Below, piece by piece: positions 1-64,000 of a stretch of 64,000 nucleotides of DNA. The DNA is from an uncultured Bacteroidota bacterium (GTDB lineage: Bacteria > Bacteroidota > Bacteroidia > Bacteroidales > F082), in NCBI GenBank assembly GCA_903891085.1, contig CAITDJ010000009.1, positions 1-64,000 of the forward strand, given 5' to 3'. The position numbers were made by a program, and so were the translations under genes. How positions within the stretch are numbered: the stretch's first letter is position 1; every line of letters begins with the position of its first letter. Below the pieces are notes generated by a model. The model searched no databases. It was not told the DNA's origin and worked only from the letters and a program-made list of their open reading frames with translations.

Positions 1-144
1 ATGAAAAATAAATATTTTTATAAGTAATTTAATATCAATTGATTAAACAAATAGTCTTATCAATTAAATTCTGTTTGATGTCAGATATAATTGATTTTCA
101 AAAACAAATAAAAATATTTAAGTGTATCATTAACAAATTGTTAT

Positions 145-152
145 TATCTTTG
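145..152 (+). promoter_or_regulatory. -7 element (TATCTTTG) of the cold-shock gene
   Basis: TATCTTTG fits the Bacteroidota -7 consensus TAnnTTTG and lies 28 bp before the start codon in very AT-rich DNA. No clear TTTG -33 box sits at the ideal 19-bp spacing, so only the -7 part is supported. Confidence 0.5.
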
Positions 153-180
153 CGAAATATATTTTTAACAAATTAATACA

Positions 181-372
181 ATGAACAAAGGTACCGTAAA
201 ATTCTTTAACAATTCCAAAGGTTTTGGATTCATTAAAGACGCAGAATCAACCAAAGAGTATTTCGTACACGCCAACGGCTTGATCGATCAAATCAAAGAA
301 AACGATGTTGTAACTTTCGAGTTACAAGATGGCCGTAAAGGACTTAATGCCGTAAATGTTAGAAAAGCTTAA
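181..372 (+). CDS. cold-shock domain protein (CspA family)
   Basis: The 63-residue protein is a single cold-shock OB-fold. It begins MNKGTVKFFNNSKGFGFI, which carries the RNP1-type KGFGFI motif; the second nucleic-acid-binding motif is the YFVHANGL segment, a variant of the usual VFVH. Family members bind single-stranded RNA or DNA and act as RNA chaperones in the cytoplasm. The gene stands alone between a -7 promoter element and a strong intrinsic terminator, so it is probably monocistronic. At 63 residues it is slightly shorter than the usual 65-70. Whether it responds to cold or is constitutive cannot be told from the sequence. Confidence 0.95.
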   Translation: MNKGTVKFFNNSKGFGFIKDAESTKEYFVHANGLIDQIKENDVVTFELQDGRKGLNAVNVRKA

Positions 373-398
373 TAATTTTGCTTATTGACACATCAGGA

Positions 399-429
399 AG
401 CCTTGAATTCGTTCAAGGCTTTTTTTTTG
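399..429 (+). terminator. intrinsic terminator after the cold-shock gene
   Basis: A perfect 9-bp stem (AGCCTTGAA / TTCAAGGCT) with a TTCG tetraloop is followed by a run of eight or more T residues. Confidence 0.9.
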
Positions 430-536
430 CCCTTTCCTAACCTGAAAAGAAATTGACCGTAACACTGAAATTAAGTGCTGTCAAACAAAGAATCGCTTGC
501 ATCGCGATTCAATGCCTTATATCTGAAACAATAAAC

Positions 537-544
537 TAATTTTG
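537..544 (+). promoter_or_regulatory. -7 element (TAATTTTG) upstream of the glycosyltransferase pair
   Basis: TAATTTTG matches TAnnTTTG and lies 52 bp before the ATG of the GT-C gene. No convincing -33 box was seen. Confidence 0.4.
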
Positions 545-596
545 CCTCCGGTACACCATTCATTTTCTGTATTTTTAATGAGACTTTTGATATCAG

Positions 597-2090
597 ATGA
601 TCATCACAAAACCAACATTATCTTTTAACAGACCTGAGATCATCGGCTTAATTGTATTGTTGCTCCTGATGTATTTTCCACTGTTTGGTCATCTGGGGAA
701 TCTCACCATACGCATTTGGGACGAAGCACGGGTTACGGTGAATGCCTACGAAATGTGGCAAACGGGCGATTTGCTTGTTACAAAATATATGGGAAATCCA
801 GATTTATGGAACACCAAACCTCCACTACTCATCTGGATTCAGGCTTTTTTATTGAATTTTTTCGATGATATTGAATTGGCCATGCGGTTACCTTCGGCCC
901 TGGCCGGTGCATCAACCATACTGCTGATTTATTATTTTGTTAAAAAACAAACCCAAAATTTCTGGACGGGATTTATTGCCGCGGTTGTATTGCTAAGTTC
1001 GAAAGGGTATATCGAGGTGCACGGCACGCGTACCGGCGATTATGATGCGTTGCTCGTTTTTTTCACAACCCTGGCTTGTTTGATGTTTTGGTTATTTATC
1101 GAACATAAGCAAACAAAATACCTGTATTTTTTCTTTTTAAGCACAGCACTGGGCGTATTGACAAAGAGTATTTCGGCCCTGATGTTTCTGCCGGCCTTGT
1201 TTTTGTATACACTGTACAGGAAGCAGTTATTCGAAATATTAAAAAACAAGCATTTCTACTTTGGAATATTCGTTTTTACGCTCATCACAGCTGGTTATTA
1301 TTTTTTGCGCGAACTGGCTGCCCCGGGATATTTAAAAGCGGTTGGTGAAAATGAATTGTGGGGACGATATCTCAGCACCCTGGAAAACCACAACGAACCA
1401 TTTCGTTTTTACTATGACCATCTCGTGAATGGACGATACAAGGCCTTCTATCTGTTACTTCCGGTTGGCGCCATCTCCGGTATATTTCTGCTATCGAATC
1501 ATCACATCCGAAACCTGGCAATATTTTCCACCTTATTGATTGTCAGTTATTTTTTTATCATTTCCTATGCAAAAACGAAACTCGTTTGGTACGATTTACC
1601 CCTTTATCCTTTCTTTGCTATACTGGTTTCATTTGCAATTGGTTATTTGATTCAACTAAGACGACAATTGAACAGCAGCATTATTTTTGTAAAAGTTGGA
1701 AAATATTTGATATTGATCTTCATTTTTGGCTTTTTAACACAACAAATTGTACTCATCACCAGGCAATCCTATAAACCGAAAGATAATCCGTACGAAGGAA
1801 CCGACTATACCCTCACCTATTACCTGAGAGACGCCTTGCATGGCAAACACGATCTGAATAATATTTATGTGATCTATGATGGTTATAATACCATGCTTAA
1901 ACCTTATATTTATCAGCTAAAAGATAAAGGTGTCAATACTGATATAAAGGATTGGAGAAAGTTAAAAAATGGTGATCAGGTGGTTACGTATCAACCAACA
2001 CTCAAGGAACATCTGACATCAACCTTCGATACTGAAATTATTGAGATACAATCTGATATCGTCACCTATAAACTCCTGAGCAGAAAATGA
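597..2090 (+). CDS. GT-C family glycosyltransferase (ArnT/PMT-like, GT39/GT83 type)
   Basis: This 497-residue integral membrane protein has about ten hydrophobic segments. After the first membrane segment it carries the RIWDEAR motif of the first periplasmic loop, where acidic residues are catalytic in ArnT and PMT-type enzymes, followed by a NTKPPLLIW loop typical of bacterial ArnT-like proteins. Such enzymes move a sugar from a polyprenyl-phosphate donor to a lipid or protein outside the inner membrane. The stop codon overlaps the start of the next gene, a polyprenyl-phosphate sugar synthase-like GT2, so the pair probably makes and uses one donor. Acceptor and sugar are unknown; the soluble C-terminal tail starts near residue 400. 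Confidence 0.85.
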   Translation: MIITKPTLSFNRPEIIGLIVLLLLMYFPLFGHLGNLTIRIWDEARVTVNAYEMWQTGDLLVTKYMGNPDLWNTKPPLLIWIQAFLLNFFDDIELAMRLPSALAGASTILLIYYFVKKQTQNFWTGFIAAVVLLSSKGYIEVHGTRTGDYDALLVFFTTLACLMFWLFIEHKQTKYLYFFFLSTALGVLTKSISALMFLPALFLYTLYRKQLFEILKNKHFYFGIFVFTLITAGYYFLRELAAPGYLKAVGENELWGRYLSTLENHNEPFRFYYDHLVNGRYKAFYLLLPVGAISGIFLLSNHHIRNLAIFSTLLIVSYFFIISYAKTKLVWYDLPLYPFFAILVSFAIGYLIQLRRQLNSSIIFVKVGKYLILIFIFGFLTQQIVLITRQSYKPKDNPYEGTDYTLTYYLRDALHGKHDLNNIYVIYDGYNTMLKPYIYQLKDKGVNTDIKDWRKLKNGDQVVTYQPTLKEHLTSTFDTEIIEIQSDIVTYKLLSRK

Positions 2091-3043
2091 AAAAATTGGA
2101 TATTTCAGTTGTCATCCCTATCTATAATGAGGAAAAAGGTCTGCCCGAATTGTACAGGCGACTGATCGATGCCGTTGCTTCTATTACGGCTGACTGCGAA
2201 CTTATTTTCGTAAATGATTGCAGCACTGATAATTCATTGCTGGTTATCAAAGAAATGGCTGCAAAAGATTCACGGGTGAAATACCTGAGTTTCAGCCGAA
2301 ATTTTGGTCACCAGATTGCCGTAACAGCCGGATTGGAACATACGCAGGGCATAGCTGTTGTCATCATTGATGGCGATTTGCAGGATCCACCTGAGTTGAT
2401 CGGAGAAATGTTTGCAAAATATAAGGAGGGTTTTAAGGTGGTATATGCGAAAAGACGATCCCGTTCCGGCGAATCGATTTTCAAAAAACTGACTGCCAAA
2501 CTATTCTATCGTATATTGGTGAAGCTCACCGGTGTAAAGATCCCGATAGATACAGGTGATTTTCGCCTGATTGACCAGGTGATTGTTGAACACCTGAAAC
2601 AAATGCCTGAACCGGCAAAATTCCTGCGTGGTCAAATTGCATGGTTAGGGTATAAACAAACTTTTGTTGAATTTGACCGTGACGCCCGAAAATATGGCAC
2701 AACCGGCTATCCTCTCCGAAAAATGATTCGATTTGCCATTGATGGTATCACCGCCTTTTCGGACGTACCTTTAAAAATTGCTACCACAACAGGGTTTGTT
2801 GTTTCAGGCTTTTCACTTATTGTTATCCTCTACGCGCTAATTAGCCATTTCATTCTCAACCAGACAATAACAGGCTGGACATCCTTGATTATCAGTTCGA
2901 TGTTTATTGGCGGGATACAATTGATTGCTATCGGCATCATCGGCGAATATATCAGCCGGATCAATACCACCGTACGGAAAAGACCCTTGTATATTGTTGA
3001 AGAAAAGCAGGTTGACGAAAATCAATCACTGACTATTGATTAA
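2087..3043 (+). CDS. polyprenyl-phosphate glycosyltransferase (GT2, DPM1/GtrB-like)
   Basis: The 318-residue protein begins with a GT-A fold: SVVIPIYNEEKGL near residue 7, NDCSTDNS near 43, and the metal/nucleotide-binding DGDLQDPPE near 94. The C-terminal third holds two hydrophobic helices (about 228-250 and 262-285), as in GtrB, ArnC and DPM-type enzymes that charge a polyprenyl phosphate with a sugar. It overlaps the upstream GT-C gene by 4 bp (ATGA), so translational coupling is likely. Its stop codon also overlaps the stop of the convergent PBP1A gene: TTAA at 3040-3043 ends both frames. The sugar nucleotide substrate is not predictable. Confidence 0.9.
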   Translation: MKKLDISVVIPIYNEEKGLPELYRRLIDAVASITADCELIFVNDCSTDNSLLVIKEMAAKDSRVKYLSFSRNFGHQIAVTAGLEHTQGIAVVIIDGDLQDPPELIGEMFAKYKEGFKVVYAKRRSRSGESIFKKLTAKLFYRILVKLTGVKIPIDTGDFRLIDQVIVEHLKQMPEPAKFLRGQIAWLGYKQTFVEFDRDARKYGTTGYPLRKMIRFAIDGITAFSDVPLKIATTTGFVVSGFSLIVILYALISHFILNQTITGWTSLIISSMFIGGIQLIAIGIIGEYISRINTTVRKRPLYIVEEKQVDENQSLTID

Positions 3044-5316
3044 AACTCATCCTCATTGGCCTTATTTCTGGCTTTGTTGCTGTTGCGGTTCAACCGGTCG
3101 TAACGTTCACAATCGAAATCGAGTGAAACATCGGACTGCGGTTTGTCGAAGTCACCCTGACTGATATGCAAGGAGCGGTCGGCATACACTTTCTGCATAT
3201 AAAGCCCAAAAATTGGCAATGCCATATTGGCACCCTGACCTAACGCAATGGTTCTGAAATGCACGCTCCGGTCTTCGGCCCCAACCCAGACTCCTGTAAC
3301 CAAATCAGGTGTGATACCCATAAACCATCCATCACTCTGATTTTGTGTGGTTCCTGTTTTTCCGGCGATGGCGTTTGAAAGGCCATATTTGAACTGCAGG
3401 CGACGTGCAGTACCTTCTTCCACCACACCTTTCAGCAATTCTATCATTTTATAGGCTGTGATCTCATCCAGGGCTTCATTTTTTTCGGGTACAAAGCGTT
3501 CGATGATGTTTCCATGCTTGTCTTCGATTTTTGTGACAAAAATCGGTTTGATGTACACGCCTTTGTTGGCAAAGGTATTCATGGCACCAACCATTTCATA
3601 CAGTGTAAGATCGGGTGTTCCAAGGGCGATTGATGGCACCGGATCGATAGGCGATGTGACACCCATTTTGCGAGCCATCTGAATCACCGATTCGGGTGAA
3701 AAACGTTTGATCAGGTAAGCCGAAATCCAGTTATTGGAATTTGCCAACGCCCATTTCAAGGTAACTTCCTCCCCCAGGCGTTCTTTGGACGAATTTTTCG
3801 GTTCCCAATAGGTTCCATCATACAATTGCACGCTGTAACTGATGTTCGGGACCTTGTAACAAGGTGTATATTCGCCTTCCTGCATGGCCAGGGTATAAAG
3901 AAATGGCTTGAATGTAGAGCCAACCTGTCGCCGCGACTGGGTTACGTGATCGTACTGGAAAAACCGGTAATCATTTCCACCCACATACGCCCTTACGAAG
4001 CCGGTTTTCGATTCGACCGACATCATGCTTGCCATCAGGAAAAACTTATAATAACGGATCGAATCCATGGGTGTCATGATGGTATCAACTGTTCCTTTCC
4101 ATGAGAAAACCCGCATACGTATCGGCATCCGAAAAACCTGTGCGATTTCATCATTCGTGGCACCAGCCTTCTTCATATAACGATAACGATCGGATCGTTT
4201 CATGGCCTGCGTCATAATTTTATCCACCTCAACCGCAATATCCTGATCAGGAAACACAAAGGGTGCATAGGAATGATTATCCCAATGATCATAAAAATTC
4301 GGTTGCAACTCACCCCCCAGGTGTTCACGAACAGCTTCTTCGGCATACTGTTGCATTTTCGAGTTGATGGTTGTATAAATTTTCAGTCCATCTTTATAAA
4401 TATCATAGGGTTTTCCATCCGATTTAAAGTGTGTGGCTGCCCATTTATGCAGTTCACCCCGCAGAAACTCCCTGAAATAAGTTGCCTGTCCGCTGTTGTG
4501 ATCCATGATGCCATAGCTTGATAAATCAATGGGTCGTTGAATCACCGATTCGTACACATCCTGTTTTATAAATCCATAGGTTAGCATTTGCTGCAATACC
4601 AGGTTTCTTCTTTTCAACGCCCGTTCGGGATTACGCACCGGACTATACCAGGTGGGGGCATTCACCACACCAGCCATCAGGGCAGCTTCCTCCAACAGCA
4701 AGGAATCGGGCGATTTATTAAAAAATGTAAGCGCCGCCGACTTAATACCAAACGAGTGGCTTCCGAATGGAACCGTGTTCAGGTACATCGCGATGATTTC
4801 CTGTTTCGAATAATTATGCTCGAGTTTGATGGCAGTCACCCACTCCTGAAACTTACGGATAATCAATTGCGTTATAGACAGATTTTGTCCGCGTGGGAAA
4901 AGGTTTTTCGCCAATTGTTGCGTGAGCGTGCTTCCGCCGCCTTTGCTGTCGCCCGTAACAACACCCCAGGCAACGCGAAACAAGGCCTTAAGATCGATGC
5001 CCGAATGCTCGGTAAAACGAATATCTTCGATCGCCAGCAAGGCGTTTACTAGGTCAGGCGAGAGTTCGCTATAATGACTGTTCGACCGGTTTTCGACATA
5101 ATAGGCACCCAGAAGTTCTTTATCAGCTGAGTACACTTCAGAAGCCAGGTTTGTTTGCGGATTTTCGAGATCATCGAAAGAAGGCATTTCACCATACCAC
5201 TCATTGGCAATTCCATAGAAAAACATACCCATACCACCGAGAAATACCAAAAACAACACCCAAAGCCAGATGATATACTTCAAAAAATTTGTATTTTTCT
5301 TCGACGATGATTTCAT
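3040..5316 (-). CDS. mrcA: penicillin-binding protein 1A (class A PBP, bifunctional)
   Basis: The 758-residue protein has a short cytoplasmic tail and one N-terminal membrane anchor (about 14-36). A GT51 transglycosylase domain follows, with EDIRFTEHSGID holding the catalytic glutamate and GGSTLTQQLAKNLF. The transpeptidase domain has the STFK active-site motif (GSTFKPF), a SNN motif (ANSNNW) and KTGTT. It polymerises and cross-links peptidoglycan in the periplasm. gldH lies immediately downstream of... rather, upstream in transcription order: gldH, at 5335-5814, is read first and ends 18 bp before this gene begins, so RicT-like, gldH and PBP1A probably share an operon. The acidic C-terminal tail after about residue 700 is unstructured-looking. 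Confidence 0.96.
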   Translation of the reverse strand: MKSSSKKNTNFLKYIIWLWVLFLVFLGGMGMFFYGIANEWYGEMPSFDDLENPQTNLASEVYSADKELLGAYYVENRSNSHYSELSPDLVNALLAIEDIRFTEHSGIDLKALFRVAWGVVTGDSKGGGSTLTQQLAKNLFPRGQNLSITQLIIRKFQEWVTAIKLEHNYSKQEIIAMYLNTVPFGSHSFGIKSAALTFFNKSPDSLLLEEAALMAGVVNAPTWYSPVRNPERALKRRNLVLQQMLTYGFIKQDVYESVIQRPIDLSSYGIMDHNSGQATYFREFLRGELHKWAATHFKSDGKPYDIYKDGLKIYTTINSKMQQYAEEAVREHLGGELQPNFYDHWDNHSYAPFVFPDQDIAVEVDKIMTQAMKRSDRYRYMKKAGATNDEIAQVFRMPIRMRVFSWKGTVDTIMTPMDSIRYYKFFLMASMMSVESKTGFVRAYVGGNDYRFFQYDHVTQSRRQVGSTFKPFLYTLAMQEGEYTPCYKVPNISYSVQLYDGTYWEPKNSSKERLGEEVTLKWALANSNNWISAYLIKRFSPESVIQMARKMGVTSPIDPVPSIALGTPDLTLYEMVGAMNTFANKGVYIKPIFVTKIEDKHGNIIERFVPEKNEALDEITAYKMIELLKGVVEEGTARRLQFKYGLSNAIAGKTGTTQNQSDGWFMGITPDLVTGVWVGAEDRSVHFRTIALGQGANMALPIFGLYMQKVYADRSLHISQGDFDKPQSDVSLDFDCERYDRLNRNSNKARNKANEDEF

Positions 5317-5334
5317 GTGCTTGTTGCCTGGTTA

Positions 5335-5814
5335 TTAAAATGCTCTTTCTATCCTGATTCCGATATCCGAAATATCCTTGAGTTCTTTCACCCGCATTCC
5401 CTGTTCAAGTTCAAAAATATACTTTCCTTTTAAAGGAAAACGCAACGCTGAATTCAATAGTATCTGATTATCCTTTAATTCGCCGAAACCCTTGCCAAGC
5501 CATTTGCCTTCGGGTGTAGCAAGCAAACATTCAAGCGTATCGCGTGTGATATTACCATTTGGGAACCGGGTATTCAAAAAAACGTAAAGGTTGCTGTACC
5601 GATAGGCCTGGGTATGCCTGACATTGAGGTAGAATTTATAGATTTTGGTGGTATCGTTCACCACGACTTCGAACAGCGCATTTTCATTGGCTTTCCAAAC
5701 CGACTCTTTGATAGCGATATTATTATCAAAGAGCGGGGCTTTTCCACATGAAACTGACAAAAACGACAGTAAAACGAAAGCAAACAAAATAAGGATTCTA
5801 TTGATTTTAAACAT
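5335..5814 (-). CDS. gldH: gliding motility lipoprotein GldH
   Basis: The 159-residue protein starts with a lipoprotein signal peptide, with the lipidated cysteine near residue 23 (LSVSCG). The body matches what I know of GldH: a small beta-rich domain beginning with FDNNIAIKESVW, a central region with DTTKIYKFYLNVRHT, and an ending with the DISDIGIRIE segment. GldH is needed for gliding and for T9SS function in Flavobacterium, and homologues occur in non-gliding Bacteroidota. The gene lies between the PSP1/RicT-like gene (30 bp upstream) and PBP1A, an arrangement I recall as common in the phylum. Presence does not by itself show that the organism glides. Confidence 0.88.
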   Translation of the reverse strand: MFKINRILILFAFVLLSFLSVSCGKAPLFDNNIAIKESVWKANENALFEVVVNDTTKIYKFYLNVRHTQAYRYSNLYVFLNTRFPNGNITRDTLECLLATPEGKWLGKGFGELKDNQILLNSALRFPLKGKYIFELEQGMRVKELKDISDIGIRIERAF

Positions 5815-5844
5815 CTTTTATGAGTGTTGCGTCCGTATTAGTAA

Positions 5845-6957
5845 TCAGTCGAAACGGTTTAAGTCGCCTTCCATATTGTTGTTACCGCTGTTATATTCGG
5901 TTTGCTGTTCTTTCATAAAGGCGAAGTCTTCCAGTTTTTCAGGAAAAATTCCTTTGGCATTTCCTTCCGAAATTTCTTTCACTTTTTCGATAGGAATGGC
6001 CATGAGATTTCCCCTTTCGTTTGTATAGGCATACCACATCAAGCCTTTGAAAACATCGCTTTTCTGAAAAGTGGCATCGCCTTTCTGGGTTTTAAGCACT
6101 GTGCGTTCGTCAGGAAAATACTGAAACGCATCGGCATAGGCATGGTATTCGTAGTTCAGACAACACTTTAATTTTCCACATTGTCCGGCCAGTTTTTGCG
6201 GATTGGGTGACAATTGCTGCACCCGTGTTACTCCAGTGGTAACTGACTGAAATTCAGCCATCCATGATGAACAGCATAGTTCGCGTCCGCAGGAACCAAT
6301 GCCACCAAGCTTGGCAGCTTCCTGACGCATTCCAATCTGTCTCATCTCAACACGGATATGAAAACCTTCGGCAAGCTTCTTAATCAATTCCCGAAAATCG
6401 ACACGGTCTTCGGCGGTATAATAAAATATTGCTTTTGTTTTATCTCCCTGAAATTCAACATCGTTCAATTTCATATCGAGTTTCAGGTCATAGGATATCT
6501 CACGTGTTCTGAACAAGGTGCTGTCTTCGAGTTCAACGGCACTCATCCATTTTTCCACATCGGCAATCCGAGCCTGACGGTACACTTTTTTAAGTTCTTC
6601 GGGTTTCAGATTCACTTTCTTGCGCTTCATCTGAATGGCAACTATGTCACCCACGAGCGTAACAATGCCAATATCGTGTCCCGATGCTGCTTCCACGGCA
6701 ATAAAATCGCCTTCGTTAAGTATTGTATCGCCGGTGAAACAAAAAAAATCTTTGCGACCATTTTTGAAACGTACTTCAACTACCTGAGGCTCTTCTTTTG
6801 ATTTGGGGCTATTATATCCTTTGAGCCAGTTATTTTCATCGAGTTTACAACAGCGGTGTTCAAAAACCTTATCGTTCGAATCGTATGTATTGGGTGCGCG
6901 ACAGCAGCCTCGTGCCTGAAAAGACACCAAACTTTTTTCTGCTTTGTCGTCGGTCAT
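5845..6957 (-). CDS. PSP1 domain protein, RicT/YaaT-like
   Basis: The 370-residue protein contains the PSP1 C-terminal domain, with the cysteine motifs GSCGRELCCSSW (about residue 221) and CGKLKCCLNYE (about 260). It also has extra N-terminal cysteines (GCCRAPN and HRCCKLDENN) that may add to metal binding. In Bacillus, RicT/YaaT forms an Fe-S complex with RicA and RicF that affects RNA maturation; no RicA or RicF homologue is seen here. It is the first gene of a probable operon with gldH and PBP1A and has a -7 element just upstream. The acidic, Asn-rich C-terminal tail is probably disordered. Confidence 0.88.
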   Translation of the reverse strand: MTDDKAEKSLVSFQARGCCRAPNTYDSNDKVFEHRCCKLDENNWLKGYNSPKSKEEPQVVEVRFKNGRKDFFCFTGDTILNEGDFIAVEAASGHDIGIVTLVGDIVAIQMKRKKVNLKPEELKKVYRQARIADVEKWMSAVELEDSTLFRTREISYDLKLDMKLNDVEFQGDKTKAIFYYTAEDRVDFRELIKKLAEGFHIRVEMRQIGMRQEAAKLGGIGSCGRELCCSSWMAEFQSVTTGVTRVQQLSPNPQKLAGQCGKLKCCLNYEYHAYADAFQYFPDERTVLKTQKGDATFQKSDVFKGLMWYAYTNERGNLMAIPIEKVKEISEGNAKGIFPEKLEDFAFMKEQQTEYNSGNNNMEGDLNRFD

Positions 6958-7240
6958 TATTTCTTATTTTAATGGCAAAGATAAAACAAAATAGTCAAAT
7001 TGATTTGCATAGTTCAAATTGACGACAATCGTGGTTTGGCATAGGTTGATTCAGATTTTTTGGTGAAAAGAGGATCGGAAATGCCGAATGGCTTAATTTG
7101 GAGATTACCCCATGAAAGACCTGGTATAGATCACAAATCCTCCCAAGATTAAATGTAAGTAAAAGTGGGCATTATTAAATTTAGCAGTGAGTTCACAAAA
7201 ACCAGAAGGAGATTGCCTATGAAGCAAATGTAGGTGGATA
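6958..7240. other. intergenic gap beside the toxin-antitoxin pair
   Basis: The 283 bp between the RicT-like gene and hepT hold the RicT-side promoter element at 6976-6983 and otherwise no ORF, tRNA or strong hairpin. The gap is unusually long for this gene-dense stretch and may be leftover flank from insertion of the mntA/hepT pair. Confidence 0.5.
6976..6983 (-). promoter_or_regulatory. -7 element (TATCTTTG) of the RicT-gldH-PBP1A operon
   Basis: Read on the minus strand the sequence is TATCTTTG, a match to TAnnTTTG, 19 bp upstream of the RicT-like start codon. The leader would be about 10 nt. Confidence 0.5.
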
Positions 7241-7579
7241 CTATTTATCTAACAATGCAGTGATTTCTTCTTTTAGTTTAGGTAGATGATTAATCACTAT
7301 ACTCCAGATTAAATCATCTGAAATTTTATCGTAGCCATGTGCAATACGATTTCTTGTTCCAATTATTCTTTGTGCATTTTCAATTTTGAAGGTTTTATCT
7401 TTTTTCAATATCCGGTTTATCGCTTCACCGATAATCTCAATATCGCGTTCAATTGCTCGTTTTGTCCTAGTATCGCTGGTATAATCACTAAAAATCTTAG
7501 GTCTTCCTGCAAAAAAACTTTCTATTTCGATAATAGATTGCAAAACATCATACAACCAGGTTTTTATCTCGCTATCCAT
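7241..7579 (-). CDS. hepT: HEPN-domain toxin HepT (DUF86)
   Basis: This 112-residue all-helical protein carries the HEPN RNase motif RNRIAHGYD (R-x4-H-x-Y) near its C-terminal third. It belongs to HepT-type toxins: the R/H residues are required for RNase activity, and the tyrosine is the site at which the partner MntA adds AMP. I start it at the ATG at 7579 (MDSEIKTWLYDVL), which overlaps the mntA stop by 8 nt and gives the usual family length; an upstream ATG at 7603 would add 8 residues within mntA. Its pairing with a minimal nucleotidyltransferase gene directly upstream is the classical MNT-HEPN order. Confidence 0.9.
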   Translation of the reverse strand: MDSEIKTWLYDVLQSIIEIESFFAGRPKIFSDYTSDTRTKRAIERDIEIIGEAINRILKKDKTFKIENAQRIIGTRNRIAHGYDKISDDLIWSIVINHLPKLKEEITALLDK

Positions 7580-7871
7580 ATACAAGTTCCTTCGAATTGT
7601 CAATCGATTGGCGTAAATAAGGATTAATTATTGCTTTGTCTTCCAAAAGATCGACTTCACGATTAAAAAGATTTTCTAAAGAATATTTCAAACCGAAATA
7701 ATTATCTGCATAGTCGTATAAATCTACACCTTGAAAATCAACGACAAAATCCAAATCACTTTTTTTTCGGAATCTGTTTGTCAAAACTGAACCGAACACA
7801 TATAACCTTCCAACCTTGTGTTTTATGCACAGATTATAAATTTCGTCCTTATTATTATCGATCAATTTCAT
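7572..7871 (-). CDS. mntA: minimal nucleotidyltransferase antitoxin MntA
   Basis: The 99-residue protein has the nucleotidyltransferase signature VFGSVLTNRFRKKSDLDFVV, that is GS-x10-D-x-D, with the two aspartates that bind metal. MntA-type antitoxins neutralise HepT by adding AMP to the toxin's HEPN tyrosine. The gene overlaps hepT by 8 nt. A -7 promoter element ends only 5 bp before the ATG, so the mRNA would be leaderless or nearly so. The pair sits between holB and the RicT-gldH-PBP1A operon. Confidence 0.9.
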   Translation of the reverse strand: MKLIDNNKDEIYNLCIKHKVGRLYVFGSVLTNRFRKKSDLDFVVDFQGVDLYDYADNYFGLKYSLENLFNREVDLLEDKAIINPYLRQSIDNSKELVYG

Positions 7872-7875
7872 GAGA

Positions 7876-7883
7876 CAAATATA
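7876..7883 (-). promoter_or_regulatory. -7 element (TATATTTG) of mntA-hepT
   Basis: The minus strand reads TATATTTG, a full match to TAnnTTTG, ending 5 nt before the mntA ATG. Transcription would start at or within a few nt of the start codon. Confidence 0.5.
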
Positions 7884-7933
7884 CGATAAATCCTAAAAAA
7901 TGATGAAGCCCGGTTTGTGCAATATTTTTGCCT

Positions 7934-9070
7934 TCACCCTTTCATCTTCAGCAATTTCACCATTTTCAGGCTTGTATCCATGAATAGTATTGATGGATTT
8001 GCATTGCGCTCAATATGCAAAATACTGTCTTCCATCAGTTTTACCATCTGAAGCACATTTCCGCCATGTACAAAGGCAGCAAATTTGGCATGAAAATCAT
8101 ACTCATCACCCGGCAGTCGCACCAATTGACCAATCTGGTTATTGAATAACATTCCATTTCGAAACAACTGCAATCCATATTGCAAAAAAGCCTTTTGCTT
8201 TTCGCGACCAATGGTAGCAATATTGGCCGAAAAATCAGCCAGCTCAATCATTGCCACTTTAAAACAAAGCCGCATCCATTGCTGAAAGGTTTGGTAATAG
8301 TATTTTTCTTCCTCTGTATTTTCATACAATGAAAGTGCATCAATCCAATTGCCCTGCGCCATCAGCATGGCATCTCGTACGTCGGCTTCACGACATTGAA
8401 ACTTCTCTGTCAATGCCTGAAGCATATCTTTATCAGTAATTTTTGGAATCTTCACCAGATAGGCCCTCGAACGCACCGTTGGCAGAATTTGTTCCTGTTC
8501 TTCGGCAATCAATATGAAAATGGTTTTATCGGGCGGTTCTTCGAGCAACTTTAACAGCTTATTGGCAGCGGTTGGATTGATTTTCTCGACCATCCAGATG
8601 ATAGTGATTTTATAATCCGCTTCGAATGCCTTGAACTGAAGTTTACGGATGATTTCGTTGGCATCACGCGCATAAATGGTTCCCTGCTTGTTTTCAACAC
8701 CCAGGTAGTCATACCATTGATTTGCCGTAAAATACGCTTCCTTTTCGATGGCAAAATGCCGCCATTCATCTAAAAACAATACCGATTCAGGATCTTTTTT
8801 TACTTTTTTATTTGTTGTGGTAGGAAAAATGAAATGAAGGTCGGGATGCGAAAGCTTTGAATATTTAATACAGGAGGAACAAACACCGCAACTATCCCGT
8901 TCACTTCGATTCTTACAATTGATATATTGCGCATACGCCAAGGCCAGCGCAAGTTTTCCGCTGCCTTCCGGACCGAGAAACAACTGGGCATGGCTCACAC
9001 GGTTTGTAGCCACCGATTGAATCAACCGTTGTTTTAGTGCCTGCTGGCCAATAACATTTGAAAATTGCAT
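7934..9070 (-). CDS. holB: DNA polymerase III subunit delta' (clamp loader)
   Basis: The 378-residue protein has the delta' N-terminal ATPase-like domain: MQFSNVIGQQALKQRL, a P-loop-like GPEGSGKLALA, a zinc module with CGVCSSC, the SHPDLHF segment, and the KLLKLLEEPP motif followed by a sensor-like TVRSRA. Delta' is the stator of the clamp loader. I start it at the ATG at 9070 because a -7 promoter element at 9098-9105 overlaps the upstream in-frame ATG at 9100, which would add NREEKTHKY-type residues not typical of the family. The C-terminal half is all-helical, as expected. Confidence 0.93.
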   Translation of the reverse strand: MQFSNVIGQQALKQRLIQSVATNRVSHAQLFLGPEGSGKLALALAYAQYINCKNRSERDSCGVCSSCIKYSKLSHPDLHFIFPTTTNKKVKKDPESVLFLDEWRHFAIEKEAYFTANQWYDYLGVENKQGTIYARDANEIIRKLQFKAFEADYKITIIWMVEKINPTAANKLLKLLEEPPDKTIFILIAEEQEQILPTVRSRAYLVKIPKITDKDMLQALTEKFQCREADVRDAMLMAQGNWIDALSLYENTEEEKYYYQTFQQWMRLCFKVAMIELADFSANIATIGREKQKAFLQYGLQLFRNGMLFNNQIGQLVRLPGDEYDFHAKFAAFVHGGNVLQMVKLMEDSILHIERNANPSILFMDTSLKMVKLLKMKG

Positions 9071-9097
9071 GTACTTATGCGTTTTTTCTTCGCGGTT

Positions 9098-9105
9098 CAA
9101 ATGTA
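9098..9105 (-). promoter_or_regulatory. -7 element (TACATTTG) of holB
   Basis: The minus strand reads TACATTTG, 28 bp upstream of the chosen holB start at 9070. It overlaps the alternative ATG at 9100 and so argues against that start. Confidence 0.5.
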
Positions 9106-9201
9106 GGGATTTTTCAGGATTTGAGTGACAGCAGTTGCAACAAACCTCACCCTGATAAATAAGCAGGACTTTTGCCCAAGCCGCGTCGCAGTTTTGTTTT
9201 G

Positions 9202-9858
9202 TTACCTGTTTTGTGCGCCAAATTTTCCAACAATAATGGCGATGATAACAGCAACATAAAATTGTCCGCTCACTGCAATAATCACTGATAGTATTTTAGT
9301 GATGGGCAAAGCAGGCGTGATATCACCATAGCCAACAGTTGTGAGTGTTATGAATGTGAAATAAACATAATCGCTTAATAATGGGAGATCAGCAGACATA
9401 TGTTTGTATGCTCCGGGCATAATTTGCGCGATAAATATTACAAGGGTCAGGTAAACAATTCCCAATAAAAAGTAACCATTCATCACTTCCAGGATCGATT
9501 TCAGATTCACCTCCCTTTGGTTGGCTATTTGCAGAATAAATTTGTAAACGATAACCACTAAAAATACATTACTAGTAACGCGGGTAATAAACAGCAGAAA
9601 ATCCCAATTCAGCAACTGAGATGCAAGTTCTGTTAAAATGGTTGCCGATGCAAAGATTAAAAACTTCCCACGCCCAATCTCGACCGACAGGGCGGAAGAA
9701 TAAAATATCAATGAAAGTGTTGATAGTGAAGCAATATAGGCCACTGAAGGCGAAAATAGTGGAATTACAAATACATATATAACACAAAGCAATAGCAAAA
9801 CTCCTTGCCCAAACGGTTTTTGAATATGATTTCGAACTTTTTCACTCACTATTGTCAT
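9202..9858 (-). CDS. potassium channel family protein (TVGYGD pore)
   Basis: The 218-residue membrane protein has about five N-terminal hydrophobic segments, then a pore helix and the selectivity filter TLTTVGYGDITP near residue 174, and a last membrane helix (about 187-212). The filter is that of K+-selective channels. No segment has the regularly spaced arginines of a voltage sensor, and the protein ends right after the last helix, so it has no RCK/TrkA domain. It resembles the ion_trans_2 proteins common in Bacteroidota. It stands alone; its -7 element is at 9876-9883. Confidence 0.88.
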   Translation of the reverse strand: MTIVSEKVRNHIQKPFGQGVLLLLCVIYVFVIPLFSPSVAYIASLSTLSLIFYSSALSVEIGRGKFLIFASATILTELASQLLNWDFLLFITRVTSNVFLVVIVYKFILQIANQREVNLKSILEVMNGYFLLGIVYLTLVIFIAQIMPGAYKHMSADLPLLSDYVYFTFITLTTVGYGDITPALPITKILSVIIAVSGQFYVAVIIAIIVGKFGAQNR

Positions 9859-9875
9859 TTGTTTTTGTCAATAAA

Positions 9876-9883
9876 CAAATATA
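9876..9883 (-). promoter_or_regulatory. -7 element (TATATTTG) of the potassium channel gene
   Basis: The minus strand reads TATATTTG, 17 bp upstream of the channel start codon. No -33 TTTG was seen at standard spacing. Confidence 0.45.
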
Positions 9884-9974
9884 TAATTTATTAAAGCCAG
9901 CTTGTTTGCGGATTCGAAAATTTTAATCAGAATGTCTTCACACAAAACGTGAAAAGTATTATGCGTGAAAATAT

Positions 9975-10010
9975 AAAAAAAAGACCTCGTCAACTGGCGA
10001 AGTCTTTTTT
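9975..10010 (-). terminator. terminator of the sdhCAB operon
   Basis: A 9-bp stem with one C-A mismatch (AAGACCTCG / CGAAGTCTT, 8-nt loop) lies 6 bp beyond the sdhB stop. On the minus strand it is followed by a T-rich run. The other strand also ends in T residues, so it could work both ways. Confidence 0.75.
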
Positions 10011-10011
10011 A

Positions 10012-10767
10012 TTAAAACTCTTTATGCGCAAGTAGTTTTGCACTCAGAAACTCCCTGTTCATCCGGGCGATATTCGACGCCGAAATTTCTTTCGGGCATT
10101 CGGCCTCACAGGCGTAGGTATTGGTGCAATTTCCAAATCCAAGTTCATCCATTTTTGCCACCATGCGTTGTACCCTTTCCTGGGCCTCGATGCGGCCTTG
10201 TGGCAGCAGGGCAAATTGTGAAACCTTGGCCGAAACAAACAACATGGCACTGGCATTTTTACATGCAGCCACGCAGGCGCCACAGCCAATACAAGACGCT
10301 GCATCCATAGCCAACTCAGCATTCCGACGTGGGATCGGGATCGAATTCGCATCAGGGATTCCACCTGTACGCACCGAAACAAATCCTCCGGCCTGAATGA
10401 TCTCATCGAAGGATGAACGATCAACCATCAGGTCTTTTATCACCGGGAATGGTTTTGCACGCCATGGCTCAATAATGATGGTTTCGCCATGTTTGAAATT
10501 ACGCATATGCATCTGACAGGTAGTAATGCCACGGTCCGGCCCATGCGGACGACCATTGATATACAAACTGCAGGCTCCGCAAATACCTTCGCGGCAGTCG
10601 TGGTCAAAAGCAACAGGCTCCTCACCTTTTGCCACCAGACTTTCGTTAAGGATATCGAGCATTTCGAGGAAAGAGGCCTCTGCGGAAATATTTTGAACCT
10701 GATAATTGACAAAATGCCCCTTCGCTTTTGCTGAGGCTTGTCGCCATATTTTCAATGTAAGATCCAT
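10012..10767 (-). CDS. sdhB: succinate dehydrogenase/fumarate reductase iron-sulfur subunit
   Basis: The 251-residue protein has an N-terminal ferredoxin-like domain with the [2Fe-2S] ligands in [15 protein letters not shown], then [13 protein letters not shown] for the [4Fe-4S] cluster, and CEAECPKEI contributing to the [3Fe-4S]/[4Fe-4S] region. It passes electrons from the flavoprotein to the membrane cytochrome b. It is the last gene of sdhC-sdhA-sdhB, 35 bp after sdhA, and is followed by a terminator. Confidence 0.97.
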
Positions 10768-10802
10768 TTTCTTCTGATTTTATGTCGTTTACGGTTCTAT
10801 GC

Positions 10803-12743
10803 TTATTTGTAATTACGTTGTTTCACTTCGATAAACTCAAATACAAGTGGTTCTTTGTGCATCTCAGGTTCCACATTGTCGCCTTTATATTCCCAGGCTG
10901 AGACGAATGTAAAATCTTTGTCATCGCGTAATGCCTCACCTTCCGGTGTCTGGTATTCTTCACGGAAATGTCCTCCACATGATTCCTGACGTGATAAAGC
11001 ATCGCGGGCCATTAGTTCACCCAACTCAATAAAGTCGGCAACGCGCAGCGCTTTCTCAAGTTCAGGATTCACCTGATCGTTGGTTCCTGTCACTTTTACA
11101 TTTTTCCAAAAATCTATTTTCAATTCCTGAATCAATTCTATGGCTTTGGTTAATCCTTCTTTGTTTCTTCCCATACCCACGTTGTCCCACATGATTAATC
11201 CCAGTTTACGGTGATAGGAATCGACCGTATTCTTTCCATTGATCGTGAGCAATTTCTGAATGAGGTCTTTGGTTTCCTTTTCAGCCTGCACAAATTCGGC
11301 AAGATCGGTCTTTATTGTTGGGATCTGAATCTGGTTTGCCAGATAATTCTGGATTGTATATGGAAGCACGAAATACCCGTCAGACAAACCCTGCATCAGG
11401 GCGGAGGCTCCCAAACGGTTGGCGCCGTGATCGGAGAAGTTGGCTTCACCGGCAGCAAATAAACCCGGAATGGTTGTTTGAAGCTCATAATCAACCCAGA
11501 TTCCACCCATCGTATAATGCACGGCGGGATAAATCATCATTGGGTTTTCGTATGGATTTTCGTCGACAATTTTTTCATACATCTGGAAAAGGTTGCCATA
11601 GCGCGATTCGATCACATTTTTGCCAAGGCGTTTGATAGAATCAGTAAAATCGAGATAGACTGCCAGCCCGGTAGTTCCGACACCGAAACCGGCATCACAA
11701 CGTTCTTTGGCTGCACGGGAAGCCACATCACGGGGCACGAGATTTCCGAATGCCGGATACCTACGTTCGAGGTAATAATCGCGGTCCTCCTCTTTCAGGT
11801 TTCCAGCCTTGAGTGTGCCTTTACGGATTTTTTCAGCATCTTCAAGTTTCTTCGGCACCCAGATTCTTCCGTCATTTCGCAGACTCTCGCTCATCAATGT
11901 GAGTTTCGACTGGTATTCGCCATGAACCGGAATACAGGTCGGGTGAATCTGAGTGAAGCAAGGATTACCAAAGAAAGCTCCTTTTTTATAGGCTTTCCAG
12001 ATAGCGCTTCCATTGGATGACATGGCATTGGTAGAGAGGAAAAACACATTCCCGTATCCACCTGTTGCTAACACAACAGCATGGGCCGAATGGCGTTCAA
12101 TTTCGCCGGTGATCAGGTTGCGAACGATGATGCCCCGCGCCAGACCATCCACAATAACTACATCCATCAGGTCACGACGGGTGTACATTTTCACGGTTTT
12201 CTTTCCAATTTCTTTACTCAGTGCACTGTAAGCACCCAGCAACAACTGTTGGCCGGTTTGCCCACGGGCATAAAACGTGCGTGAAACCTGTGCGCCACCA
12301 AATGAGCGGTTATCGAGCAATCCGCCGTAGTCACGGGCAAATGGAACACCTTGTGCCACACACTGGTCAATGATGCTGTTACTTACTTCGGCCAGACGAA
12401 ACACATTGGCTTCGCGGGCACGGTAGTCGCCACCTTTGATAGTATCATAAAAAAGACGAAAAACGCTGTCGCCATCGTTAGGATAATTTTTAGCGGCATT
12501 GATACCGCCTTGCGCTGCAATACTATGTGCGCGGCGGGGACTGTCGTGAATGCCGAAAACTTTTACATTGAAACCTAATTCGCCAAAACTTGCAGCAGCA
12601 GCTGCACCTGCTAATCCGGTTCCTACAACGATAATATCAAGACGACGCTTGTTTGATGGGTTTACTAAATTCTGATGGGCTTTATAATTCGTCCACTTTT
12701 GATCGAGCTGGCCTTTTGGTATTTTTGGATCTAACTTTGTCAT
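10803..12743 (-). CDS. sdhA: succinate dehydrogenase/fumarate reductase flavoprotein subunit
   Basis: The 646-residue protein has an N-terminal dinucleotide-binding motif ([19 protein letters not shown]), the covalent flavinylation site in [14 protein letters not shown], a second FAD segment [12 protein letters not shown], and the active-site region with HPTCIP and the arginine-rich [13 protein letters not shown]. It oxidises succinate, or reduces fumarate, on the cytoplasmic face. The length and the N-terminal extension before the FAD motif match the Bacteroidota/epsilonproteobacterial type. It lies 12 bp after sdhC in the operon. Confidence 0.97.
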
Positions 12744-12755
12744 AGCTGTAATGTC

Positions 12756-13424
12756 TTAGGAAAAATAAATAACCAGTGGGATGGCAAGGAAACCGAGCGT
12801 AATCAAAATTGATACCAATGTTCCGATAATTTTGACAACAGGAGTATATCGCCAATGATTGAACCCAAGCGATTGAAAAGCAGACTGAATGCCATGTTCG
12901 AGGTGAAAACCAAGTAATAACAGAGCTACAACATAAAACACTACATACCACCCGATTTTAAATGTTTCAACAATTACTGCGCCCATATTTTCATAGGTTC
13001 CCGATTTGTATGTAATTTCTTCAATGTGCCCAAACTTCGCCACAATAAAAAAGTTGGCAAAATGAATGATCAGAAAGATGAAAACAATCACTCCGGTGTG
13101 AATCATAAACTTTGAAAAATAGGATAGCTCAGAGTAGCCCTTTTTCATATACTTCACAGGCCTGGCGGACCAATTCTGCAATTGCACAATGATTCCGTAA
13201 ATGATATGAATAATGAATCCAAGAAATAATACCCATTGAAAAACCTGAATCAAAGGATTCGTGGCCATAAAATGAGCCGCCACATTGAATTTTTCGTAGG
13301 TACTGTCGAATAGTATCATCAAATTGATACCGAGATGCACCAACAGAAAGCTGATTAAAAACAAACCAGCCAATGACATGATGATCTTTTTGGTGATGGA
13401 TGAATAATTGAGAGTTTTGCCCAT
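12756..13424 (-). CDS. sdhC: succinate dehydrogenase cytochrome b subunit (class B, five-helix)
   Basis: The 222-residue protein has five hydrophobic helices with conserved histidines (for example VHLGINL, NVAAHFMA, FIIHIIYG, MIHTGVIV, GFHLEHGI) that suit ligation of two haems b. A single-subunit five-helix anchor is typical of menaquinone-linked SdhCAB/FrdCAB in Bacteroidota and Bacillus. It is the first gene of the operon. Direction of the reaction in the cell (succinate oxidation or fumarate reduction) cannot be told from sequence. Confidence 0.95.
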   Translation of the reverse strand: MGKTLNYSSITKKIIMSLAGLFLISFLLVHLGINLMILFDSTYEKFNVAAHFMATNPLIQVFQWVLFLGFIIHIIYGIIVQLQNWSARPVKYMKKGYSELSYFSKFMIHTGVIVFIFLIIHFANFFIVAKFGHIEEITYKSGTYENMGAVIVETFKIGWYVVFYVVALLLLGFHLEHGIQSAFQSLGFNHWRYTPVVKIIGTLVSILITLGFLAIPLVIYFS

Positions 13425-13482
13425 ATTACTATGATTTAGTGGAAGAACAACTGAAGCATTACTTTTACTATCTGTAAAAAAT

Positions 13483-13490
13483 TACATTTG
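13483..13490 (+). promoter_or_regulatory. -7 element (TACATTTG) upstream of pepP
   Basis: TACATTTG lies 87 bp before the aminopeptidase start codon in the divergent sdhC/pepP gap. No -33 box at the standard spacing. Confidence 0.35.
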
Positions 13491-13504
13491 CAGTGTTTAG
13501 CAAA

Positions 13505-13512
13505 CAAATGTA
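13505..13512 (-). promoter_or_regulatory. -7 element (TACATTTG) upstream of sdhC
   Basis: The minus strand reads TACATTTG, 80 bp before the sdhC start codon. The same octamer occurs on the plus strand at 13483-13490, so the divergent promoters would cross over each other by about 20 bp. Confidence 0.4.
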
Positions 13513-13577
13513 GAGAACATTTTTCACAGTTTGATATATAATTATTCCAAAATTGGTTATTTAGAAAGAATCAAAAG

Positions 13578-14864
13578 ATGCGGAACTCACCTATTAGCAG
13601 CGAAATGTTTACCGAAAACAGGCAGCGATTCACAAGATTATTGGCAGATAATAGTATGGCAATTTTTACCTCAGCCGAAAAAATGCCACGCAATGGCGAT
13701 CAGTTTTTTCCATACCGGCAACAATCCGATTTTTTTTACCTGACCGGAATTCAAACCGAAAAAGCAAGCTTACTTTTGTATCCTTCCTGCCCAAACCCAA
13801 CTTTCAGGGAAGTGCTTTTTATTGAAATTTTTGATGAACAAAAGGCGATATGGGATGGCATTCAACTGGATAATAACAAAGCAAAAGAAATTTCAGGCAT
13901 CAAACAAATTATGCCAGCGAACCAGTTTGAAGCAGTGCTTCAGGAAGTGATGAATTATACTTCCGGCGTTTACCTGAATAACAATGAATATATAAAATTT
14001 TTCTCGGATATTGCTGACAAACAATCACATCTGATTCAGTTTTTTAAACAGAAATATCCGTTGCACGCCTACCACAGGGCGGCTCCCTTGCTCGAACAAC
14101 TTCGCACCGTCAAATCGAAACAGGAAATTGAACTGATACAAACAGCCTGCGACATCACCGGAAAAGCTTTCGATCGCTTATTGAAATTTCCCTTGCCCGG
14201 GAAACTTGAATACGAGGCACAGGCGGAGATTGATCATGAATTTACGATACGTAAAGCAAACGGACACGGATATTTGCCCATTGTTGCGGGAGGCAAAAAT
14301 GCCTGTGTGCTGCACTATATCGATAACAATTGCGAACTTGTTGCCGGAGATCTGCTCTTACTTGATTTTGGTGCTGAATACGCCAATTATTCGGCTGATT
14401 TAAGCCGGACCATACCGGTTAACGGCAAATTTACAACACGACAAAAACAATGTTACGAAGCGGTATTGCGCGTTTTCAACAAAGCAAAACAACTTTATAA
14501 ACCCGGCATCACCATCGATCAGATCAACAAGGAAACCTGGAAATATATGGAAGCCGAAATGATTGATCTTGGATTGTTCACGGCTGAAGAAGTGACAAAG
14601 CAATCACCCGAAAAACCATTATTCCGCAATTATTTGATGCATGGTGTTGCCCACCATATCGGGTTGGATGTGCATGATGTAGGTTCAAAGTTCGAACCAC
14701 TCAAACCCGGCATGGTGATCACCTGCGAACCGGGAATTTATATCCGTGAAGAGAAAATCGGAATCCGTATTGAAAATGACATTTTGATTACTGAAGCTGA
14801 ACCGATTGATCTGATGGCACATATTCCGGTGGAAGTGGATGAAATTGAGAAAATGATGGAGTGA
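13578..14864 (+). CDS. aminopeptidase P family protein (M24B Xaa-Pro aminopeptidase)
   Basis: The 428-residue protein has an N-terminal creatinase-like domain (to about 170) and a C-terminal pita-bread domain with all five metal ligands visible: two aspartates in LLLDFGAEYANYSADLSRTIPV-type sequence, the histidine in HGVAHHIGLDVHD, and glutamates in CEPGIY and GIRIENDIL. It removes N-terminal residues that precede proline. A second M24B gene of 463 residues lies 1.2 kb downstream, beyond a T9SS cargo gene. The start at 13578 gives the typical N-terminus for the family. Which of the two paralogues is the housekeeping enzyme is not clear. Confidence 0.93.
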   Translation: MRNSPISSEMFTENRQRFTRLLADNSMAIFTSAEKMPRNGDQFFPYRQQSDFFYLTGIQTEKASLLLYPSCPNPTFREVLFIEIFDEQKAIWDGIQLDNNKAKEISGIKQIMPANQFEAVLQEVMNYTSGVYLNNNEYIKFFSDIADKQSHLIQFFKQKYPLHAYHRAAPLLEQLRTVKSKQEIELIQTACDITGKAFDRLLKFPLPGKLEYEAQAEIDHEFTIRKANGHGYLPIVAGGKNACVLHYIDNNCELVAGDLLLLDFGAEYANYSADLSRTIPVNGKFTTRQKQCYEAVLRVFNKAKQLYKPGITIDQINKETWKYMEAEMIDLGLFTAEEVTKQSPEKPLFRNYLMHGVAHHIGLDVHDVGSKFEPLKPGMVITCEPGIYIREEKIGIRIENDILITEAEPIDLMAHIPVEVDEIEKMME

Positions 14865-14891
14865 GCTAAAGTGACTAAAGTGAACTAAAGT
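14861..14891. repeat. short degenerate repeat at the end of the aminopeptidase gene
   Basis: Three units of the type (GAg)CTAAAGTGA follow one another, starting within the stop codon region. The sequence GAGTGAGCTAAAGT is the reverse complement of the 17-bp unit found at 30784-30834 and 41316-41349. Confidence 0.6.
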
Positions 14892-15013
14892 TATATTAAT
14901 CAAATCTCTTTTTCTTGAAACAGGCCAGCAATTTCTTAGTCCAAAATCCATTCAATCAGCAGAAAATCGTAATATTGTAGTCCAGACAAGGAAATCAAAT
15001 AAAACGAAAAATC

Positions 15014-16000
15014 ATGAAACGGTTCTCATTATTTATCCTGTTGATTTTCACAGCGTTACTCGCTTTCTCACAACAAAACAGCCACTATTCAGTTGGCGAT
15101 ACCATTGGTATATGGCAGGAAATCAATTTCGACACGGCTTTTAATCATCTCTATGTTGATTCGTCTGAAACCAATATCTGGCAAATCGGAACACCACAAA
15201 AGAGTAACTTTAATCAGGCGTATTCTTTCCCAAATGCCATAACGACCGATACTTTGAATCCATACCCGGCAAATAATGTATCCTACTTTGATTATTATGT
15301 TTCTTATTCCAATTCGCAAGCATACCCTTATATCGTTTTCATCGATCTTCAGCACAAGTTTGATACCGATACCCTTATGGATGGCGGATTTTTTACAGTT
15401 ACATGGGACAAGGGCATGCATTGGATGAATGTTATCCACGATAGCATTTACGGTACGATGGGCGGACTGATTCCCGGCTGGTCGTATATTGTTCCTGAGC
15501 CTAATCTTTATTCAGACAACAATACACTTTTTAATGGAGAATTTGGATTTTCGGGCAAATCGGATGGCTGGATAAACACGACCTTAGCGTGGCATTTTAT
15601 TCACGTTTTCAGACAGGATATTTCAGACACAATGATTGTCAGGTTTAATTTCATTTCAGATGAAATCGACAACCCCAAAGAGGGCTGGATGATTGATAAT
15701 ATACGGTCGTTTGCCCTGGACGTTGGTAGTGATTTGCCTGAAAACAAGGATGATAGCTCTCATATTCTGATTTCTCCCAATCCATTAAAAACTTCAACTG
15801 AAATAACATTTAAATCGGTTTATAAGTCAATCGAGATTTCGGTGTACGATACGCATGGAAAATTTATTGAAATCAGATCGTTTTCCGGATTGGGCAAAAT
15901 CATTTTTGAACGAAATTCGCTACCAGACGGAGTTTATTTTCTCAAAATTCGGTTGAACGGCGAAACTGCTGACATAAAAAAAATAATCATTTCGCAATAA
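15014..16000 (+). CDS. secreted protein with T9SS type A C-terminal sorting domain
   Basis: The 328-residue protein has a Sec signal peptide (cleavage near AFSQQ, residue 20) and a C-terminal domain of about 75 residues starting at ISPNPLKTSTEI, with the LPDGVYFLKI and final KKIIISQ segments typical of type A T9SS sorting domains. The middle part is beta-rich and includes DEIDNPKEGWMIDNIR, which looks like the jelly-roll domain seen in secreted Bacteroidota proteins and M6-type peptidases, but no catalytic motif is visible. The protein should be exported by Sec, moved over the outer membrane by the T9SS in this window, and then released or anchored. Function unknown. Confidence 0.85.
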   Translation: MKRFSLFILLIFTALLAFSQQNSHYSVGDTIGIWQEINFDTAFNHLYVDSSETNIWQIGTPQKSNFNQAYSFPNAITTDTLNPYPANNVSYFDYYVSYSNSQAYPYIVFIDLQHKFDTDTLMDGGFFTVTWDKGMHWMNVIHDSIYGTMGGLIPGWSYIVPEPNLYSDNNTLFNGEFGFSGKSDGWINTTLAWHFIHVFRQDISDTMIVRFNFISDEIDNPKEGWMIDNIRSFALDVGSDLPENKDDSSHILISPNPLKTSTEITFKSVYKSIEISVYDTHGKFIEIRSFSGLGKIIFERNSLPDGVYFLKIRLNGETADIKKIIISQ

Positions 16001-16035
16001 GTAAAAATTAATAATATATTAAATATCAATACTTT

Positions 16036-17427
16036 ATGTTTTTAAAAGAAGTATATACCGATCGGCGCAACCGCCTGAAAAAAGAAATCAAAAGTGGTCT
16101 GGCTCTTTTCATTGCCAATCACGAAGCTGCCATGAACTATCCTGCCAACACCTACCATTATCGTCAAGACAGTCATTTTTCGTATTTCTTCGGGCTTCCT
16201 CATCCCGGTTTTGCCGGTTTGATCGATTTCGAAACAGGTGAAGAAATCCTTTTTGGCAATGATCTTGACATCGACGATATTATCTGGATGGGGCCTCAGC
16301 CCTCGGTTGCCGAGCAAGCCGCTGAAGTCGGGATTCAGAAAACACTTCCATACAGCAAACTGATCGAAACACTGCAAAAGGCCGGCACCAAAGGTCGTGA
16401 TATTCATTTTCTGCCTCCTTACAGGGGAGAGATGATGATCGAACTCGGTCACCTTTTGGGCTACAAGCCTTCAGAAGTGAAAGAAAATGCCAGCATGGAA
16501 CTGATCAAAGCGGTTGTAAAACTGAAAGAAATCAAAGACGCACTCGAGATTGCAGAACTTGAAAAAGCGGTTGATGTAGCTTGGCTTATGCATACTACGG
16601 CCATGAAAATGGTCAAAGCGGGTGTGGTTGAACAGAAGATTGCCGGAGCCATCGAAGGCATTGCCTTATCGTATGGCGGTGCAGTTTCTTTCCCGGTGAT
16701 CCTGAGTCAGGACGGACAAATTTTACATAATCACAACCATAACAACATCTTACAAGAAGGTAGAATGTGCGTTGTGGATGCCGGTGCCGAACTTCTTTCT
16801 TTGTATGCCAGCGACATCACCCGTACCATTCCGGTTGGTGGAAAATTCAACCAGCGCCAGAAAGATGTGTACGAAATCGTGCTGAAAGCCAATATGGACA
16901 GCATTACTGCTACCGCTCCGGACAAAGAATACCGCGATATGCATTTCATTGCAGCCACGCGGATCACCGAAGGTTTGAAAAACCTCGGATTGATGAAAGG
17001 TAAGGTTGAGGATGCGGTGGCTGCTGGTGCTCATACCCTGTTTTTCCCTCATGGATTGGGTCATCAACTGGGAATGGATGTGCATGATCTGGAAGGACTT
17101 GGCGAAAACAATGTGGGTTATGACGAACATACCACACGCGCAAGCCAGTTTGGAACGGCCTATCTGCGGATGGGTAAAAAACTTCGTCCCGGACACGTAA
17201 TCACCAATGAACCAGGTATTTATTTCATCCCTGCATTGATCGATAAATTCAGAACAGAAGGACAATTCATTGATTTTATCAACTATGATAAAGTGGAGTC
17301 CTACAAAGATTTCGGTGGAATCAGAATTGAAGACGATATTCTGGTAACTGAAACTGGTAGCCGTATTCTTGGGAAAGCCATTCCAAAGTCGGTTGCTGAA
17401 GTTGAAGCTACTGCCTGCAATGAATGA
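16036..17427 (+). CDS. aminopeptidase P family protein (M24B), second paralogue
   Basis: The 463-residue protein has an N-terminal creatinase-like domain and a C-terminal M24 domain with intact metal ligands: aspartates in VVDAGAE and SDITRTIP, histidine in HGLGHQLGMDVHD, and glutamates in TNEPGIY and GGIRIEDDIL. It differs from the 428-residue paralogue by an insert near the active site (the GENNVGYDEH and FIPALIDKF stretches), which suggests a different substrate range. It begins 35 bp after the T9SS cargo gene. No signal peptide, so it is probably cytoplasmic. Confidence 0.93.
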   Translation: MFLKEVYTDRRNRLKKEIKSGLALFIANHEAAMNYPANTYHYRQDSHFSYFFGLPHPGFAGLIDFETGEEILFGNDLDIDDIIWMGPQPSVAEQAAEVGIQKTLPYSKLIETLQKAGTKGRDIHFLPPYRGEMMIELGHLLGYKPSEVKENASMELIKAVVKLKEIKDALEIAELEKAVDVAWLMHTTAMKMVKAGVVEQKIAGAIEGIALSYGGAVSFPVILSQDGQILHNHNHNNILQEGRMCVVDAGAELLSLYASDITRTIPVGGKFNQRQKDVYEIVLKANMDSITATAPDKEYRDMHFIAATRITEGLKNLGLMKGKVEDAVAAGAHTLFFPHGLGHQLGMDVHDLEGLGENNVGYDEHTTRASQFGTAYLRMGKKLRPGHVITNEPGIYFIPALIDKFRTEGQFIDFINYDKVESYKDFGGIRIEDDILVTETGSRILGKAIPKSVAEVEATACNE

Positions 17428-17430
17428 GGA

Positions 17431-17460
17431 AATTTGAAAATGAGAGAATTTGAAAATGAA
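17431..17460. repeat. direct repeat AATTTGAAAATGA in the intergenic gap
   Basis: AATTTGAAAATGAG (17431-17444) and AATTTGAAAATGAA (17447-17460) lie 16 bp apart, immediately after the aminopeptidase stop codon. Confidence 0.7.
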
Positions 17461-17489
17461 ATAATTAATCAAACATTCTCTTATTACCT

Positions 17490-18287
17490 ATGAAAGAAAT
17501 TTCATTTCAATCTAAAATAATTTCCTACACCTGTGTCGGAGAAGGTCCTTGTCTGGTGCTATTGCACGGTTTCCCGATGGATCAGCGTGTCTGGGAGAAA
17601 ACCAGCATGCATTTGTCAGGATATTACAAAACAATTTGCATCGATTTACCGGGTTTCGGACAATCTGATATGCTAGATGAAATTCATTCCATGGCGCTGA
17701 TGGCTCAGGCGGTGCAGGCTGTTTTATGGCATGAAAAGATTGAAAAATGCGTTATTCTGGGCCATTCGATGGGTGGTTATGTAATTCTGGAGTTTGCCCG
17801 TCAGTTTCCCGAAATGCTGAAAGGATTGATTCTGCTTCATTCTCAGGCTGCTGCCGATGATGAAACCTCACAGGCAAACCGCAACAAATCGATCGAAGCG
17901 GTGAAACAAAACAAGGACATATTTATCAATCCATTTATTGAGGGATTATTCAGTGATGATTTCATTGCAAATCAAGCTGATAGGGTCAATTTAATCAAAG
18001 AAATCTGTCAATCACAAAAAGTTGAAGCAATTGTTGCAGCGCTGGCTGGAATGCGCGATCGGGCTGATCAGATTGAATTGCTAAAAAGGATTCAAGTTCC
18101 GGTTTTGTTTATTCTTGGCAAGGAGGATAAACGTATGCCCTACTTCAACATCATGTCACAGGCTGCTTTGCCGGCACACGCTGAACTCCTGATACTGGAT
18201 AAGGTAGCTCATTTTGGTTTTATGGAAAAACCTCAGATCGTTGGGATGACAATCGGTCAGTTTACGGATAAGTGTTTTACTGTTTGA
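17490..18287 (+). CDS. alpha/beta hydrolase
   Basis: The 265-residue cytoplasmic protein has the alpha/beta hydrolase core: LLHGFPMDQRVW with the oxyanion region, nucleophile Ser in LGHSMGGYV (about residue 94), acid in ILGKEDKRMP (about 212) and the histidine in KVAHFGFMEKP (about 241). No signal peptide. It is placed 62 bp after the second aminopeptidase gene and may be co-transcribed. The family covers esterases, peptidases and dehalogenases, and the substrate cannot be assigned. Confidence 0.88.
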   Translation: MKEISFQSKIISYTCVGEGPCLVLLHGFPMDQRVWEKTSMHLSGYYKTICIDLPGFGQSDMLDEIHSMALMAQAVQAVLWHEKIEKCVILGHSMGGYVILEFARQFPEMLKGLILLHSQAAADDETSQANRNKSIEAVKQNKDIFINPFIEGLFSDDFIANQADRVNLIKEICQSQKVEAIVAALAGMRDRADQIELLKRIQVPVLFILGKEDKRMPYFNIMSQAALPAHAELLILDKVAHFGFMEKPQIVGMTIGQFTDKCFTV

Positions 18288-18333
18288 AATATTTACTTTT
18301 TCTAGTTCAATCAATAAGTTGAATGAAGTATTT

Positions 18334-18362
18334 TGTCAGCCTGAGCGGAGTCGAAGGCGACA
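18334..18362 (+). repeat. left hairpin repeat flanking the GIY-YIG gene
   Basis: The 29 bp fold as TGTCAGCC / GGCGACA (one bulged A) around the 14-nt loop TGAGCGGAGTCGAA. An inverted copy with the identical loop lies directly after the GIY-YIG stop codon. Confidence 0.85.
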
Positions 18363-18481
18363 AGTAAAAACCATTTATTGATGAACACTTTGAAGGTAAA
18401 TTAACCACTCAATTTACTCATTTCCAAAGATTTGTTGATTGGTTCAAGTCTTGAATTCGGCCTTCATTTTTATAATAAAAG

Positions 18482-18512
18482 TTGTAAATTTCTTTCTGCT
18501 CCCCTATTTTTG
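18482..18512 (+). promoter_or_regulatory. promoter of the GIY-YIG gene
   Basis: GTTG at 18481-18484 is followed after 20 bp by TATTTTTG at 18505-18512. This is close to the Bacteroidota consensus TTTG-N19-TAnnTTTG. The leader would be about 40 nt. Confidence 0.6.
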
Positions 18513-18559
18513 TAGAGTCACATTTATGAAATTCAGTATCATTTGCCAATAAATAAATC

Positions 18560-18892
18560 ATGACTTCTAATCAGAAAACCTATTATGTGTATATACTGAA
18601 ATGCGCTGATAACAGCTATTATACAGGTTTTACCAGCGATTTGGAACACAGAATTGCAACACATCAGGAAGGTCGTGATCCAGACAGCTACACCTATTCA
18701 AGAAGACCGGTTGAACTCGTTTATGCAGAATATTTTATGGAACCAAAGGCGGCCATCTCATTCAAAAAACAATTAAAAGGATGGTCAAGTGCTAAAAAAG
18801 AGGCCTTGATTGCCGGAAATTGGGATAAAATCAAAATTCTCGCGAAGTGTAAAAACAAGACAAGTCATGAAAAACTTAAAAAAGACGATTAA
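18560..18892 (+). CDS. GIY-YIG nuclease family protein (stand-alone UvrC/SLX1-like domain)
   Basis: The 110-residue protein is one GIY-YIG domain: YYVYILKCADNSYYTGFTSD near residue 7, in which the usual GIY and YIG are YVY and YTG, the catalytic arginine in LEHRIATHQ, and a conserved glutamate in the PVELVYAEYFMEPKAA segment. The C-terminal end is lysine-rich (KCKNKTSHEKLKKDD). Stand-alone proteins of this type (YhbQ-like) are common in Bacteroidota, often in several copies; their role is poorly known. The gene has its own promoter and is flanked by an inverted pair of hairpin repeats. Confidence 0.93.
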   Translation: MTSNQKTYYVYILKCADNSYYTGFTSDLEHRIATHQEGRDPDSYTYSRRPVELVYAEYFMEPKAAISFKKQLKGWSSAKKEALIAGNWDKIKILAKCKNKTSHEKLKKDD

Positions 18893-18921
18893 GTCGCGCT
18901 TCGACTCCGCTCAGCGTGACA
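18893..18921 (-). repeat. right hairpin repeat flanking the GIY-YIG gene
   Basis: Read on the minus strand it is TGTCACGC, loop TGAGCGGAGTCGAA, GCGCGAC. The loop is identical to the left copy. Two of the three inner stem pairs differ from the left copy but remain paired (C-G/G-C swaps). It starts directly after the GIY-YIG stop codon. Confidence 0.85.
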
Positions 18922-18972
18922 AAAAAATAACATAATATTGATAATTAGCAAGTTAGTGTTTCCTAATAACCC

Positions 18973-19848
18973 TTATTCCACCAACCTGTCAAGCGTGGTT
19001 TGAATCAGCAGATCCATATTGGCATGATAATCACCGGCGAATTTTTCAGTTACACGGTTGGCAATAACCAAACAAATAGTGAGTGCCTCGTGTCCCAGCA
19101 AACGGCTCAATCCGTACAAAGCTGATGACTCCATTTCAAAATTATTGATCTTGAGTCCGTTATAACTGAATGACTCAATTTTTTTATTCATTGTTACATC
19201 ACCAAGTGGCAATCTCAGACTCCGTCCCTGTGGCCCATAAAAGCCGGGGGAAGTGGCTGTAACTCCATGATAATACCCTTCACCAAGTTTCTTTAACAGG
19301 CTTTCTGAAGATTTCACCACATAAGGACCCGGAAGCAATGGAGACCAATTCATATGTTTCACAAAAGCATCGGTCATTCCATGTTCGATAACCTTCCCGC
19401 TTCCTCCGTAAAAATGCAGCAATCCATCCAAACCCAAGGCAAATTCGGCAGCGACAAAACTAGTTCCCACCTCAATCTCAGGTTGAAGCGCTCCTGAAGT
19501 TCCGAGCCGGACAAGATTCAGTTTTATGTGTTCCGCATTTATCTCTCTGGTTTTGAGGTTTATATTCGCTAACGCATCCAATTCATTGATCACGATATCG
19601 ATATTATCCGTTCCCATTCCGGTCGATAGCACCGTAACCCGTTTCCCTTTATATGTTCCGGTATGTGTCACAATCTCGCGGTTGGCCATCTGAAATTCGA
19701 TATGATCAAACAAACGTGAAACATCTTTCACCCTGCCGGGATCACCGACGAGAATGATGGAATCAGCAATCTGATGTGGAAAAAGGCGCAAATGATATAC
19801 ACTGCCATCGGTATGTAAAACAAGTTGTGAATCAGGTATCTTATACAT
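18973..19848 (-). CDS. nucleoside phosphorylase (uridine phosphorylase-like)
   Basis: The 291-residue protein has the PNP/UDP family core: ILVGDPGRVKDVSRLF near the N-terminus, the phosphate-binding LVRLGTSGALQ, and NNFEMESSALYGLSRLLGH with the ribose-contacting Met-Glu. This pattern is nearest to uridine phosphorylase-type enzymes, which split nucleosides with phosphate in salvage. I start it at the ATG at 19848 (MYKIPDSQLV); an upstream ATG at 19899 adds 17 residues that do not look like the family. It is convergent with the GIY-YIG gene and divergent from cinA. Confidence 0.9.
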   Translation of the reverse strand: MYKIPDSQLVLHTDGSVYHLRLFPHQIADSIILVGDPGRVKDVSRLFDHIEFQMANREIVTHTGTYKGKRVTVLSTGMGTDNIDIVINELDALANINLKTREINAEHIKLNLVRLGTSGALQPEIEVGTSFVAAEFALGLDGLLHFYGGSGKVIEHGMTDAFVKHMNWSPLLPGPYVVKSSESLLKKLGEGYYHGVTATSPGFYGPQGRSLRLPLGDVTMNKKIESFSYNGLKINNFEMESSALYGLSRLLGHEALTICLVIANRVTEKFAGDYHANMDLLIQTTLDRLVE

Positions 19849-19999
19849 TAAAGTCAAATTTCTTGGTGAAACAAAAAGAATCGGCAAAGGTAAGAACATT
19901 GCCTGAGTTAAAACGAATCTGGTTCAATTCAGGAAAAGACGCTAATTTTACGCCGATCAGGTAGAAAACACCCGCATCAATTTTGATAAAACAGAAAAA

Positions 20000-21259
20000 A
20001 TGAAAAATAAGTGGCAGGGAATCTGCGAAATCATCTCGATCGGCGACGAGTTACTTATCGGACAGGTTGTGAATACAAATGCCTCCTGGATGGGCGAACA
20101 ACTCAGTCTGAACGGCTTACAGCTCCGCAGAGTGATCAGTATAGGCGATCAGGCCAGTGAAATTTCTTCGGCTTTATCAGATTCAGTTTCAAGGGCTGAA
20201 TTTGTCTTCATTACAGGCGGATTAGGACCAACTGCCGATGATATCACCAAGCCGGTTTTGTGTGATTTTTTTAAAACACAGTTGGTATTAAACCAGGAAG
20301 CCCTCGAACAGGTAACCTCTTTTTTTAAAGGCCGCGGAATCGAACTTTCAGAACGAAACCGAGCACAGGCGATGCTTCCCGAAAACTGCCTTCCGATTCG
20401 AAATTATAACGGAACATCCCCCGGAATGTGGTTCGAGACCGAAAAAGCGATTGTCGTTTCCATGCCTGGCGTACCTTTTGAGATGAAAGCGATGTTCACG
20501 AATCAGGTTATCCCGAAAGTGAAGACCCTTGTCAAAACAAATCATATTGCGCACAAAACCATACTGACCTGCGGCATCGGAGAATCTTATCTCGCCGATC
20601 AGATCAAAGATTGGGAACTGGTGCTTCCGACACATTTCAAACTGGCCTATTTACCTCAACCCGGTATCGTCAGGCTGCGGTTGAGTGGTTCGCATCATGA
20701 TCAGGATGAGCTCGAATCGGAGATGAACCAGTTAGTTGAAAAGCTTCAACCGCTGATTGCAAAATATGTTTACGGAACAGGAGAATCCACTTTGGAACAG
20801 GTAATTGGATCTTTTCTGAAAGAAAATCATAAAACCCTCTCAACTGCTGAAAGCTGTACAGGGGGTTATCTGGCGCATTTGATCACCTCAGTTCCGGGAA
20901 GTTCGGCCTACTTCAAGGGATCGATCATTGCTTATGATAATGTTGTCAAATCAGAATTATTGGGTGTGAGTGATACCGACCTGATGATTCACGGAGCTGT
21001 GAGTCAGGAAGTGGCAGAAGCCATGGCGATTGGAGTAAGAAAGAATCTGAAAACAGATTACGCGCTCTCAACTACCGGAATTGCCGGTCCGGAAGGCGGA
21101 ACAGAAGAAAAGCCTGTCGGAACAGTCTGGATTGCGCTGGCCTCGGAAAATAGTGTCGTATCAAAGAAATTCCGATTTGGCGATCATCGCGGACGAAATA
21201 TTCACCGTTCGGCGCTCGAAGCGATGAATATGTTGCGGATGGAGCTTATCAGGAAATAA
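20000..21259 (+). CDS. cinA: CinA family protein (competence/damage-inducible; nicotinamide mononucleotide deamidase)
   Basis: The 419-residue protein has both domains of full-length CinA: an N-terminal MoCF-like domain (EIISIGDELLIGQVVNTNASW, and FITGGLGPTADDITK) linked to ADP-ribose pyrophosphatase activity, and a C-terminal amidase domain with STAESCTGGYLAHLIT and STTGIAGPEGG. The C-terminal domain deamidates NMN in pyridine nucleotide recycling. A symmetric terminator lies 2 bp after its stop, shared with fabD on the other strand. Confidence 0.95.
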   Translation: MKNKWQGICEIISIGDELLIGQVVNTNASWMGEQLSLNGLQLRRVISIGDQASEISSALSDSVSRAEFVFITGGLGPTADDITKPVLCDFFKTQLVLNQEALEQVTSFFKGRGIELSERNRAQAMLPENCLPIRNYNGTSPGMWFETEKAIVVSMPGVPFEMKAMFTNQVIPKVKTLVKTNHIAHKTILTCGIGESYLADQIKDWELVLPTHFKLAYLPQPGIVRLRLSGSHHDQDELESEMNQLVEKLQPLIAKYVYGTGESTLEQVIGSFLKENHKTLSTAESCTGGYLAHLITSVPGSSAYFKGSIIAYDNVVKSELLGVSDTDLMIHGAVSQEVAEAMAIGVRKNLKTDYALSTTGIAGPEGGTEEKPVGTVWIALASENSVVSKKFRFGDHRGRNIHRSALEAMNMLRMELIRK

Positions 21260-21260
21260 A

Positions 21261-21286
21261 AAAAGCCTGCTGAGAAGCAGGCTTTC
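21261..21286. terminator. bidirectional terminator between cinA and fabD
   Basis: A perfect 10-bp stem (AAAGCCTGCT / AGCAGGCTTT) with a GAGA loop lies between two convergent genes. A-rich sequence on its left side makes a T-run for the minus strand; the plus-strand T-run is short. Confidence 0.85.
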
Positions 21287-21306
21287 AAGGTATATTTCTT
21301 GTTATA

Positions 21307-22194
21307 TTATATAATCACAGCACTTTGTGTGGTAATATTCCGGTCAATTTTCTTAAACATCCCCTGCAACACATTGCCTGGTCCAACTTCTATAACCACC
21401 TTCACCCCACTGGCAATCATATTGCTCATAATATGTGTCCAGCGAACCGGAGATGTTAATTGGGCGATCAGATTCTTTTTAATGATTTCAGGATCGGTAA
21501 CGGATTGCCCGGTAACATTTTGATAAATCGGACAAATACCACGTGCAATTTTCGTCGTCGCGATGGCTTCTGCCAGTTCGAGACGGGCCGGCTCCATCAA
21601 AGGAGAATGAAAGGCGCCGCCAACTTTTAACGGAAGTGCGCGTTTTGCTCCGGCTGCAAGCATTTTTTCACAAGCCAGCGCAACACCTTCAACCGAACCG
21701 GAAATAACAATCTGGTCGGGACCATTGTAATTGGCAGGAACAACAATTTCGTTTTTGATAGATGCACAAACCGATTCGACCACCGAATCTGTCAAACCAA
21801 GTATAGCTGCCATGGTGCTGGGTTGCAGTTCACATGCCTTTTGCATGGCGAGCGCCCGCTTTGAAACCAATCTCAACCCATCTTCAAAGGTCATGCTTCT
21901 GTTGGCAACCAAGGCCGAAAACTCGCCCAACGAATGTCCTGCCACAAGATCAGGCGCAAATTCGTCGCCCATTGCAATGGCAAGACACACCGAATGGAGG
22001 AAAACAGCTGGTTGTGTCACGTTTGTTTGTTTCAGATCTTCTTCAGTTCCTTCGAACATCAAATCTGTAATTTTAAATTTCAACAGGGTGTTCGCCTTCA
22101 GAAAATATTCTTTGGCCCTGGGTGATTTATCATATAAATCTTTTCCCATTCCAACAAACTGCGACCCCTGACCGGGAAATACATAAGCTTTCAT
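21307..22194 (-). CDS. fabD: malonyl-CoA:ACP transacylase
   Basis: The 295-residue protein begins AYVFPGQGSQFVGMGKDLYD and has the active-site serine in VAGHSLGEFSALVA (about residue 91), the ANYNGPDQIVISG segment, and the catalytic histidine in VGGAFHSPLMEPA (about 196). It moves malonyl groups from CoA to acyl carrier protein for fatty acid synthesis. It stands apart from other fab genes here. Confidence 0.97.
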   Translation of the reverse strand: MKAYVFPGQGSQFVGMGKDLYDKSPRAKEYFLKANTLLKFKITDLMFEGTEEDLKQTNVTQPAVFLHSVCLAIAMGDEFAPDLVAGHSLGEFSALVANRSMTFEDGLRLVSKRALAMQKACELQPSTMAAILGLTDSVVESVCASIKNEIVVPANYNGPDQIVISGSVEGVALACEKMLAAGAKRALPLKVGGAFHSPLMEPARLELAEAIATTKIARGICPIYQNVTGQSVTDPEIIKKNLIAQLTSPVRWTHIMSNMIASGVKVVIEVGPGNVLQGMFKKIDRNITTQSAVII

Positions 22195-22246
22195 AAATTT
22201 GGCTTTTCGATTATTAGCTATCTATCAGGCGATTATCAAAATTTCT

Positions 22247-22972
22247 TTATTTACGATCACCGAAAAAGCGAAGCAAAAATAAGAATAAATTGATGAAATC
22301 GAGATACAATGTCAAGGCACCCATTATTGTTACTTTCCGCATCGTGTCGCCCTGCTCAATAGCCGCTGCTCCGATTCGCTTGAGTTTTTGCACATCATAC
22401 GCAGTTAAACCGGTGAATACCAATACACCCACGAAACTGATGATGTAATCGAGCGTGCTGCTTTTCATGAAGAAATTAACCAATGAAGCAACAATTATTC
22501 CAATAACACCCATCATCATGAACGAGCCAAATTTGCTCAAATCTGTTTTTGTCGTGAATCCCAAAACAGCCATTAAACCAAACATAGCAGATGTGATCAT
22601 GAAAGTTTTAGCAATGGATGAACCGGTATATGCCAGAAAAATAAAACTCAGACTTAGCCCCATCAACACCGAATAACCAATAAACACAAGTGTCATGGTA
22701 TTTGCACTCATTCGGGCAAAACCTGCCGACATCCACAAAACAAGCCCTAAAGGCGACAACATCACAATCCAACCTAAGATTGACATACCGCCTGTTTCAG
22801 AATTAACCATCATGGTTTTAAAAGATTCATTTCCGGCTGCAGTGTATGCGATCAAGGCGGTTAAGGCCATGGCAACAAACATCCATGTGAAAACATTTGT
22901 CATAAAAGTACGCACCATCGACTGTGACTGAAATTCAGTCGTTTGTGAAAATGGATTTTGAATACTGTTCAT
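22247..22972 (-). CDS. Bax inhibitor-1/YccA family membrane protein
   Basis: The 241-residue protein has seven hydrophobic segments and conserved acidic and polar residues of the family, including LTAYDVQKLKRIG before the last helix and YLDFINLFLFLLRFFG at the end. The charged linker to the last helix matches the BI-1 (TMBIM) fold, in which paired aspartates form a pH-sensitive calcium leak. It lies 52 bp upstream of fabD on the same strand. Cellular role in bacteria is not well defined. Confidence 0.92.
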   Translation of the reverse strand: MNSIQNPFSQTTEFQSQSMVRTFMTNVFTWMFVAMALTALIAYTAAGNESFKTMMVNSETGGMSILGWIVMLSPLGLVLWMSAGFARMSANTMTLVFIGYSVLMGLSLSFIFLAYTGSSIAKTFMITSAMFGLMAVLGFTTKTDLSKFGSFMMMGVIGIIVASLVNFFMKSSTLDYIISFVGVLVFTGLTAYDVQKLKRIGAAAIEQGDTMRKVTIMGALTLYLDFINLFLFLLRFFGDRK

Positions 22973-23018
22973 ATTAATTAACGATTTAATTTTTACTATT
23001 TAATTGTTTTACACTAAG

Positions 23019-23639
23019 TTATCCTAATTTTGAACCTATTAAACTGATGAATTCGGCACGCGTTTCGGCACGGCTAAATGCGCCTGTAAAATCGCTGGTT
23101 GTTGTAACGGCACTTTGTTTTTGCACTCCGCGCATTGACATACACATGTGACGGGCCTCTATTACTACGGCCACGCCAAGTGGGTTCAGGGCATCGTTGA
23201 TCGCTTCCTTTATCTGTGTCGTTAATCGCTCCTGCACCTGAAGCCTCCGCGAATAGGCTTCTACCACCCGCGCAATCTTACTTAATCCTGTAATATAGCC
23301 ATTTGGAATATATCCGATATGGGCTTTCCCAACAAACGGGATCATATGGTGTTCGCATAAAGAAAAAATCTCGATATCTTTTACAATCACCATTTCGCGG
23401 TAGTCTTCCTTGAACCGGGCCGAAAGCAATATCTCGCGCGGATCGTGGTCGTATCCCTGTGTCAGAAACTGAATCGATTTGGCAACACGACGGGGTGTAT
23501 CGAGCAATCCTTCGCGCTCAGGATTTTCACCCAGAAGCCCCAGGATCGCACGGTAATGCACTTCCAGTTCCTTTAACTTTTCGGGAGCATACTTTTCGAT
23601 CTTTTCGTAACCCAACAAATCCTTTATGGTTTTTTGCAT
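23019..23639 (-). CDS. folE: GTP cyclohydrolase I
   Basis: The 206-residue protein has the type I FolE motifs: [20 protein letters not shown], zinc-binding [20 protein letters not shown] and the later [15 protein letters not shown], giving the Cys-His-Cys zinc site. It turns GTP into 7,8-dihydroneopterin triphosphate, the first step of folate, tetrahydrobiopterin and queuosine synthesis. The next gene on the same strand upstream is a PTPS-type enzyme that uses its product; the gap is 80 bp. Confidence 0.97.
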
Positions 23640-23719
23640 ACCGGTTTATTTATACATTCAATCCTTTTACAAATGTTTTCCAATTCTATCAACAATAATG
23701 CCAGCGAAAATCATGTCAC

Positions 23720-24133
23720 TTATTTTCCAAAATATTCAATATAATTATTTTCCGATTCATAGAGTTTTACTGCATGCAACTCGGCACCAAGCGCCCTAAT
23801 CCCATGCAAAAGCTGATTCCAAATATTTACAGCAAGTACTTCGGTGGATGCAAATTTACCAGCCATAAAGTCAACCTCAAGGTTGATATTTTTGTGATCA
23901 ATTTTCTCAATGATTAGATCCTTGATTATCATACTCAATTGCTTGAGATTCAATAAAAAACCTGTTTCCGGATCAATTTCACCCTTAATCGTAACAAACA
24001 ATTCATAATTATGACCATGCCAGTTTGGGTTCGAGCATTTGCCGAATACCTCAAGATTCTGTTCATCTGTGAAATCAGCTCTGAACAACCTGTGGGCAGC
24101 ATTAAATCGTTCACGCCGGGTAATAAAAATCAT
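23720..24133 (-). CDS. 6-pyruvoyltetrahydropterin synthase / QueD family protein
   Basis: The 137-residue protein is a T-fold enzyme with zinc histidines in FNAAHRLF and HGHNY and the C-terminal YESENNYIEYFGK with the glutamate that anchors the pterin. The catalytic cysteine is in GKCSNPNWHGHNY, that is C-x5-HGH, the spacing of 6-pyruvoyl-tetrahydropterin synthase; classical QueD has C-x3-HGH. Next to folE, this suggests a biopterin-type product, though a role in queuosine synthesis is not excluded. The -7 element is at 24156-24163. Confidence 0.9.
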   Translation of the reverse strand: MIFITRRERFNAAHRLFRADFTDEQNLEVFGKCSNPNWHGHNYELFVTIKGEIDPETGFLLNLKQLSMIIKDLIIEKIDHKNINLEVDFMAGKFASTEVLAVNIWNQLLHGIRALGAELHAVKLYESENNYIEYFGK

Positions 24134-24155
24134 TGTATTCTATTATAAATGGTTA

Positions 24156-24163
24156 CAAAGATA
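24156..24163 (-). promoter_or_regulatory. -7 element (TATCTTTG) of the PTPS-folE genes
   Basis: The minus strand reads TATCTTTG, 22 bp upstream of the PTPS start codon. The leader would be about 15 nt. Confidence 0.5.
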
Positions 24164-24233
24164 GTTTTAAAAAATGGTGTTGGTTTTTCAGGCAGCCACT
24201 ATTTTGAATGAAAAATCCTTCAGTTCAAACAAT

Positions 24234-24611
24234 CTATCCCAGCTTTTGTTTGGCAATAGTGATAACTTCAAAGGCTGTAAAAACAATATAGTAGACAAAA
24301 AACGTCAAAATAAATGGCACGGCATCGCCCCTGTTAAACAACACATACACCAGAATGACAGCAAGATAGGCGATCAATTTAGAAAATGTTGCAATCATAA
24401 AATAATTCGTAAACGAACTCAGTTTTTTTTGCTTTGCACGGTTAAACAACCAAAACAAAAAACTATTGGTCAGGCAAAAGAATATCAATAACCATGGCCA
24501 GACAGGTGTAACAGCGGAAGGTATATAAACACCCAGCAAAAAGTTTCCAACTGCCAGAACCAGCCCAATTACACCGAGTTTAATGATAAAATCTATCATG
24601 TCTTCATTCAT
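24234..24611 (-). CDS. small membrane protein, AtpI-like (four helices)
   Basis: The 125-residue protein has four hydrophobic helices (about 8-27, 33-52, 67-90, 96-116), with basic residues between helices 2 and 3 (FNRAKQKK). Position directly after atpZ, and size, suggest the AtpI-like protein that precedes atpB in Bacteroidota ATP synthase clusters. I start it at the ATG at 24611, which overlaps the atpZ stop as ATGA; the longer frame to 24710 lies within atpZ. No atpB follows here: the next gene is a PTPS enzyme, so the gene is separated from the ATP synthase. Confidence 0.7.
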   Translation of the reverse strand: MNEDMIDFIIKLGVIGLVLAVGNFLLGVYIPSAVTPVWPWLLIFFCLTNSFLFWLFNRAKQKKLSSFTNYFMIATFSKLIAYLAVILVYVLFNRGDAVPFILTFFVYYIVFTAFEVITIAKQKLG

Positions 24612-24838
24612 GGTTTTTTGATGAAATCTCTGATAGCATAATAAATGGCCAACACGACTGAACCAACCGATAAAACGGCAGTAAAAACCGGAAATTTGAT
24701 ACCAAGCCAACGGTCGAGATAATAACCGCCAAAAACGCCGGCCAATATGATGAACAGCATCTGAAAAGCCAGCGATGAATACTTTGCATAAGATTGCATC
24801 GAACTACCGGTTTTCTTTTTATTGTTGGGTTGAATCAT
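24608..24838 (-). CDS. AtpZ/AtpI family protein (F1F0 ATPase-associated)
   Basis: The 76-residue protein has a basic N-terminus (KKKTGSS), the sequence AKYSSLAFQMLFIILAG leading into the first helix, then the GGYYLDRWLG motif and a second helix ending in RDFIKK. The G-x3-DxxLG pattern is typical of AtpZ/AtpI proteins, which assist assembly or ion supply of F-type ATP synthase. It overlaps bactofilin by 20 bp upstream and the AtpI-like gene by 4 bp downstream, so the three are translationally linked. Confidence 0.88.
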   Translation of the reverse strand: MIQPNNKKKTGSSMQSYAKYSSLAFQMLFIILAGVFGGYYLDRWLGIKFPVFTAVLSVGSVVLAIYYAIRDFIKKP

Positions 24839-25211
24839 TGTGTTTTTCTGCCAAATCGGTCATCATGCATTTTCCCCTGAATTTTGCACCCACCTCAATG
24901 GTAAGTCTTGAAGTTTCCAGATCACCTTCGATGGAGGCCGTTGATTTCAAGGAAGTGAGTTCATCTACCTTGATGTTTGCTTTTACCTGACCCGAGATAT
25001 CGGCATTCTGACAAACAATACTTCCTCCTACAACACCTGAAGGGCCGATAACAAGACGGCCACCCACTTTAATTGAGCCTGTCAGCAGCCCGTCAATCCT
25101 GAAATCTCCGGAAGATTCAATATCACCTTTGATGGTTGTTCCCTGACCAATGATATTACGTGCAGGAAACTCATGTACAACTTTTGTAAAGCTTTTTAGA
25201 TTCATAATCAT
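24819..25211 (-). CDS. bactofilin (polymer-forming cytoskeletal protein)
   Basis: The 130-residue protein is a single bactofilin (DUF583) domain: an N-terminal tail, then a right-handed beta-helix with regular GxI/GxV turns such as GDIESSGDFRIDGLLTGSI and GPSGVVGGSIVCQNADISGQV. Bactofilins polymerise into filaments that often place peptidoglycan enzymes. Its ATG overlaps the sprE/porW stop as ATGA. An M23 peptidase, a frequent partner of bactofilins, is divergently encoded on the other side of sprE. Confidence 0.93.
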   Translation of the reverse strand: MIMNLKSFTKVVHEFPARNIIGQGTTIKGDIESSGDFRIDGLLTGSIKVGGRLVIGPSGVVGGSIVCQNADISGQVKANIKVDELTSLKSTASIEGDLETSRLTIEVGAKFRGKCMMTDLAEKHNDSTQQ

Positions 25212-27874
25212 TCAGTTTTTTGATTATTTTTTTCCCAAAACCGTATATATTGTTCCGTGTCTTTGTTTCGATAAAATATCGGATAATTTGTCATCGAAAT
25301 TGGATACACAACCACATCCTCTTTGCTGATTGCCCCAAAAACATAATCAGACGACAATACAGCATTGTAATAATCACTTGCATCCGAAAGATTATCAAAA
25401 TTACCAACGGTAACAAGCGACCGGTCATTATCCAATACCAGACTCTTTATGATCAGTTTTCTGAGACTGAAATTACGATCGTTAAAATCAGAAATCCGGA
25501 CTTTCAAAGGATCGGTTCTCACCGTCTTTCCTGAGGTAACCATCATCACCAAATGGGTTGTTTCAGATTCATACACAAACGGAAATTCCTCTTCCTTTTG
25601 TATAGCTGAATCACCAACTGCTTCAGGAATATCCAAATTTAAATCGTATTCCTTATTCACGTTTCTGAGGATAGCGAGCGCCCTTTCAGCAACCGGACTA
25701 TCCGGATAAGTTTTTGTGAGACTGTCAAGACCAATTACCAGTGAATCAATTGTTTGTAATCGACCTGCTGCAATCGCCCGCAAGAATTCGAAGCGTGGCA
25801 TCAACATGGTATCATTCGCATAAAGTTTTCGGGCACGATCAGCATTCAACATGACACGATAGAACTCTTCATTCGTATAAGCGTCTAAGGTCTGGGCATA
25901 AAATTCGGTGGACTCATTTTGTTGTGCGGCCTTTTTTAGAAAATAATCCGGATCCTTCAACACCATGGCATAATCTGAGTCGGGATAGTTTTCGATAATA
26001 AACGATTTATAGAATCCGGCCTTCTCCTGATCCATTTCTTCATCATGCATTTTATACAATGCATACATGGCCTGCAAGCGGTATTTACTCTCAGGAAAGC
26101 GTTCATTTAACGATAAATACGCTTCCTTCGACCGCGGGTAATCGATAAGCTGTTCCTTATAAATATATCCCAGATTATTCAGCGCTTCCATCACCAATTC
26201 TAGCGAAGTCTCTTTTTGTTCGTCTGTCAACGGAATATCCTTAAGATAAAACGCCTTATCGCCCGGCGTCAATGCCATCGAAGCCGAATCGGTACCCGTG
26301 GTCTCTCCTTCACCCGCTGCCAAAAAGCCTTCACTTTCGCTTAAGCTTATACTTTGCTTATCGCTGATTCTCCAATTGTCTTCGAGTTTTCGCCTTCCCC
26401 ATTTTTTCGCAAATTCCGTAAAACCAAAGCTTAGCGTGTTTGGGTTATAAAAATACCATTCGGCAGAAGGCATTGACCCTGCGGTGGAGGCATTGTTTCC
26501 GGTTTCGCGCATCTGGATGTTATTGTTGCGTAGGTCGTTTGATTCTTCCTCGGCCTTTTTGCGTTCGTTTTCAACATACGTAGTGACCAGTCCCTCAATA
26601 ATTCTGTTTCTTAAGGTTGAGTCAAGACTTGCCAAACGCAGTAAGCTGTCCTGCAATTGCACTGTCTGAAGGTTGACAACCAGGTCGCTGAGTATTTCTG
26701 CTTTGCCTTTTATGCTATCGTAACCGGGATAATCTTTTGGCAAGGCGCTTACAGCCGTGTCGTAATAGGCCTGAGAACCCACGTAATCGTTATTATCAAA
26801 TAAAATTGCGGCAAGTTTCAGTGACGAAGTTGTCTGTTGATTTTTATCCTGAACAGTGGCTGCCACCGATTTCTTCAAAAAATCGATTGCCAAAGGCTCA
26901 TCGTTATCTTTGAGCGCAATTTCGGCAAGTGCATAATAAATCTTATCCTTATAGTCCTTATTTTTTTCGTCGCGCAGCATCTTGTTTAACACTTTCACAA
27001 TTTGCTTGCTGTTGCCCAGCGCAGCGTCGTAGGCGGTTGCCAGGTTGATGCGAGCTTCGAAAGCCATCTCGTAAGGCGGATTTCGTTTGATCACGTCTTC
27101 ATACAATTCAAGTGCCCGCGGCAGGTCGTTTTGCTTTTTATAGAGCTGCGCCAGTATGAACATGGCCCGGGTTTTCAGGTACCGGTCGTTGTTGTCGAGC
27201 AAACCTTGTTTCAGATAGGAGACCGCCTTATCGTATTTTGCAGTGCCAATCAAAAAATCGGCATAAACAAACGAGAGGTTCCGGCGAACTTCTGCCGGCA
27301 TTTCGAGTTCCTTCGATTTCGCAAACAAAATCTGGAAGATGGGTTCGGCTTTTTCGACCTGCTTCAGTTGCACATACGTCATGGCGAGCCACATCTGGGC
27401 GGTGTATGAAATATCACTGTTGCCGTATTGTTTGCTGACAAAATCGAATGTGCGCCGCGCACTCGTATAATCCTGCTTGTAAAAATGTGCTTTTGCCATC
27501 AGTAGATAGCTGTCTTTGATCCATTTTACCTTTTCATTTCCGCCAAAAACCATCGAGTGACGCTGCACAGTAATCGACGCTTTCTGTATGGCCCGATCAT
27601 TTTGTGAATTTTGTTTCTGCGCATCACTCTTCTTGCCGAAATTATTCACAAACAGCACATTGGAATAATCATCCACCACCACCTTACGCAATTCGGTGAC
27701 ACCGGTCTTTAAACTCTCATTCCCATTCCAATACACATTGAAATGACTGGTAACGTTGTGATAGGTGCGACGTATCAGGGTATTCTTTTTGACAGAACAC
27801 CCGGGTGTGAGCAGTGCGGCACAAACTACCGTAAAAATGGCGATCCAGTTGTGTTTCGGTATTGACAAATTCAT
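25208..27874 (-). CDS. sprE: TPR lipoprotein SprE/PorW, T9SS component
   Basis: The 888-residue protein has a lipoprotein signal peptide (LLTPGCSVKKNTLI), followed by the RRTYHNVTSHFNVYWNGNES segment, which is characteristic of SprE/PorW as I know it. About ten TPR-like helix pairs follow (for example AKAHFYKQDYTSARRTFDF and AQLYKKQNDLPRALELYEDV), and the C-terminal part has a less repetitive domain after residue 780. SprE/PorW is an outer-membrane-linked part of the T9SS needed for secretion and gliding. I start at 27874 (MNLSIPKHN), since this gives a normal signal peptide; a further ATG lies at 27898. Bactofilin and atpZ follow in a tight operon. Confidence 0.88.
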   Translation of the reverse strand: MNLSIPKHNWIAIFTVVCAALLTPGCSVKKNTLIRRTYHNVTSHFNVYWNGNESLKTGVTELRKVVVDDYSNVLFVNNFGKKSDAQKQNSQNDRAIQKASITVQRHSMVFGGNEKVKWIKDSYLLMAKAHFYKQDYTSARRTFDFVSKQYGNSDISYTAQMWLAMTYVQLKQVEKAEPIFQILFAKSKELEMPAEVRRNLSFVYADFLIGTAKYDKAVSYLKQGLLDNNDRYLKTRAMFILAQLYKKQNDLPRALELYEDVIKRNPPYEMAFEARINLATAYDAALGNSKQIVKVLNKMLRDEKNKDYKDKIYYALAEIALKDNDEPLAIDFLKKSVAATVQDKNQQTTSSLKLAAILFDNNDYVGSQAYYDTAVSALPKDYPGYDSIKGKAEILSDLVVNLQTVQLQDSLLRLASLDSTLRNRIIEGLVTTYVENERKKAEEESNDLRNNNIQMRETGNNASTAGSMPSAEWYFYNPNTLSFGFTEFAKKWGRRKLEDNWRISDKQSISLSESEGFLAAGEGETTGTDSASMALTPGDKAFYLKDIPLTDEQKETSLELVMEALNNLGYIYKEQLIDYPRSKEAYLSLNERFPESKYRLQAMYALYKMHDEEMDQEKAGFYKSFIIENYPDSDYAMVLKDPDYFLKKAAQQNESTEFYAQTLDAYTNEEFYRVMLNADRARKLYANDTMLMPRFEFLRAIAAGRLQTIDSLVIGLDSLTKTYPDSPVAERALAILRNVNKEYDLNLDIPEAVGDSAIQKEEEFPFVYESETTHLVMMVTSGKTVRTDPLKVRISDFNDRNFSLRKLIIKSLVLDNDRSLVTVGNFDNLSDASDYYNAVLSSDYVFGAISKEDVVVYPISMTNYPIFYRNKDTEQYIRFWEKNNQKTE

Positions 27875-27952
27875 CCTGTTTTTGGTACAATAACTCAAAT
27901 TTATACCCGATATTTTATTTTAACGTGGTTTTATTCAGATTTTAAGGATATG

Positions 27953-27960
27953 CAAAGGTA
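27953..27960 (-). promoter_or_regulatory. -7 element (TACCTTTG) of the sprE operon
   Basis: The minus strand reads TACCTTTG, 78 bp upstream of the chosen sprE start. Confidence 0.45.
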
Positions 27961-28105
27961 ATAATTCTTCGGTCATCAATCCACAGTCAGCTGTCATCAT
28001 TCAGACATTAACAGTCGACGCCCTTTACAACATTGATTTTCATAATTATACTTAAATGGATTTCGGTTTGCTGACAAACCAGTGCCGCTGCAAGATAGTT
28101 TTTTA

Positions 28106-28113
28106 TACTTTTG
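28106..28113 (+). promoter_or_regulatory. -7 element (TACTTTTG) of the M23 peptidase gene
   Basis: TACTTTTG lies 20 bp before the ATG at 28134. It is downstream of the earlier in-frame ATG at 28056, which supports 28134 as the true start. Confidence 0.5.
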
Positions 28114-28133
28114 CCCTTCAATTTCGAACAAGC

Positions 28134-29021
28134 ATGCCTCGGCTACAAAAAGAAAAATGGTTACACAAACTTCGCCTCAAGTATAGGTTAGTCATTTTTG
28201 ATGATGAAACCTATGAAGAGAAATTCAGTTTTAAACTGAGCGCGTACAATGTGTTCATTTTTTTAACCAGTTTAAGTGTATTTCTTATTTTTATCACGGC
28301 ATATATCATCGCTTTTACCTCGTTGCGCGAATATATACCAGGCTACAGCAACGTTGGTTTGAGCAAAAGAGTTTATAAAATACAACGTACTGCCGACTCG
28401 CTCGAAACCGTGCTTCGCCAAAACGATATTTACTTTAACAATCTTAAAAGAATCATCGATGGCACGGGCAATTTTACCGATGATGACAGCAATGCTTCTG
28501 CCAGTGAAACCAAAAAACTTTCGAGCGATACAATTCAACTCAGGAAGTCGCGCGAAGACAGCCTGCTGCGCCTTGAGTTTGAATCGGCTGAAAGATACAA
28601 TCTTCAGATTGAGCCTTCGCTCACACCCGAAAGCCGCAAAAAAGCCATGGCAGTGACAGGTTTTTTTCTTCCGGTTAAAGGATTAATTACCAATGAGTTT
28701 AATGCCTTAAACCGCCACTATGGCATCGATATTGTTGCCAAAAGCAACGAAGCAATCAAAGCAACCTTAGCCGGAACAGTGGTTTATGCTGATTGGACAC
28801 TCGAAAAAGGCTATGTGATTGGGGTGCAGCATGCCGGAAATTTTTTCTCGCTCTACAAACATAATTCGGCCTTGCTGAAAAAAGAAGGCGATCTGGTGAA
28901 AGCAGGCGAACCCATCGCCATTATCGGGCAAAGCGGCGAGTTAACCACCGGACCACACCTGCATTTCGAACTTTGGTTTAACGGAACACCCATCAATCCG
29001 AAGGATTACATTTCGTTCTAA
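28134..29021 (+). CDS. M23 family metallopeptidase (peptidoglycan endopeptidase)
   Basis: The 295-residue protein has a cytoplasmic N-terminal tail, one membrane helix (about 44-66), a periplasmic coiled-coil-like stretch (YKIQRTADSLETVLRQND), and a C-terminal LytM domain. The zinc site is visible as NRHYGIDI (H-x3-D) and GPHLHFELW (H-x-H). Both catalytic motifs are intact, so it is probably an active DD-endopeptidase. Its gene is divergent from sprE-bactofilin, and bactofilin-M23 partnerships are known in other bacteria, which makes a shared role in cell shape possible. Confidence 0.93.
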   Translation: MPRLQKEKWLHKLRLKYRLVIFDDETYEEKFSFKLSAYNVFIFLTSLSVFLIFITAYIIAFTSLREYIPGYSNVGLSKRVYKIQRTADSLETVLRQNDIYFNNLKRIIDGTGNFTDDDSNASASETKKLSSDTIQLRKSREDSLLRLEFESAERYNLQIEPSLTPESRKKAMAVTGFFLPVKGLITNEFNALNRHYGIDIVAKSNEAIKATLAGTVVYADWTLEKGYVIGVQHAGNFFSLYKHNSALLKKEGDLVKAGEPIAIIGQSGELTTGPHLHFELWFNGTPINPKDYISF

Positions 29022-29352
29022 CTTTACAAGGGGATCTTTTAAGGGTTTGAAGTCGGAAGACCGAAGACGCGGGTCTAATTCAAAATGGAAAATGCAAAGT
29101 CAAAATGCAAGGGGTTGGAAGACTGAAAACCGAAGACTGATGACTGAGGGCTGAAGACTGGAGACTGGAGACTGATGAACTGCATTTTAACACAATTTGA
29201 CAATCCCGGCATCCGGCTGTACCGAAATTTATCGTAATCTTGCACAATTAAATAAAAGAATTATCATTGTTCACAAGCTGTTCTGAAACATTTAAATTAC
29301 TGTATTTGTGTAATTTATAAACTTCTAGCCACAAATAATCCCGATAAAACCG
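29022..29352. other. 331-bp gap with heptad repeats before rseP
   Basis: The gap holds no gene. It contains the nine-heptad array at 29118-29180, a looser copy of similar words at 29045-29115 (GTCGGAAGACCGAAGAC and ATGCAAAGTCAAAATGCAA), and a weak -7-like TAATCTTG at 29235-29242 that may serve rseP. Confidence 0.7.
29118..29180. repeat. array of nine degenerate heptads, consensus GAAGACT
   Basis: Sixty-three bases divide exactly into nine 7-bp units: GAAGACT, GAAAACC, GAAGACT, GATGACT, GAGGGCT, GAAGACT, GGAGACT, GGAGACT and GATGAAC. The same heptad occurs four times at 30684-30711 on the other side of rseP. Confidence 0.85.
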
Positions 29353-30681
29353 ATGGAAATTGCAATCAAAATACTCCAGCTCCTTTTAAGTTTATCCATT
29401 CTTGTCATTGTACATGAGCTTGGCCATTTTATGGCTGCCAAGTTTTTCAACACCAGGGTGGAGAAGTTTTATCTTTTCTTTAACCCATGGTTTTCGTTGT
29501 ATAAATTCAATTATAAGGGAACAGAATACGGCATTGGCTGGCTGCCTTTGGGTGGTTATGTGAAAATTGCCGGTATGATTGATGAATCGATGGACACGGA
29601 AGCGATGAAACAGCCTGCACAGGATTGGGAATTTCGTTCGAAACCGGCATGGCAACGCCTGATCATCATGCTCGGCGGTGTGATCATGAATGTAGTGCTT
29701 GCTTTTGCCATTTACATCGGCATGCTTACCAGTTACGGCGAAAAATACCTTCCAACTTCTGAAGTGAACCGTTACGGTATTTCGGTCGATTCTCTCGCCA
29801 TCCAGTTTGGACTGCAAAACGGCGACCGCATTCTTTCGGTTGACGGCAAATATATCGAAGACTTCAGTAAAATTCCGTTGACAATCATCCTTGACGAAGC
29901 ACGCACCATTCAAGTAGAACGTAATGGTGAGAAAATTAATGTTTCCTTACCGGCCGATGCCATCGGTCAACTCGTAAAACACAAATCACCTCTTTTCATT
30001 TCGGTGCGAATTCCTTTTATTGTCGAGGGTTTTGCCCCAAATTCAGTGGCCGAAAAAGCAGGCATGTTGGTGGGTGATTCAATATTGGGAATAAACGGTA
30101 TATCTACCCGCTATTTTCAGGAATTCCGTGAAAGCATTCAGCAGTATAAAAATCAGGACGTTACGATTGATGTGAAACGTGGAATGGACACCCTACACCT
30201 TGCTGTTTCTGTACCCGTCGAAGGTTTGATTGGCGTGTCGCCAAAGCAGCAGCTGGAAGATTTTTTTACGCAGAATCAAAGAGATTATTCAATATTTCAG
30301 GCCATTCCAGCCGGTATTGTGAAAACATTCGATGGCATCGGCGGTTATCTGAAACAGTTGAAACTATTGGTGAATCCTGAGGTAGAAGCCTATAAAAGCG
30401 TGGGTGGTTTTATCACCATCGGAAGCATTTTTCCGGCCCAGTTTCATTGGGAAAGTTTCTGGCGACTGACAGCTTTTTTGAGCATTATGCTTGCCGTATT
30501 AAACGTATTGCCCATCCCGGCACTCGATGGCGGTCATGTTGCCTTCCTGTTTTACGAAATTGTTACACGTCGCAAACCCAGCGATAAATTCCTTGAAGTA
30601 GCCCAGATTATAGGTATGGTATTGCTGTTTGGATTGCTGATCTTCGCCAACGGGAATGATATTGTGAAGCTTTTTAAGTAG
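29353..30681 (+). CDS. rseP: RIP metalloprotease RseP (site-2 protease)
   Basis: The 442-residue membrane protein has the zinc motif HELGH (VHELGHFMAAKFF) in the first helix, two PDZ-like domains (about 130-200 and 205-285), and the second zinc ligand in PIPALDGGHVAF near residue 385. It cleaves anti-sigma factors and leftover signal peptides within the membrane. No dxr or bamA gene is adjacent, unlike in many bacteria. The gene stands alone between two blocks of the same heptad repeat. Confidence 0.95.
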   Translation: MEIAIKILQLLLSLSILVIVHELGHFMAAKFFNTRVEKFYLFFNPWFSLYKFNYKGTEYGIGWLPLGGYVKIAGMIDESMDTEAMKQPAQDWEFRSKPAWQRLIIMLGGVIMNVVLAFAIYIGMLTSYGEKYLPTSEVNRYGISVDSLAIQFGLQNGDRILSVDGKYIEDFSKIPLTIILDEARTIQVERNGEKINVSLPADAIGQLVKHKSPLFISVRIPFIVEGFAPNSVAEKAGMLVGDSILGINGISTRYFQEFRESIQQYKNQDVTIDVKRGMDTLHLAVSVPVEGLIGVSPKQQLEDFFTQNQRDYSIFQAIPAGIVKTFDGIGGYLKQLKLLVNPEVEAYKSVGGFITIGSIFPAQFHWESFWRLTAFLSIMLAVLNVLPIPALDGGHVAFLFYEIVTRRKPSDKFLEVAQIIGMVLLFGLLIFANGNDIVKLFK

Positions 30682-30683
30682 TC

Positions 30684-30711
30684 GGAAGTCAGAAGACGGA
30701 AGACAGAAGTT
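30684..30711. repeat. four heptads, consensus GGAAGAC, after rseP
   Basis: GGAAGTC, AGAAGAC, GGAAGAC and AGAAGTT run in phase from 3 bp after the rseP stop codon. The unit is the same as in the 29118-29180 array. Confidence 0.75.
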
Positions 30712-30783
30712 GCCTATCCAAGATGGAAGATGAGAAAACTTCGAAATTTGGAATTTTACTTATGTTTTACCTGAAGAACATGT

Positions 30784-30834
30784 ACTTTAGCTCGCTCCAA
30801 ACTATAGCTCACTCCCAACTTTAGCTCACTCCGA
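30784..30834. repeat. three copies of a 17-bp unit (ACTTTAGCTCACTCCGA)
   Basis: Three contiguous 17-bp units with 2-4 differences each lie just beyond the end of the first YitT gene. The unit occurs twice without change at 41316-41349, and in reverse orientation in part at 14861-14891. Confidence 0.85.
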
Positions 30835-30842
30835 ACTCTTTT

Positions 30843-31733
30843 TCACTCTTCCACTTTTTCACTTAATGACCTGAATCCACTGCCCAGAATTTCGTTGGCA
30901 TCAATCACCGTCAGAAAAGCCTTGGGGTCAATCTGATGAATAAATTCTTCGAGCGCAGATAGTTCCCTGCTGTTTAACACAACATAAATCATCGTTTTTT
31001 CGTTTCCGGCATACATTCCCTGTACGCTGATGAAAGTGCCGCCCCGGTGCAAATCATTGATAATTTTAGTCCCGATGAGCGTACATTTATCCGAAACAAT
31101 GAGTGCCACCTTATCGTAGCTGATTCCCTGAAGCACTGTGTCGATCAACTTTCCCATCACAAAAATAGTGATGAGCGAATACAACGGGATTTTCCAGTCG
31201 CTGAACACAAGCGTACCAACGAGTACAACCACCGAATCGACAAGCATCATAAGTTGCCCGAGTGGCATCCCGGTCCATTTGCCCAACATCATCGAAATAA
31301 GATCAGTGCCACCACAGGTCGCTTTTGCCTTAAATAACAAACCGACACCAAGTCCGATAACCGCACCGCCAAAAATTGCCGAAACCAGCGGATCGCCCTG
31401 AATGAGTGGTTCTTCACCAAGCCAAAGGGTCAACAAATCCATAAAAGCCGAGGTAAAAATAAAACCAACGATTGTTTTTGCCCCGAATTTTGGCCCAAGG
31501 ATTTTTACGCCAATAATGGTCAGTGGAATATTGAATGCCAACGCCATCAATCCAACAGGAGTTCCGAAAGTATGATGTAACACAATGGATATACCATAAA
31601 TACCGCCCGGAACTATTTTGTTTGGAGTAATAAACAAAACATATCCCAACGCAATGATAAACGCACCCAAAATGATGAATACGTAGGCTTTAAACCATCT
31701 TGCCGAAAACTGTTTATACCTGATAAAACCCAT
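30843..31733 (-). CDS. YitT family membrane protein (DUF161/DUF2179), copy 1
   Basis: The 296-residue protein has five to six hydrophobic helices forming the YitT domain (with PNKIVPGGIYGISIVLHH and the KATCGGTDLISMMLGKW motif), followed by a cytoplasmic DUF2179 domain (about 215-290) that includes GTFISVQGMYAG. The family may be transporters; substrates are unknown. A close paralogue lies 63 bp upstream on the same strand, so the pair arose by tandem duplication and is probably one operon. Confidence 0.9.
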   Translation of the reverse strand: MGFIRYKQFSARWFKAYVFIILGAFIIALGYVLFITPNKIVPGGIYGISIVLHHTFGTPVGLMALAFNIPLTIIGVKILGPKFGAKTIVGFIFTSAFMDLLTLWLGEEPLIQGDPLVSAIFGGAVIGLGVGLLFKAKATCGGTDLISMMLGKWTGMPLGQLMMLVDSVVVLVGTLVFSDWKIPLYSLITIFVMGKLIDTVLQGISYDKVALIVSDKCTLIGTKIINDLHRGGTFISVQGMYAGNEKTMIYVVLNSRELSALEEFIHQIDPKAFLTVIDANEILGSGFRSLSEKVEE

Positions 31734-31763
31734 TTAGTAAATCAATTAATTGAATCCCTGGCA

Positions 31764-31791
31764 TGTTGCACTTTGCACTTTGCACTTTGCA
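31764..31791. repeat. four heptads, consensus CTTTGCA, between the YitT paralogues
   Basis: TGTTGCA is followed by three perfect CTTTGCA units, immediately beyond the stop codon of the second YitT gene on its minus strand. Confidence 0.85.
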
Positions 31792-31796
31792 TTTTA

Positions 31797-32690
31797 TCAC
31801 GAGGTCATTTTCTCGTGAAGCGAATTAAATCCTTCACCCAGTATCTCATTGGCATTGATCACTGTGACAAACGCCTTAGGGTCAATCTCGTGAATATATT
31901 CCTGTAACATAGCCATTTCGCGACGGTTCACTACGGTGAAAATGATAGTCTTTTGGGCACCGTTAAACATGCCGGTTCCATGAATATAGGTTCCCCCACG
32001 TTCAAGATCGACAATAATTTTATCACGAATTGCCTCAAAATGATCTGAAATGATAAACAAAGTTTTGTCATACGACACGCCCTGCAGCACAGTATCGATT
32101 ACTTTACCGGTAATAAAAATCACAATCAGCGAATAAAGCGGAATTTTCCAATCACGAAATACAATCAACCCGATCATAACAATCACCGAATCAACATAAA
32201 TAAGAAGCTGACCCACAGGAAGTTTGGTGTACTTACTTATTATCATAGCCACGATATCAGTTCCCCCGGAAGTCGCTTTTGCCTTGAAAATCAATCCAAG
32301 TCCGAAGCCTAAAAACACACCGCCAAATATCGACGACAACAAAGGTTCATTCTCAACAAGAGGTTCCTGGCCATAAAACAGCGTGATTCCATCAACAAAA
32401 AGGGCGGTTAACAGAAAACCAATAACAGTTTTATATCCAAAGCGCGGTCCCAGAATTTTTATACCCAATAAGGTGAGTGGAATATCCATCGATAAGGCCG
32501 TCATCCCCACCGGAAGGTCAAATATATAGTGAATCGCTATAGCAATCCCATACACACCGCCGGGCATAATCTTGTAAGGTGTAATAAAAAGCACAAATCC
32601 TGCTGCGAGAATAAATGATCCAATGATAATCAGACTATAACTGATCAGCCATTTCTTCGAAAAAACCTTCTCTGTTTGTAAAAAAGCCAT
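31797..32690 (-). CDS. YitT family membrane protein (DUF161/DUF2179), copy 2
   Basis: The 297-residue protein matches the neighbouring copy throughout, from PYKIMPGGVYGIAIAIHY through KATSGGTDIVAMIISKY to DPKAFVTVINANEILGEGF. Both end with DUF2179. Differences are spread over the sequence, so the duplication is not recent. The -7 element at 32717-32724 suggests this copy is transcribed first. Confidence 0.9.
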   Translation of the reverse strand: MAFLQTEKVFSKKWLISYSLIIIGSFILAAGFVLFITPYKIMPGGVYGIAIAIHYIFDLPVGMTALSMDIPLTLLGIKILGPRFGYKTVIGFLLTALFVDGITLFYGQEPLVENEPLLSSIFGGVFLGFGLGLIFKAKATSGGTDIVAMIISKYTKLPVGQLLIYVDSVIVMIGLIVFRDWKIPLYSLIVIFITGKVIDTVLQGVSYDKTLFIISDHFEAIRDKIIVDLERGGTYIHGTGMFNGAQKTIIFTVVNRREMAMLQEYIHEIDPKAFVTVINANEILGEGFNSLHEKMTS

Positions 32691-32716
32691 AACTTATTAT
32701 TCTGTTTTATTCGCTG

Positions 32717-32724
32717 CAAAATTA
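32717..32724 (-). promoter_or_regulatory. -7 element (TAATTTTG) of the YitT pair
   Basis: The minus strand reads TAATTTTG, 26 bp upstream of the YitT start codon. Confidence 0.45.
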
Positions 32725-32978
32725 GCTAGTTTCATCTCCCAACCGACTCCGGCTTTCAAATAAACAGCAATTCCAACATCAATAAAATACGCCAATCAGT
32801 TTGGCAAGAAGAGCCATTGGCTGTTGTTTGCACAATAAAAGTTAAATTTTCTTGTTTATGCCATTACGAACAAAGTAAAATCTTAAACGGAAGGCTAATT
32901 TTTTCTTTGATAAATATGCATGGATTTCGCAAATATTATTACTTTAGCCAACCAAAGTCAGACACGGTAAATCTATTG

Positions 32979-33935
32979 ATGCAATTGAATATCAGGTTTT
33001 TATTCATATTTTTTTATGTTTTCGGAACTCAGGTTGCGGGCTTTGCCCAACAAGCACCTGTTTTTACGCATCATAGCTATACCAATATGTTTGTGAATCC
33101 CGGATATGCCGGCATGGGAGAAGGAATCTGTCTGAATGGAATTATCAGGCAGCAGTGGGCAGGATTTAAAGATGCCGATGGAAATCAGGTAGCTCCCGAA
33201 ACATTTTTAATAACAGGCGATGCGCCGGTTAAATTTCTTCGAGGCGGACTTGGCGCATCGATCATGCAGGATAAAATTGGATTTTTCAGTGATATTGGTG
33301 TAAATCTTGGTTATTCGTACCACTTGGATGTTGGTGGAGCCAATCTGGGAATCGGTGCTGCCCTTAATTTTTTGAACCGGACAGTCGATTTTTCAAAATT
33401 TAAACCACAAACAAGTGGCGATCCTGCACTGCTCACCGGGAGCCAAAGTGATATGCTGTTTGATGCAAATCTTGGTATTTTCTGGCAGGTTCCTGAGAAT
33501 TATTATATAGGAATCTCGGTTACAAGTTTATTGCAATCACGGGGGAAAAACCTTTCTGATCAGGCAAGTGCAAGTTTTGTTGGAGACCGAACCTTTTATT
33601 TCGTAACCGGTTATCAGTTCAGGTTTGCCGGCAGCCCGGCCTATGAGTTTTTACCTGCACTAAGTATTATGACAAATACTGTTTCAACACAATTTAATCT
33701 TTCCGGAACCGTTTCATACAATAATAGGTTCTGGGGAGGCGTTAACTATAGGTTTCAGGAATCTGTCGGGCTCATGGTTGGCATGACTATAAAAGATTTC
33801 AGATTCGGATATGCTTATGATATTAATACATTGGGCTATGGAGTGCCGGGATCACATGAAATCAGTTTAGGATATTGTTTTAAAATAAATGCAGACAAAG
33901 GGATCAGGAGTTACAGGAATATCAGATATTTATAG
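32979..33935 (+). CDS. porP: T9SS outer membrane protein PorP/SprF family
   Basis: The 318-residue protein has a signal peptide (start MQLNIRFLFIFFYVFG, cleavage near AGFAQQ), then a beta-barrel of the PorP/SprF family, which opens with the typical NMFVNPGYAGMGEG and IIRQQWAGFKD and ends in an aromatic strand (SLGYCFKINAD). Placed directly before gldK-L-M-N, it is likely the PorP that anchors the PorK-PorN rings or the surface carrier. I start at the ATG at 32979; the open frame reaches back to 32817 without a signal-like start. A TACTTTAG box about 35 bp upstream could be its -7 element. Confidence 0.9.
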   Translation: MQLNIRFLFIFFYVFGTQVAGFAQQAPVFTHHSYTNMFVNPGYAGMGEGICLNGIIRQQWAGFKDADGNQVAPETFLITGDAPVKFLRGGLGASIMQDKIGFFSDIGVNLGYSYHLDVGGANLGIGAALNFLNRTVDFSKFKPQTSGDPALLTGSQSDMLFDANLGIFWQVPENYYIGISVTSLLQSRGKNLSDQASASFVGDRTFYFVTGYQFRFAGSPAYEFLPALSIMTNTVSTQFNLSGTVSYNNRFWGGVNYRFQESVGLMVGMTIKDFRFGYAYDINTLGYGVPGSHEISLGYCFKINADKGIRSYRNIRYL

Positions 33936-33986
33936 CATTAAGTTATACCAACAACAAAAAAAACCTGTTGAACTAAGTATTTTTTA

Positions 33987-33994
33987 TAATTTTG
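33987..33994 (+). promoter_or_regulatory. -7 element (TAATTTTG) upstream of gldK
   Basis: TAATTTTG lies 80 bp before the gldK start codon in the 138-bp porP-gldK gap. The gap suggests that gldKLMN can be transcribed separately from porP. Confidence 0.45.
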
Positions 33995-34073
33995 GCCGGT
34001 TATTTAATTCAGAAAAAAGGAAAAATGAGCTAAAAACTCATTCATCGAACGCTTAAATACATTATCAGGAACA

Positions 34074-35447
34074 ATGAAGAACCTACTTTTTTACGCACTG
34101 GCGTTAATAATTCTTGCAGGTTGCAGCAACACAAATCAAGGCGAATTGGTTGGTGTGAGAAAAAAGTCAAAACCATTTTATCAGCCCGATCCGTTCGGGA
34201 TGGCTTTTATACCACAAGGTAGTTATACCATGGGTGTTGGTGGCGAAGATATCACGTATGGTCAGTTGAATGAGCCTAAAACAATTTCAGTTTCTGCCTT
34301 TTTTATGGACGAAACTGAGATAACCAATAATGAATACAGAGAATTCGTTTATTGGGTACGCGATTCAATTGCCCGCACTATCCTTGGGGATGTGCTACCC
34401 GATGAATACCTGATAAGTGAAAACAAAAAAACAGGTGAAGTTTATGACCCACCCTATTTGAACTGGAAAACAGATATTGAATGGACCAGTGACAACCAGG
34501 ATGTGCGTGATGCCATGGAAGCCGGCCTGTACCTGCCAGATTTTGAACGCTACTTCCGTCGTAAAGAAATTGACACCCGTAAGCTAAACTATGAATATTA
34601 CTGGGTTGACCTTCAGGCAGCTGCTAAAAAAGAATTCAAAGAAGATGCTGATTTTCGCAAAGCCGGTTTGGCTAATCGTCCGCAAGGTCTTGCCAACAGA
34701 TCGGTATATGTGCGCAAAGAAATGATCAACGTTTATCCTGATACATTGGCTTGGATTCATGATTATACCTATTCATTCAATGACCCACTCACCGAAAAAT
34801 ATTTCTGGCATCCTGCTTATGATCATTATCCTGTGGTTGGTGTAAACTGGAGTCAGGCACGGGCTTTCTGTGTATGGAGAACCGAAAAACTTAATTCTTA
34901 TCTCCGTGCCCGCAAAGGTGAAGTAGCACTGGCCGAGTTCAGATTACCTACTGAAGCCGAATGGGAATGGGCTGCACGTGGCGGTAATCATCTCAATCCT
35001 TATCCCTGGGGAGGTCCTTACACACGCAATGAGCAGGGATGTTTCCTTGCCAACTTCAAACCGTTGCGTGGCAACTATATCGCAGATGGCGGTTTACGTA
35101 CTGTAATCGTAGGACATTATCCACCAAATGATTGGGGATTGTATGATATGTCGGGCAATGTTTCGGAATGGACAAACAGTGCCTTCGATCCGGCTTCTTA
35201 CAATTTCACCTGGGATATGAATCCTAACTACACCTATACCGCCAAAGAAAGCGACCCTCCTGCCATGAAACGTAAGGTAGTTCGCGGTGGTTCATGGAAA
35301 GACATTGAGTATTACCTGCAGGTAACCTCGCGTGCCTACGAATATCAGGACACATCCAAATGTTATATTGGATTCCGTACTATTCAACCCTTCTTGGGGC
35401 GCAACAAAGGTGACAATCCGGCAAAAGCATCAAGAGTTTACAGATAA
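34074..35447 (+). CDS. gldK: T9SS ring lipoprotein GldK/PorK
   Basis: The 457-residue protein starts with a lipoprotein signal (LIILAGCSN, Cys 17) and carries a formylglycine-generating-enzyme (FGE-sulfatase) fold: MAFIPQGSYTMGVGGED, MDETEITNNEYREFV, RLPTEAEWEWAARGG, GLYDMSGNVSEW and VRGGSWKD. GldK/PorK forms, with GldN/PorN, the large periplasmic ring attached to the outer membrane. The sulfatase-modifying chemistry is thought to be lost in this family. It is the first gene of the tight gldKLMN block. Confidence 0.96.
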   Translation: MKNLLFYALALIILAGCSNTNQGELVGVRKKSKPFYQPDPFGMAFIPQGSYTMGVGGEDITYGQLNEPKTISVSAFFMDETEITNNEYREFVYWVRDSIARTILGDVLPDEYLISENKKTGEVYDPPYLNWKTDIEWTSDNQDVRDAMEAGLYLPDFERYFRRKEIDTRKLNYEYYWVDLQAAAKKEFKEDADFRKAGLANRPQGLANRSVYVRKEMINVYPDTLAWIHDYTYSFNDPLTEKYFWHPAYDHYPVVGVNWSQARAFCVWRTEKLNSYLRARKGEVALAEFRLPTEAEWEWAARGGNHLNPYPWGGPYTRNEQGCFLANFKPLRGNYIADGGLRTVIVGHYPPNDWGLYDMSGNVSEWTNSAFDPASYNFTWDMNPNYTYTAKESDPPAMKRKVVRGGSWKDIEYYLQVTSRAYEYQDTSKCYIGFRTIQPFLGRNKGDNPAKASRVYR

Positions 35448-35483
35448 TCAACATTTTACATTAACTATAATTTTTTTCAAACA

Positions 35484-36509
35484 ATGGAATTTAGCAAGCT
35501 AGTAAGAAGCAAAGGATACAAAAACTTCATGTCGAAGCTCTATGGTATTGGAGCAGCAGTCGTTATCGTTGGAGCATTGTTCAAAATAAACCACTACAAC
35601 TACGCAAATGAAATGCTCATTGTAGGTTTAGGAACTGAAGCAATCATATTTTTCTTTTCAGCCTTTGAGCCTCCGCACGTTGAACCGGACTGGAGCCTTG
35701 TATATCCTCAGTTAGGTGGTATGTATCATGAAACTCCGGTTGAAAAAGAATTGGAAGGCAAGAAAACAGCTACACAAAAACTGGATCAAATGTTTAAAGA
35801 GGCGAATATCGAGTCGAGTACCTTGGACAGATTAAGCAGGGGTTTGCAAAAACTAAGTGAAAACGCTTCACAAATGAGCGACATCAGCAATGCAGCCGTG
35901 GCCACCAACGAATATGTTGATACCATCAAAGGTGCATCAAGATCAGCTTCTGAATTGGCAGGCAACTACAAAAAAGCATCTGAAGTGTTGGGTAAAGATG
36001 CAACTGCTTCTATTGAATACATTGAGAACATGAAGTCAGCATCAGCCAGCGCAGGCAAACTTAGTAACGCTTACGTTCAGGCCGCCGATATTATTAAATC
36101 GGACATGAACTCAACCGAAGAATTTGCAGGAACCGTGAAAGCTGCCGCACAATCAGCCAAACTTCTTGCCGAAACCTATGCCAAATCATCCGCATTAATC
36201 AGCAAATCAGTAGAAGCACTTGATTTTGGTTCTATTGATGGGTTGGCTTATAACAAACAACTCGAAAAGATTTCACAAAATCTCTCGAAACTGAATGCCG
36301 TATACGAACTTCAATTGCAAGGCACCACAAAAGCAAGCGATACAAGTGAAAAACTGCAGCACTCGATGAATGAATATCTCTTGAAAATGAATCAAACCGC
36401 TGTGAATGCAGGCCAGTTAAATGAGCAGCTTTCTGAACTTTCAGCCCGTATGACATCACTAAACAAGGTATATGGCAATATGTTATCTGCCATGACCGGT
36501 AAGGCTTAA
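35484..36509 (+). CDS. gldL: T9SS motor protein GldL/PorL
   Basis: The 341-residue inner membrane protein has two N-terminal helices: one begins SKLYGIGAAVVIVGALFKI and the second is ANEMLIVGLGTEAIIFFF. The long cytoplasmic region that follows is helical, with repeated SA-rich segments (DTIKGASRSASELAGNYKKAS, and similar units). GldL and GldM form the proton-driven motor of the T9SS; a conserved glutamate in the second helix is present (GTEAIIF). The cytoplasmic part is longer than in Flavobacterium GldL and closer in size to PorL. Confidence 0.96.
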   Translation: MEFSKLVRSKGYKNFMSKLYGIGAAVVIVGALFKINHYNYANEMLIVGLGTEAIIFFFSAFEPPHVEPDWSLVYPQLGGMYHETPVEKELEGKKTATQKLDQMFKEANIESSTLDRLSRGLQKLSENASQMSDISNAAVATNEYVDTIKGASRSASELAGNYKKASEVLGKDATASIEYIENMKSASASAGKLSNAYVQAADIIKSDMNSTEEFAGTVKAAAQSAKLLAETYAKSSALISKSVEALDFGSIDGLAYNKQLEKISQNLSKLNAVYELQLQGTTKASDTSEKLQHSMNEYLLKMNQTAVNAGQLNEQLSELSARMTSLNKVYGNMLSAMTGKA

Positions 36510-36555
36510 ACTCATACTGTAAATCAATTAATGACGAAATTAAAGAAATTATAAA

Positions 36556-38217
36556 ATGGCCGGATACAAAGAAACCCCAAGGCAGAAGATGATTGGTATG
36601 CTCTATTTGGTGCTTACTGCCTTGTTGGCCCTTAACGTCTCCAAGGATATTCTGAATGCCTTCCTCGTGGTGAATGATAGTATGGAAAGCTCAAATGAGA
36701 GTTTTTATACCAAGATTAACAGCGAATATGCAAAATTCGAGAGTCAATACCAGTTAAACCCGGGAAAGACACAAGAGTATTGGAACAAAGCGATGGAAGT
36801 CCGTGTGAAATCCTTTGAGATGATGAAATACATCGAAGATATAAAACAGGAAGTGGTAGCACGTTCTGAGAAAGTATCCATTGAAGAAGCACGCAAACTG
36901 TATTTTACTGTACAACAAGACCCGAATCCTTTGAAACCGGGGACGATGTATGATAAGTATGTAATTAATCTTTCAATTATCCCAACCAAAGATAAATTTG
37001 ACGAACCGACAAACTATATGATCGGTCAAAACAAGAATGGCAAAGCCTTTGAGCTGTCAGCCAAATTGAAAGAATACCGCAAATTTATACTGGGTGTAAT
37101 TGGTGAACAATATGCTGATAAATTGGGAATGGTTACTGATGGCAATTATCGTGATGCCTCAGGCGCACCTCAAAACTGGGAGATTTATAACTTCTATAAC
37201 ACCATCCTTGCCGCAAATGTTACAATCCTGAACAAAATTATTGCCGAAATACAAATAGCTGAATTTGATGCTATTAGCAATCTATATGGGAATATTTCGG
37301 AAAAAGATTTCAAATTTGATCATGTTGAAGCTAAGGTAATTCCTAAATCACAATATGTTTTGATGGGATCAACCTATGAAGCTGAAATTATGGTTGCAGC
37401 GTTCGACTCAAAAAGCCCGTCGACAGTAAAAATCGTCCGTGGTGCGGACAAAGTCTCCGAAGGTAATCTGAACGGTGCTCAAATTTTAAAATCAGAAAAC
37501 GGAACAGCAAAATTAGAATTTGCGGCTGCCAGCCCTGGTCCACAGCGCTATGCTGGTATTATCGAAATGGTTGACCCATCGACTAACGAATTGGCACGTT
37601 ATAGTTTCGCAGCTGATTATATTGTCGTACCGCGCACACTGACTGTTGCTCCTTTGAAAATGAATATCCTGTATAGTGGATTGAAGAATCCTGTTGCTGT
37701 GAATGCTCCGGGCGTCCCTTCAGAGTTAATAACTCCCTCCATTTCAAAAGGTAAAATCACCAAAAAAGAAGACGGTACCTACGATGTGGAAGTTCCAACC
37801 GGTGAAAAAACTGTAACTATCACTGCATCAGCAAGAATTGGTGACAATACGATGGACCTGGGCAGCTTTGTTTTCAGAGTAAAACGCGTACCCGATCCAA
37901 TTGCCAAAATTGCCAATTTGACTGACGGACAAATTGAAAAAAACAGATTGGTTGGTGCTCGTGCTATCATCCCTGAAATGGTCGACTTTGATTTTGCAGA
38001 TTTCAATTTCGAGATTATTTCATATCAGTTGTCAACTTACCGTGGTGGTGACTTACAGACAACAGGAACCATCAAAGGGAATATCTTCAACGAAACAGCC
38101 ATGAATTTCATTAAAAACGCTTCAAAAGGACAAAAACTCTATTTTGAGCGTATTCAGGCGAAAGGCCCGGATGGCACAATGCGTACCTTGAACCCTATCA
38201 ACTTAGAGATTAATTAG
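36556..38217 (+). CDS. gldM: T9SS motor/stalk protein GldM/PorM
   Basis: The 553-residue protein has a short cytoplasmic N-terminus (MAGYKETPRQKMIGMLY), one membrane helix (LVLTALLALNVSKDIL), and a large periplasmic part made of a helical D1 domain and beta-rich domains D2-D4. GldM dimers pass through the periplasm, linking the inner-membrane motor to the GldK-GldN ring. The C-terminal domain begins near VKRVPDPIAKI. The gene lies 46 bp after gldL. Confidence 0.96.
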   Translation: MAGYKETPRQKMIGMLYLVLTALLALNVSKDILNAFLVVNDSMESSNESFYTKINSEYAKFESQYQLNPGKTQEYWNKAMEVRVKSFEMMKYIEDIKQEVVARSEKVSIEEARKLYFTVQQDPNPLKPGTMYDKYVINLSIIPTKDKFDEPTNYMIGQNKNGKAFELSAKLKEYRKFILGVIGEQYADKLGMVTDGNYRDASGAPQNWEIYNFYNTILAANVTILNKIIAEIQIAEFDAISNLYGNISEKDFKFDHVEAKVIPKSQYVLMGSTYEAEIMVAAFDSKSPSTVKIVRGADKVSEGNLNGAQILKSENGTAKLEFAAASPGPQRYAGIIEMVDPSTNELARYSFAADYIVVPRTLTVAPLKMNILYSGLKNPVAVNAPGVPSELITPSISKGKITKKEDGTYDVEVPTGEKTVTITASARIGDNTMDLGSFVFRVKRVPDPIAKIANLTDGQIEKNRLVGARAIIPEMVDFDFADFNFEIISYQLSTYRGGDLQTTGTIKGNIFNETAMNFIKNASKGQKLYFERIQAKGPDGTMRTLNPINLEIN

Positions 38218-38239
38218 AACACAAATTCAGGAGGAACCC

Positions 38240-39088
38240 ATGAAAAAATTCATCATCGCTCTTTTTGTACTGGGCTTTGCATTAGGCTCATCACAAAAAC
38301 TTTCGGCACAAATTCTTGACGAAAGACCTGTGGATGGTTTGTTCGCAAGCGATGGCACCATTGATAAAGATCCAATTCCTTTCCCTTTCATCCGTCCCGC
38401 AGATGTGATGTGGTCGAAAAGAATCTGGCGCGAAATCGATTTTCGTCAAAAAATCAATCAGGCTTTCTACTATCCTACCGAGTCGCACAATAACTGGCGC
38501 AGTTTCATCAATGTTGTATTGGACGGATTGAAAGAAAATCAGTTTGTCGCTTACGACATTTCTAACACTGATGAACTTCTCGTGCCGATATCCTACAAAG
38601 ATATTATCGGAAAACAATCTGACACCTCTTACATCACCCAAAAGAGACCATACCCTCCTTATGATGAATATGATACCGTAATTATCCGCGATTTCGACCC
38701 ATCACAGGTAATGCGTTTGCGTGTTAAGGAAGACTGGTATTTCGACAAACAACGCTCACAAATGATGGTACGCATCATTGCGTTGTGTCCTGTGTTGATC
38801 GTTGAAAAAGATGGGAAGGAATTTTCTCAACCTTTGTTCTGGATCTCTTATGCCCAGGCAAGAAAAGTCCTGGCCAAGGCCGAAGTTTTCAACCGTCAGA
38901 ATTCAGCCGAAAAACGTACCTATGACGAAATTTTTTGGAAACGGATGTTCGACAGTTATATCATCAAAGAAGAAAATGTCTATGACCGCAAGATTAATCA
39001 ATATTCGACCGGTGTTGATGCCTTGCTCGAATCTGAACGCATCAAAATGGAAATCTTCAATTTTGAACACGATCTTTGGGAATATTGA
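38240..39088 (+). CDS. gldN: T9SS ring protein GldN/PorN
   Basis: The 282-residue protein has a Sec signal peptide (MKKFIIALFVLGFALGSS, cleavage near SAQ). The mature part matches GldN/PorN: MWSKRIWREIDFRQKINQAFYYP, LRVKEDWYFDKQRSQM, and the ending EIFNFEHDLWEY. It binds GldK to form the periplasmic ring. A full AGGAGGA Shine-Dalgarno lies at 38229-38235, 5 bp before the ATG; this is unusual here, as most genes in the window lack one. A terminator follows 22 bp after the stop. Confidence 0.96.
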   Translation: MKKFIIALFVLGFALGSSQKLSAQILDERPVDGLFASDGTIDKDPIPFPFIRPADVMWSKRIWREIDFRQKINQAFYYPTESHNNWRSFINVVLDGLKENQFVAYDISNTDELLVPISYKDIIGKQSDTSYITQKRPYPPYDEYDTVIIRDFDPSQVMRLRVKEDWYFDKQRSQMMVRIIALCPVLIVEKDGKEFSQPLFWISYAQARKVLAKAEVFNRQNSAEKRTYDEIFWKRMFDSYIIKEENVYDRKINQYSTGVDALLESERIKMEIFNFEHDLWEY

Positions 39089-39110
39089 GAAATTAAACCC
39101 CTACACGAAA

Positions 39111-39140
39111 AACTCTGCCCTAAAAGCAGGGTTTTTTTTT
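39111..39140 (+). terminator. terminator of the T9SS operon
   Basis: An 8-bp stem with one G-T pair (AACTCTGC / GCAGGGTT) and a 7-nt loop is followed by nine or more T residues. Confidence 0.85.
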
Positions 39141-39170
39141 GCTTCGTGCCGAAATACCAAATCGCCTTGC

Positions 39171-39178
39171 TATCTTAG
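39171..39178 (+). promoter_or_regulatory. -7-like element (TATCTTAG) of recG
   Basis: TATCTTAG differs from TAnnTTTG at one position and lies 21 bp before the TTG start of recG, giving a leader of about 15 nt. Confidence 0.35.
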
Positions 39179-39198
39179 CGCAATAAACTGTATGCAAC

Positions 39199-41301
39199 TT
39201 GAACAATCTGCTGGATAACAAAATTGAGTTTCTCAAAGGAGTGGGCCCCAAACGGGCAGCCATCCTGAACAAGGAATTGAATATTTTCACTTTCGACGAC
39301 CTGCTCAATTATTTCCCCTTCCGGCATACTGATAAAAGCCGTATCCATAAAGTGGCTGAAATCGACAATGACAATGTTTATTATCAGCTTGCCGGAAAAA
39401 TTGATAATATAAAATCATATGGAACCCCACGGCTGACAAGAATCACAGCAACTTTAACCGATGAAACGGGAAGTATCGAATTGGTCTGGTTCAAAGGACT
39501 GAAATGGATTAAAACAAGATTTGTTCCCCAACAGAAATACCTTCTTTTTGGAAAGGCTTCTGCGTTTAACAATAAATTCAACTTTGTACATCCTGATGTT
39601 GAGGATTTCAATCCGGCCGATTTCACGCAGGGCGAGAGTTTGCAAGGGGTTTACAATACAACTGAAGCAATGAAAACACAGGGCCTTGGCACAAAGTCAG
39701 TTGCTCGTCTTGTGAAAACACTGCTCTTTCAGGTTAAAGACATGATCACTGAAGTTTTTCCTCAATATATTCTCGACAAAGAAAAACTTATTTCCCGCGC
39801 TGACGCCTATTTCAACATACATCTGCCTTCCGATTCCAATATGCTGCAGTTATCGGTTAACCGTCTGAAATTCGAAGAGCATTTTTTCTTTCAGTTGCAA
39901 CTGCTTCACAACAAAAAAAACAGGGAGTTGTACGTGAAAGGCTTTCCTTTCAAAGTTGTCGGACAACTTTTTAATGATTTCTATGCCAATCATTTACCTT
40001 TTCCATTGACGAACGCACAAAAACGGGTAATCAAAGAAATCAGGCACGATTTGGGTGCCGGAACGCAGATGAACCGGTTGCTGCAGGGTGATGTTGGTAG
40101 CGGCAAAACCATCGTTGCATTGATGGTGATGCTGATTGCCTTAGACAATGGTTACCAGGCAGCCCTGATGGCTCCCACCGAAATCCTGGCAGCACAACAT
40201 CTCCAAACCATTCAGACACTGCTGGAGAAAATGCCGGTTGAAATCGCCTTGCTCACAGGATCGACAAAAGCAAAACAACGAAAAATAATCCATGAAGGAC
40301 TCCAAAACGGGACATTGCAAATACTGATTGGTACCCATGCACTTATTGAGGAAAATGTTCAGTTCAAACAACTGGGAATCACCATTATCGACGAACAGCA
40401 TCGTTTTGGAGTAGCACAGCGGGCCAGGATGCAGGAAAAGAATGATATTCCGCCTCATATCCTTGTAATGACGGCCACACCTATTCCGCGTACGCTGGCG
40501 ATGACACAGTATGGCGATCTCAACAATTCGCGTATTGATGAGATGCCACCTGGCAGAAAAATGGTTGAAACGCGTCATCTTTACCAGCATCAACGCCTGC
40601 AGATGATCGGTTTCCTGAAAAAACAAATCGCCATAGGGCGGCAAATCTATATCGTTTATCCCCTGATTCACGAATCTGAGAAACTCGATCTGATTAACCT
40701 CATGGAGGGTTACGAAAGCCTCTTGCGCGATTTCCCGGAACCCGATTACCGAATTTGCATGGTACACGGCCAGATGAAAGCAGCCGACAAGGATTTTGAA
40801 ATGCAACGTTTCGTAAAAGGGCAGGCGCATATCATGGTGGCCACCACAGTGATCGAGGTTGGGGTGAACATTCCAAATGCCTCGGTGATGGTGATCGAAC
40901 ACGCCGACCGTTTTGGATTGTCACAACTACACCAGTTGCGCGGCAGGGTCGGACGTGGTGCCGACCAATCGTATTGTTTGTTAATGACAGATTTTAAACT
41001 CACTGCCGAAGCAAAAAAGCGTATGGCAACGATGGTGCGCACCAACGATGGATTCGAGATCGCCGAAGTGGACTTGCAACTGCGTGGCCCGGGCGAAACA
41101 CAAGGCACCCGTCAATCGGGTCAGATTGAATTCAAATTGGGAAATCTTTTACAGGACGAAAAACTCATTAAATATGTGCGTCACCTCGTGAATCAGATGT
41201 TGGATGAAGACCCGCAACTGCTGAAACCCGAAAACCAGATCATGAAAACGCATTTCGAGAAAATCTTCAAAAAGACATTCGACTGGAGCCGGATCAGCTG
41301 A
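39199..41301 (+). CDS. recG: ATP-dependent DNA helicase RecG
   Basis: The 700-residue protein has the N-terminal wedge/OB domain with the FLKGVGPKRAAIL motif, and two helicase lobes: Walker A LQGDVGSGKT, Walker B IDEQHRFG, ATPIPRTLAMTQYGDL, and ending with the TRG-like region. RecG remodels stalled forks and branched DNA. The start is TTG at 39199: the predicted N-terminus NNLLDNKIEFLKGVGPKRA aligns with the family, and no in-frame ATG exists between the promoter and the first conserved motif. Confidence 0.96.
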   Translation: MNNLLDNKIEFLKGVGPKRAAILNKELNIFTFDDLLNYFPFRHTDKSRIHKVAEIDNDNVYYQLAGKIDNIKSYGTPRLTRITATLTDETGSIELVWFKGLKWIKTRFVPQQKYLLFGKASAFNNKFNFVHPDVEDFNPADFTQGESLQGVYNTTEAMKTQGLGTKSVARLVKTLLFQVKDMITEVFPQYILDKEKLISRADAYFNIHLPSDSNMLQLSVNRLKFEEHFFFQLQLLHNKKNRELYVKGFPFKVVGQLFNDFYANHLPFPLTNAQKRVIKEIRHDLGAGTQMNRLLQGDVGSGKTIVALMVMLIALDNGYQAALMAPTEILAAQHLQTIQTLLEKMPVEIALLTGSTKAKQRKIIHEGLQNGTLQILIGTHALIEENVQFKQLGITIIDEQHRFGVAQRARMQEKNDIPPHILVMTATPIPRTLAMTQYGDLNNSRIDEMPPGRKMVETRHLYQHQRLQMIGFLKKQIAIGRQIYIVYPLIHESEKLDLINLMEGYESLLRDFPEPDYRICMVHGQMKAADKDFEMQRFVKGQAHIMVATTVIEVGVNIPNASVMVIEHADRFGLSQLHQLRGRVGRGADQSYCLLMTDFKLTAEAKKRMATMVRTNDGFEIAEVDLQLRGPGETQGTRQSGQIEFKLGNLLQDEKLIKYVRHLVNQMLDEDPQLLKPENQIMKTHFEKIFKKTFDWSRIS

Positions 41302-41315
41302 TAAAGATAACTTCA

Positions 41316-41349
41316 AACTTTAGCTCACTCCGAACTTTAGCTCACTCCG
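41316..41349. repeat. two identical 17-bp units (AACTTTAGCTCACTCCG)
   Basis: Two perfect tandem copies, plus the start of a third, lie between recG and the SPFH gene, which converge here. It is the same unit as at 30784-30834. Confidence 0.9.
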
Positions 41350-41357
41350 AACTCACC

Positions 41358-42254
41358 TTACTTTCCATCAATTATAAATGGCACATTCTTTTTTGTGTCG
41401 AGAATAATGAGTTTGGCATTGGGCGAGGTGGCAATGGCCTTAATCATTTCATACTGAAGCTGTTTATCGCTGAGACCTGTGCTCAAAATAGTCTGGTAGT
41501 CGGCAATCCCCTGGGCTTCGACGCGTTTGCGTTCCGCTTCCTGTTTTTCTTTTTGCAACACAAACGTCATTTTCTGCGCATCCTGTTCGGCATTTATTTT
41601 CGATTCGATAGAAGCTTTTACCGATTCGGGCAGGGTGATATTCCTGACAAGTAGCTGCTCGAGCATCAACCCACGGTCTTTGAAATCTTTTTCAATCGAA
41701 CTGAAAATCCTTGCCTGAAACTCATCGCGTTTTGAGGAGTACAATGCCACGGCTTCATAATAAACAGCATTGTCGCGTATTTTGGTACGGCAGATCGGAC
41801 GAACGATGGTATTGATATAATCGGTCCCAATGTTTTTCAGAATATTGGGAGCCTCATTAGATACAACACGGTAAAGTACCGTGAGATCAATAACAACTTC
41901 CAATCCATCGGCTGACAACACACGAATGGCATCGTCTCCTGACCTGCTTCCTTCATCGGTAACACCCGACATGGTATAATTCTGGGTCTTGATGTCGAAC
42001 ATAACAACCTCAATCAAAGGGTTGATTAAATTCAGTCCGCTTTGCAGGGTATTGTTATACACTTTCCCGAAAAGTTTCTGAACACCTACCTCACCGGGTT
42101 CAATTTGCACCAGCGATGCAATGAGCAAACCAATGGCTGCAACAATAACTCCGATTATCCTGATGGTAACACTCCAGGCTTGTGCTGGTGAGTCCACCTT
42201 GGCGAGCACAAAGCCAGCCACTATAATTGCGATTCCTGCTAAAATGATTAACAT
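41358..42254 (-). CDS. SPFH/prohibitin family protein
   Basis: The 298-residue protein has two N-terminal hydrophobic segments (about 2-18 and 27-46), then the SPFH domain (IEPGEVGVQKLFGKVYNNTLQSG) and a charged coiled coil (about 215-260, KMTFVLQKEKQEAERKRVEAQGIADY). The domain order matches prohibitin-like proteins that form membrane microdomains or regulate proteases such as FtsH. No protease gene is next to it. Convergent with recG, divergent from pheT. Confidence 0.9.
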   Translation of the reverse strand: MLIILAGIAIIVAGFVLAKVDSPAQAWSVTIRIIGVIVAAIGLLIASLVQIEPGEVGVQKLFGKVYNNTLQSGLNLINPLIEVVMFDIKTQNYTMSGVTDEGSRSGDDAIRVLSADGLEVVIDLTVLYRVVSNEAPNILKNIGTDYINTIVRPICRTKIRDNAVYYEAVALYSSKRDEFQARIFSSIEKDFKDRGLMLEQLLVRNITLPESVKASIESKINAEQDAQKMTFVLQKEKQEAERKRVEAQGIADYQTILSTGLSDKQLQYEMIKAIATSPNAKLIILDTKKNVPFIIDGK

Positions 42255-42388
42255 AGTTTTATGTTTTAAAGGTGAATAATTTTAGGTAAAGTTAATATGT
42301 ATTTAATCTGTTTGTCTATTTCATTTAATCAAAAATAAATCTGAAGACTATGATTGGTGACAAACCTGACACTTTGACATTTTATCCC

Positions 42389-42396
42389 TATTTTTG
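42389..42396 (+). promoter_or_regulatory. -7 element (TATTTTTG) of pheT
   Basis: TATTTTTG lies 23 bp before the pheT ATG at 42420 and would give a leader of about 15 nt. Confidence 0.5.
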
Positions 42397-42419
42397 CAGC
42401 CTAAACAGCATTGCATCTT

Positions 42420-44882
42420 ATGAAGATTTCGTATAACTGGCTCAAACAATATACCGATATTGACCTGCCTGCACAAACAGTTTCTGAAGCTCTCACCTCC
42501 GTTGGCCTTGAAGTTGAAGATTTTACACCTTTTGAAACCGTGAAGGGAAGCTTAAAAGGGATAGTCACCGGAAAAGTAATCACCTGCGCTAAACATCCGA
42601 ATGCGGATAAACTCAGCCTGACAACGGTGGATGTTGGCCAACCGGAATTACTCTCCATCGTTTGTGGCGCACCCAATGTGGTTGCCGGACAAAAAGTACT
42701 GGTCGCAACGATTGGCACATTGATTCACAGCGGAAACGAATCGTTCGAAATCAAAAAAAGTAAAATCAGGGGTGAAGTATCGGAAGGTATGATTTGTGCC
42801 GAAGATGAACTTGGATTAGGAACTTCCCATGCAGGAATCATGGTTTTGCCTGAGTCCACCGAAATCGGATTGCCGGCTTCACACTATTTTCCGGTGGAAG
42901 AAGATGTTATCTTCGAAATCGGACTTACACCCAACCGTTCAGATGCAGCATCTCATATTGGCGTAGCCCGCGACTTAGTTGCCGTGCTCAATTTCAGGGC
43001 AGGGAAAACCGTTTATTCATTAAAAAAGCCTGCTGTTTCAAATTTCCACATCGATAATAACGACCTGAATATTGATGTCGAAGTAATTGATAAGCAATCA
43101 TGTCCGAGGTATTCAGGTATCACCATCAGCAATATAATTGTCGCTCCTTCACCCGATTGGTTGAAAAACAGACTGCTGTCAATTGGGGTGAGGCCGATAA
43201 ACAATATTGTGGATATAACCAACTATGTGTTGTTTGAAACCGGACAACCTTTGCATGCGTTCGATACCAAAGAAATAAAAGGGAATAAGGTAATTGTGAA
43301 AAAACTACCTCTGAACACCCCTTTTATTACCTTAGACGGAACCGAAAGAAAACTCGGATCGGATGATCTGATGATTTGTAACGAAACTGAAGGTATGTGT
43401 ATGGCCGGCGTTTTTGGCGGATTACATTCCGGTGTGACTGATCAAACCACCAGTATTTTCCTCGAAAGTGCCTGTTTCGAAGCCAAAACGATTCGGAAAA
43501 CTTCAAAAAACCATACCCTGCAAACTGATGCTTCGTTTCGTTTCGAACGCGGAAGCGATCCTGAAATCACGGTGTATGCGCTGAAACGCGCGGCAAACCT
43601 GATCAAAGAAATTGCCGGTGGAAACATTTCCTCCGAAATTAAAGACGTTTATCCCAATCCTGTGCATCCCGCTAAGGTTGAACTTACTTCACTTTATCTC
43701 AATAAGATAGCAGGTCAGCCAATTCCGTTCGAACAGGCCAAAACTATTCTCACCGATCTGGAAATCAACGTCCTGTCATTCGACAATGAAAAAATGGAGT
43801 TAGAGATTCCAACCTGCAAGGTGGATGTGTATCGTCCGGCTGATGTTGTCGAAGAAATACTCCGTGTATATGGCTACGATAATATTCAGATTCCTGAAAA
43901 GCTGAATGCATCGGTTAATGTGAGTGACGGAATCGACGGCGACACAATGCAACATCTTATTTCGGATATGCTCAGCGCCAAAGGATTTTATGAAGTAATG
44001 AATAATTCTTTGACCCGTTCTTTTTATTCAGAGACCCATCCTGCTTATGATCCGGCAAACAATGTTGTGATCATCAATCCACTCAGTAAGGATCTGGATG
44101 TGATGCGTCAAAGCCTGGTTTTTGGTGGTCTTGAAACAATTGCATATAACCACAACCGCAAAAATTTCGACCTGAAATTGTACGAATTCGGTAAAATTTA
44201 CAGATTTGATAAAGCAAAACAAACCGGAAATAATGACCTGACACCTTACAGCGAATGGGTTTGTCTCGATCTCTTTCTGACCGGAAACAAACTGGAAGAA
44301 ATCTGGAATAACACGCCGGCACCGGTGGATTTCTACGACCTGAAACATCAGTTTGAAGGAATTATTAAACGGTTAAATATTGACCGAAAGAAAATCACCA
44401 TCACTGAAGAAAACGATAATTTATTTGAGTATGCCCTCAGCTACCATGACGGTGATGTTGAAATCGGGCGCATTGGTAAACTGAACCAACACACATTAAA
44501 AATGCTCGATGTAAAAAAACCTGTTTTCTATGGTACAATGCATTGGACAGGATTATTGGCACGTATTCCAATGAAGGCGTTGAAATACGAGGCTGTTTCA
44601 AAATACCCGGCTGTAAGGCGCGATCTTGCCCTCGTGCTTGATAAAACCATCCGTTTCGAAGCATTGAAAGCCCTTGCTTTCAGCACCGAAAAGCACTTTC
44701 TGCAAAGTGTAAGTATCTTTGATGTTTATGAAGGTGATAAAATTCCGGAGAACAAAAAATCATATGCACTGGGTTTTGTGCTTCTCGACAAGGAGAAGAC
44801 GCTGACCGATAATGTGATTGAGAAAACGATGCAAAAACTACAACAGGCTTTTGAGCAACAATTGGGGGCTGTATTGCGTTAG
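42420..44882 (+). CDS. pheT: phenylalanine-tRNA ligase beta subunit
   Basis: The 820-residue protein has the bacterial PheT domain order: an N-terminal tRNA-binding EMAP-like domain (about 40-155), B3/B4 editing domain (about 215-400), B5 domain, catalytic-like core, and the C-terminal FDX-ACB domain (SKYPAVRRDLALVLD). It pairs with PheS, which is not in this window. The ATG at 42420 (MKISYNWLKQYTDI) is the standard family start; a TTG three codons earlier is ignored. Confidence 0.97.
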   Translation: MKISYNWLKQYTDIDLPAQTVSEALTSVGLEVEDFTPFETVKGSLKGIVTGKVITCAKHPNADKLSLTTVDVGQPELLSIVCGAPNVVAGQKVLVATIGTLIHSGNESFEIKKSKIRGEVSEGMICAEDELGLGTSHAGIMVLPESTEIGLPASHYFPVEEDVIFEIGLTPNRSDAASHIGVARDLVAVLNFRAGKTVYSLKKPAVSNFHIDNNDLNIDVEVIDKQSCPRYSGITISNIIVAPSPDWLKNRLLSIGVRPINNIVDITNYVLFETGQPLHAFDTKEIKGNKVIVKKLPLNTPFITLDGTERKLGSDDLMICNETEGMCMAGVFGGLHSGVTDQTTSIFLESACFEAKTIRKTSKNHTLQTDASFRFERGSDPEITVYALKRAANLIKEIAGGNISSEIKDVYPNPVHPAKVELTSLYLNKIAGQPIPFEQAKTILTDLEINVLSFDNEKMELEIPTCKVDVYRPADVVEEILRVYGYDNIQIPEKLNASVNVSDGIDGDTMQHLISDMLSAKGFYEVMNNSLTRSFYSETHPAYDPANNVVIINPLSKDLDVMRQSLVFGGLETIAYNHNRKNFDLKLYEFGKIYRFDKAKQTGNNDLTPYSEWVCLDLFLTGNKLEEIWNNTPAPVDFYDLKHQFEGIIKRLNIDRKKITITEENDNLFEYALSYHDGDVEIGRIGKLNQHTLKMLDVKKPVFYGTMHWTGLLARIPMKALKYEAVSKYPAVRRDLALVLDKTIRFEALKALAFSTEKHFLQSVSIFDVYEGDKIPENKKSYALGFVLLDKEKTLTDNVIEKTMQKLQQAFEQQLGAVLR

Positions 44883-44926
44883 TTATGAGTAAATTATTTC
44901 CAACAGAAGAAAAGGAAGTGTAAACG

Positions 44927-46159
44927 ATGGACATTCAGGCAATCAAGCAACGATTTGGAATAATCGGACATGATTTATATCTCGAAAGAGCGATACAAGT
45001 TGCTGTTCAGGTAGCACCGACTGATCTAACGGTATTAATAACAGGTGAGAGCGGAACCGGAAAGGAAGTTTTTCCTAAAATTATACATCAGTCAAGTGCA
45101 CGCAAACATGGCGCCTATATTGCTGTAAACTGTGGTGCCATTCCTGAAGGAACCATCGATTCGGAGCTTTTCGGTCATGAGAAAGGCAGTTTCACCGGCG
45201 CACATGAAGCCCGTAAAGGATATTTTGAAGTAGCAGATGGTGGCACCATCTTTTTGGACGAAGTAGCCGAACTGCCTGTTTCTACTCAGGTTCGTCTGTT
45301 GCGTGTGCTCGAATCGGGTGAATTTATCAAAGTCGGATCCTCGAAAGTAATTAAAACAGATGTCAGGATTGTGGCTGCCAGCAATGTAAACATTCCCGAA
45401 GCCATCGAAAAAGGCAAATTCAGACAGGATTTGTATTATCGTCTCAACACAGTTCCGATAATTATTCCACCATTGCGGAACCGGAAAGAGGATATTTATA
45501 TGCTTTTCAAAAAATTCGCTACTGATTTTGCTGAGAAATACCGTATGCCACCGTTGCAACTTACAAGCGAGGCCGTCGAAGTACTCGAAAACTACCGCTG
45601 GCCGGGAAATATTCGCCAGTTGAAAAATGTGACTGAACAAATCTCGATCATCGAGAAAAATAAAAATGTGAGCGGACAAACGCTCCGCCTGTATATCCCC
45701 AGAGAAACAGGAACAAACCTGCCGATGCTGCTTCGAAAAGAACAGAACGACGAACGGCTCTCGGACCGTGACCTGCTTTACAAGGTACTTTTTGACATGA
45801 AAAAAGACTTGCTTGAGTTGCGTGAAACAGTAAAATCATTGGTCGAAAATGAGTTGGAAGAACCTTTAGGTCATATTATCAAAAAACCGGTTATTTACAA
45901 TATGGGGTCCAAAGATGAATCGTATAAAAACGAATTTGATCAACGTCCACACATTCAGGTGCTGACAGAAGAAAACAGCGATAGAATTCACCCGTCAATC
46001 GTTATTGATGAAGTACTTTCATTGCAGAAAAAAGAAATTGACATGATCAAACAGGCGCTGGGCAAACACAGTGGAAAACGAAAGAATGCCGCCAAAGAAC
46101 TCGGAATCAGCGAACGCACACTTTACCGAAAGATAAATGAATACGGAATCAATCTCTGA
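44927..46159 (+). CDS. sigma-54-dependent transcriptional activator without sensor domain
   Basis: The 410-residue protein begins directly with the AAA+ domain: Walker A GESGTGKE, the sigma-54 contact loop GSFTGA (normally GAFTGA), Walker B GTIFLDEV, and the RWPGNIRQLKN segment. A charged linker (about 245-355) leads to a Fis-type helix-turn-helix, KNAAKELGISERTLYRKI. No receiver, GAF or PAS domain precedes the ATPase, so it is presumably regulated by amount or by partner proteins. The next gene, lptE, starts at or just before its stop codon, and the order activator-lptE-TPR-secG resembles what I recall from other Bacteroidota. Confidence 0.93.
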   Translation: MDIQAIKQRFGIIGHDLYLERAIQVAVQVAPTDLTVLITGESGTGKEVFPKIIHQSSARKHGAYIAVNCGAIPEGTIDSELFGHEKGSFTGAHEARKGYFEVADGGTIFLDEVAELPVSTQVRLLRVLESGEFIKVGSSKVIKTDVRIVAASNVNIPEAIEKGKFRQDLYYRLNTVPIIIPPLRNRKEDIYMLFKKFATDFAEKYRMPPLQLTSEAVEVLENYRWPGNIRQLKNVTEQISIIEKNKNVSGQTLRLYIPRETGTNLPMLLRKEQNDERLSDRDLLYKVLFDMKKDLLELRETVKSLVENELEEPLGHIIKKPVIYNMGSKDESYKNEFDQRPHIQVLTEENSDRIHPSIVIDEVLSLQKKEIDMIKQALGKHSGKRKNAAKELGISERTLYRKINEYGINL

Positions 46160-46163
46160 GCAA

Positions 46164-46691
46164 ATGAGACAGCAACATTTTCATCATCATAAAATTCTGC
46201 AAAGCATCCTATTGTTTGTATTGATGATCGTTCACACCGGATGCAGTGTGTATTCATTCACGGGAGCATCGATACCAGCAGGTGCAAAATCAGTCTCGAT
46301 AAAATATTTTCCCAACAATGCCATGCTTGTTGAACCAACCCTGAGTATTGCATTTACTTCGGCCTTGCGCGACAAGTTTACAAGCCAGACCAATTTGAAC
46401 ATGATTGATAACAACGGCGATCTGGCTTTCGAAGGTGAAATTATCGATTTTAAAACCACACCCGTTGCCATACAGAGCGACCAGACAGCCGCTTTGAACA
46501 GAATTACGATAACAATAAACGTGAGATTCTTCAATAAAATAGATCCTACAAAAGAATTTGAGAATAAATTTACACAATACCTCGACTATCCCAGCGATCA
46601 GGATTTCAACGCCGTTAAAGGCACCCTTATCCCCGGAGTAGTTGAAATGCTGGTGGAAGATATTTTTAATAAAGCAGTGGTAAACTGGTAG
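46164..46691 (+). CDS. lptE: LPS assembly lipoprotein LptE
   Basis: The protein has a signal peptide with a lipobox (MIVHTGCSVYS). The mature part begins SFTGASIPAGAKSVSIKYFPNNA, the usual Bacteroidota LptE opening, with LRDKFTSQTNLNMIDNNGDLAFEGEI next. LptE plugs the LptD barrel in the outer membrane. I start at the ATG at 46164 (175 residues), 4 bp after the activator stop; an earlier in-frame ATG at 46137 overlaps the activator gene by 23 bp and is also possible. Confidence 0.88.
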   Translation: MRQQHFHHHKILQSILLFVLMIVHTGCSVYSFTGASIPAGAKSVSIKYFPNNAMLVEPTLSIAFTSALRDKFTSQTNLNMIDNNGDLAFEGEIIDFKTTPVAIQSDQTAALNRITITINVRFFNKIDPTKEFENKFTQYLDYPSDQDFNAVKGTLIPGVVEMLVEDIFNKAVVNW

Positions 46692-46757
46692 GTTAAAGGT
46701 GTCTTTCCTCGGCAGCACAACGAGGGAAGATAAAGTTTTGACAAATTATCTTAAGAT

Positions 46758-47600
46758 ATGAATAAAACAGAATTTATCAGCTATATCAAAGAGCCTGAAA
46801 AACTCAATAAAGAAACTATCACCGATCTGATGGACATGGCAGTTAAATTTCATTATTGCAGCACAATTCATGTTTTGCTTGCCATGAACCTGTTCAAAGA
46901 AAATCATATCATTTACCAAAGTCAACTGAAACTATCTGCCGCCATTACTTCGGACAGGAATATTTTACGGAAACACATCCAAAATATTCAACTCATCAAA
47001 GATCCGGTTGAATTGCCTGATGAATATACCGCAAAACCAAAAGTGGAAACCGCTGGACCAGCCACCGAAACAATTCAACATGAAATCGTTGAACCCCCGG
47101 TCAAGTTCCGGGACAAACCCATCGAAACTAACAAGTCTGCTTCACATGTCGAAGACACACCTAACCTCCATCACGAAAATGAACCAACAGCTGTGGATGA
47201 CGATGAAACCGCCGAATCATTGCGCAGACGCCATTCGATTGAAGAGTTAAAACGTATTGTGGATGAGCGAATTAAACAGTTGGAGGCCGAAAAACTGGAA
47301 AGTGCTGAGATGGATCCTTCCAAACCACATACAAAGCAGGAAATAATAGAAAAGTTCATCAAAACAAGTCCAAGTATATCAAGACCAAAACATGAATTCT
47401 TCAATCCGATGGCCAACGCCCAGCAAAGTGTGGTCGATCAGGAGAACATAGTCAGCGAAACTTTGGCCAATATTTACCTGAAACAAGGGCATTTTGACAA
47501 GGCAATAAGTATTTATGAAAAATTATCTTTGAAATATCCGGAAAAAATTAGTTACTTTGCAGCCCTCATTGAAGAGGCAAAGAAGAATAAAAACATTTAA
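46758..47600 (+). CDS. hypothetical protein with C-terminal TPR
   Basis: The 280-residue protein has a helical N-terminal domain (about 1-90), a low-complexity charged middle with many E, K and P residues, a helical stretch (RRHSIEELKRIVDERIKQLEAEK), and one or two TPR units at the end (ETLANIYLKQGHFDKAISIYEKLSLKYPEK). No signal peptide or membrane segment, so probably cytoplasmic. Its place between lptE and secG suggests a link to envelope biogenesis, but its function is not known. Confidence 0.8.
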   Translation: MNKTEFISYIKEPEKLNKETITDLMDMAVKFHYCSTIHVLLAMNLFKENHIIYQSQLKLSAAITSDRNILRKHIQNIQLIKDPVELPDEYTAKPKVETAGPATETIQHEIVEPPVKFRDKPIETNKSASHVEDTPNLHHENEPTAVDDDETAESLRRRHSIEELKRIVDERIKQLEAEKLESAEMDPSKPHTKQEIIEKFIKTSPSISRPKHEFFNPMANAQQSVVDQENIVSETLANIYLKQGHFDKAISIYEKLSLKYPEKISYFAALIEEAKKNKNI

Positions 47601-47611
47601 AATTTAAGACG

Positions 47612-47944
47612 ATGTACGTTTTCATTTCAATTTTAGTCCTGATTATTAGTATTTTACTCGCATTAATCGTATTGGTTCAGAACTCAAAAGGCGGTGGTTT
47701 GGCTTCAAACTTTGCTGCTTCAAACCAATTCATGGGTGTCCGTCAAACAGCTGATTTTCTTGAAAAAGCCACTTGGACGATGTCAATGTCACTGCTCGTG
47801 CTCTGTTTGGTAGCAACAATGACAATCCCAAAATACACAAGCGATGGCGGTCAGGTTGACACCGAATTGCGTCAGCAAATCGACCAGACAGCAAAACCAG
47901 TTGATTTTCAGGCTGCACCTGCACAGGACGAAAACGCTGAATAA
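47612..47944 (+). CDS. secG: preprotein translocase subunit SecG
   Basis: The 110-residue protein has two hydrophobic helices (about 3-22 and 56-73) and, between them, the cytoplasmic loop VQNSKGGGLASNFAASNQFMGVRQTADFLEK, matching the conserved SecG loop in shorter pieces such as NSKGGGLAS. The acidic tail (about 85-110) is typical of the phylum. It assists SecYE. It starts 12 bp after the TPR gene and is followed by a strong terminator. Confidence 0.95.
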   Translation: MYVFISILVLIISILLALIVLVQNSKGGGLASNFAASNQFMGVRQTADFLEKATWTMSMSLLVLCLVATMTIPKYTSDGGQVDTELRQQIDQTAKPVDFQAAPAQDENAE

Positions 47945-47971
47945 CGACTTTGCGACAGTAATATGTCCGCT

Positions 47972-48009
47972 AAAATGTCAGAATGTCACTTCATTCTGAC
48001 ATTTTTTTT
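47972..48009 (+). terminator. intrinsic terminator after secG
   Basis: A perfect 14-bp stem (AAAATGTCAGAATG / CATTCTGACATTTT) with a TCACTT loop is followed by an eight-T run. Confidence 0.95.
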
Positions 48010-48104
48010 GTTTATCAGGTTTGGCACAAAATATGACACAAACCATCGTACCGTCACTTACGGCTTCATTCTCGAAATTGAATAACCTTAAAATTAATAA
48101 TGAC

Positions 48105-48383
48105 ATGGTAGATTTAAACATTAAACCATTGGCCGACAGGGTGTTGATTCAACCCGCTGTAGCCGAAAAGAAAACCGCCAGCGGAATTATCATTCCTGAT
48201 ACCGCCAAAGAAAAACCACAAAGAGGTACGGTTGTTGCCGTTGGTCCGGGAACAAAAGATAATCCGATCACACTCGAGGTTGGTAATACCGTTTTATACG
48301 GAAAATATGCCGGAACCGAAGTAAGTGTTGACGGAACTGATTATTTAATCATGCGCGAAGCCGACGTGATTGCAGTTATCTGA
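48105..48383 (+). CDS. groES: co-chaperonin GroES
   Basis: The 92-residue protein opens with [29 protein letters not shown] and holds the mobile loop ([12 protein letters not shown]) and the [12 protein letters not shown] segment of GroES. It caps GroEL. I start at the ATG at 48105, which gives the normal family length; the open frame extends to 48021 without similarity. It lies 33 bp before groEL, and the pair forms its own unit after the secG terminator. No CIRCE element was seen. Confidence 0.97.
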
Positions 48384-48416
48384 TAATTAATAACATAAAT
48401 TTAAATACATACCACA

Positions 48417-50054
48417 ATGGCAAAAGATATCTTATACAATATCGAAGCGCGCGACAAACTCAAAAAAGGTGTTGACGCATTGTCGAATGCTGTTAAAGTT
48501 ACATTGGGACCAAGAGGCCGCAATGTAATCATCGAAAAATCATATGGCGGACCACAAATCACCAAAGATGGTGTTACGGTTGCCAAAGAAATTGAACTGA
48601 CCGATCCGGTTGAAAACATGGGCGCACAAATGGTGAAGGAAGTCGCTTCCAAAACCAATGACCAGGCTGGTGATGGCACAACCACTGCCACTGTTCTTGC
48701 ACAGGCAATCATCACAACAGGTTTGAAAAACGTTACTGCCGGTGCAAATCCAATGGATTTGAAACGCGGTATCGACAAAGCTGTTATAGCTGTAGTCGCT
48801 TCCCTGCATGCACAATCACAGAAAATTGGTGACAGCAATGAAAAAATCAAACAGGTTGCTTCTATCTCTGCCAACAACGACTTCACCATTGGTTCACTTA
48901 TCGCTGAAGCGATGGACAAAGTGAAAGCTGAAGGTGTTATCACCGTTGAAGCAGCAAAAGGCATCGAAACCTATGTTGAAGTAGTGGAAGGTATGCAGTT
49001 CGACCGTGGATACATTTCTCCGTATTTTGTAACCAATGCCGAGAAAATGGAAGTTGTTTACGAAAATCCTTTCATCCTGATCTACGACAAAAAAATTTCC
49101 ATCATGAAAGATTTGCTTCCTGTACTTGAAAAAGCATTACAGACAGGCAAACCACTGATCATGATTGCTGAAGATGTTGAAAGCGAAGCACTTGCAACTT
49201 TAGTTGTCAACCGTTTGCGTGGTTCATTGAAAGTAGCTGCTGTGAAAGCTCCTGGTTTTGGTGACCGACGCAAGGAAATGCTCGAAGACATCGCTATCCT
49301 CACAGGCGGTACAGTTATTTCGGAAGAAAAAGGCTATCGTATGGAAGATGCTACCCTTGATTTGTTAGGTGAAGCTGATAAAGTGACCATCGACAAAGAA
49401 AACACTACCATCGTTAGCGGTCATGGCGCCAAAGAAGCCATCGCAGCGCGTGTTGCACAGATTAAAAAACAGATTGAAGTAACCACTTCAGATTACGACA
49501 AGGAAAAATTACAGGAACGTCTGGCTAAATTGGCCGGTGGTGTTGCTGTCATTTATGTTGGTGCTGCCAGCGAAATGGAAATGAAGGAAAAGAAAGACCG
49601 TTTTGAAGATGCATTGGCTGCCACTCGCGCTGCCAACGAAGAAGGCATCATTCCTGGCGGTGGCATTGGTTTCATTCGTGCTATCGAAGCCATCAGTAAG
49701 TTGAAAGGCGATAATGAAGATGAAAATACAGGAATCGCTATCGTAAAACGCGCACTGGAAGAGCCACTCCGTCAGATCGTTGAAAACGCTGGTCTTGAAG
49801 GTTCTGTTGTCGTAAACCGTGTAAAAGAAGGCAAAGGTGACTTTGGTTTCAATGCACGCACCGAAGTGTATGAAAACCTTTACGAAGCCGGTGTTATCGA
49901 CCCGACCAAAGTGGCCCGCATCGCGCTTGAAAACGCTGCCTCAGTCGCTGGTATGTTACTCACAACGGAATGTGTATTGGTTGAGCACAAAGACCCAAAT
50001 GCACCTGCACCACAAATGCCAAATATGGGTGGTGGTATGGGTGGAATGATGTAA
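48417..50054 (+). CDS. groEL: chaperonin GroEL
   Basis: The 545-residue protein shows the standard GroEL sequence: [16 protein letters not shown], the ATP-binding [14 protein letters not shown], the apical domain with [10 protein letters not shown], and the C-terminal GGM repeat ([14 protein letters not shown]). It forms the double-ring chaperonin with GroES. A terminator follows 23 bp after the stop. Confidence 0.99.
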
Positions 50055-50077
50055 GATTATTAAACCCTATATATTTT

Positions 50078-50112
50078 AAAACCGTCTCGTTGAAAAACGG
50101 GGCGGTTTTTTT
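50078..50112 (+). terminator. intrinsic terminator after groEL
   Basis: A 14-bp stem with two G-T pairs (AAAACCGTCTCGTT / AACGGGGCGGTTTT) and a GAAA loop is followed by a T run. Confidence 0.95.
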
Positions 50113-50147
50113 ATACCATTGAGCACAAGATTATTACACTTCGTCCG

Positions 50148-50179
50148 TTGTAACAGCGTATAGATTTTATTTACTTTTG
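50148..50179 (+). promoter_or_regulatory. promoter of the DUF4468 gene
   Basis: GTTG at 50147-50150 is followed after 21 bp by TACTTTTG at 50172-50179. The ATG is 30 bp further on. Confidence 0.55.
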
Positions 50180-50209
50180 CAAACTACACCATACATAAAA
50201 AGACAAATT

Positions 50210-50755
50210 ATGAATTTTAGAATTTTTATGCTGCTTTTTATAGGAATAACCGGCTTTTCAACTTTCACATTGGCGCAAACAAAGGTGATTCCTTTTGATC
50301 AGGATGTGAAAAAAATTAAATTTCAGGAGGTAATTAACGAAACCGGGACACAGAGCGAACTTTTCAAACGTTGTGTTTATTGGCTGAACGATTATTACAA
50401 AGATCCTGTGCGGGTGACTATTGTGCGTGACGAACCAACCGGGAAAATCATGGGGAAACACAATATTCGCCTTAAAAACATTGATAAAGACAGTGTTGTT
50501 ACCGATGGCCCGAGTGTTTTTTACGAGTTTACCATTGAAGTCAGAGATGATCGCTACCGATACACCATTACTGAATTGTTGCTTAAGAGTGCCTCACGCT
50601 TCGAGATTGAACGCTGGCTCGATAAAAACGACCCACTCTATGACACACAATATACCGTTTATCTCGATCAAATTGCCGTTTTTGTCGAAGAATGGGCAGT
50701 TGTTTTAAAAGCGAAAATGAAACCCGAACCCACCATAAAAGTGGATACTTGGTGA
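50210..50755 (+). CDS. secreted DUF4468 domain protein
   Basis: The 181-residue protein has a Sec signal peptide (MNFRIFMLLFIGITGFS, cleavage near LAQ) and a DUF4468-like alpha/beta domain (about 45-150) with VIPFDQDVKKIKFQEVINETG and a later FEFTIEVRDDRYRYTITEL-like strand pair. Proteins of this type are common in Bacteroidota periplasm; the function is not known. A TTG upstream within the promoter is not used. It is separated from the mevalonate operon by 75 bp. Confidence 0.8.
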   Translation: MNFRIFMLLFIGITGFSTFTLAQTKVIPFDQDVKKIKFQEVINETGTQSELFKRCVYWLNDYYKDPVRVTIVRDEPTGKIMGKHNIRLKNIDKDSVVTDGPSVFYEFTIEVRDDRYRYTITELLLKSASRFEIERWLDKNDPLYDTQYTVYLDQIAVFVEEWAVVLKAKMKPEPTIKVDTW

Positions 50756-50830
50756 TAATTTTGATTTTTACAATGATAATCCGTTACTTTGTGCCGCTTA
50801 AAGCATTGTTTTTAATTTAATCAGACTGCG

Positions 50831-52159
50831 ATGCGTAGAAAAAGAGACATCATCATCAAAGGTTTTTCAAAGTTACTCAAGGAAGAAAAACTCAAGCTTG
50901 TGGCTGAGTATTTCGAGAATCCGGGCGAAGTTATCACGCTGTTGAAGAGCTTCTGGCATACCGACGAAAGTCAGCAAAAACTGTTTGATGAATTCAGCGA
51001 AAACACCATCACTAACTTCTATATCCCATACGGAATCTCTCCCAATGTATTGATTAACGGACGAAACTACCTCGTTCCGATGGTTATCGAAGAAAGTTCT
51101 GTTGTGGCAGCAGCCTCCTCCGCAGCCAAATTCTGGAGCGAACGTGGCGGATTTCATTCAGAAGTAATTAACACAACAAAAGTTGGACAGGTACATTTCA
51201 GTTGGACCGGCGAACCGCATACACTTTTTACCTTGCTGCCTGCCATAAAAAAACGGTTGATTGAAGATGTAAAACCCATCACCGCCAATATGGAAAAACG
51301 TGGTGGTGGTATTGTCGGGATCGAACTCATCGACATGACCAACAAAATTGAGCATTATTATCAATTGCGTGCCCATTTTGAAACCAAAGACTCGATGGGA
51401 GCCAATTTTATCAATTCAGTGCTCGAAGAGTTTGGTCAATCACTTAAAATATTCCTAGCCGAGCAATACCAATTGTCGGATGATGACAGGCAATGTGAGA
51501 TCATCATGGCCATTTTAAGCAATTACACCCCTGAATGTATCGTAAAAACCTGGGTCGAGTGTAAACTCAACGATCTTGACAATGTAGATGAAAGACTGAC
51601 TGGCGAAGCTTTTGCACGTAAATTTGAAAAAGCAGTGAAGATCGCGCAAGTGGATATGTACCGTGCAACCACACACAATAAAGGCATTTACAATGGCATC
51701 GATGCAGTAGCCATCGCAACAGGCAACGATTTCAGAGCTATAGAAGCCGCCGGGCATACTTACGCATCACGTAACGGACAATACGAAAGTCTGTCACGGG
51801 TTGAAATCGACAACGACACTTTTCGTTTCATCCTTGAAGTTCCATTGGCACTTGGAACCGTGGGCGGACTAACTGCCTTGCATCCATTGGCAAAACAATC
51901 GCTCGAACTGTTGGGAAATCCATCTGCTCCTGAATTGATGATGATCGCATCTGTCATGGGGATGGCCAATAACTTTTCTGCTGTGAAATCACTCACCACC
52001 AAAGGGATTCAGGCCGGACACATGAAAATGCATCTATTCAATATTCTCAACCACTTCAAAGCCAGCGACAAAGAAAAAACAGCCGCAGTGGAACATTTCA
52101 AAGATCAGAAGGTATCATTCTCAAGTGTGGGTCAATATATCGCATCCATCCGAAAATAA
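50831..52159 (+). CDS. mvaA: hydroxymethylglutaryl-CoA reductase, class II
   Basis: The 442-residue protein has class II HMG-CoA reductase motifs: ENTITNFYIPYGISPNVLING, the catalytic glutamate in VIEESSVVAAAS, DSMGANFINSV, HNKGIYNGIDAVAIATGND with the catalytic lysine, and LALGTVGGLTALHPLAK. The enzyme interconverts HMG-CoA and mevalonate. Although called degradative, class II enzymes supply mevalonate in bacteria; the three genes that follow are the later pathway steps. A TTACTTTG box at 50784-50791 may be the operon's -7 element. Confidence 0.95.
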   Translation: MRRKRDIIIKGFSKLLKEEKLKLVAEYFENPGEVITLLKSFWHTDESQQKLFDEFSENTITNFYIPYGISPNVLINGRNYLVPMVIEESSVVAAASSAAKFWSERGGFHSEVINTTKVGQVHFSWTGEPHTLFTLLPAIKKRLIEDVKPITANMEKRGGGIVGIELIDMTNKIEHYYQLRAHFETKDSMGANFINSVLEEFGQSLKIFLAEQYQLSDDDRQCEIIMAILSNYTPECIVKTWVECKLNDLDNVDERLTGEAFARKFEKAVKIAQVDMYRATTHNKGIYNGIDAVAIATGNDFRAIEAAGHTYASRNGQYESLSRVEIDNDTFRFILEVPLALGTVGGLTALHPLAKQSLELLGNPSAPELMMIASVMGMANNFSAVKSLTTKGIQAGHMKMHLFNILNHFKASDKEKTAAVEHFKDQKVSFSSVGQYIASIRK

Positions 52160-52160
52160 A

Positions 52161-53093
52161 GTGAGCCACAGATTGCATTTCAGATCAAACGGAAAACTAT
52201 TGTTAACAGGCGAATACCTTGTATTACGTGGCGCAAAGGCGTTGGCCGTTCCTTTGAAAAAAGGTCAATCCATTGAAATTACTGAGACAGAAAATGACGG
52301 TCATCCACATCTGTTATGGTATGCGTTTGGTCCCGGAAAACTTTGGTTTAAAACCTCATTTGAACTGCCCTCTCTGGATATTATCGGAACAGATGACCGC
52401 AAACGCTCCATCAAATTACAACTTATATTACTGACCCTGAAACAGCTAAATCCGACCGTATTTGATGGTAAATATTCTTATAGCATAAAAACTCACCTTG
52501 AATTTGAACCCGAATGGGGATTTGGGAGCAGCTCAACCCTCATCGCCAACCTTGCGCACTGGGCAAAGGTTGATCCATATACGTTGCTCAACCTGTCGAT
52601 TGGGGGGTCGGGCTACGATATCGCCTGTGCCTTGTCGGAAAAACCTTTGTTTTATCAGTTGAAATCGTTGCGGCCAACAGTTCAGTCAGTTCGATTTATG
52701 CCCTTGTTCCACGAAAAACTGTTTCTTGTTTATCAGGGAAACAAACAGGATTCGGGAAATGAGATGCTTCGATTTAATCAACTAACAAAAGACGTTGACC
52801 TGAATGCAGCTATTCAAGAGGCAAGCGAAATTACGGAAGAACTTGCATTAACCCATTCCTTTACAAGTTTTTGCAACCTGATGGACAATCACGAAGCATT
52901 GATTTCTGCCCTGTTGCAACATCCCCCATTAAAAACCAGTTTTCCTGATTTCGACGGGCATATCAAATCGCTTGGCGCATGGGGTGGTGATTTCTTTCTG
53001 GCTATGTCGAACCAATCGTATGATGAAATTGTTAACTACTTTGCAAGCAAAGGATTACACACTATTTTCAAATACAACGAATTGATATTCTGA
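52161..53093 (+). CDS. GYDIA family GHMP kinase, probable phosphomevalonate kinase
   Basis: The 310-residue protein is a GHMP kinase: the N-terminal GKLLLTGEYLVLRGAKALAVP, the ATP-binding WGFGSSSTLIANLA (about residue 123), the GGSGYDIACAL motif (about 155) that names the GYDIA subfamily, and the C-terminal LGAWGGDFFLAM. The start is GTG at 52161, two bases after the HMGR stop; the frame extends into mvaA with another GTG at 52125. As mevalonate kinase and the decarboxylase are also present, it is the candidate for the phosphomevalonate step. This is by elimination, not from a diagnostic residue. Confidence 0.85.
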   Translation: MSHRLHFRSNGKLLLTGEYLVLRGAKALAVPLKKGQSIEITETENDGHPHLLWYAFGPGKLWFKTSFELPSLDIIGTDDRKRSIKLQLILLTLKQLNPTVFDGKYSYSIKTHLEFEPEWGFGSSSTLIANLAHWAKVDPYTLLNLSIGGSGYDIACALSEKPLFYQLKSLRPTVQSVRFMPLFHEKLFLVYQGNKQDSGNEMLRFNQLTKDVDLNAAIQEASEITEELALTHSFTSFCNLMDNHEALISALLQHPPLKTSFPDFDGHIKSLGAWGGDFFLAMSNQSYDEIVNYFASKGLHTIFKYNELIF

Positions 53094-53096
53094 AAT

Positions 53097-54203
53097 ATGC
53101 ATATAGAAACCCTTCATAAAAAATATATACGGGAAGCATTTGTCAACCCGATTGAATCTGCGTTTCGGTCAACAATTATACGTCAGAGCCCGTCGAATAT
53201 TGCGTTAGTAAAATACTGGGGAAAACATGGAAACCAACTTCCGAACAATCCGTCGATAAGCTTCACTTTGACTACATCGCGCACCGAAACCAAAGTAAGT
53301 GTGCAAACTAAAAAACAACCGGAACCCGCATTCATCTTCCTTTTCGATGGCAAGGAAGCACCGCAGTTTGGAAGGAAAGTACAAGATTATTTAGAGTCAC
53401 TTCTCCCCTATTTCCCTTTTATTCAGCAACTTGATTTCATAATTGAAAGCCGAAACACTTTTCCACATTCGTCCGGAATTGCATCTTCTGCTTCTTCGAT
53501 GAGTGCATTGGCAGCTTGTTTACTCGACATTGAGCAACAATTAAACGACAATGTTTCAGGCAGGATTGATTTAATAAAAGTTTCGTTCATGGCGCGATTA
53601 GGCTCAGGGAGTGCTGCACGTTCAGTTTTTCCATTTGCAGCAGAATGGGGAAACACAGGAGCATTGAATAATAGCAGCGACGAAAGCGCAATACCACTCG
53701 AACATTTACTTCATCCTGTTTTTAAAACTTTTCACGACAGCATATTGATTATCCATGGAGGCATAAAATCGGTTTCGAGCAGGGCCGGTCACGCGTTGAT
53801 GAAAACAAATCCTTACGCAAATCAACGCTATCTTGAAGCAAACCTTCATGTTAATCACTTAATGAAAGTATTGCAGTCAGGCGATCTTGATGAATTTATA
53901 AAAATTACTGAAGCGGAAGCCATGCAACTTCACGCATTGATGATGGTATCTGAACCTTCTTTCATTTTATTGCACCCCAATACAGTGGCGGCTATTGCAT
54001 CGATCAGGGATTTCAGAAAGCAAACTGCTGTTCCTCTTTGTTTTACGCTCGATGCTGGCCCTAATATTCACCTTCTCTATCCAAACGAAAATCGCACGCA
54101 GGTCCTTGAGTTTTTACAGGAAGAGCTACTTCCTCTTTGTCACGAAAAGCAATGGATTGATGATAAGGTTGGCCTGGGCACCTCAACACTTCCCGCTTTT
54201 TGA
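53097..54203 (+). CDS. mvaD: diphosphomevalonate decarboxylase
   Basis: The 368-residue protein has the MDD motifs SPSNIALVKYWGKHGNQLP near the N-terminus, PSISFTL, the phosphate-binding FPHSSGIASSASSMSALA (about residue 122), and the RLGSGSAARSVF segment with the catalytic arginine. It decarboxylates diphosphomevalonate to isopentenyl diphosphate with ATP. The family also includes phosphomevalonate decarboxylases, which I cannot exclude. It starts 3 bp after the GYDIA kinase and overlaps the next gene. Confidence 0.93.
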   Translation: MHIETLHKKYIREAFVNPIESAFRSTIIRQSPSNIALVKYWGKHGNQLPNNPSISFTLTTSRTETKVSVQTKKQPEPAFIFLFDGKEAPQFGRKVQDYLESLLPYFPFIQQLDFIIESRNTFPHSSGIASSASSMSALAACLLDIEQQLNDNVSGRIDLIKVSFMARLGSGSAARSVFPFAAEWGNTGALNNSSDESAIPLEHLLHPVFKTFHDSILIIHGGIKSVSSRAGHALMKTNPYANQRYLEANLHVNHLMKVLQSGDLDEFIKITEAEAMQLHALMMVSEPSFILLHPNTVAAIASIRDFRKQTAVPLCFTLDAGPNIHLLYPNENRTQVLEFLQEELLPLCHEKQWIDDKVGLGTSTLPAF

Positions 54204-55114
54204 ATAAGCCACCCAACATATACCATGGCAAAATCATGCTGTTCGGCGAATATAGTCTGATTTGCAATTCGATGGGACTGGTGGTACCATTCCGAAGTTT
54301 TTCAGCCCAATGGGATTGGATAAAAAAAACGGACAAGACTGGGTTCAGTAAAAAATCAAATGCCCACTTGCGCAATTTTCATGTTTTTCTGGAGAACAAC
54401 GCTGATTACCGCGAAATACTTGATCTTTCGTGCATGTTACATGAACTGGACAATGGATTATTTTTCAATTCAACCATACCACAAGGTTATGGAGCCGGAA
54501 GTTCTGGAGCACTGGTAGCAGCTGTTTATCAACGATTTCTGAAAAATAACCCGGATTTCACGACAAATGAATTGCGTTACGTTTTAGCAGGCATGGAAGC
54601 ATATTTTCATGGCAACAGTTCGGGGATTGATCCAATTAGTTGTTATTTGGGCGAAACAGTGCTGATTGATGAAAACAGTAACATCATCTGCGTAGAAAAT
54701 CCGTTGAATATGACAAACCAACCAATAAAAGTATTTTTGGTTGACACAAAACTACCACGCGAGACAACCATGCTCATGCAGCATTTTGGTACACAACTTC
54801 ACCAATACAGATTCTACAAAAAATTACATGATCAACTTATCCCGGCTGTGAATCAGGCAATTCAGCATTTCAGAAAGGGAGACGCAACAATCTTTTTTAA
54901 ATCAGCACATGCAATTTCAGCCTTTGAATACACCTATTTTGAACCAATGGTACCCGATGAGATGCGCAGTTTATGGCAAAAGGGTTTGCAAAACAGCGAT
55001 TATATCATGAAACTTTGTGGCTCAGGTGGCGGCGGTTATTTATTGGCCTTCGCGACTGATGAGAATTCATTACAATCCATTACTGAACGTTTTGAAGTGA
55101 TACCTTTGCAATAA
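54200..55114 (+). CDS. mvk: mevalonate kinase (GHMP family)
   Basis: The 304-residue protein has GHMP kinase motifs: GKIMLFGEYSLICNS, the ATP loop IPQGYGAGSSGALVAAV (about residue 96), the SSGIDPISC segment with the catalytic aspartate (about 139), and KLCGSGGGGYLLAF. GAGSSGA and the GxD motif suit mevalonate kinase. The start is TTG at 54200, which overlaps the mvaD stop as TTGA; it gives the N-terminus MNKPPNIYHGKIML. With the upstream genes it covers HMG-CoA to isopentenyl diphosphate. Confidence 0.88.
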   Translation: MNKPPNIYHGKIMLFGEYSLICNSMGLVVPFRSFSAQWDWIKKTDKTGFSKKSNAHLRNFHVFLENNADYREILDLSCMLHELDNGLFFNSTIPQGYGAGSSGALVAAVYQRFLKNNPDFTTNELRYVLAGMEAYFHGNSSGIDPISCYLGETVLIDENSNIICVENPLNMTNQPIKVFLVDTKLPRETTMLMQHFGTQLHQYRFYKKLHDQLIPAVNQAIQHFRKGDATIFFKSAHAISAFEYTYFEPMVPDEMRSLWQKGLQNSDYIMKLCGSGGGGYLLAFATDENSLQSITERFEVIPLQ

Positions 55115-55201
55115 GCGATCCATTGAGATTATTATTCTGATCAAACAGATTTGTAAATATTTACTCTAAACTTTTATCCTGCACAAATCATTTTCACTGA
55201 A

Positions 55202-56173
55202 ATGCTAAATCAACTTCACACACTTTTTCATCCTGAATTATACCATGGTCAGGGAAAAACCAAACGGTTTTTTGAAGGCTGGTACTATAAAGTTGTGAAT
55301 GCAGATGAATCAAGGGCATTTGCTTTTATTCCGGGCATCGCAATGGATGAAAATGGTAAGCAGCAATCTTTTATTCAGGTTCTTGACGGAAAGAAACTGA
55401 CAGCTGAATACCATAAATTTGATGTGAGTGAATTTTTATCTGAAAAGGACAAATTTGATCTCAGAATATCATCCAGTTTTTTCTCAGTGAACAATATCAA
55501 ACTCAATTTGCCAGATATAAAAGGAGAATTAAATTTCGAAAAGCTTGTGCCATGGCCTTGTCCCTGGTATTCACCAGGTATCATGGGACCTTATTCATTT
55601 GCGCCATTCATGGAATGTTATCATGGAATATTGAGCATGAACCATTCAATCCTTGGAAAACTGACAATTCATAATGAAACAATTGATTTTACGGAGGGCC
55701 GTGGTTATATCGAAAAAGACTGGGGACATTCATTTCCTGAGGCTTATTTCTGGATGCAGAGCAATCATTTCAGTCAGGATGGTATTTCACTAAAAGCATC
55801 GGTAGCCAAAATACCTTGGTTGGGAAGTTCTTTTGTGGGTTTCATTGCCGGAGTTTGGATTCATGACCAGATCATCCGTTTCACTACCTACAATTCAACT
55901 AAACTTATCTCATCATTTGCCGATCAGAAGAAAGTTGAGCTGGTGATGGAAAACAAAAATTACAGGCTTGAAATTCTTGCACATCGTGAGGCAGCTACCA
56001 GTCTTGCCTCGCCTATCTCCGGTTTTATGGATGGCCGTATAGAAGAAAGTATGAACAGTAGAATTGATGTCCGTTTGTTTGACAAAATCAGCCAAACAAT
56101 GCTGTTGAATGATACCGGAAGAAATGCCGGATTGGAAGTTGCAGGGAATATAAAAGAAGTTTTCATAAAGTAA
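55202..56173 (+). CDS. tocopherol cyclase-like domain protein
   Basis: The 323-residue protein has the N-terminal signature YHGQGKTKRFFEGWYYKVV, then LVPWPCPWYSPGIMGPYSF and GRGYIEKDWGHSFPEAYFWMQ, all typical of the tocopherol cyclase-like family (PF14249) found in plants, cyanobacteria and some other bacteria. No signal peptide. The sequence is all beta, suggesting a lipocalin-like barrel that binds a lipid. A true tocopherol pathway is not expected in this organism, so the ligand is more likely another isoprenoid or lipid. It lies 87 bp after the mevalonate operon. Confidence 0.82.
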   Translation: MLNQLHTLFHPELYHGQGKTKRFFEGWYYKVVNADESRAFAFIPGIAMDENGKQQSFIQVLDGKKLTAEYHKFDVSEFLSEKDKFDLRISSSFFSVNNIKLNLPDIKGELNFEKLVPWPCPWYSPGIMGPYSFAPFMECYHGILSMNHSILGKLTIHNETIDFTEGRGYIEKDWGHSFPEAYFWMQSNHFSQDGISLKASVAKIPWLGSSFVGFIAGVWIHDQIIRFTTYNSTKLISSFADQKKVELVMENKNYRLEILAHREAATSLASPISGFMDGRIEESMNSRIDVRLFDKISQTMLLNDTGRNAGLEVAGNIKEVFIK

Positions 56174-56465
56174 GAAGCTGATCCTGTTTCAAATACCTCA
56201 AATTCAATTTTCTATACAATAAATGGAAACACGTTACCAGCTGAATACCGTGACAAATGAATTATTGGCTCAGATTACCACTTAGTTTTAAAATCATTTT
56301 TTTGACGCAAAATTTTTTGGGCACTAATCCTTCCTGATTAAATTTGTGAATTGTCATGAACGCTCCATAAAGGTATTGAGAACAAAAATGGCGTATTTAT
56401 CCCAAAAACATTCGAAATGTAAGCCATTATCCTTACTTTTATAATTTAACATACACGACAAAACC
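56174..56465. other. 292-bp gap between the cyclase-like and NYN genes
   Basis: Apart from a weak -7-like TACTTTTA at 56434-56441, which may serve the NYN gene, I see no gene, RNA or strong hairpin. A 20-codon open frame at 56223 (METRYQLNTVTNEL...) has no supporting feature. Confidence 0.5.
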
Positions 56466-57242
56466 ATGGAAACGCCCAATGATTTGAAATTAGCCGTATT
56501 AATTGACGCTGACAATGTGCCTTATGCAAATGTGAAAGAGATGTTCGAGGAAATTGCCAAATACGGTATTCCAACTTTCAAAAGAATATATGCCGATTGG
56601 ACGAAACCTACGGTCGCAGGGTGGAAAAAAGTGTTACTTGAAAACGCCATCACACCCATTCAGCAATACAGCTACTCAACCGGGAAAAACGCTTCTGACA
56701 GCGCACTTATCATCGATGCCATGGACATTTTATACACCGGAAAAGTGGACGGTTTTTGTATTGTCTCGAGTGACAGTGATTTTACACGGCTCGCCACCAG
56801 ACTTCGGGAAGCGGGAATGAAAGTTATAGGAATAGGCGAAAAGAAAACACTGAATCCGTTTATAACAGCCTGTGATAAATTTATTTACATCGAAATTTTA
56901 AAAGGAGAACCAGAAAGTCAGATTGAATCAAGCAAGCAGAAAACATCGAAAAAAACAACAAAAAAAGAAGATGAACCTTTGAGTAAAATCGATCCTCAGT
57001 TAATCAAATTATTCACCGTCAGTATTGCCGATCTGGCCGACGAAAACGGATGGACATTTTTAGGGGAACTTGGGAATCTGATGCTTAAGAAAAAACCCGA
57101 TTTTGACTCAAGAAACTACGGTTTCCCAAAATTGTTGCCATTAATCCGCAGCATCAATAAATTCGAGATCGACGAAAGGGATTCAGGTAAAAATAATATC
57201 AAACACATTTATATTCGGATAAAAACAAATCCGAAACCGTAA
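56466..57242 (+). CDS. NYN domain ribonuclease-like protein with OST-HTH/LOTUS domain
   Basis: The 258-residue protein has an N-terminal NYN (PIN-like, LabA/DUF88) domain with the acidic site residues: LIDADNVPYANV, KNASDSALIIDAMDIL, and VSSDSDFTRLATRLREAG. A lysine-rich linker (KQKTSKKTTKKEDE) leads to an OST-HTH/LOTUS domain (about 175-258), with LADENGWTFLGELGNLM and YGFPKLLPLIRSINKFEI. NYN-LOTUS proteins are thought to be RNA-binding nucleases. All three acidic positions are intact. No target or partner is evident from its neighbours. Confidence 0.93.
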   Translation: METPNDLKLAVLIDADNVPYANVKEMFEEIAKYGIPTFKRIYADWTKPTVAGWKKVLLENAITPIQQYSYSTGKNASDSALIIDAMDILYTGKVDGFCIVSSDSDFTRLATRLREAGMKVIGIGEKKTLNPFITACDKFIYIEILKGEPESQIESSKQKTSKKTTKKEDEPLSKIDPQLIKLFTVSIADLADENGWTFLGELGNLMLKKKPDFDSRNYGFPKLLPLIRSINKFEIDERDSGKNNIKHIYIRIKTNPKP

Positions 57243-57260
57243 TTATCAAACCAAAAATAT

Positions 57261-57312
57261 GAAGGCTACATTTAAAGTCAGCAATCAAATTCATCCTTCG
57301 ACTGTAGCCTTC
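57261..57312. terminator. hairpin between convergent genes
   Basis: A perfect 10-bp stem (GAAGGCTACA / TGTAGCCTTC) is separated by a 32-nt loop, between the NYN gene and the convergent outer membrane protein gene. No strong T run follows; the large loop makes a classical terminator less certain. Confidence 0.5.
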
Positions 57313-57333
57313 CTATCGTTAAAATTGTAGTGT

Positions 57334-58041
57334 TTAATAGATATTTTTTGGCTCGGGTTTATCAAAATCCATATTTCTGAAAAGGTAAGAACTTAACGAA
57401 AAATAGAAAACATTGGCTTTCAATCCATTATAAGGTTTGTTACCATTACTTTCCGTAAAGTTCTCATTATGGAAATTACTTAAGTAATATTTAAATTTCA
57501 GACTGAGTCCTTCAGGAAACTGAATTCCTACGAGAAAGCCATGTTGAATCTTTTCCTGTCTGTCGCTGAACCAGCCTTGAATTGTACTGGTTTTATCACC
57601 ACCAACAAAGGTTTTCTCCTTGTAATGGAAAGGAAACTCCACTTCATATCCGGCGTAAACAAACATCTTGTCGAGATTACCCAATTTGACACCAACCGGA
57701 ATAGCAAGATTGTAAGAGCGAAACTTTTTCTTCACCGTGTAGTCAGCATCTTCGCCGGTTCCGTCAACTTTATAACCATCATAAATGAACCCGACATTCC
57801 GGATGGCCAGTCCTGTGAAGAAACCCACGTTCTTGTTCAGATCAGCATTCCACATGCTTTGAATATTAAAAACAGGTGACCACCTGAGGATTGAGCTCTC
57901 GCTAAAGCCATCGTCTTCAATAGTTGCAAACGAAAAGATCATTTCACCACCCGAAGTGAAATATGTTCTTGATTCCGATTGACCGAAATTATACCCTGCA
58001 AACAACAGGCAGACAAGTAATAAAGTAAATAGTTTTTTCAT
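57334..58041 (-). CDS. outer membrane beta-barrel protein
   Basis: The 235-residue protein has a signal peptide (MKKLFTLLLVCLLFAGYNFG, cleavage after GQS) and alternating hydrophobic strands of an eight-stranded barrel type, such as NVGFFTGLAIRNVGFIYDG and LAIPVGVKLGNLDKMFVYAGYEVEF (in part). It resembles the PorT/OmpW-like small barrels of Bacteroidota; there is no motif that tells its role. It ends with an aromatic strand (VFYFSLSSYLF) followed by a short tail. Confidence 0.8.
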   Translation of the reverse strand: MKKLFTLLLVCLLFAGYNFGQSESRTYFTSGGEMIFSFATIEDDGFSESSILRWSPVFNIQSMWNADLNKNVGFFTGLAIRNVGFIYDGYKVDGTGEDADYTVKKKFRSYNLAIPVGVKLGNLDKMFVYAGYEVEFPFHYKEKTFVGGDKTSTIQGWFSDRQEKIQHGFLVGIQFPEGLSLKFKYYLSNFHNENFTESNGNKPYNGLKANVFYFSLSSYLFRNMDFDKPEPKNIY

Positions 58042-58185
58042 AATGATAATGATTTGGTTAAAAATAATGCATTGGTTTTATGAAACAAATATGCAGTTTT
58101 TTTTTAAATACAATACGAATGCATTCAACTTTTGAATAAATAAATCAAAGATTGATGACCAGAAAAGATATTGAAAACACACCTA

Positions 58186-58656
58186 TTATTTTTGAACTTC
58201 ATTCCTGAAAACATATAGAAAAGTAACATACGAAACAGCTCCCACCGGGATAGCAATCACAATCCAGCCAAGTATTCCGTATAGGTGCATTGTTCCTATG
58301 GTTTTAATTCCTTCAAGGATTCCGGGCTCAAAGGCCAGTTTGATATGGTCAATGTTTATTTGAAGTTCAGGATTGTTCATCAGCCAGGTTCCCAATCGCA
58401 TAAACGGAATAATTAACAACAACTGAAACAACGCCATGAGCCACTGCACCGACTGCACTATCAGTAGATTCTGACGAAATAGTAACGTCAGTAGCAAACT
58501 AAGCAAGGTGGTAGTACCAATTACCGGAAACAAACCGGCAATAATCCCAATGGTCACCGAAAACGCGAGTTTCTCAGCGCTCAGCCCGGCTTTTGGGACA
58601 AGTTTAAATGGGATAAGAATTTTATTCTTTAGCTTGTCAAAAATTTTCAGTGCCAT
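58186..58656 (-). CDS. DUF2062 membrane protein
   Basis: The 156-residue protein has the DUF2062 pattern: a positively charged start, then LAFSVTIGIIAGLFPVIGTTT and a LLFRQN loop, and four hydrophobic segments. The GxFP...G(T/S) motif after the first helix is typical. The C-terminal end has another membrane helix (YGILGWIVIAIPVGAVSYVTFLY). The function of the family is unknown; it is often linked with glycosyltransferases elsewhere, but none is next to it here. Confidence 0.85.
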   Translation of the reverse strand: MALKIFDKLKNKILIPFKLVPKAGLSAEKLAFSVTIGIIAGLFPVIGTTTLLSLLLTLLFRQNLLIVQSVQWLMALFQLLLIIPFMRLGTWLMNNPELQINIDHIKLAFEPGILEGIKTIGTMHLYGILGWIVIAIPVGAVSYVTFLYVFRNEVQK

Positions 58657-58783
58657 GAAAAGCGATTTTGCGAAGCAATTGAAGGGTTAAATATACGCAT
58701 TGATTAGTAATATTTATTTTTTTCAACTTTATAATCATGCAATCGCAGAAATGTTAGTATCATTGTCAAGCAATAACTAAACA

Positions 58784-59962
58784 ATGAGGTGCATTTTTTT
58801 CTGGACAGTAATATTTGTTTTTATCGCATTGAAGGGCTTCGCCCAACCTTACCAGATTGGCCATACCCAGCAAACATTTATTGATGTTGCACGCGCCGAT
58901 AGAAACATCGCCGCCGAAATATATTATCCATCCATCACAACAGGCGAAAATGTTCCCATCGCAGGCGGACAATTTCCGGTACTCATTTTCGGACACGGAT
59001 TTGTTATGGTTTGGAGTGCCTATGATATTGTTTGGGAGGCCCTTGTCCCGGAAGGTTATATCATGGCCTTCCCTAATACAGAAACCTCATTTTCGCCATC
59101 TCATATTGATTTTGCAAAAGATATAGCCTTTCTTGCCGGTGCACTAAAAGCAGAAGGGGAAGATGCAACTTCACTTTTTTACGAATCAGTGGCAGGCACT
59201 TCTGCGGTAATGGGTCATTCAATGGGTGGTGGAAGCGCTTTCCTTTCCCTTCAGTATGACTCAACAATTACTGCGCTGGCAACCTTGGCACCGGCTAATA
59301 CAAATCCTTCAGCCATTTTAGCCGCAACAGATATTTCAATTCCTGCTATCATATTTTCAGGATCGAATGACTGCGTTACTCCGCCGCCAGCGCACCAGAT
59401 TCCCATGTATGATTCGCTTGTATCGGATTGCAAATCGTTTGTTAGCATTACAGGGGGAAGTCATTGTCAGTTTGCTAGTTATAATTTTCTTTGCTCCGTT
59501 GGCGAAGGCACATGTTCGCCGGATCCTGATATTTCACCTGTCGAACAACAGACAATAACATTCAATATGTTGCTTCCCTGGCTGAATTTCTATCTCAAAA
59601 ATGATTGTGAAGCCGGTCCACAATTTCAGGGATTGATTACAGCCGGTAACGGAATCACTTCTGAACAAAACTGCACCCTGACCTGCACCGGAACAAAAAA
59701 AATAAATGAATCGGACGCGTCTTTTCTTAAAAGTGTACCCAATCCTTTTTATGATGAAACAGTTCTGGAATCAAAGGGAATCGTGTCAGATGCTACTTTA
59801 ACTGCATTCAATACAATGGGTCAGATGGTGAAGCAAGTGAAACATGTTTCGGGCAAGGAAATCAAATTCAATCGCGACGATTTACCAGCGGGCATCTATT
59901 ACCTCAGGCTTACTCAAAACCGCAGGATGTATGGCACTGTCAAACTGGTATGCATTGATTGA
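58784..59962 (+). CDS. secreted alpha/beta hydrolase with T9SS sorting domain
   Basis: The 392-residue protein has a Sec signal peptide (cleavage near KGFAQ) and an alpha/beta hydrolase domain: IFGHGFVMVWSAYD as the oxyanion region, nucleophile in MGHSMGGGSAF (about residue 149), acid in FSGSNDCVTPPP (about 199), and histidine in TGGSHCQF (about 226). Cysteine pairs in the C-terminal half suggest disulfides. From SVPNPFYDETVL on (about 325-392) it has a type A T9SS sorting domain ending YGTVKLVCID. GHSMGGG and the overall layout resemble the chlorophyllase/cutinase-like (dienelactone hydrolase) group that includes T9SS-sorted polyesterases; the substrate is not known. Confidence 0.87.
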   Translation: MRCIFFWTVIFVFIALKGFAQPYQIGHTQQTFIDVARADRNIAAEIYYPSITTGENVPIAGGQFPVLIFGHGFVMVWSAYDIVWEALVPEGYIMAFPNTETSFSPSHIDFAKDIAFLAGALKAEGEDATSLFYESVAGTSAVMGHSMGGGSAFLSLQYDSTITALATLAPANTNPSAILAATDISIPAIIFSGSNDCVTPPPAHQIPMYDSLVSDCKSFVSITGGSHCQFASYNFLCSVGEGTCSPDPDISPVEQQTITFNMLLPWLNFYLKNDCEAGPQFQGLITAGNGITSEQNCTLTCTGTKKINESDASFLKSVPNPFYDETVLESKGIVSDATLTAFNTMGQMVKQVKHVSGKEIKFNRDDLPAGIYYLRLTQNRRMYGTVKLVCID

Positions 59963-59972
59963 CAACAATTTA

Positions 59973-60003
59973 TTTGCATTTATTAAATTTTAAACTATAT
60001 TTG
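59973..60003 (+). promoter_or_regulatory. full -33/-7 promoter (TTTG-N19-TATATTTG)
   Basis: TTTG at 59973-59976 is followed after exactly 19 bp by TATATTTG at 59996-60003, a perfect match to the Bacteroidota consensus. It precedes the methyltransferase gene, with a leader of about 130 nt. Confidence 0.75.
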
Positions 60004-60141
60004 TTTTGTCAGTTTCTTTCAGGTAAATCATTTGAAGCAGTTCAGGCCCGAAGGACGGAATTGATGCTAAATTTTTCATATTCAACTTAAACTAATATAG
60101 AACCAATTGTCGGCATAATGTAGAAATAAATACCAACTGCG

Positions 60142-60903
60142 ATGAAACAATGGTACGAAACTCTCTTTGAAAACTACGGTTTGACATATGACAAGGAAGT
60201 ATTTACACAAGGAACTCATGGCGAATGTGATTTTATCGAGTCAGAAGTTGGTTTCAATAAGCAAATCAGGATACTTGATATTGGATGCGGAACGGGACGA
60301 CACGCCATTGAACTGACCAAAAGAGGTTATACAATCACTGGTATTGATTTATCTGCAGCCCAACTCAACAGGGCACGAGAAAAAGCTGCTGCAAGTAAAT
60401 TACAAATCGACTTTCGCGAACTGGATGCAAGAGATTTACCCTTCACCGATGAATTTGACCTGGCCATCATGATTTGTGAGGGGGCGTTTCCATTGATGGA
60501 AACCGATGAAATGAATTTTGAGATCTTACAGAATGCAGCTATCGCACTAAAAGAAAACGGCAAACTGATTTTCACCACCCTGAACGGACTATTTCCATTG
60601 TTTCACTCGGTGAAAGACTTTCTTGCCTCGCAAAAAGGAGACGGTAATGCGAGCTATGATAATAATACCTTCGATTTAATGACTTTTCGTGATGTAAATA
60701 TCACTTCCATCGAAGATGATTTGGGCAATACACTTGACCTTGTTTGCAATGAAAGGTATTATGTTCCGTCTGAAATAAACTGGTTGTTGAAATCATTGAA
60801 ATTCAAAACAATAGATATTTACGGAGCCAAATTAGGCACTTTTAGCAGAAATGAACCACTTACAACCGAAGATTTCGAAATGCTTATTATAGCACAGAAA
60901 TAA
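60142..60903 (+). CDS. class I SAM-dependent methyltransferase
   Basis: The 253-residue protein has SAM-binding motif I (RILDIGCGTGRHAIELTKRG), the acidic residue of motif II (ITGIDLSAAQL), and the motif around LDARDLPFTDEFDLAIM. No signal or membrane helix. The nearest general description is methyltransf_25/11-like; the substrate cannot be told. It has the best promoter in the window and a long leader, and is followed by a DUF975 gene 23 bp downstream. Confidence 0.9.
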   Translation: MKQWYETLFENYGLTYDKEVFTQGTHGECDFIESEVGFNKQIRILDIGCGTGRHAIELTKRGYTITGIDLSAAQLNRAREKAAASKLQIDFRELDARDLPFTDEFDLAIMICEGAFPLMETDEMNFEILQNAAIALKENGKLIFTTLNGLFPLFHSVKDFLASQKGDGNASYDNNTFDLMTFRDVNITSIEDDLGNTLDLVCNERYYVPSEINWLLKSLKFKTIDIYGAKLGTFSRNEPLTTEDFEMLIIAQK

Positions 60904-60926
60904 CTAACACTAAAAAACCAAAAAAA

Positions 60927-61535
60927 ATGAAAACAGAAAATGTAGTTTTAATGAAATCGGCTAAGGAATCCCTTAGCGGGCAATGGGGACTGGCCATTGG
61001 AACATTTATTGTTTACTTTATTGTGGTCGGTGCTATTCAGGTTCCGACTGTGTTTTTTCCTCCTACCGGTCTGCTAAGCCTGATTATCGCCGGTCCGATG
61101 ATAGTTGGGGTATCCTTTTTTTCACTATCCCTGTCAAGAAGACAACAAGCCAATGTCGGACAAATTTTTAGTGGATTTTACAATTTTGGAAATGCGCTGG
61201 GAGCCTACCTGCTTATGGTATTATTCGTTTTGTTATGGTCAATTCTACTGATTATACCAGGCATTATCGCTGCCTTTTCATATTCTATGACATTCTTTAT
61301 TCTGGCGGAAGACACATCCATCTCACCCATGCAGGCTCTCAAAAAAAGCAAAGCCATGATGGACGGTTATAAAGCAAAATTATTCCGTTTGTATCTCCGC
61401 TTTGTAGGATGGGCACTCCTTTGTTTTTTAACACTTGGCATTGGTTTCTTTTGGCTTATCCCGTGGATGCAGGTTACGTTTGCAAAATTTTACGATGATA
61501 TAAAAGCGAATCAGATAAGTGCCGAATCTATTTAA
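60927..61535 (+). CDS. DUF975 family membrane protein
   Basis: The 202-residue protein has about five hydrophobic segments. AKESLSGQWGLAIGTFIVYFI starts it, SYSMTFFILAEDTSISPMQALKKSKAMMDGYK is the conserved mid region in pieces (FILAEDTSISPMQAL), and FLTLGIGFFWLIPWM leads to the end, all matching DUF975. Function unknown. It lies 23 bp after the methyltransferase and converges on the LuxR-type regulator. Confidence 0.88.
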   Translation: MKTENVVLMKSAKESLSGQWGLAIGTFIVYFIVVGAIQVPTVFFPPTGLLSLIIAGPMIVGVSFFSLSLSRRQQANVGQIFSGFYNFGNALGAYLLMVLFVLLWSILLIIPGIIAAFSYSMTFFILAEDTSISPMQALKKSKAMMDGYKAKLFRLYLRFVGWALLCFLTLGIGFFWLIPWMQVTFAKFYDDIKANQISAESI

Positions 61536-61561
61536 ATGGCTGTCTGAAAAGCTATTTCTTC

Positions 61562-62269
61562 TTATAATTCATCCTTGAACATCTGTTTCGCTTCTATCAT
61601 ATCAAAAGCTGAGGCAAATTGGTTCAATTCAAAAGTTGAACTGACTTTTAGCTTTGCTTTGATATTTTTTCGATGCGTTTCGGTTGTATTAACGCTAATG
61701 AACATTTCTGACGAGATTTCCTTGTTGCTTTTACCCATGGCTATTAAACGCATTAATTCTCTCTCCCGTGGCGTGAGTGTAGCATAATTGTTTGATTGTT
61801 TGCGAATGAAAATGTTTTCTTCAAGCAAGCGCGAAATTTTATTGGTTATGTGTTGCAAAGGATTGATAGGAACAGCACAAACAATAAGCAACAGTGGTTT
61901 TCCACTATCGTCACGCATCAGCACTTTTATCGAACTCAAATGCCATTCCCAATCAGCTACGAGAGAAGATCTCACTTGCTGAAAAAAAGTAATCACTTCA
62001 TTTTGATCATTCCGTTCGAGCATGGCAAACAATTTTGGGGTATAGTCTGCAGCATCCTGCTGATTCATATAATGTTCAAAGTAATTACCACCCAGTGCTT
62101 TTAATTCTTCCAATGAAATATTCAGCATGGCGAGACCCATTTTCGACATATATTCAATGGAAGATGTGTCACCAAAAAATCGGTGAATGATGACTACGGA
62201 AGGCAATTCGTCAGCTATCGCGCTGATTGATGCTATTTTATCAGCGATTCTCGATTCAATTGTAGTCAT
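61562..62269 (-). CDS. LuxR-type transcriptional regulator with PAS-like N-terminal domain
   Basis: The 235-residue protein has an N-terminal PAS-like sensor region (about 15-140) without cofactor motifs and a C-terminal LuxR helix-turn-helix: LTPRERELMRLIAMGKSNKEISSEMFISVNTTETHRKNIKAKL in pieces (RERELMRLI, SNKEISSEMF, TETHRKNIK). I use the ATG at 62269 (MTTIESRIADKI); upstream in-frame ATGs at 62302, 62311 and 62314 would add up to 15 residues that repeat MTTI. A 17-bp direct repeat overlaps this start. Confidence 0.85.
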   Translation of the reverse strand: MTTIESRIADKIASISAIADELPSVVIIHRFFGDTSSIEYMSKMGLAMLNISLEELKALGGNYFEHYMNQQDAADYTPKLFAMLERNDQNEVITFFQQVRSSLVADWEWHLSSIKVLMRDDSGKPLLLIVCAVPINPLQHITNKISRLLEENIFIRKQSNNYATLTPRERELMRLIAMGKSNKEISSEMFISVNTTETHRKNIKAKLKVSSTFELNQFASAFDMIEAKQMFKDEL

Positions 62270-62306
62270 AAATGTACTGGAATAAACTACAATGGTAGTC
62301 ATAAAT
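62257..62306. repeat. 17-bp direct repeat at the start of the LuxR-type gene
   Basis: CAATTGTAGTCATAAAT (62257-62273) and CAATGGTAGTCATAAAT (62290-62306) differ at one base and lie 33 bp apart, about three helical turns. Confidence 0.85.
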
Positions 62307-62346
62307 ATCATCAAAAGTGGGTATATCTACAATGCTTGCCGCGTGA

Positions 62347-62354
62347 TACTTTTG
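62347..62354 (+). promoter_or_regulatory. -7 element (TACTTTTG) upstream of the repeat lipoprotein gene
   Basis: TACTTTTG matches TAnnTTTG and lies about 155 bp before the lipoprotein ATG. No -33 box at standard spacing. Confidence 0.35.
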
Positions 62355-62510
62355 TGCATTGTTAAGACACATTCCAAATAGTGATTTTTCAGGTAATAAA
62401 TCAATCACTTTACCATTTCATAAATCCTTTTTCGAGTCAGTTTGGCAAATAAAAAAGCCAATCCGGTAGTTATCGGATGCATTGGTCAAATAAATCAACA
62501 AAATTTAAAA

Positions 62511-63563
62511 ATGATATTCAGAAAATTTTTGGTTGTACTGACAGCAACAAGTATGCTGTTTACGGTCTCCTGTAAAGAAGAGGAGACAAAAGGATGCATG
62601 GACAGTGCGAGTTATTCCTATGATCCAACAGCAACAGTGGACAACGGTTCGTGCAGTTATTATTACGGAGGCAAGGAGTTTGGACAGATCGATGTAGGAT
62701 CGCAGGTGGATCTGAACAATGAATATGATATTTACATTGATGGTGTTTTTATCGGACGCTCAACCTATTACTTCCCATCCGGACTCAGTTGTGGCAATCC
62801 TCAGGCAGTCGGAGGCATTTTTAATGCAGGCACGCATGCAGTAAAAGCCATCGGGAATGGTGGCAGTGAAGTGAGGGAAGGCTCAGTCTATCTAGATGCC
62901 CAGAATTGCAGGGTTGTATTAATAGAAACCCTTTTGATAACCGATGGTGGAGGCGGTGGCTCAGACAAGGGAAATATCACTTTCTGGGTGAATCAGGATC
63001 TGGGCTGCGGAAATATTTACGTTACGATCAACTCATACGGATCGGGTACAATTGGCGCTTTTTATTCAGGAAACCCAGGTTGTGGGGCAAGTGATTGTGC
63101 TAATTTTTCCAATCTGGAATATGGATCCTATTCATACACAGCCACAAGCGACGGTGGATGCAGCTGGAGCGGAAATATTGTAGTGGATGCCAGTTGCGAA
63201 ACAATGCAATTGTCGATTGATGGCGGTGGCGGTGGCGGTGGCGGTGCCGATACGGGAAATGTAACTTTCTGGACAAACCAGGACCTAGGTTGTGGAAATA
63301 TTTATGTCACGATTTCTTCTTATGGTCAGGGTACAATCAGCGCGTACTATACAGGAAATCCGGGCTGCGGAGCAAGCGGCTGTGCCAATTTCAGCAACCT
63401 ATCCTATGGTGCTTACAGTTATTCGGCCATAAGTGACGGAGGTTGCACATGGAACGGAAATATTCAGGTAGATCAGGATTGCGAAATGATGCAATTGACA
63501 TTGGCAAACAAATCAACGGCTGATGAAGGCGTAAACAGTGAACTGATCAATTACAGGAAGTGA
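62511..63563 (+). CDS. lipoprotein with two copies of an unrecognised 84-residue Cys/Gly-rich domain
   Basis: The 350-residue protein starts at 62511 (MIFRKFLVVLTATS; an earlier in-frame ATG at 62442 would put extra residues before the signal). The lipobox is FTVSCKEE. A GCMDSASYSYDPTATVDNGS motif, seen in many secreted Bacteroidota proteins, follows. After a beta-rich region (about 45-145) come two domains of 84 residues, about 75% identical, each opening GN(I/V)TFW(V/T)NQDLGCGNIYVTI and containing five cysteines. Glycine linkers (five Gly, then eight Gly) separate them. Function unknown; an exposed binding or structural protein is likely. Confidence 0.85.
   Translation: MIFRKFLVVLTATSMLFTVSCKEEETKGCMDSASYSYDPTATVDNGSCSYYYGGKEFGQIDVGSQVDLNNEYDIYIDGVFIGRSTYYFPSGLSCGNPQAVGGIFNAGTHAVKAIGNGGSEVREGSVYLDAQNCRVVLIETLLITDGGGGGSDKGNITFWVNQDLGCGNIYVTINSYGSGTIGAFYSGNPGCGASDCANFSNLEYGSYSYTATSDGGCSWSGNIVVDASCETMQLSIDGGGGGGGGADTGNVTFWTNQDLGCGNIYVTISSYGQGTISAYYTGNPGCGASGCANFSNLSYGAYSYSAISDGGCTWNGNIQVDQDCEMMQLTLANKSTADEGVNSELINYRK
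62970..63221 (+). repeat. first 84-residue domain copy in the lipoprotein
   Basis: Codes for GNITFWVNQDLGCGNIY... to ...ETMQLSID, ending directly before the glycine linker. Confidence 0.85.
63222..63245 (+). repeat. (GGCGGT)x4 repeat coding for polyglycine
   Basis: Four perfect GGCGGT hexamers encode the eight-glycine linker between the two domain copies. The 6-bp unit keeps the frame if copy number changes. Confidence 0.9.
63255..63506 (+). repeat. second 84-residue domain copy in the lipoprotein
   Basis: Codes for GNVTFWTNQDLGCGNIY... to ...EMMQLTLA; 63 of 84 residues agree with the first copy by my count, with all five cysteines kept. Confidence 0.85.
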
Positions 63564-63971
63564 GAGAAAATCAATTAATTGTCAAAATTCCAATTTTTGA
63601 TTTCTTAAAGCATAAGAATGATCTATATAAGTCGAATATTTTGGTAAACAGATAAATGGCTTTACCATAAACGAAATCAGACGGGTTGGTTCTATGCAAA
63701 AATGGGTGTTGCTATAAGTGGTAACACCCATTCTATTTTTAAAACCAGATTTCAATAAAGGAAAATAGCCCAGGTTTGTATCTTATTTTTTAATCCGGCA
63801 ACCTTTGAGTATTTTTGCCAACTGAATTGCTTTTCTTATGTACAATTCAGAAGAGAGAAGTTCTTCCATGGGTTACTTTCATCTCTGAAAAAATAAAGCA
63901 GGGTGTTTATTGTGAACAGGAGGGTAAATATGATCCCTTCTGAACTAACTAATACTTTACCACGAAATCCA
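63564..63971. other. 408-bp gap near the window end
   Basis: It contains the hairpin at 63702-63738 and otherwise AT-rich sequence without a supported gene. A TATTTTTG element in the 63810-63820 region could be the -7 box of the gene that begins at 63972 or of a small unseen transcript. Confidence 0.5.
63702..63738 (+). terminator. hairpin, possible terminator of the lipoprotein gene
   Basis: A perfect 9-bp stem (ATGGGTGTT / AACACCCAT) with a 12-nt loop is followed by TCTATTTTT. It lies 138 bp beyond the stop codon. Confidence 0.6.
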
Positions 63972-64000
63972 ATGCAAAAATTCTATTTACTTCTCACTTC
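63972..64000 (+). CDS. start of a possible secreted protein, cut by the window end
   Basis: Only nine complete codons are visible, reading MQKFYLLLT, which looks like the beginning of a signal peptide. The gene's identity cannot be told. Confidence 0.35.

Follow-up and report, generated by a model that had tools for sequence, protein, structure and literature searches.

Comparison of loci in two phyla demonstrated that a group of predicted stand-alone GIY-YIG nucleases has short tagged hairpins as regular companions, often on either side of the gene, and that putative hairpins of this kind also exist without the gene, as dispersed singles and inverted pairs. We assign a probability of roughly three in four to the reading that gene and hairpins constitute a REP/REPIN-like mobile unit in which a GIY-YIG nuclease, rather than a tyrosine transposase, would serve as the dedicated enzyme; from this arrangement we infer a processing or mobile role of the enzyme.

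The locus and the fold of its hairpins

The locus lies in the window, i.e., the whole stretch of 64,000 nucleotides of DNA that was analysed, and comprises the following features:

17490..18287, plus strand: left neighbour gene, which marks the empty site in relatives and which we take from its sequence to be alpha/beta-hydrolase-like
18334..18362, plus strand: left hairpin, with tag TGTCA at 18334-18338, stem GCC at 18339-18341 and GGC at 18356-18358, and folded core TGAGCGGAGTCGAA at 18342-18355
18560..18892, plus strand: stand-alone GIY-YIG nuclease gene, 110 aa, identified by its ORF and a PF01541 match
18764..18766, plus strand: codon 69 of the nuclease gene, with Lys in place of the Glu of the group
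18893..18921, minus strand: right hairpin, inverted, with core at 18900-18913, stem CGC/GCG at 18914-18916 and 18897-18899, and tag TGTCA at 18917-18921
18973..19899, minus strand: right neighbour, a nucleoside-phosphorylase-like gene, which uridine-phosphorylase models match below their cut-offs

The left element (18334-18362) reads TGTCA-GCC-TGAGCGGAGTCGAA-GGC-GACA on the plus strand and the right element (18893-18921) TGTCA-CGC-TGAGCGGAGTCGAA-GCG-CGAC on the minus strand, the latter starting at the base directly after the TAA stop of the 110-aa ORF 18560-18892. The positions of two oppositely oriented elements around a GIY-YIG gene, proposed in a preliminary description of the locus, were confirmed from the sequence, as were the identity of the loop (TGAGCGGAGTCGAA) in both hairpins and the swap of two of the three inner stem pairs with pairing kept. 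At the corresponding locus of the congener G410 (L248) tag, stem, and core of the left hairpin are identical to those of the window and it likewise lies left of the gene; the element forming the window's right hairpin is also present there. Elsewhere in the window the ORF 15014-16000 contains a T9SS type A sorting domain, which is typical of Bacteroidota.

Stem pairs were counted in distinct contexts from the loci in the set, with no stem required. In 73 distinct TGAGCGNAGTCGAA contexts Watson-Crick pairing was found at pairs 1-3 in 64, 62, and 65 cases (column expectation 37.4, 20.1, and 21.5) and at pairs 4-8 in 30, 19, 20, 20, and 18 cases (expectation 27.7, 17.6, 20.3, 16.4, and 14.1). Selection on a folded hairpin, which had been suggested from the two window copies, is strongly supported by this covariation. 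The inner 3-bp stem of the fold as first described stands, whereas the outer TGTC/GACA pairing is not a conserved structure, pairs 4-8 being near expectation. TGTCA is a one-sided 5' tag outside the stem: in the TGAGCGNAGTCGAA contexts the 5' flank keeps a T-C-A or T-C-G tag before the stem and the 3' flank keeps nothing clear.

In our reading of the core, TGAG facing CGAA forms an outer pair, two sheared G-A pairs, and a G-C pair, followed by a closing pair beside a bulged T. The GA/GA bases are nearly fixed (56/56 and 53/56), as are the G-C pair (56/57) and the single T (56/62 and 53/57). Outer and closing pairs were assessed in hairpins near group genes, for which a 3-bp stem was required and the outer and closing positions were left free; the outer pair was T-A in 99 and C-G in 66 of 180 hairpins, and among the 165 with a Watson-Crick outer pair the closing pair was C-G in 72, G-C in 40, and T-A in 39. 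Loops of 14 nt with a 3-bp stem have a central GNA in 56 of 61 cases (GCA 21, GGA 16, GAA 15, GTA 4), and 13-nt loops with a 3-bp stem, counted with any two bases allowed, have TT in 30 or CT in 24 out of 54. A C-GNA-G tip is known to make DNA mini-hairpins very stable, generally whatever the base N. The GCGAAGC mini-hairpin with a sheared G-A pair is described in PMC6582339 as a very stable DNA tip.

The apical part may be as short as 2-3 bases or form a long paired stem; such stems occur at many Proteobacteria loci and some Bacteroidota loci. Two Methylobacterium loci (L155, L157) have gene-flanking TGAGG...CCTCGAA hairpins with long apical stems, one of them with 11 perfect pairs; repeats of the TGAGG...CCTCGAA type are probably common in Methylobacterium. 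When nearest-neighbour DNA folding was compared with shuffles neither window hairpin stood out (left z -1.15, right z -0.22), while under the same energy model three long hairpins did (z -2.5 to -3.5). Thermodynamic folding alone gave no signal in support of the short hairpins, and the support for the predicted fold of the window hairpins is comparative.

The nuclease group and its hairpins

GIY-YIG proteins were gathered from 148 Bacteroidota genomes (11 also by Pfam profile), 249 genomes of Pseudomonadota (the phylum of Polaromonas), and four plasmid records (4 of 23 matches used). Phage records gave only distant GIY-YIG matches. A peptide-pattern search for related loci returned three, the third of which was a weak partial match and was left out. 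In the nuclease tree (75 rows, 105 columns, many forks open) the group comprises 53 rows including the window gene and was defined after the tree had been inspected; three other groups have 6, 8, and 8 rows. The 53 rows as one clade were not rejected (p-AU 0.85), non-rejection being no proof. Left out of the 53 were L017 (a near-duplicate of L171), L089 (a near-duplicate of L053), and L157, which has a broken frame although it is flanked by hairpins. The controls exclude L102, which nearly duplicates L093, and 13 PF01541 loci that gave no local tblastn match, namely UvrC, the DNA polymerase III epsilon type, and some tRNA-linked units.

The window protein is a PF01541 GIY-YIG domain (E 5.3e-15) for which Pfam finds no other domain and NCBIfam models gave no match. 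The closest solved relatives of the group are the UPF0213 proteins 1zg2 and 1ywl, a profile of 29 group members matching PDB 1zg2 at E 6.7e-23. The group has the motif W-S-R-x-K-K-x-A-L (W-S-S in the window protein), and among aligned members Y11 is conserved in 51/52, Y21 in 53/54, and G23, R31, and H35 in 54/54 each. Glu at position 69, which we read as the catalytic Glu of GIY-YIG enzymes, is present in 52 of 54 aligned members, the only exceptions being the window copy (Lys) and the broken L157. Residue 77 is Ser in the window protein and Arg in 44/54. The sister copy in G410 (L248) keeps both Glu and Arg; the two genes are 75% identical, and their dN of 0.13 and dS of 1.33 indicate past purifying selection. 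The window's nuclease copy is thus probably a catalytically dead remnant that was recently disabled. An antiphage defence role was considered and set aside, as PADLOC matches were weak (best E 0.005, one of 29 members per model).

A hairpin is located within 400 bp of the gene at 49 of 53 group loci in two phyla and at 1 of 23 other GIY-YIG loci (Fisher 4e-14), whereas the mirror-image core is found within this distance at 1 of 53 and 1 of 23 loci, respectively; in total 168 hairpins and one mirror lie near group genes. These counts include the CGAG/TCGAG form with a C-G outer pair, which was added to the pattern after being noticed in the data; with the narrower TGAG...TCGAA pattern the counts at the same distance are 37 of 53 for group loci and 1 of 22 for the others. 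Short C-G forms occur at ten loci without a nearby TGAG form (L029, L031, L035, L036, L040, L041, L174, L177, L194, L197). Four of the 53 group loci have no hairpin, and none is present at the S. paeninsulae plasmid locus L158. When all 30 loci L086-L115 were scanned for exact TGAGC...GTCGAA, only L089 (the same place as L053, a group member) and L099 had hairpins. Group members with hairpins include Polaromonas sp. AET17H-212 and AER18D-145, Sphingomonas parapaucimobilis YK209, Methylobacterium bullatum, and M. aquaticum MA-22A, and the loci of these three genera rule out a restriction of the hairpin to Bacteroidota.

Hairpins on both sides of the gene are found at only 22 of 53 loci (12/29 and 10/24; TGAG form, 500 bp), and the orientation of the nearest hairpin is mixed, with 9 plus and 6 minus on the 5' side and 12 minus and 4 plus on the 3' side in Bacteroidota, and 7 plus and 6 minus on the 5' side and 10 minus and 5 plus on the 3' side in Proteobacteria. 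The exact loop type TGAGCNNAGTCGAA lies near 7 of 29 group genes, 0.11 being expected from the density in each genome, and in G007, which has a single copy in 2.9 Mb, this copy and the 3' end of the nuclease open frame overlap. At L053, L016, and L171 the reading frame extends through the 3' hairpins, with a tail such as PELVDSVPELVDSV in L053. Outer- and closing-pair types cluster on the nuclease tree with 8 changes each, a number that none of 500 shuffles per group matched or undercut; with the three closing types taken together none of 200 shuffles did so, near-copies adding to such clustering. Across the loci compared, predicted hairpin type and nuclease lineage go together.

Two kinds of control loci were read. 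For Y1_Tnp (RAYT-type) genes in the window's own genome, G103, G025, G132, and G035, 28 of 36 matches had loci to read and none of the 28 had these hairpins within 400 bp; RAYT as a hidden hairpin partner is therefore not supported. In the neighbour-gene control hairpins were present at 1 of 28 loci.

The gene specificity of the hairpins (49/53 vs 1/23, and 1/28 in the neighbour-gene control) speaks against their being RNA elements, i.e., terminators or mRNA stabilisers beside many genes, of which the nuclease gene would merely be one. Such elements would account for the right hairpin starting at the base after the stop codon, and REPs are reported in PMC3733652 to lie mostly downstream of genes and to be plausibly transcribed. 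On the gene's strand, however, there is no T run directly after the window hairpins, the tag is one-sided, and inverted pairs, nested copies, and copies within other repeats occur. An Rfam search with the hairpin gave no match up to E 1, so that it was not assigned to a known RNA family. We consider an RNA element highly improbable.

Dispersal, site occupancy, and signs of movement

In the window's own genome (4.0 Mb, 155 contigs) TGAGCNNAGTCGAA has nine copies, compared with one for the reversed pattern, and the chance of two of nine copies landing within 1.1 kb of one gene is about 3e-6. Four of the seven other copies make up two orphan inverted pairs, 62 and 60 bases apart and hence too close to enclose the nuclease gene. 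Among the copies in this genome GTCA before the stem tends to stay and the stem varies (GCC/GGC, CGC/GCG, TGT/ACA, TTT/AAA). A chance origin of the association between hairpin and gene was rejected on the basis of copy counts against the reversed pattern, stem covariation, co-location against the mirror, and this placement probability.

The hairpins are scattered in both phyla scanned, in line with the dispersal that the preliminary description had suggested. In all 14 Proteobacteria genomes that match the group strongly (E 1e-18 or better) the copies of CCTGAGN{4,30}TCGAAGG number 22 to 166, whereas at least 20 copies were found in 10 of 235 without the group (Fisher 7e-17), a comparison in which genomes are treated as independent, the cut-off of 20 was set after the tables had been seen, and one of the 14 (G149, the centre of the Proteobacteria sample) was picked because the gene is present. 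The ten are G168, G184, G260, G292, G300, G308, G346, G349, G366, and G369. In Bacteroidota, where TGAGCNNAGTCGAA only was searched, at least 5 copies occur in 13 of the 29 genomes that contain the group (match at E 2.2e-16 or better) and in 10 of 119 others (Fisher 1.5e-5, with the same treatment of genomes and a cut-off of 5 likewise set afterwards). The hairpins are thus not equally common in genomes without this GIY-YIG clade, and exceptions exist in both directions: 16 of the 29 Bacteroidota genomes with the group have fewer than 5 copies of the single loop type searched, and some of the 10 hairpin-rich genomes without it have a diverged or broken match, e.g., G021. The single-contig genome G002 has 197 hairpin-core copies and neither a stand-alone GIY-YIG nor a Y1 transposase, so that either the nuclease was lost there or the hairpins have another partner; the Y1 transposase is also absent from the hairpin-rich G104. 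At about 1440-1620 of L082 (G002) a TGAGC-type pair lies within a longer inverted repeat starting with GTCATTGCGAGGAACGAAGCAATC, like another REP family.

For the comparison of sites the right-hand neighbour was used as bait in the window's own genome and 60 relatives, and the loci of the best 30 matches (window included) were inspected. The window genome and its congener G410 (L248) have gene and hairpins between the same two neighbours; in G410 two forward hairpins, one of which differs at a core base, lie left of the gene and three in reverse orientation lie right of it. In the congeners G411 (L250) and G412 (L249) gaps of 15 and 66 bases separate the neighbours and contain no nuclease gene and no hairpin; both are also absent from L254, L256, and L264, which belong to the same family and have the same neighbours. 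Gene and hairpins come and go together at the window's site, because two genomes of the genus have both and two have neither; the gene in the same place without hairpins was not seen in close relatives. The insertion point in the window is not defined to the base.

These sites bear on the most serious rival, in which a homing-type selfish nuclease gene landed in pre-existing REP-like hairpins that another enzyme makes and spreads. Homing would fit the existence of hairpin-rich genomes without the nuclease and the frequent position of the gene between hairpins, and GIY-YIG domains are presented in PMC1564403 as classic homing nucleases. Other GIY-YIG genes in these genomes lie at tRNA 3' ends like a homing element: at L098, L097, L093, and L086 (G076, G132, G025, G104) stand-alone genes directly follow tRNA genes, some of them in tandem arrays whose units measure about 320-400 bp and close with a copy of the tRNA 3' end (tRNAs identified by eye), so that they resemble a tRNA-homing element restoring the gene end. 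Against homing, those relatives that lack the gene at the orthologous site (two in the genus and three more in the family) lack hairpins as well, and the hairpins therefore need not precede the gene there; this argument from empty sites applies to the window's locus only. Furthermore, the known REP enzyme type Y1/RAYT is not adjacent to the hairpins (0/28 loci) and is absent from the hairpin-rich G002 and G104, and all 14 Proteobacteria genomes with the group are hairpin-rich. Taken together, we judge homing into existing hairpins to be unlikely.

The variation in presence within one genus is also difficult to reconcile with a domesticated repair-type nuclease that trims hairpins at replication and is co-inherited with the repeats without mobilising them. 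Domestication is consistent with the purifying selection between window and G410 (dN 0.13, dS 1.33) and has a parallel in TnpA-REP, itself described as domesticated (PMC8266576). Yet some genomes contain several strong matches (G053 and G057 have three each with E no higher than 1e-17), and the window copy is probably inactivated, which makes this explanation decidedly improbable.

Signs of movement come from Polaromonas G149, which has 212 copies of TGAGCN{2,3}GTCGAA (control 10), many of them as inverted pairs. The short pairs have sharp borders (CCGTTC...GAACGG) in the copies compared (L199 q3, L237-L239), and no target-site duplication was seen in them by eye. In the G149 stretches examined, seven distinct hairpins have a second hairpin in the loop, between the TGAGCNN and the G/ATCGAA half; their outer stems are of two kinds, and otherwise similar units have no nested copy. 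Filled and empty loop tips thus occur in one genome, and several of the seven nested copies may descend from one event. The nested copies suggest that the tip of another predicted hairpin is one accepted target. Hairpin pairs also occupy the middle of longer repeats that have inverted ends of their own, as if these centres were targets or hosts, in G149 (L199 1873-2017, L231-L236, and L240; ends TATTGATGTTTTCGTAATTCATGAC-like) and in G103 (L139, L140, L144, L151, and L154; ends AAGAGGCTGTCTGAAAA-like). A separate repeat of about 180 bp (L199 16344-16525) has many copies in G149, is partly present in some congeners, and contains no hairpin core. In a DNA search for empty sites of orphan pairs between Polaromonas species the flanks were too diverged or rearranged.

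If hairpins and gene form a mobile unit with the GIY-YIG protein as its enzyme, the nuclease would recognise the hairpin on the strand with the 5' TGTCA-type tag, via the tandem G-A pairs, the bulged T, and the tag, would act when this strand is single or extruded, and would cut at or beside the hairpin. The cut would then be filled by host repair or replication with a copy of one hairpin, of a hairpin pair, or of the unit with the gene; this unit would be the autonomous element, from which the orphan pairs would derive as non-autonomous forms. Both the insertions at loop tips and the inverted pairs seem more compatible with cut-and-copy than with cut-and-paste. The weakest link of this mechanism is the route from a hydrolytic nuclease to insertion; GIY-YIG enzymes are hydrolytic, and joining therefore needs other factors. 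We see even odds that the system represents a new class of mobile element that would be run by a hydrolytic GIY-YIG nuclease in place of a transposase; the nuclease would recognise structured single-stranded hairpins by their tandem G-A and bulged-T fold and spread them by cutting at hairpins or tips followed by host copying, and would provide the enzyme for CGTC/TGTC/CCTC-tagged REP-like palindromes in at least two phyla.

Comparison with known systems

No description of a partnership between GIY-YIG enzymes and REP hairpins was found by title or abstract among the open-access papers listed, a set with few subscription papers or preprints. The term 'GIY-YIG' does not occur in the available text of PMC3733652, and word searches of the available text found neither 'palindrom' nor 'hairpin' in the 2006 GIY-YIG phylogenomics paper (PMC1564403) and no 'GIY-YIG' in the 2025 RepRanger paper (PMC12306157). 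Open-access papers that mention both RAYT and GIY-YIG are by title mostly on mitochondrial or other genomes, the co-mention in PMC9465073 being in a gene list only. A nuclease of an unrelated superfamily as the regular companion of tagged hairpins in two phyla is testable with one small protein and synthetic oligonucleotides, and points to a possible function of proteins whose annotation says no more than 'GIY-YIG nuclease family protein'. The DNA motif itself (tandem G-A, bulged T, GNA tip), with its many natural covariants, is useful for structural work.

Among known GIY-YIG proteins, the UPF0213/stand-alone enzymes (1zg2, 1ywl) belong to the same sequence family, with no hairpin partner named for them in the literature examined. 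The residues that characterise stand-alone GIY-YIG enzymes (Tyr, Tyr-x-Gly, Arg, His, Glu) are present in the group, whereas the window copy departs from them at Glu (Lys69). GIY-YIG homing endonucleases share the catalytic domain and the patchy presence; they are located in an intron or intein, whereas the window gene is intergenic, empty alleles exist, and the hairpins are dispersed separately. MITEs and IS elements with terminal inverted repeats share the inverted ends; target-site duplications, looked for by eye in the short pairs of Polaromonas, were not seen.

The REP-palindrome enzymes in the literature examined are RAYT/TnpA-REP tyrosine transposases (PMC8266576). The REP/REPIN-RAYT systems ('REPtrons'), as described there, share with the window system short and often imperfect palindromes, a one-sided 5' tag, a bulge, dispersal as singles and as inverted pairs, and a dedicated enzyme whose gene lies among the repeats (PMC8266576). 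They differ in their HuH/Y1 enzyme, where the window system has GIY-YIG (PF01541) and no HuH/Y1 gene among its repeats, and in the GTAG at the 5' foot, in place of which the window system has a TGTCA-like tag, a 3-bp variable stem, and a tandem G-A core. The resemblance to REP palindromes with RAYT transposases, but with a GIY-YIG enzyme, that the preliminary description had proposed is thus supported, and none of the outcomes it had named as refuting this layout occurred.

A second point of comparison is the superfamily of CGTC-tagged REPs with TGTC and CCTC variants, reported from five phyla including Bacteroidetes by Di Nocera, De Gregorio, and Rocco in 2013 (PMC3733652), which according to that survey 'apparently lack a dedicated transposase' (PMC3733652). 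The window system shares with it the tag CGTC/TGTC/CCTC, hosts in Alphaproteobacteria and Bacteroidetes, and dimers in opposite orientation (PMC3733652). TGTC is found in the window and at most Bacteroidota loci, CCTC at the Methylobacterium loci L155 and L157, and CGTC at the Proteobacteria loci L179 and L181, while the CGTTC tag of Polaromonas and Sphingomonas departs from all three. The enzyme that a class of bacterial palindromic repeats has been missing may be this nuclease group, which, if true, would fill that place for CGTC/TGTC/CCTC-type REP-like palindromes in at least two phyla. Canonical perfect-stem CGTC REPs were rejected as the partner of the nuclease, as perfect-stem tagged palindromes occur at only 5 of 80 loci scanned (L017, L037, L050, L055, L182), although all five are in the group. 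CGTC-tagged REPs have an 8-9 bp stem almost always starting with AT, a 4-5 nt loop, and a CCA-like tail (PMC3733652), unlike the window-type hairpins with only three continuous basal pairs and no conserved 3' flank. Since the tag fits the CGTC superfamily but the stem rule does not, we call the window hairpin a relative of this superfamily and not a member.
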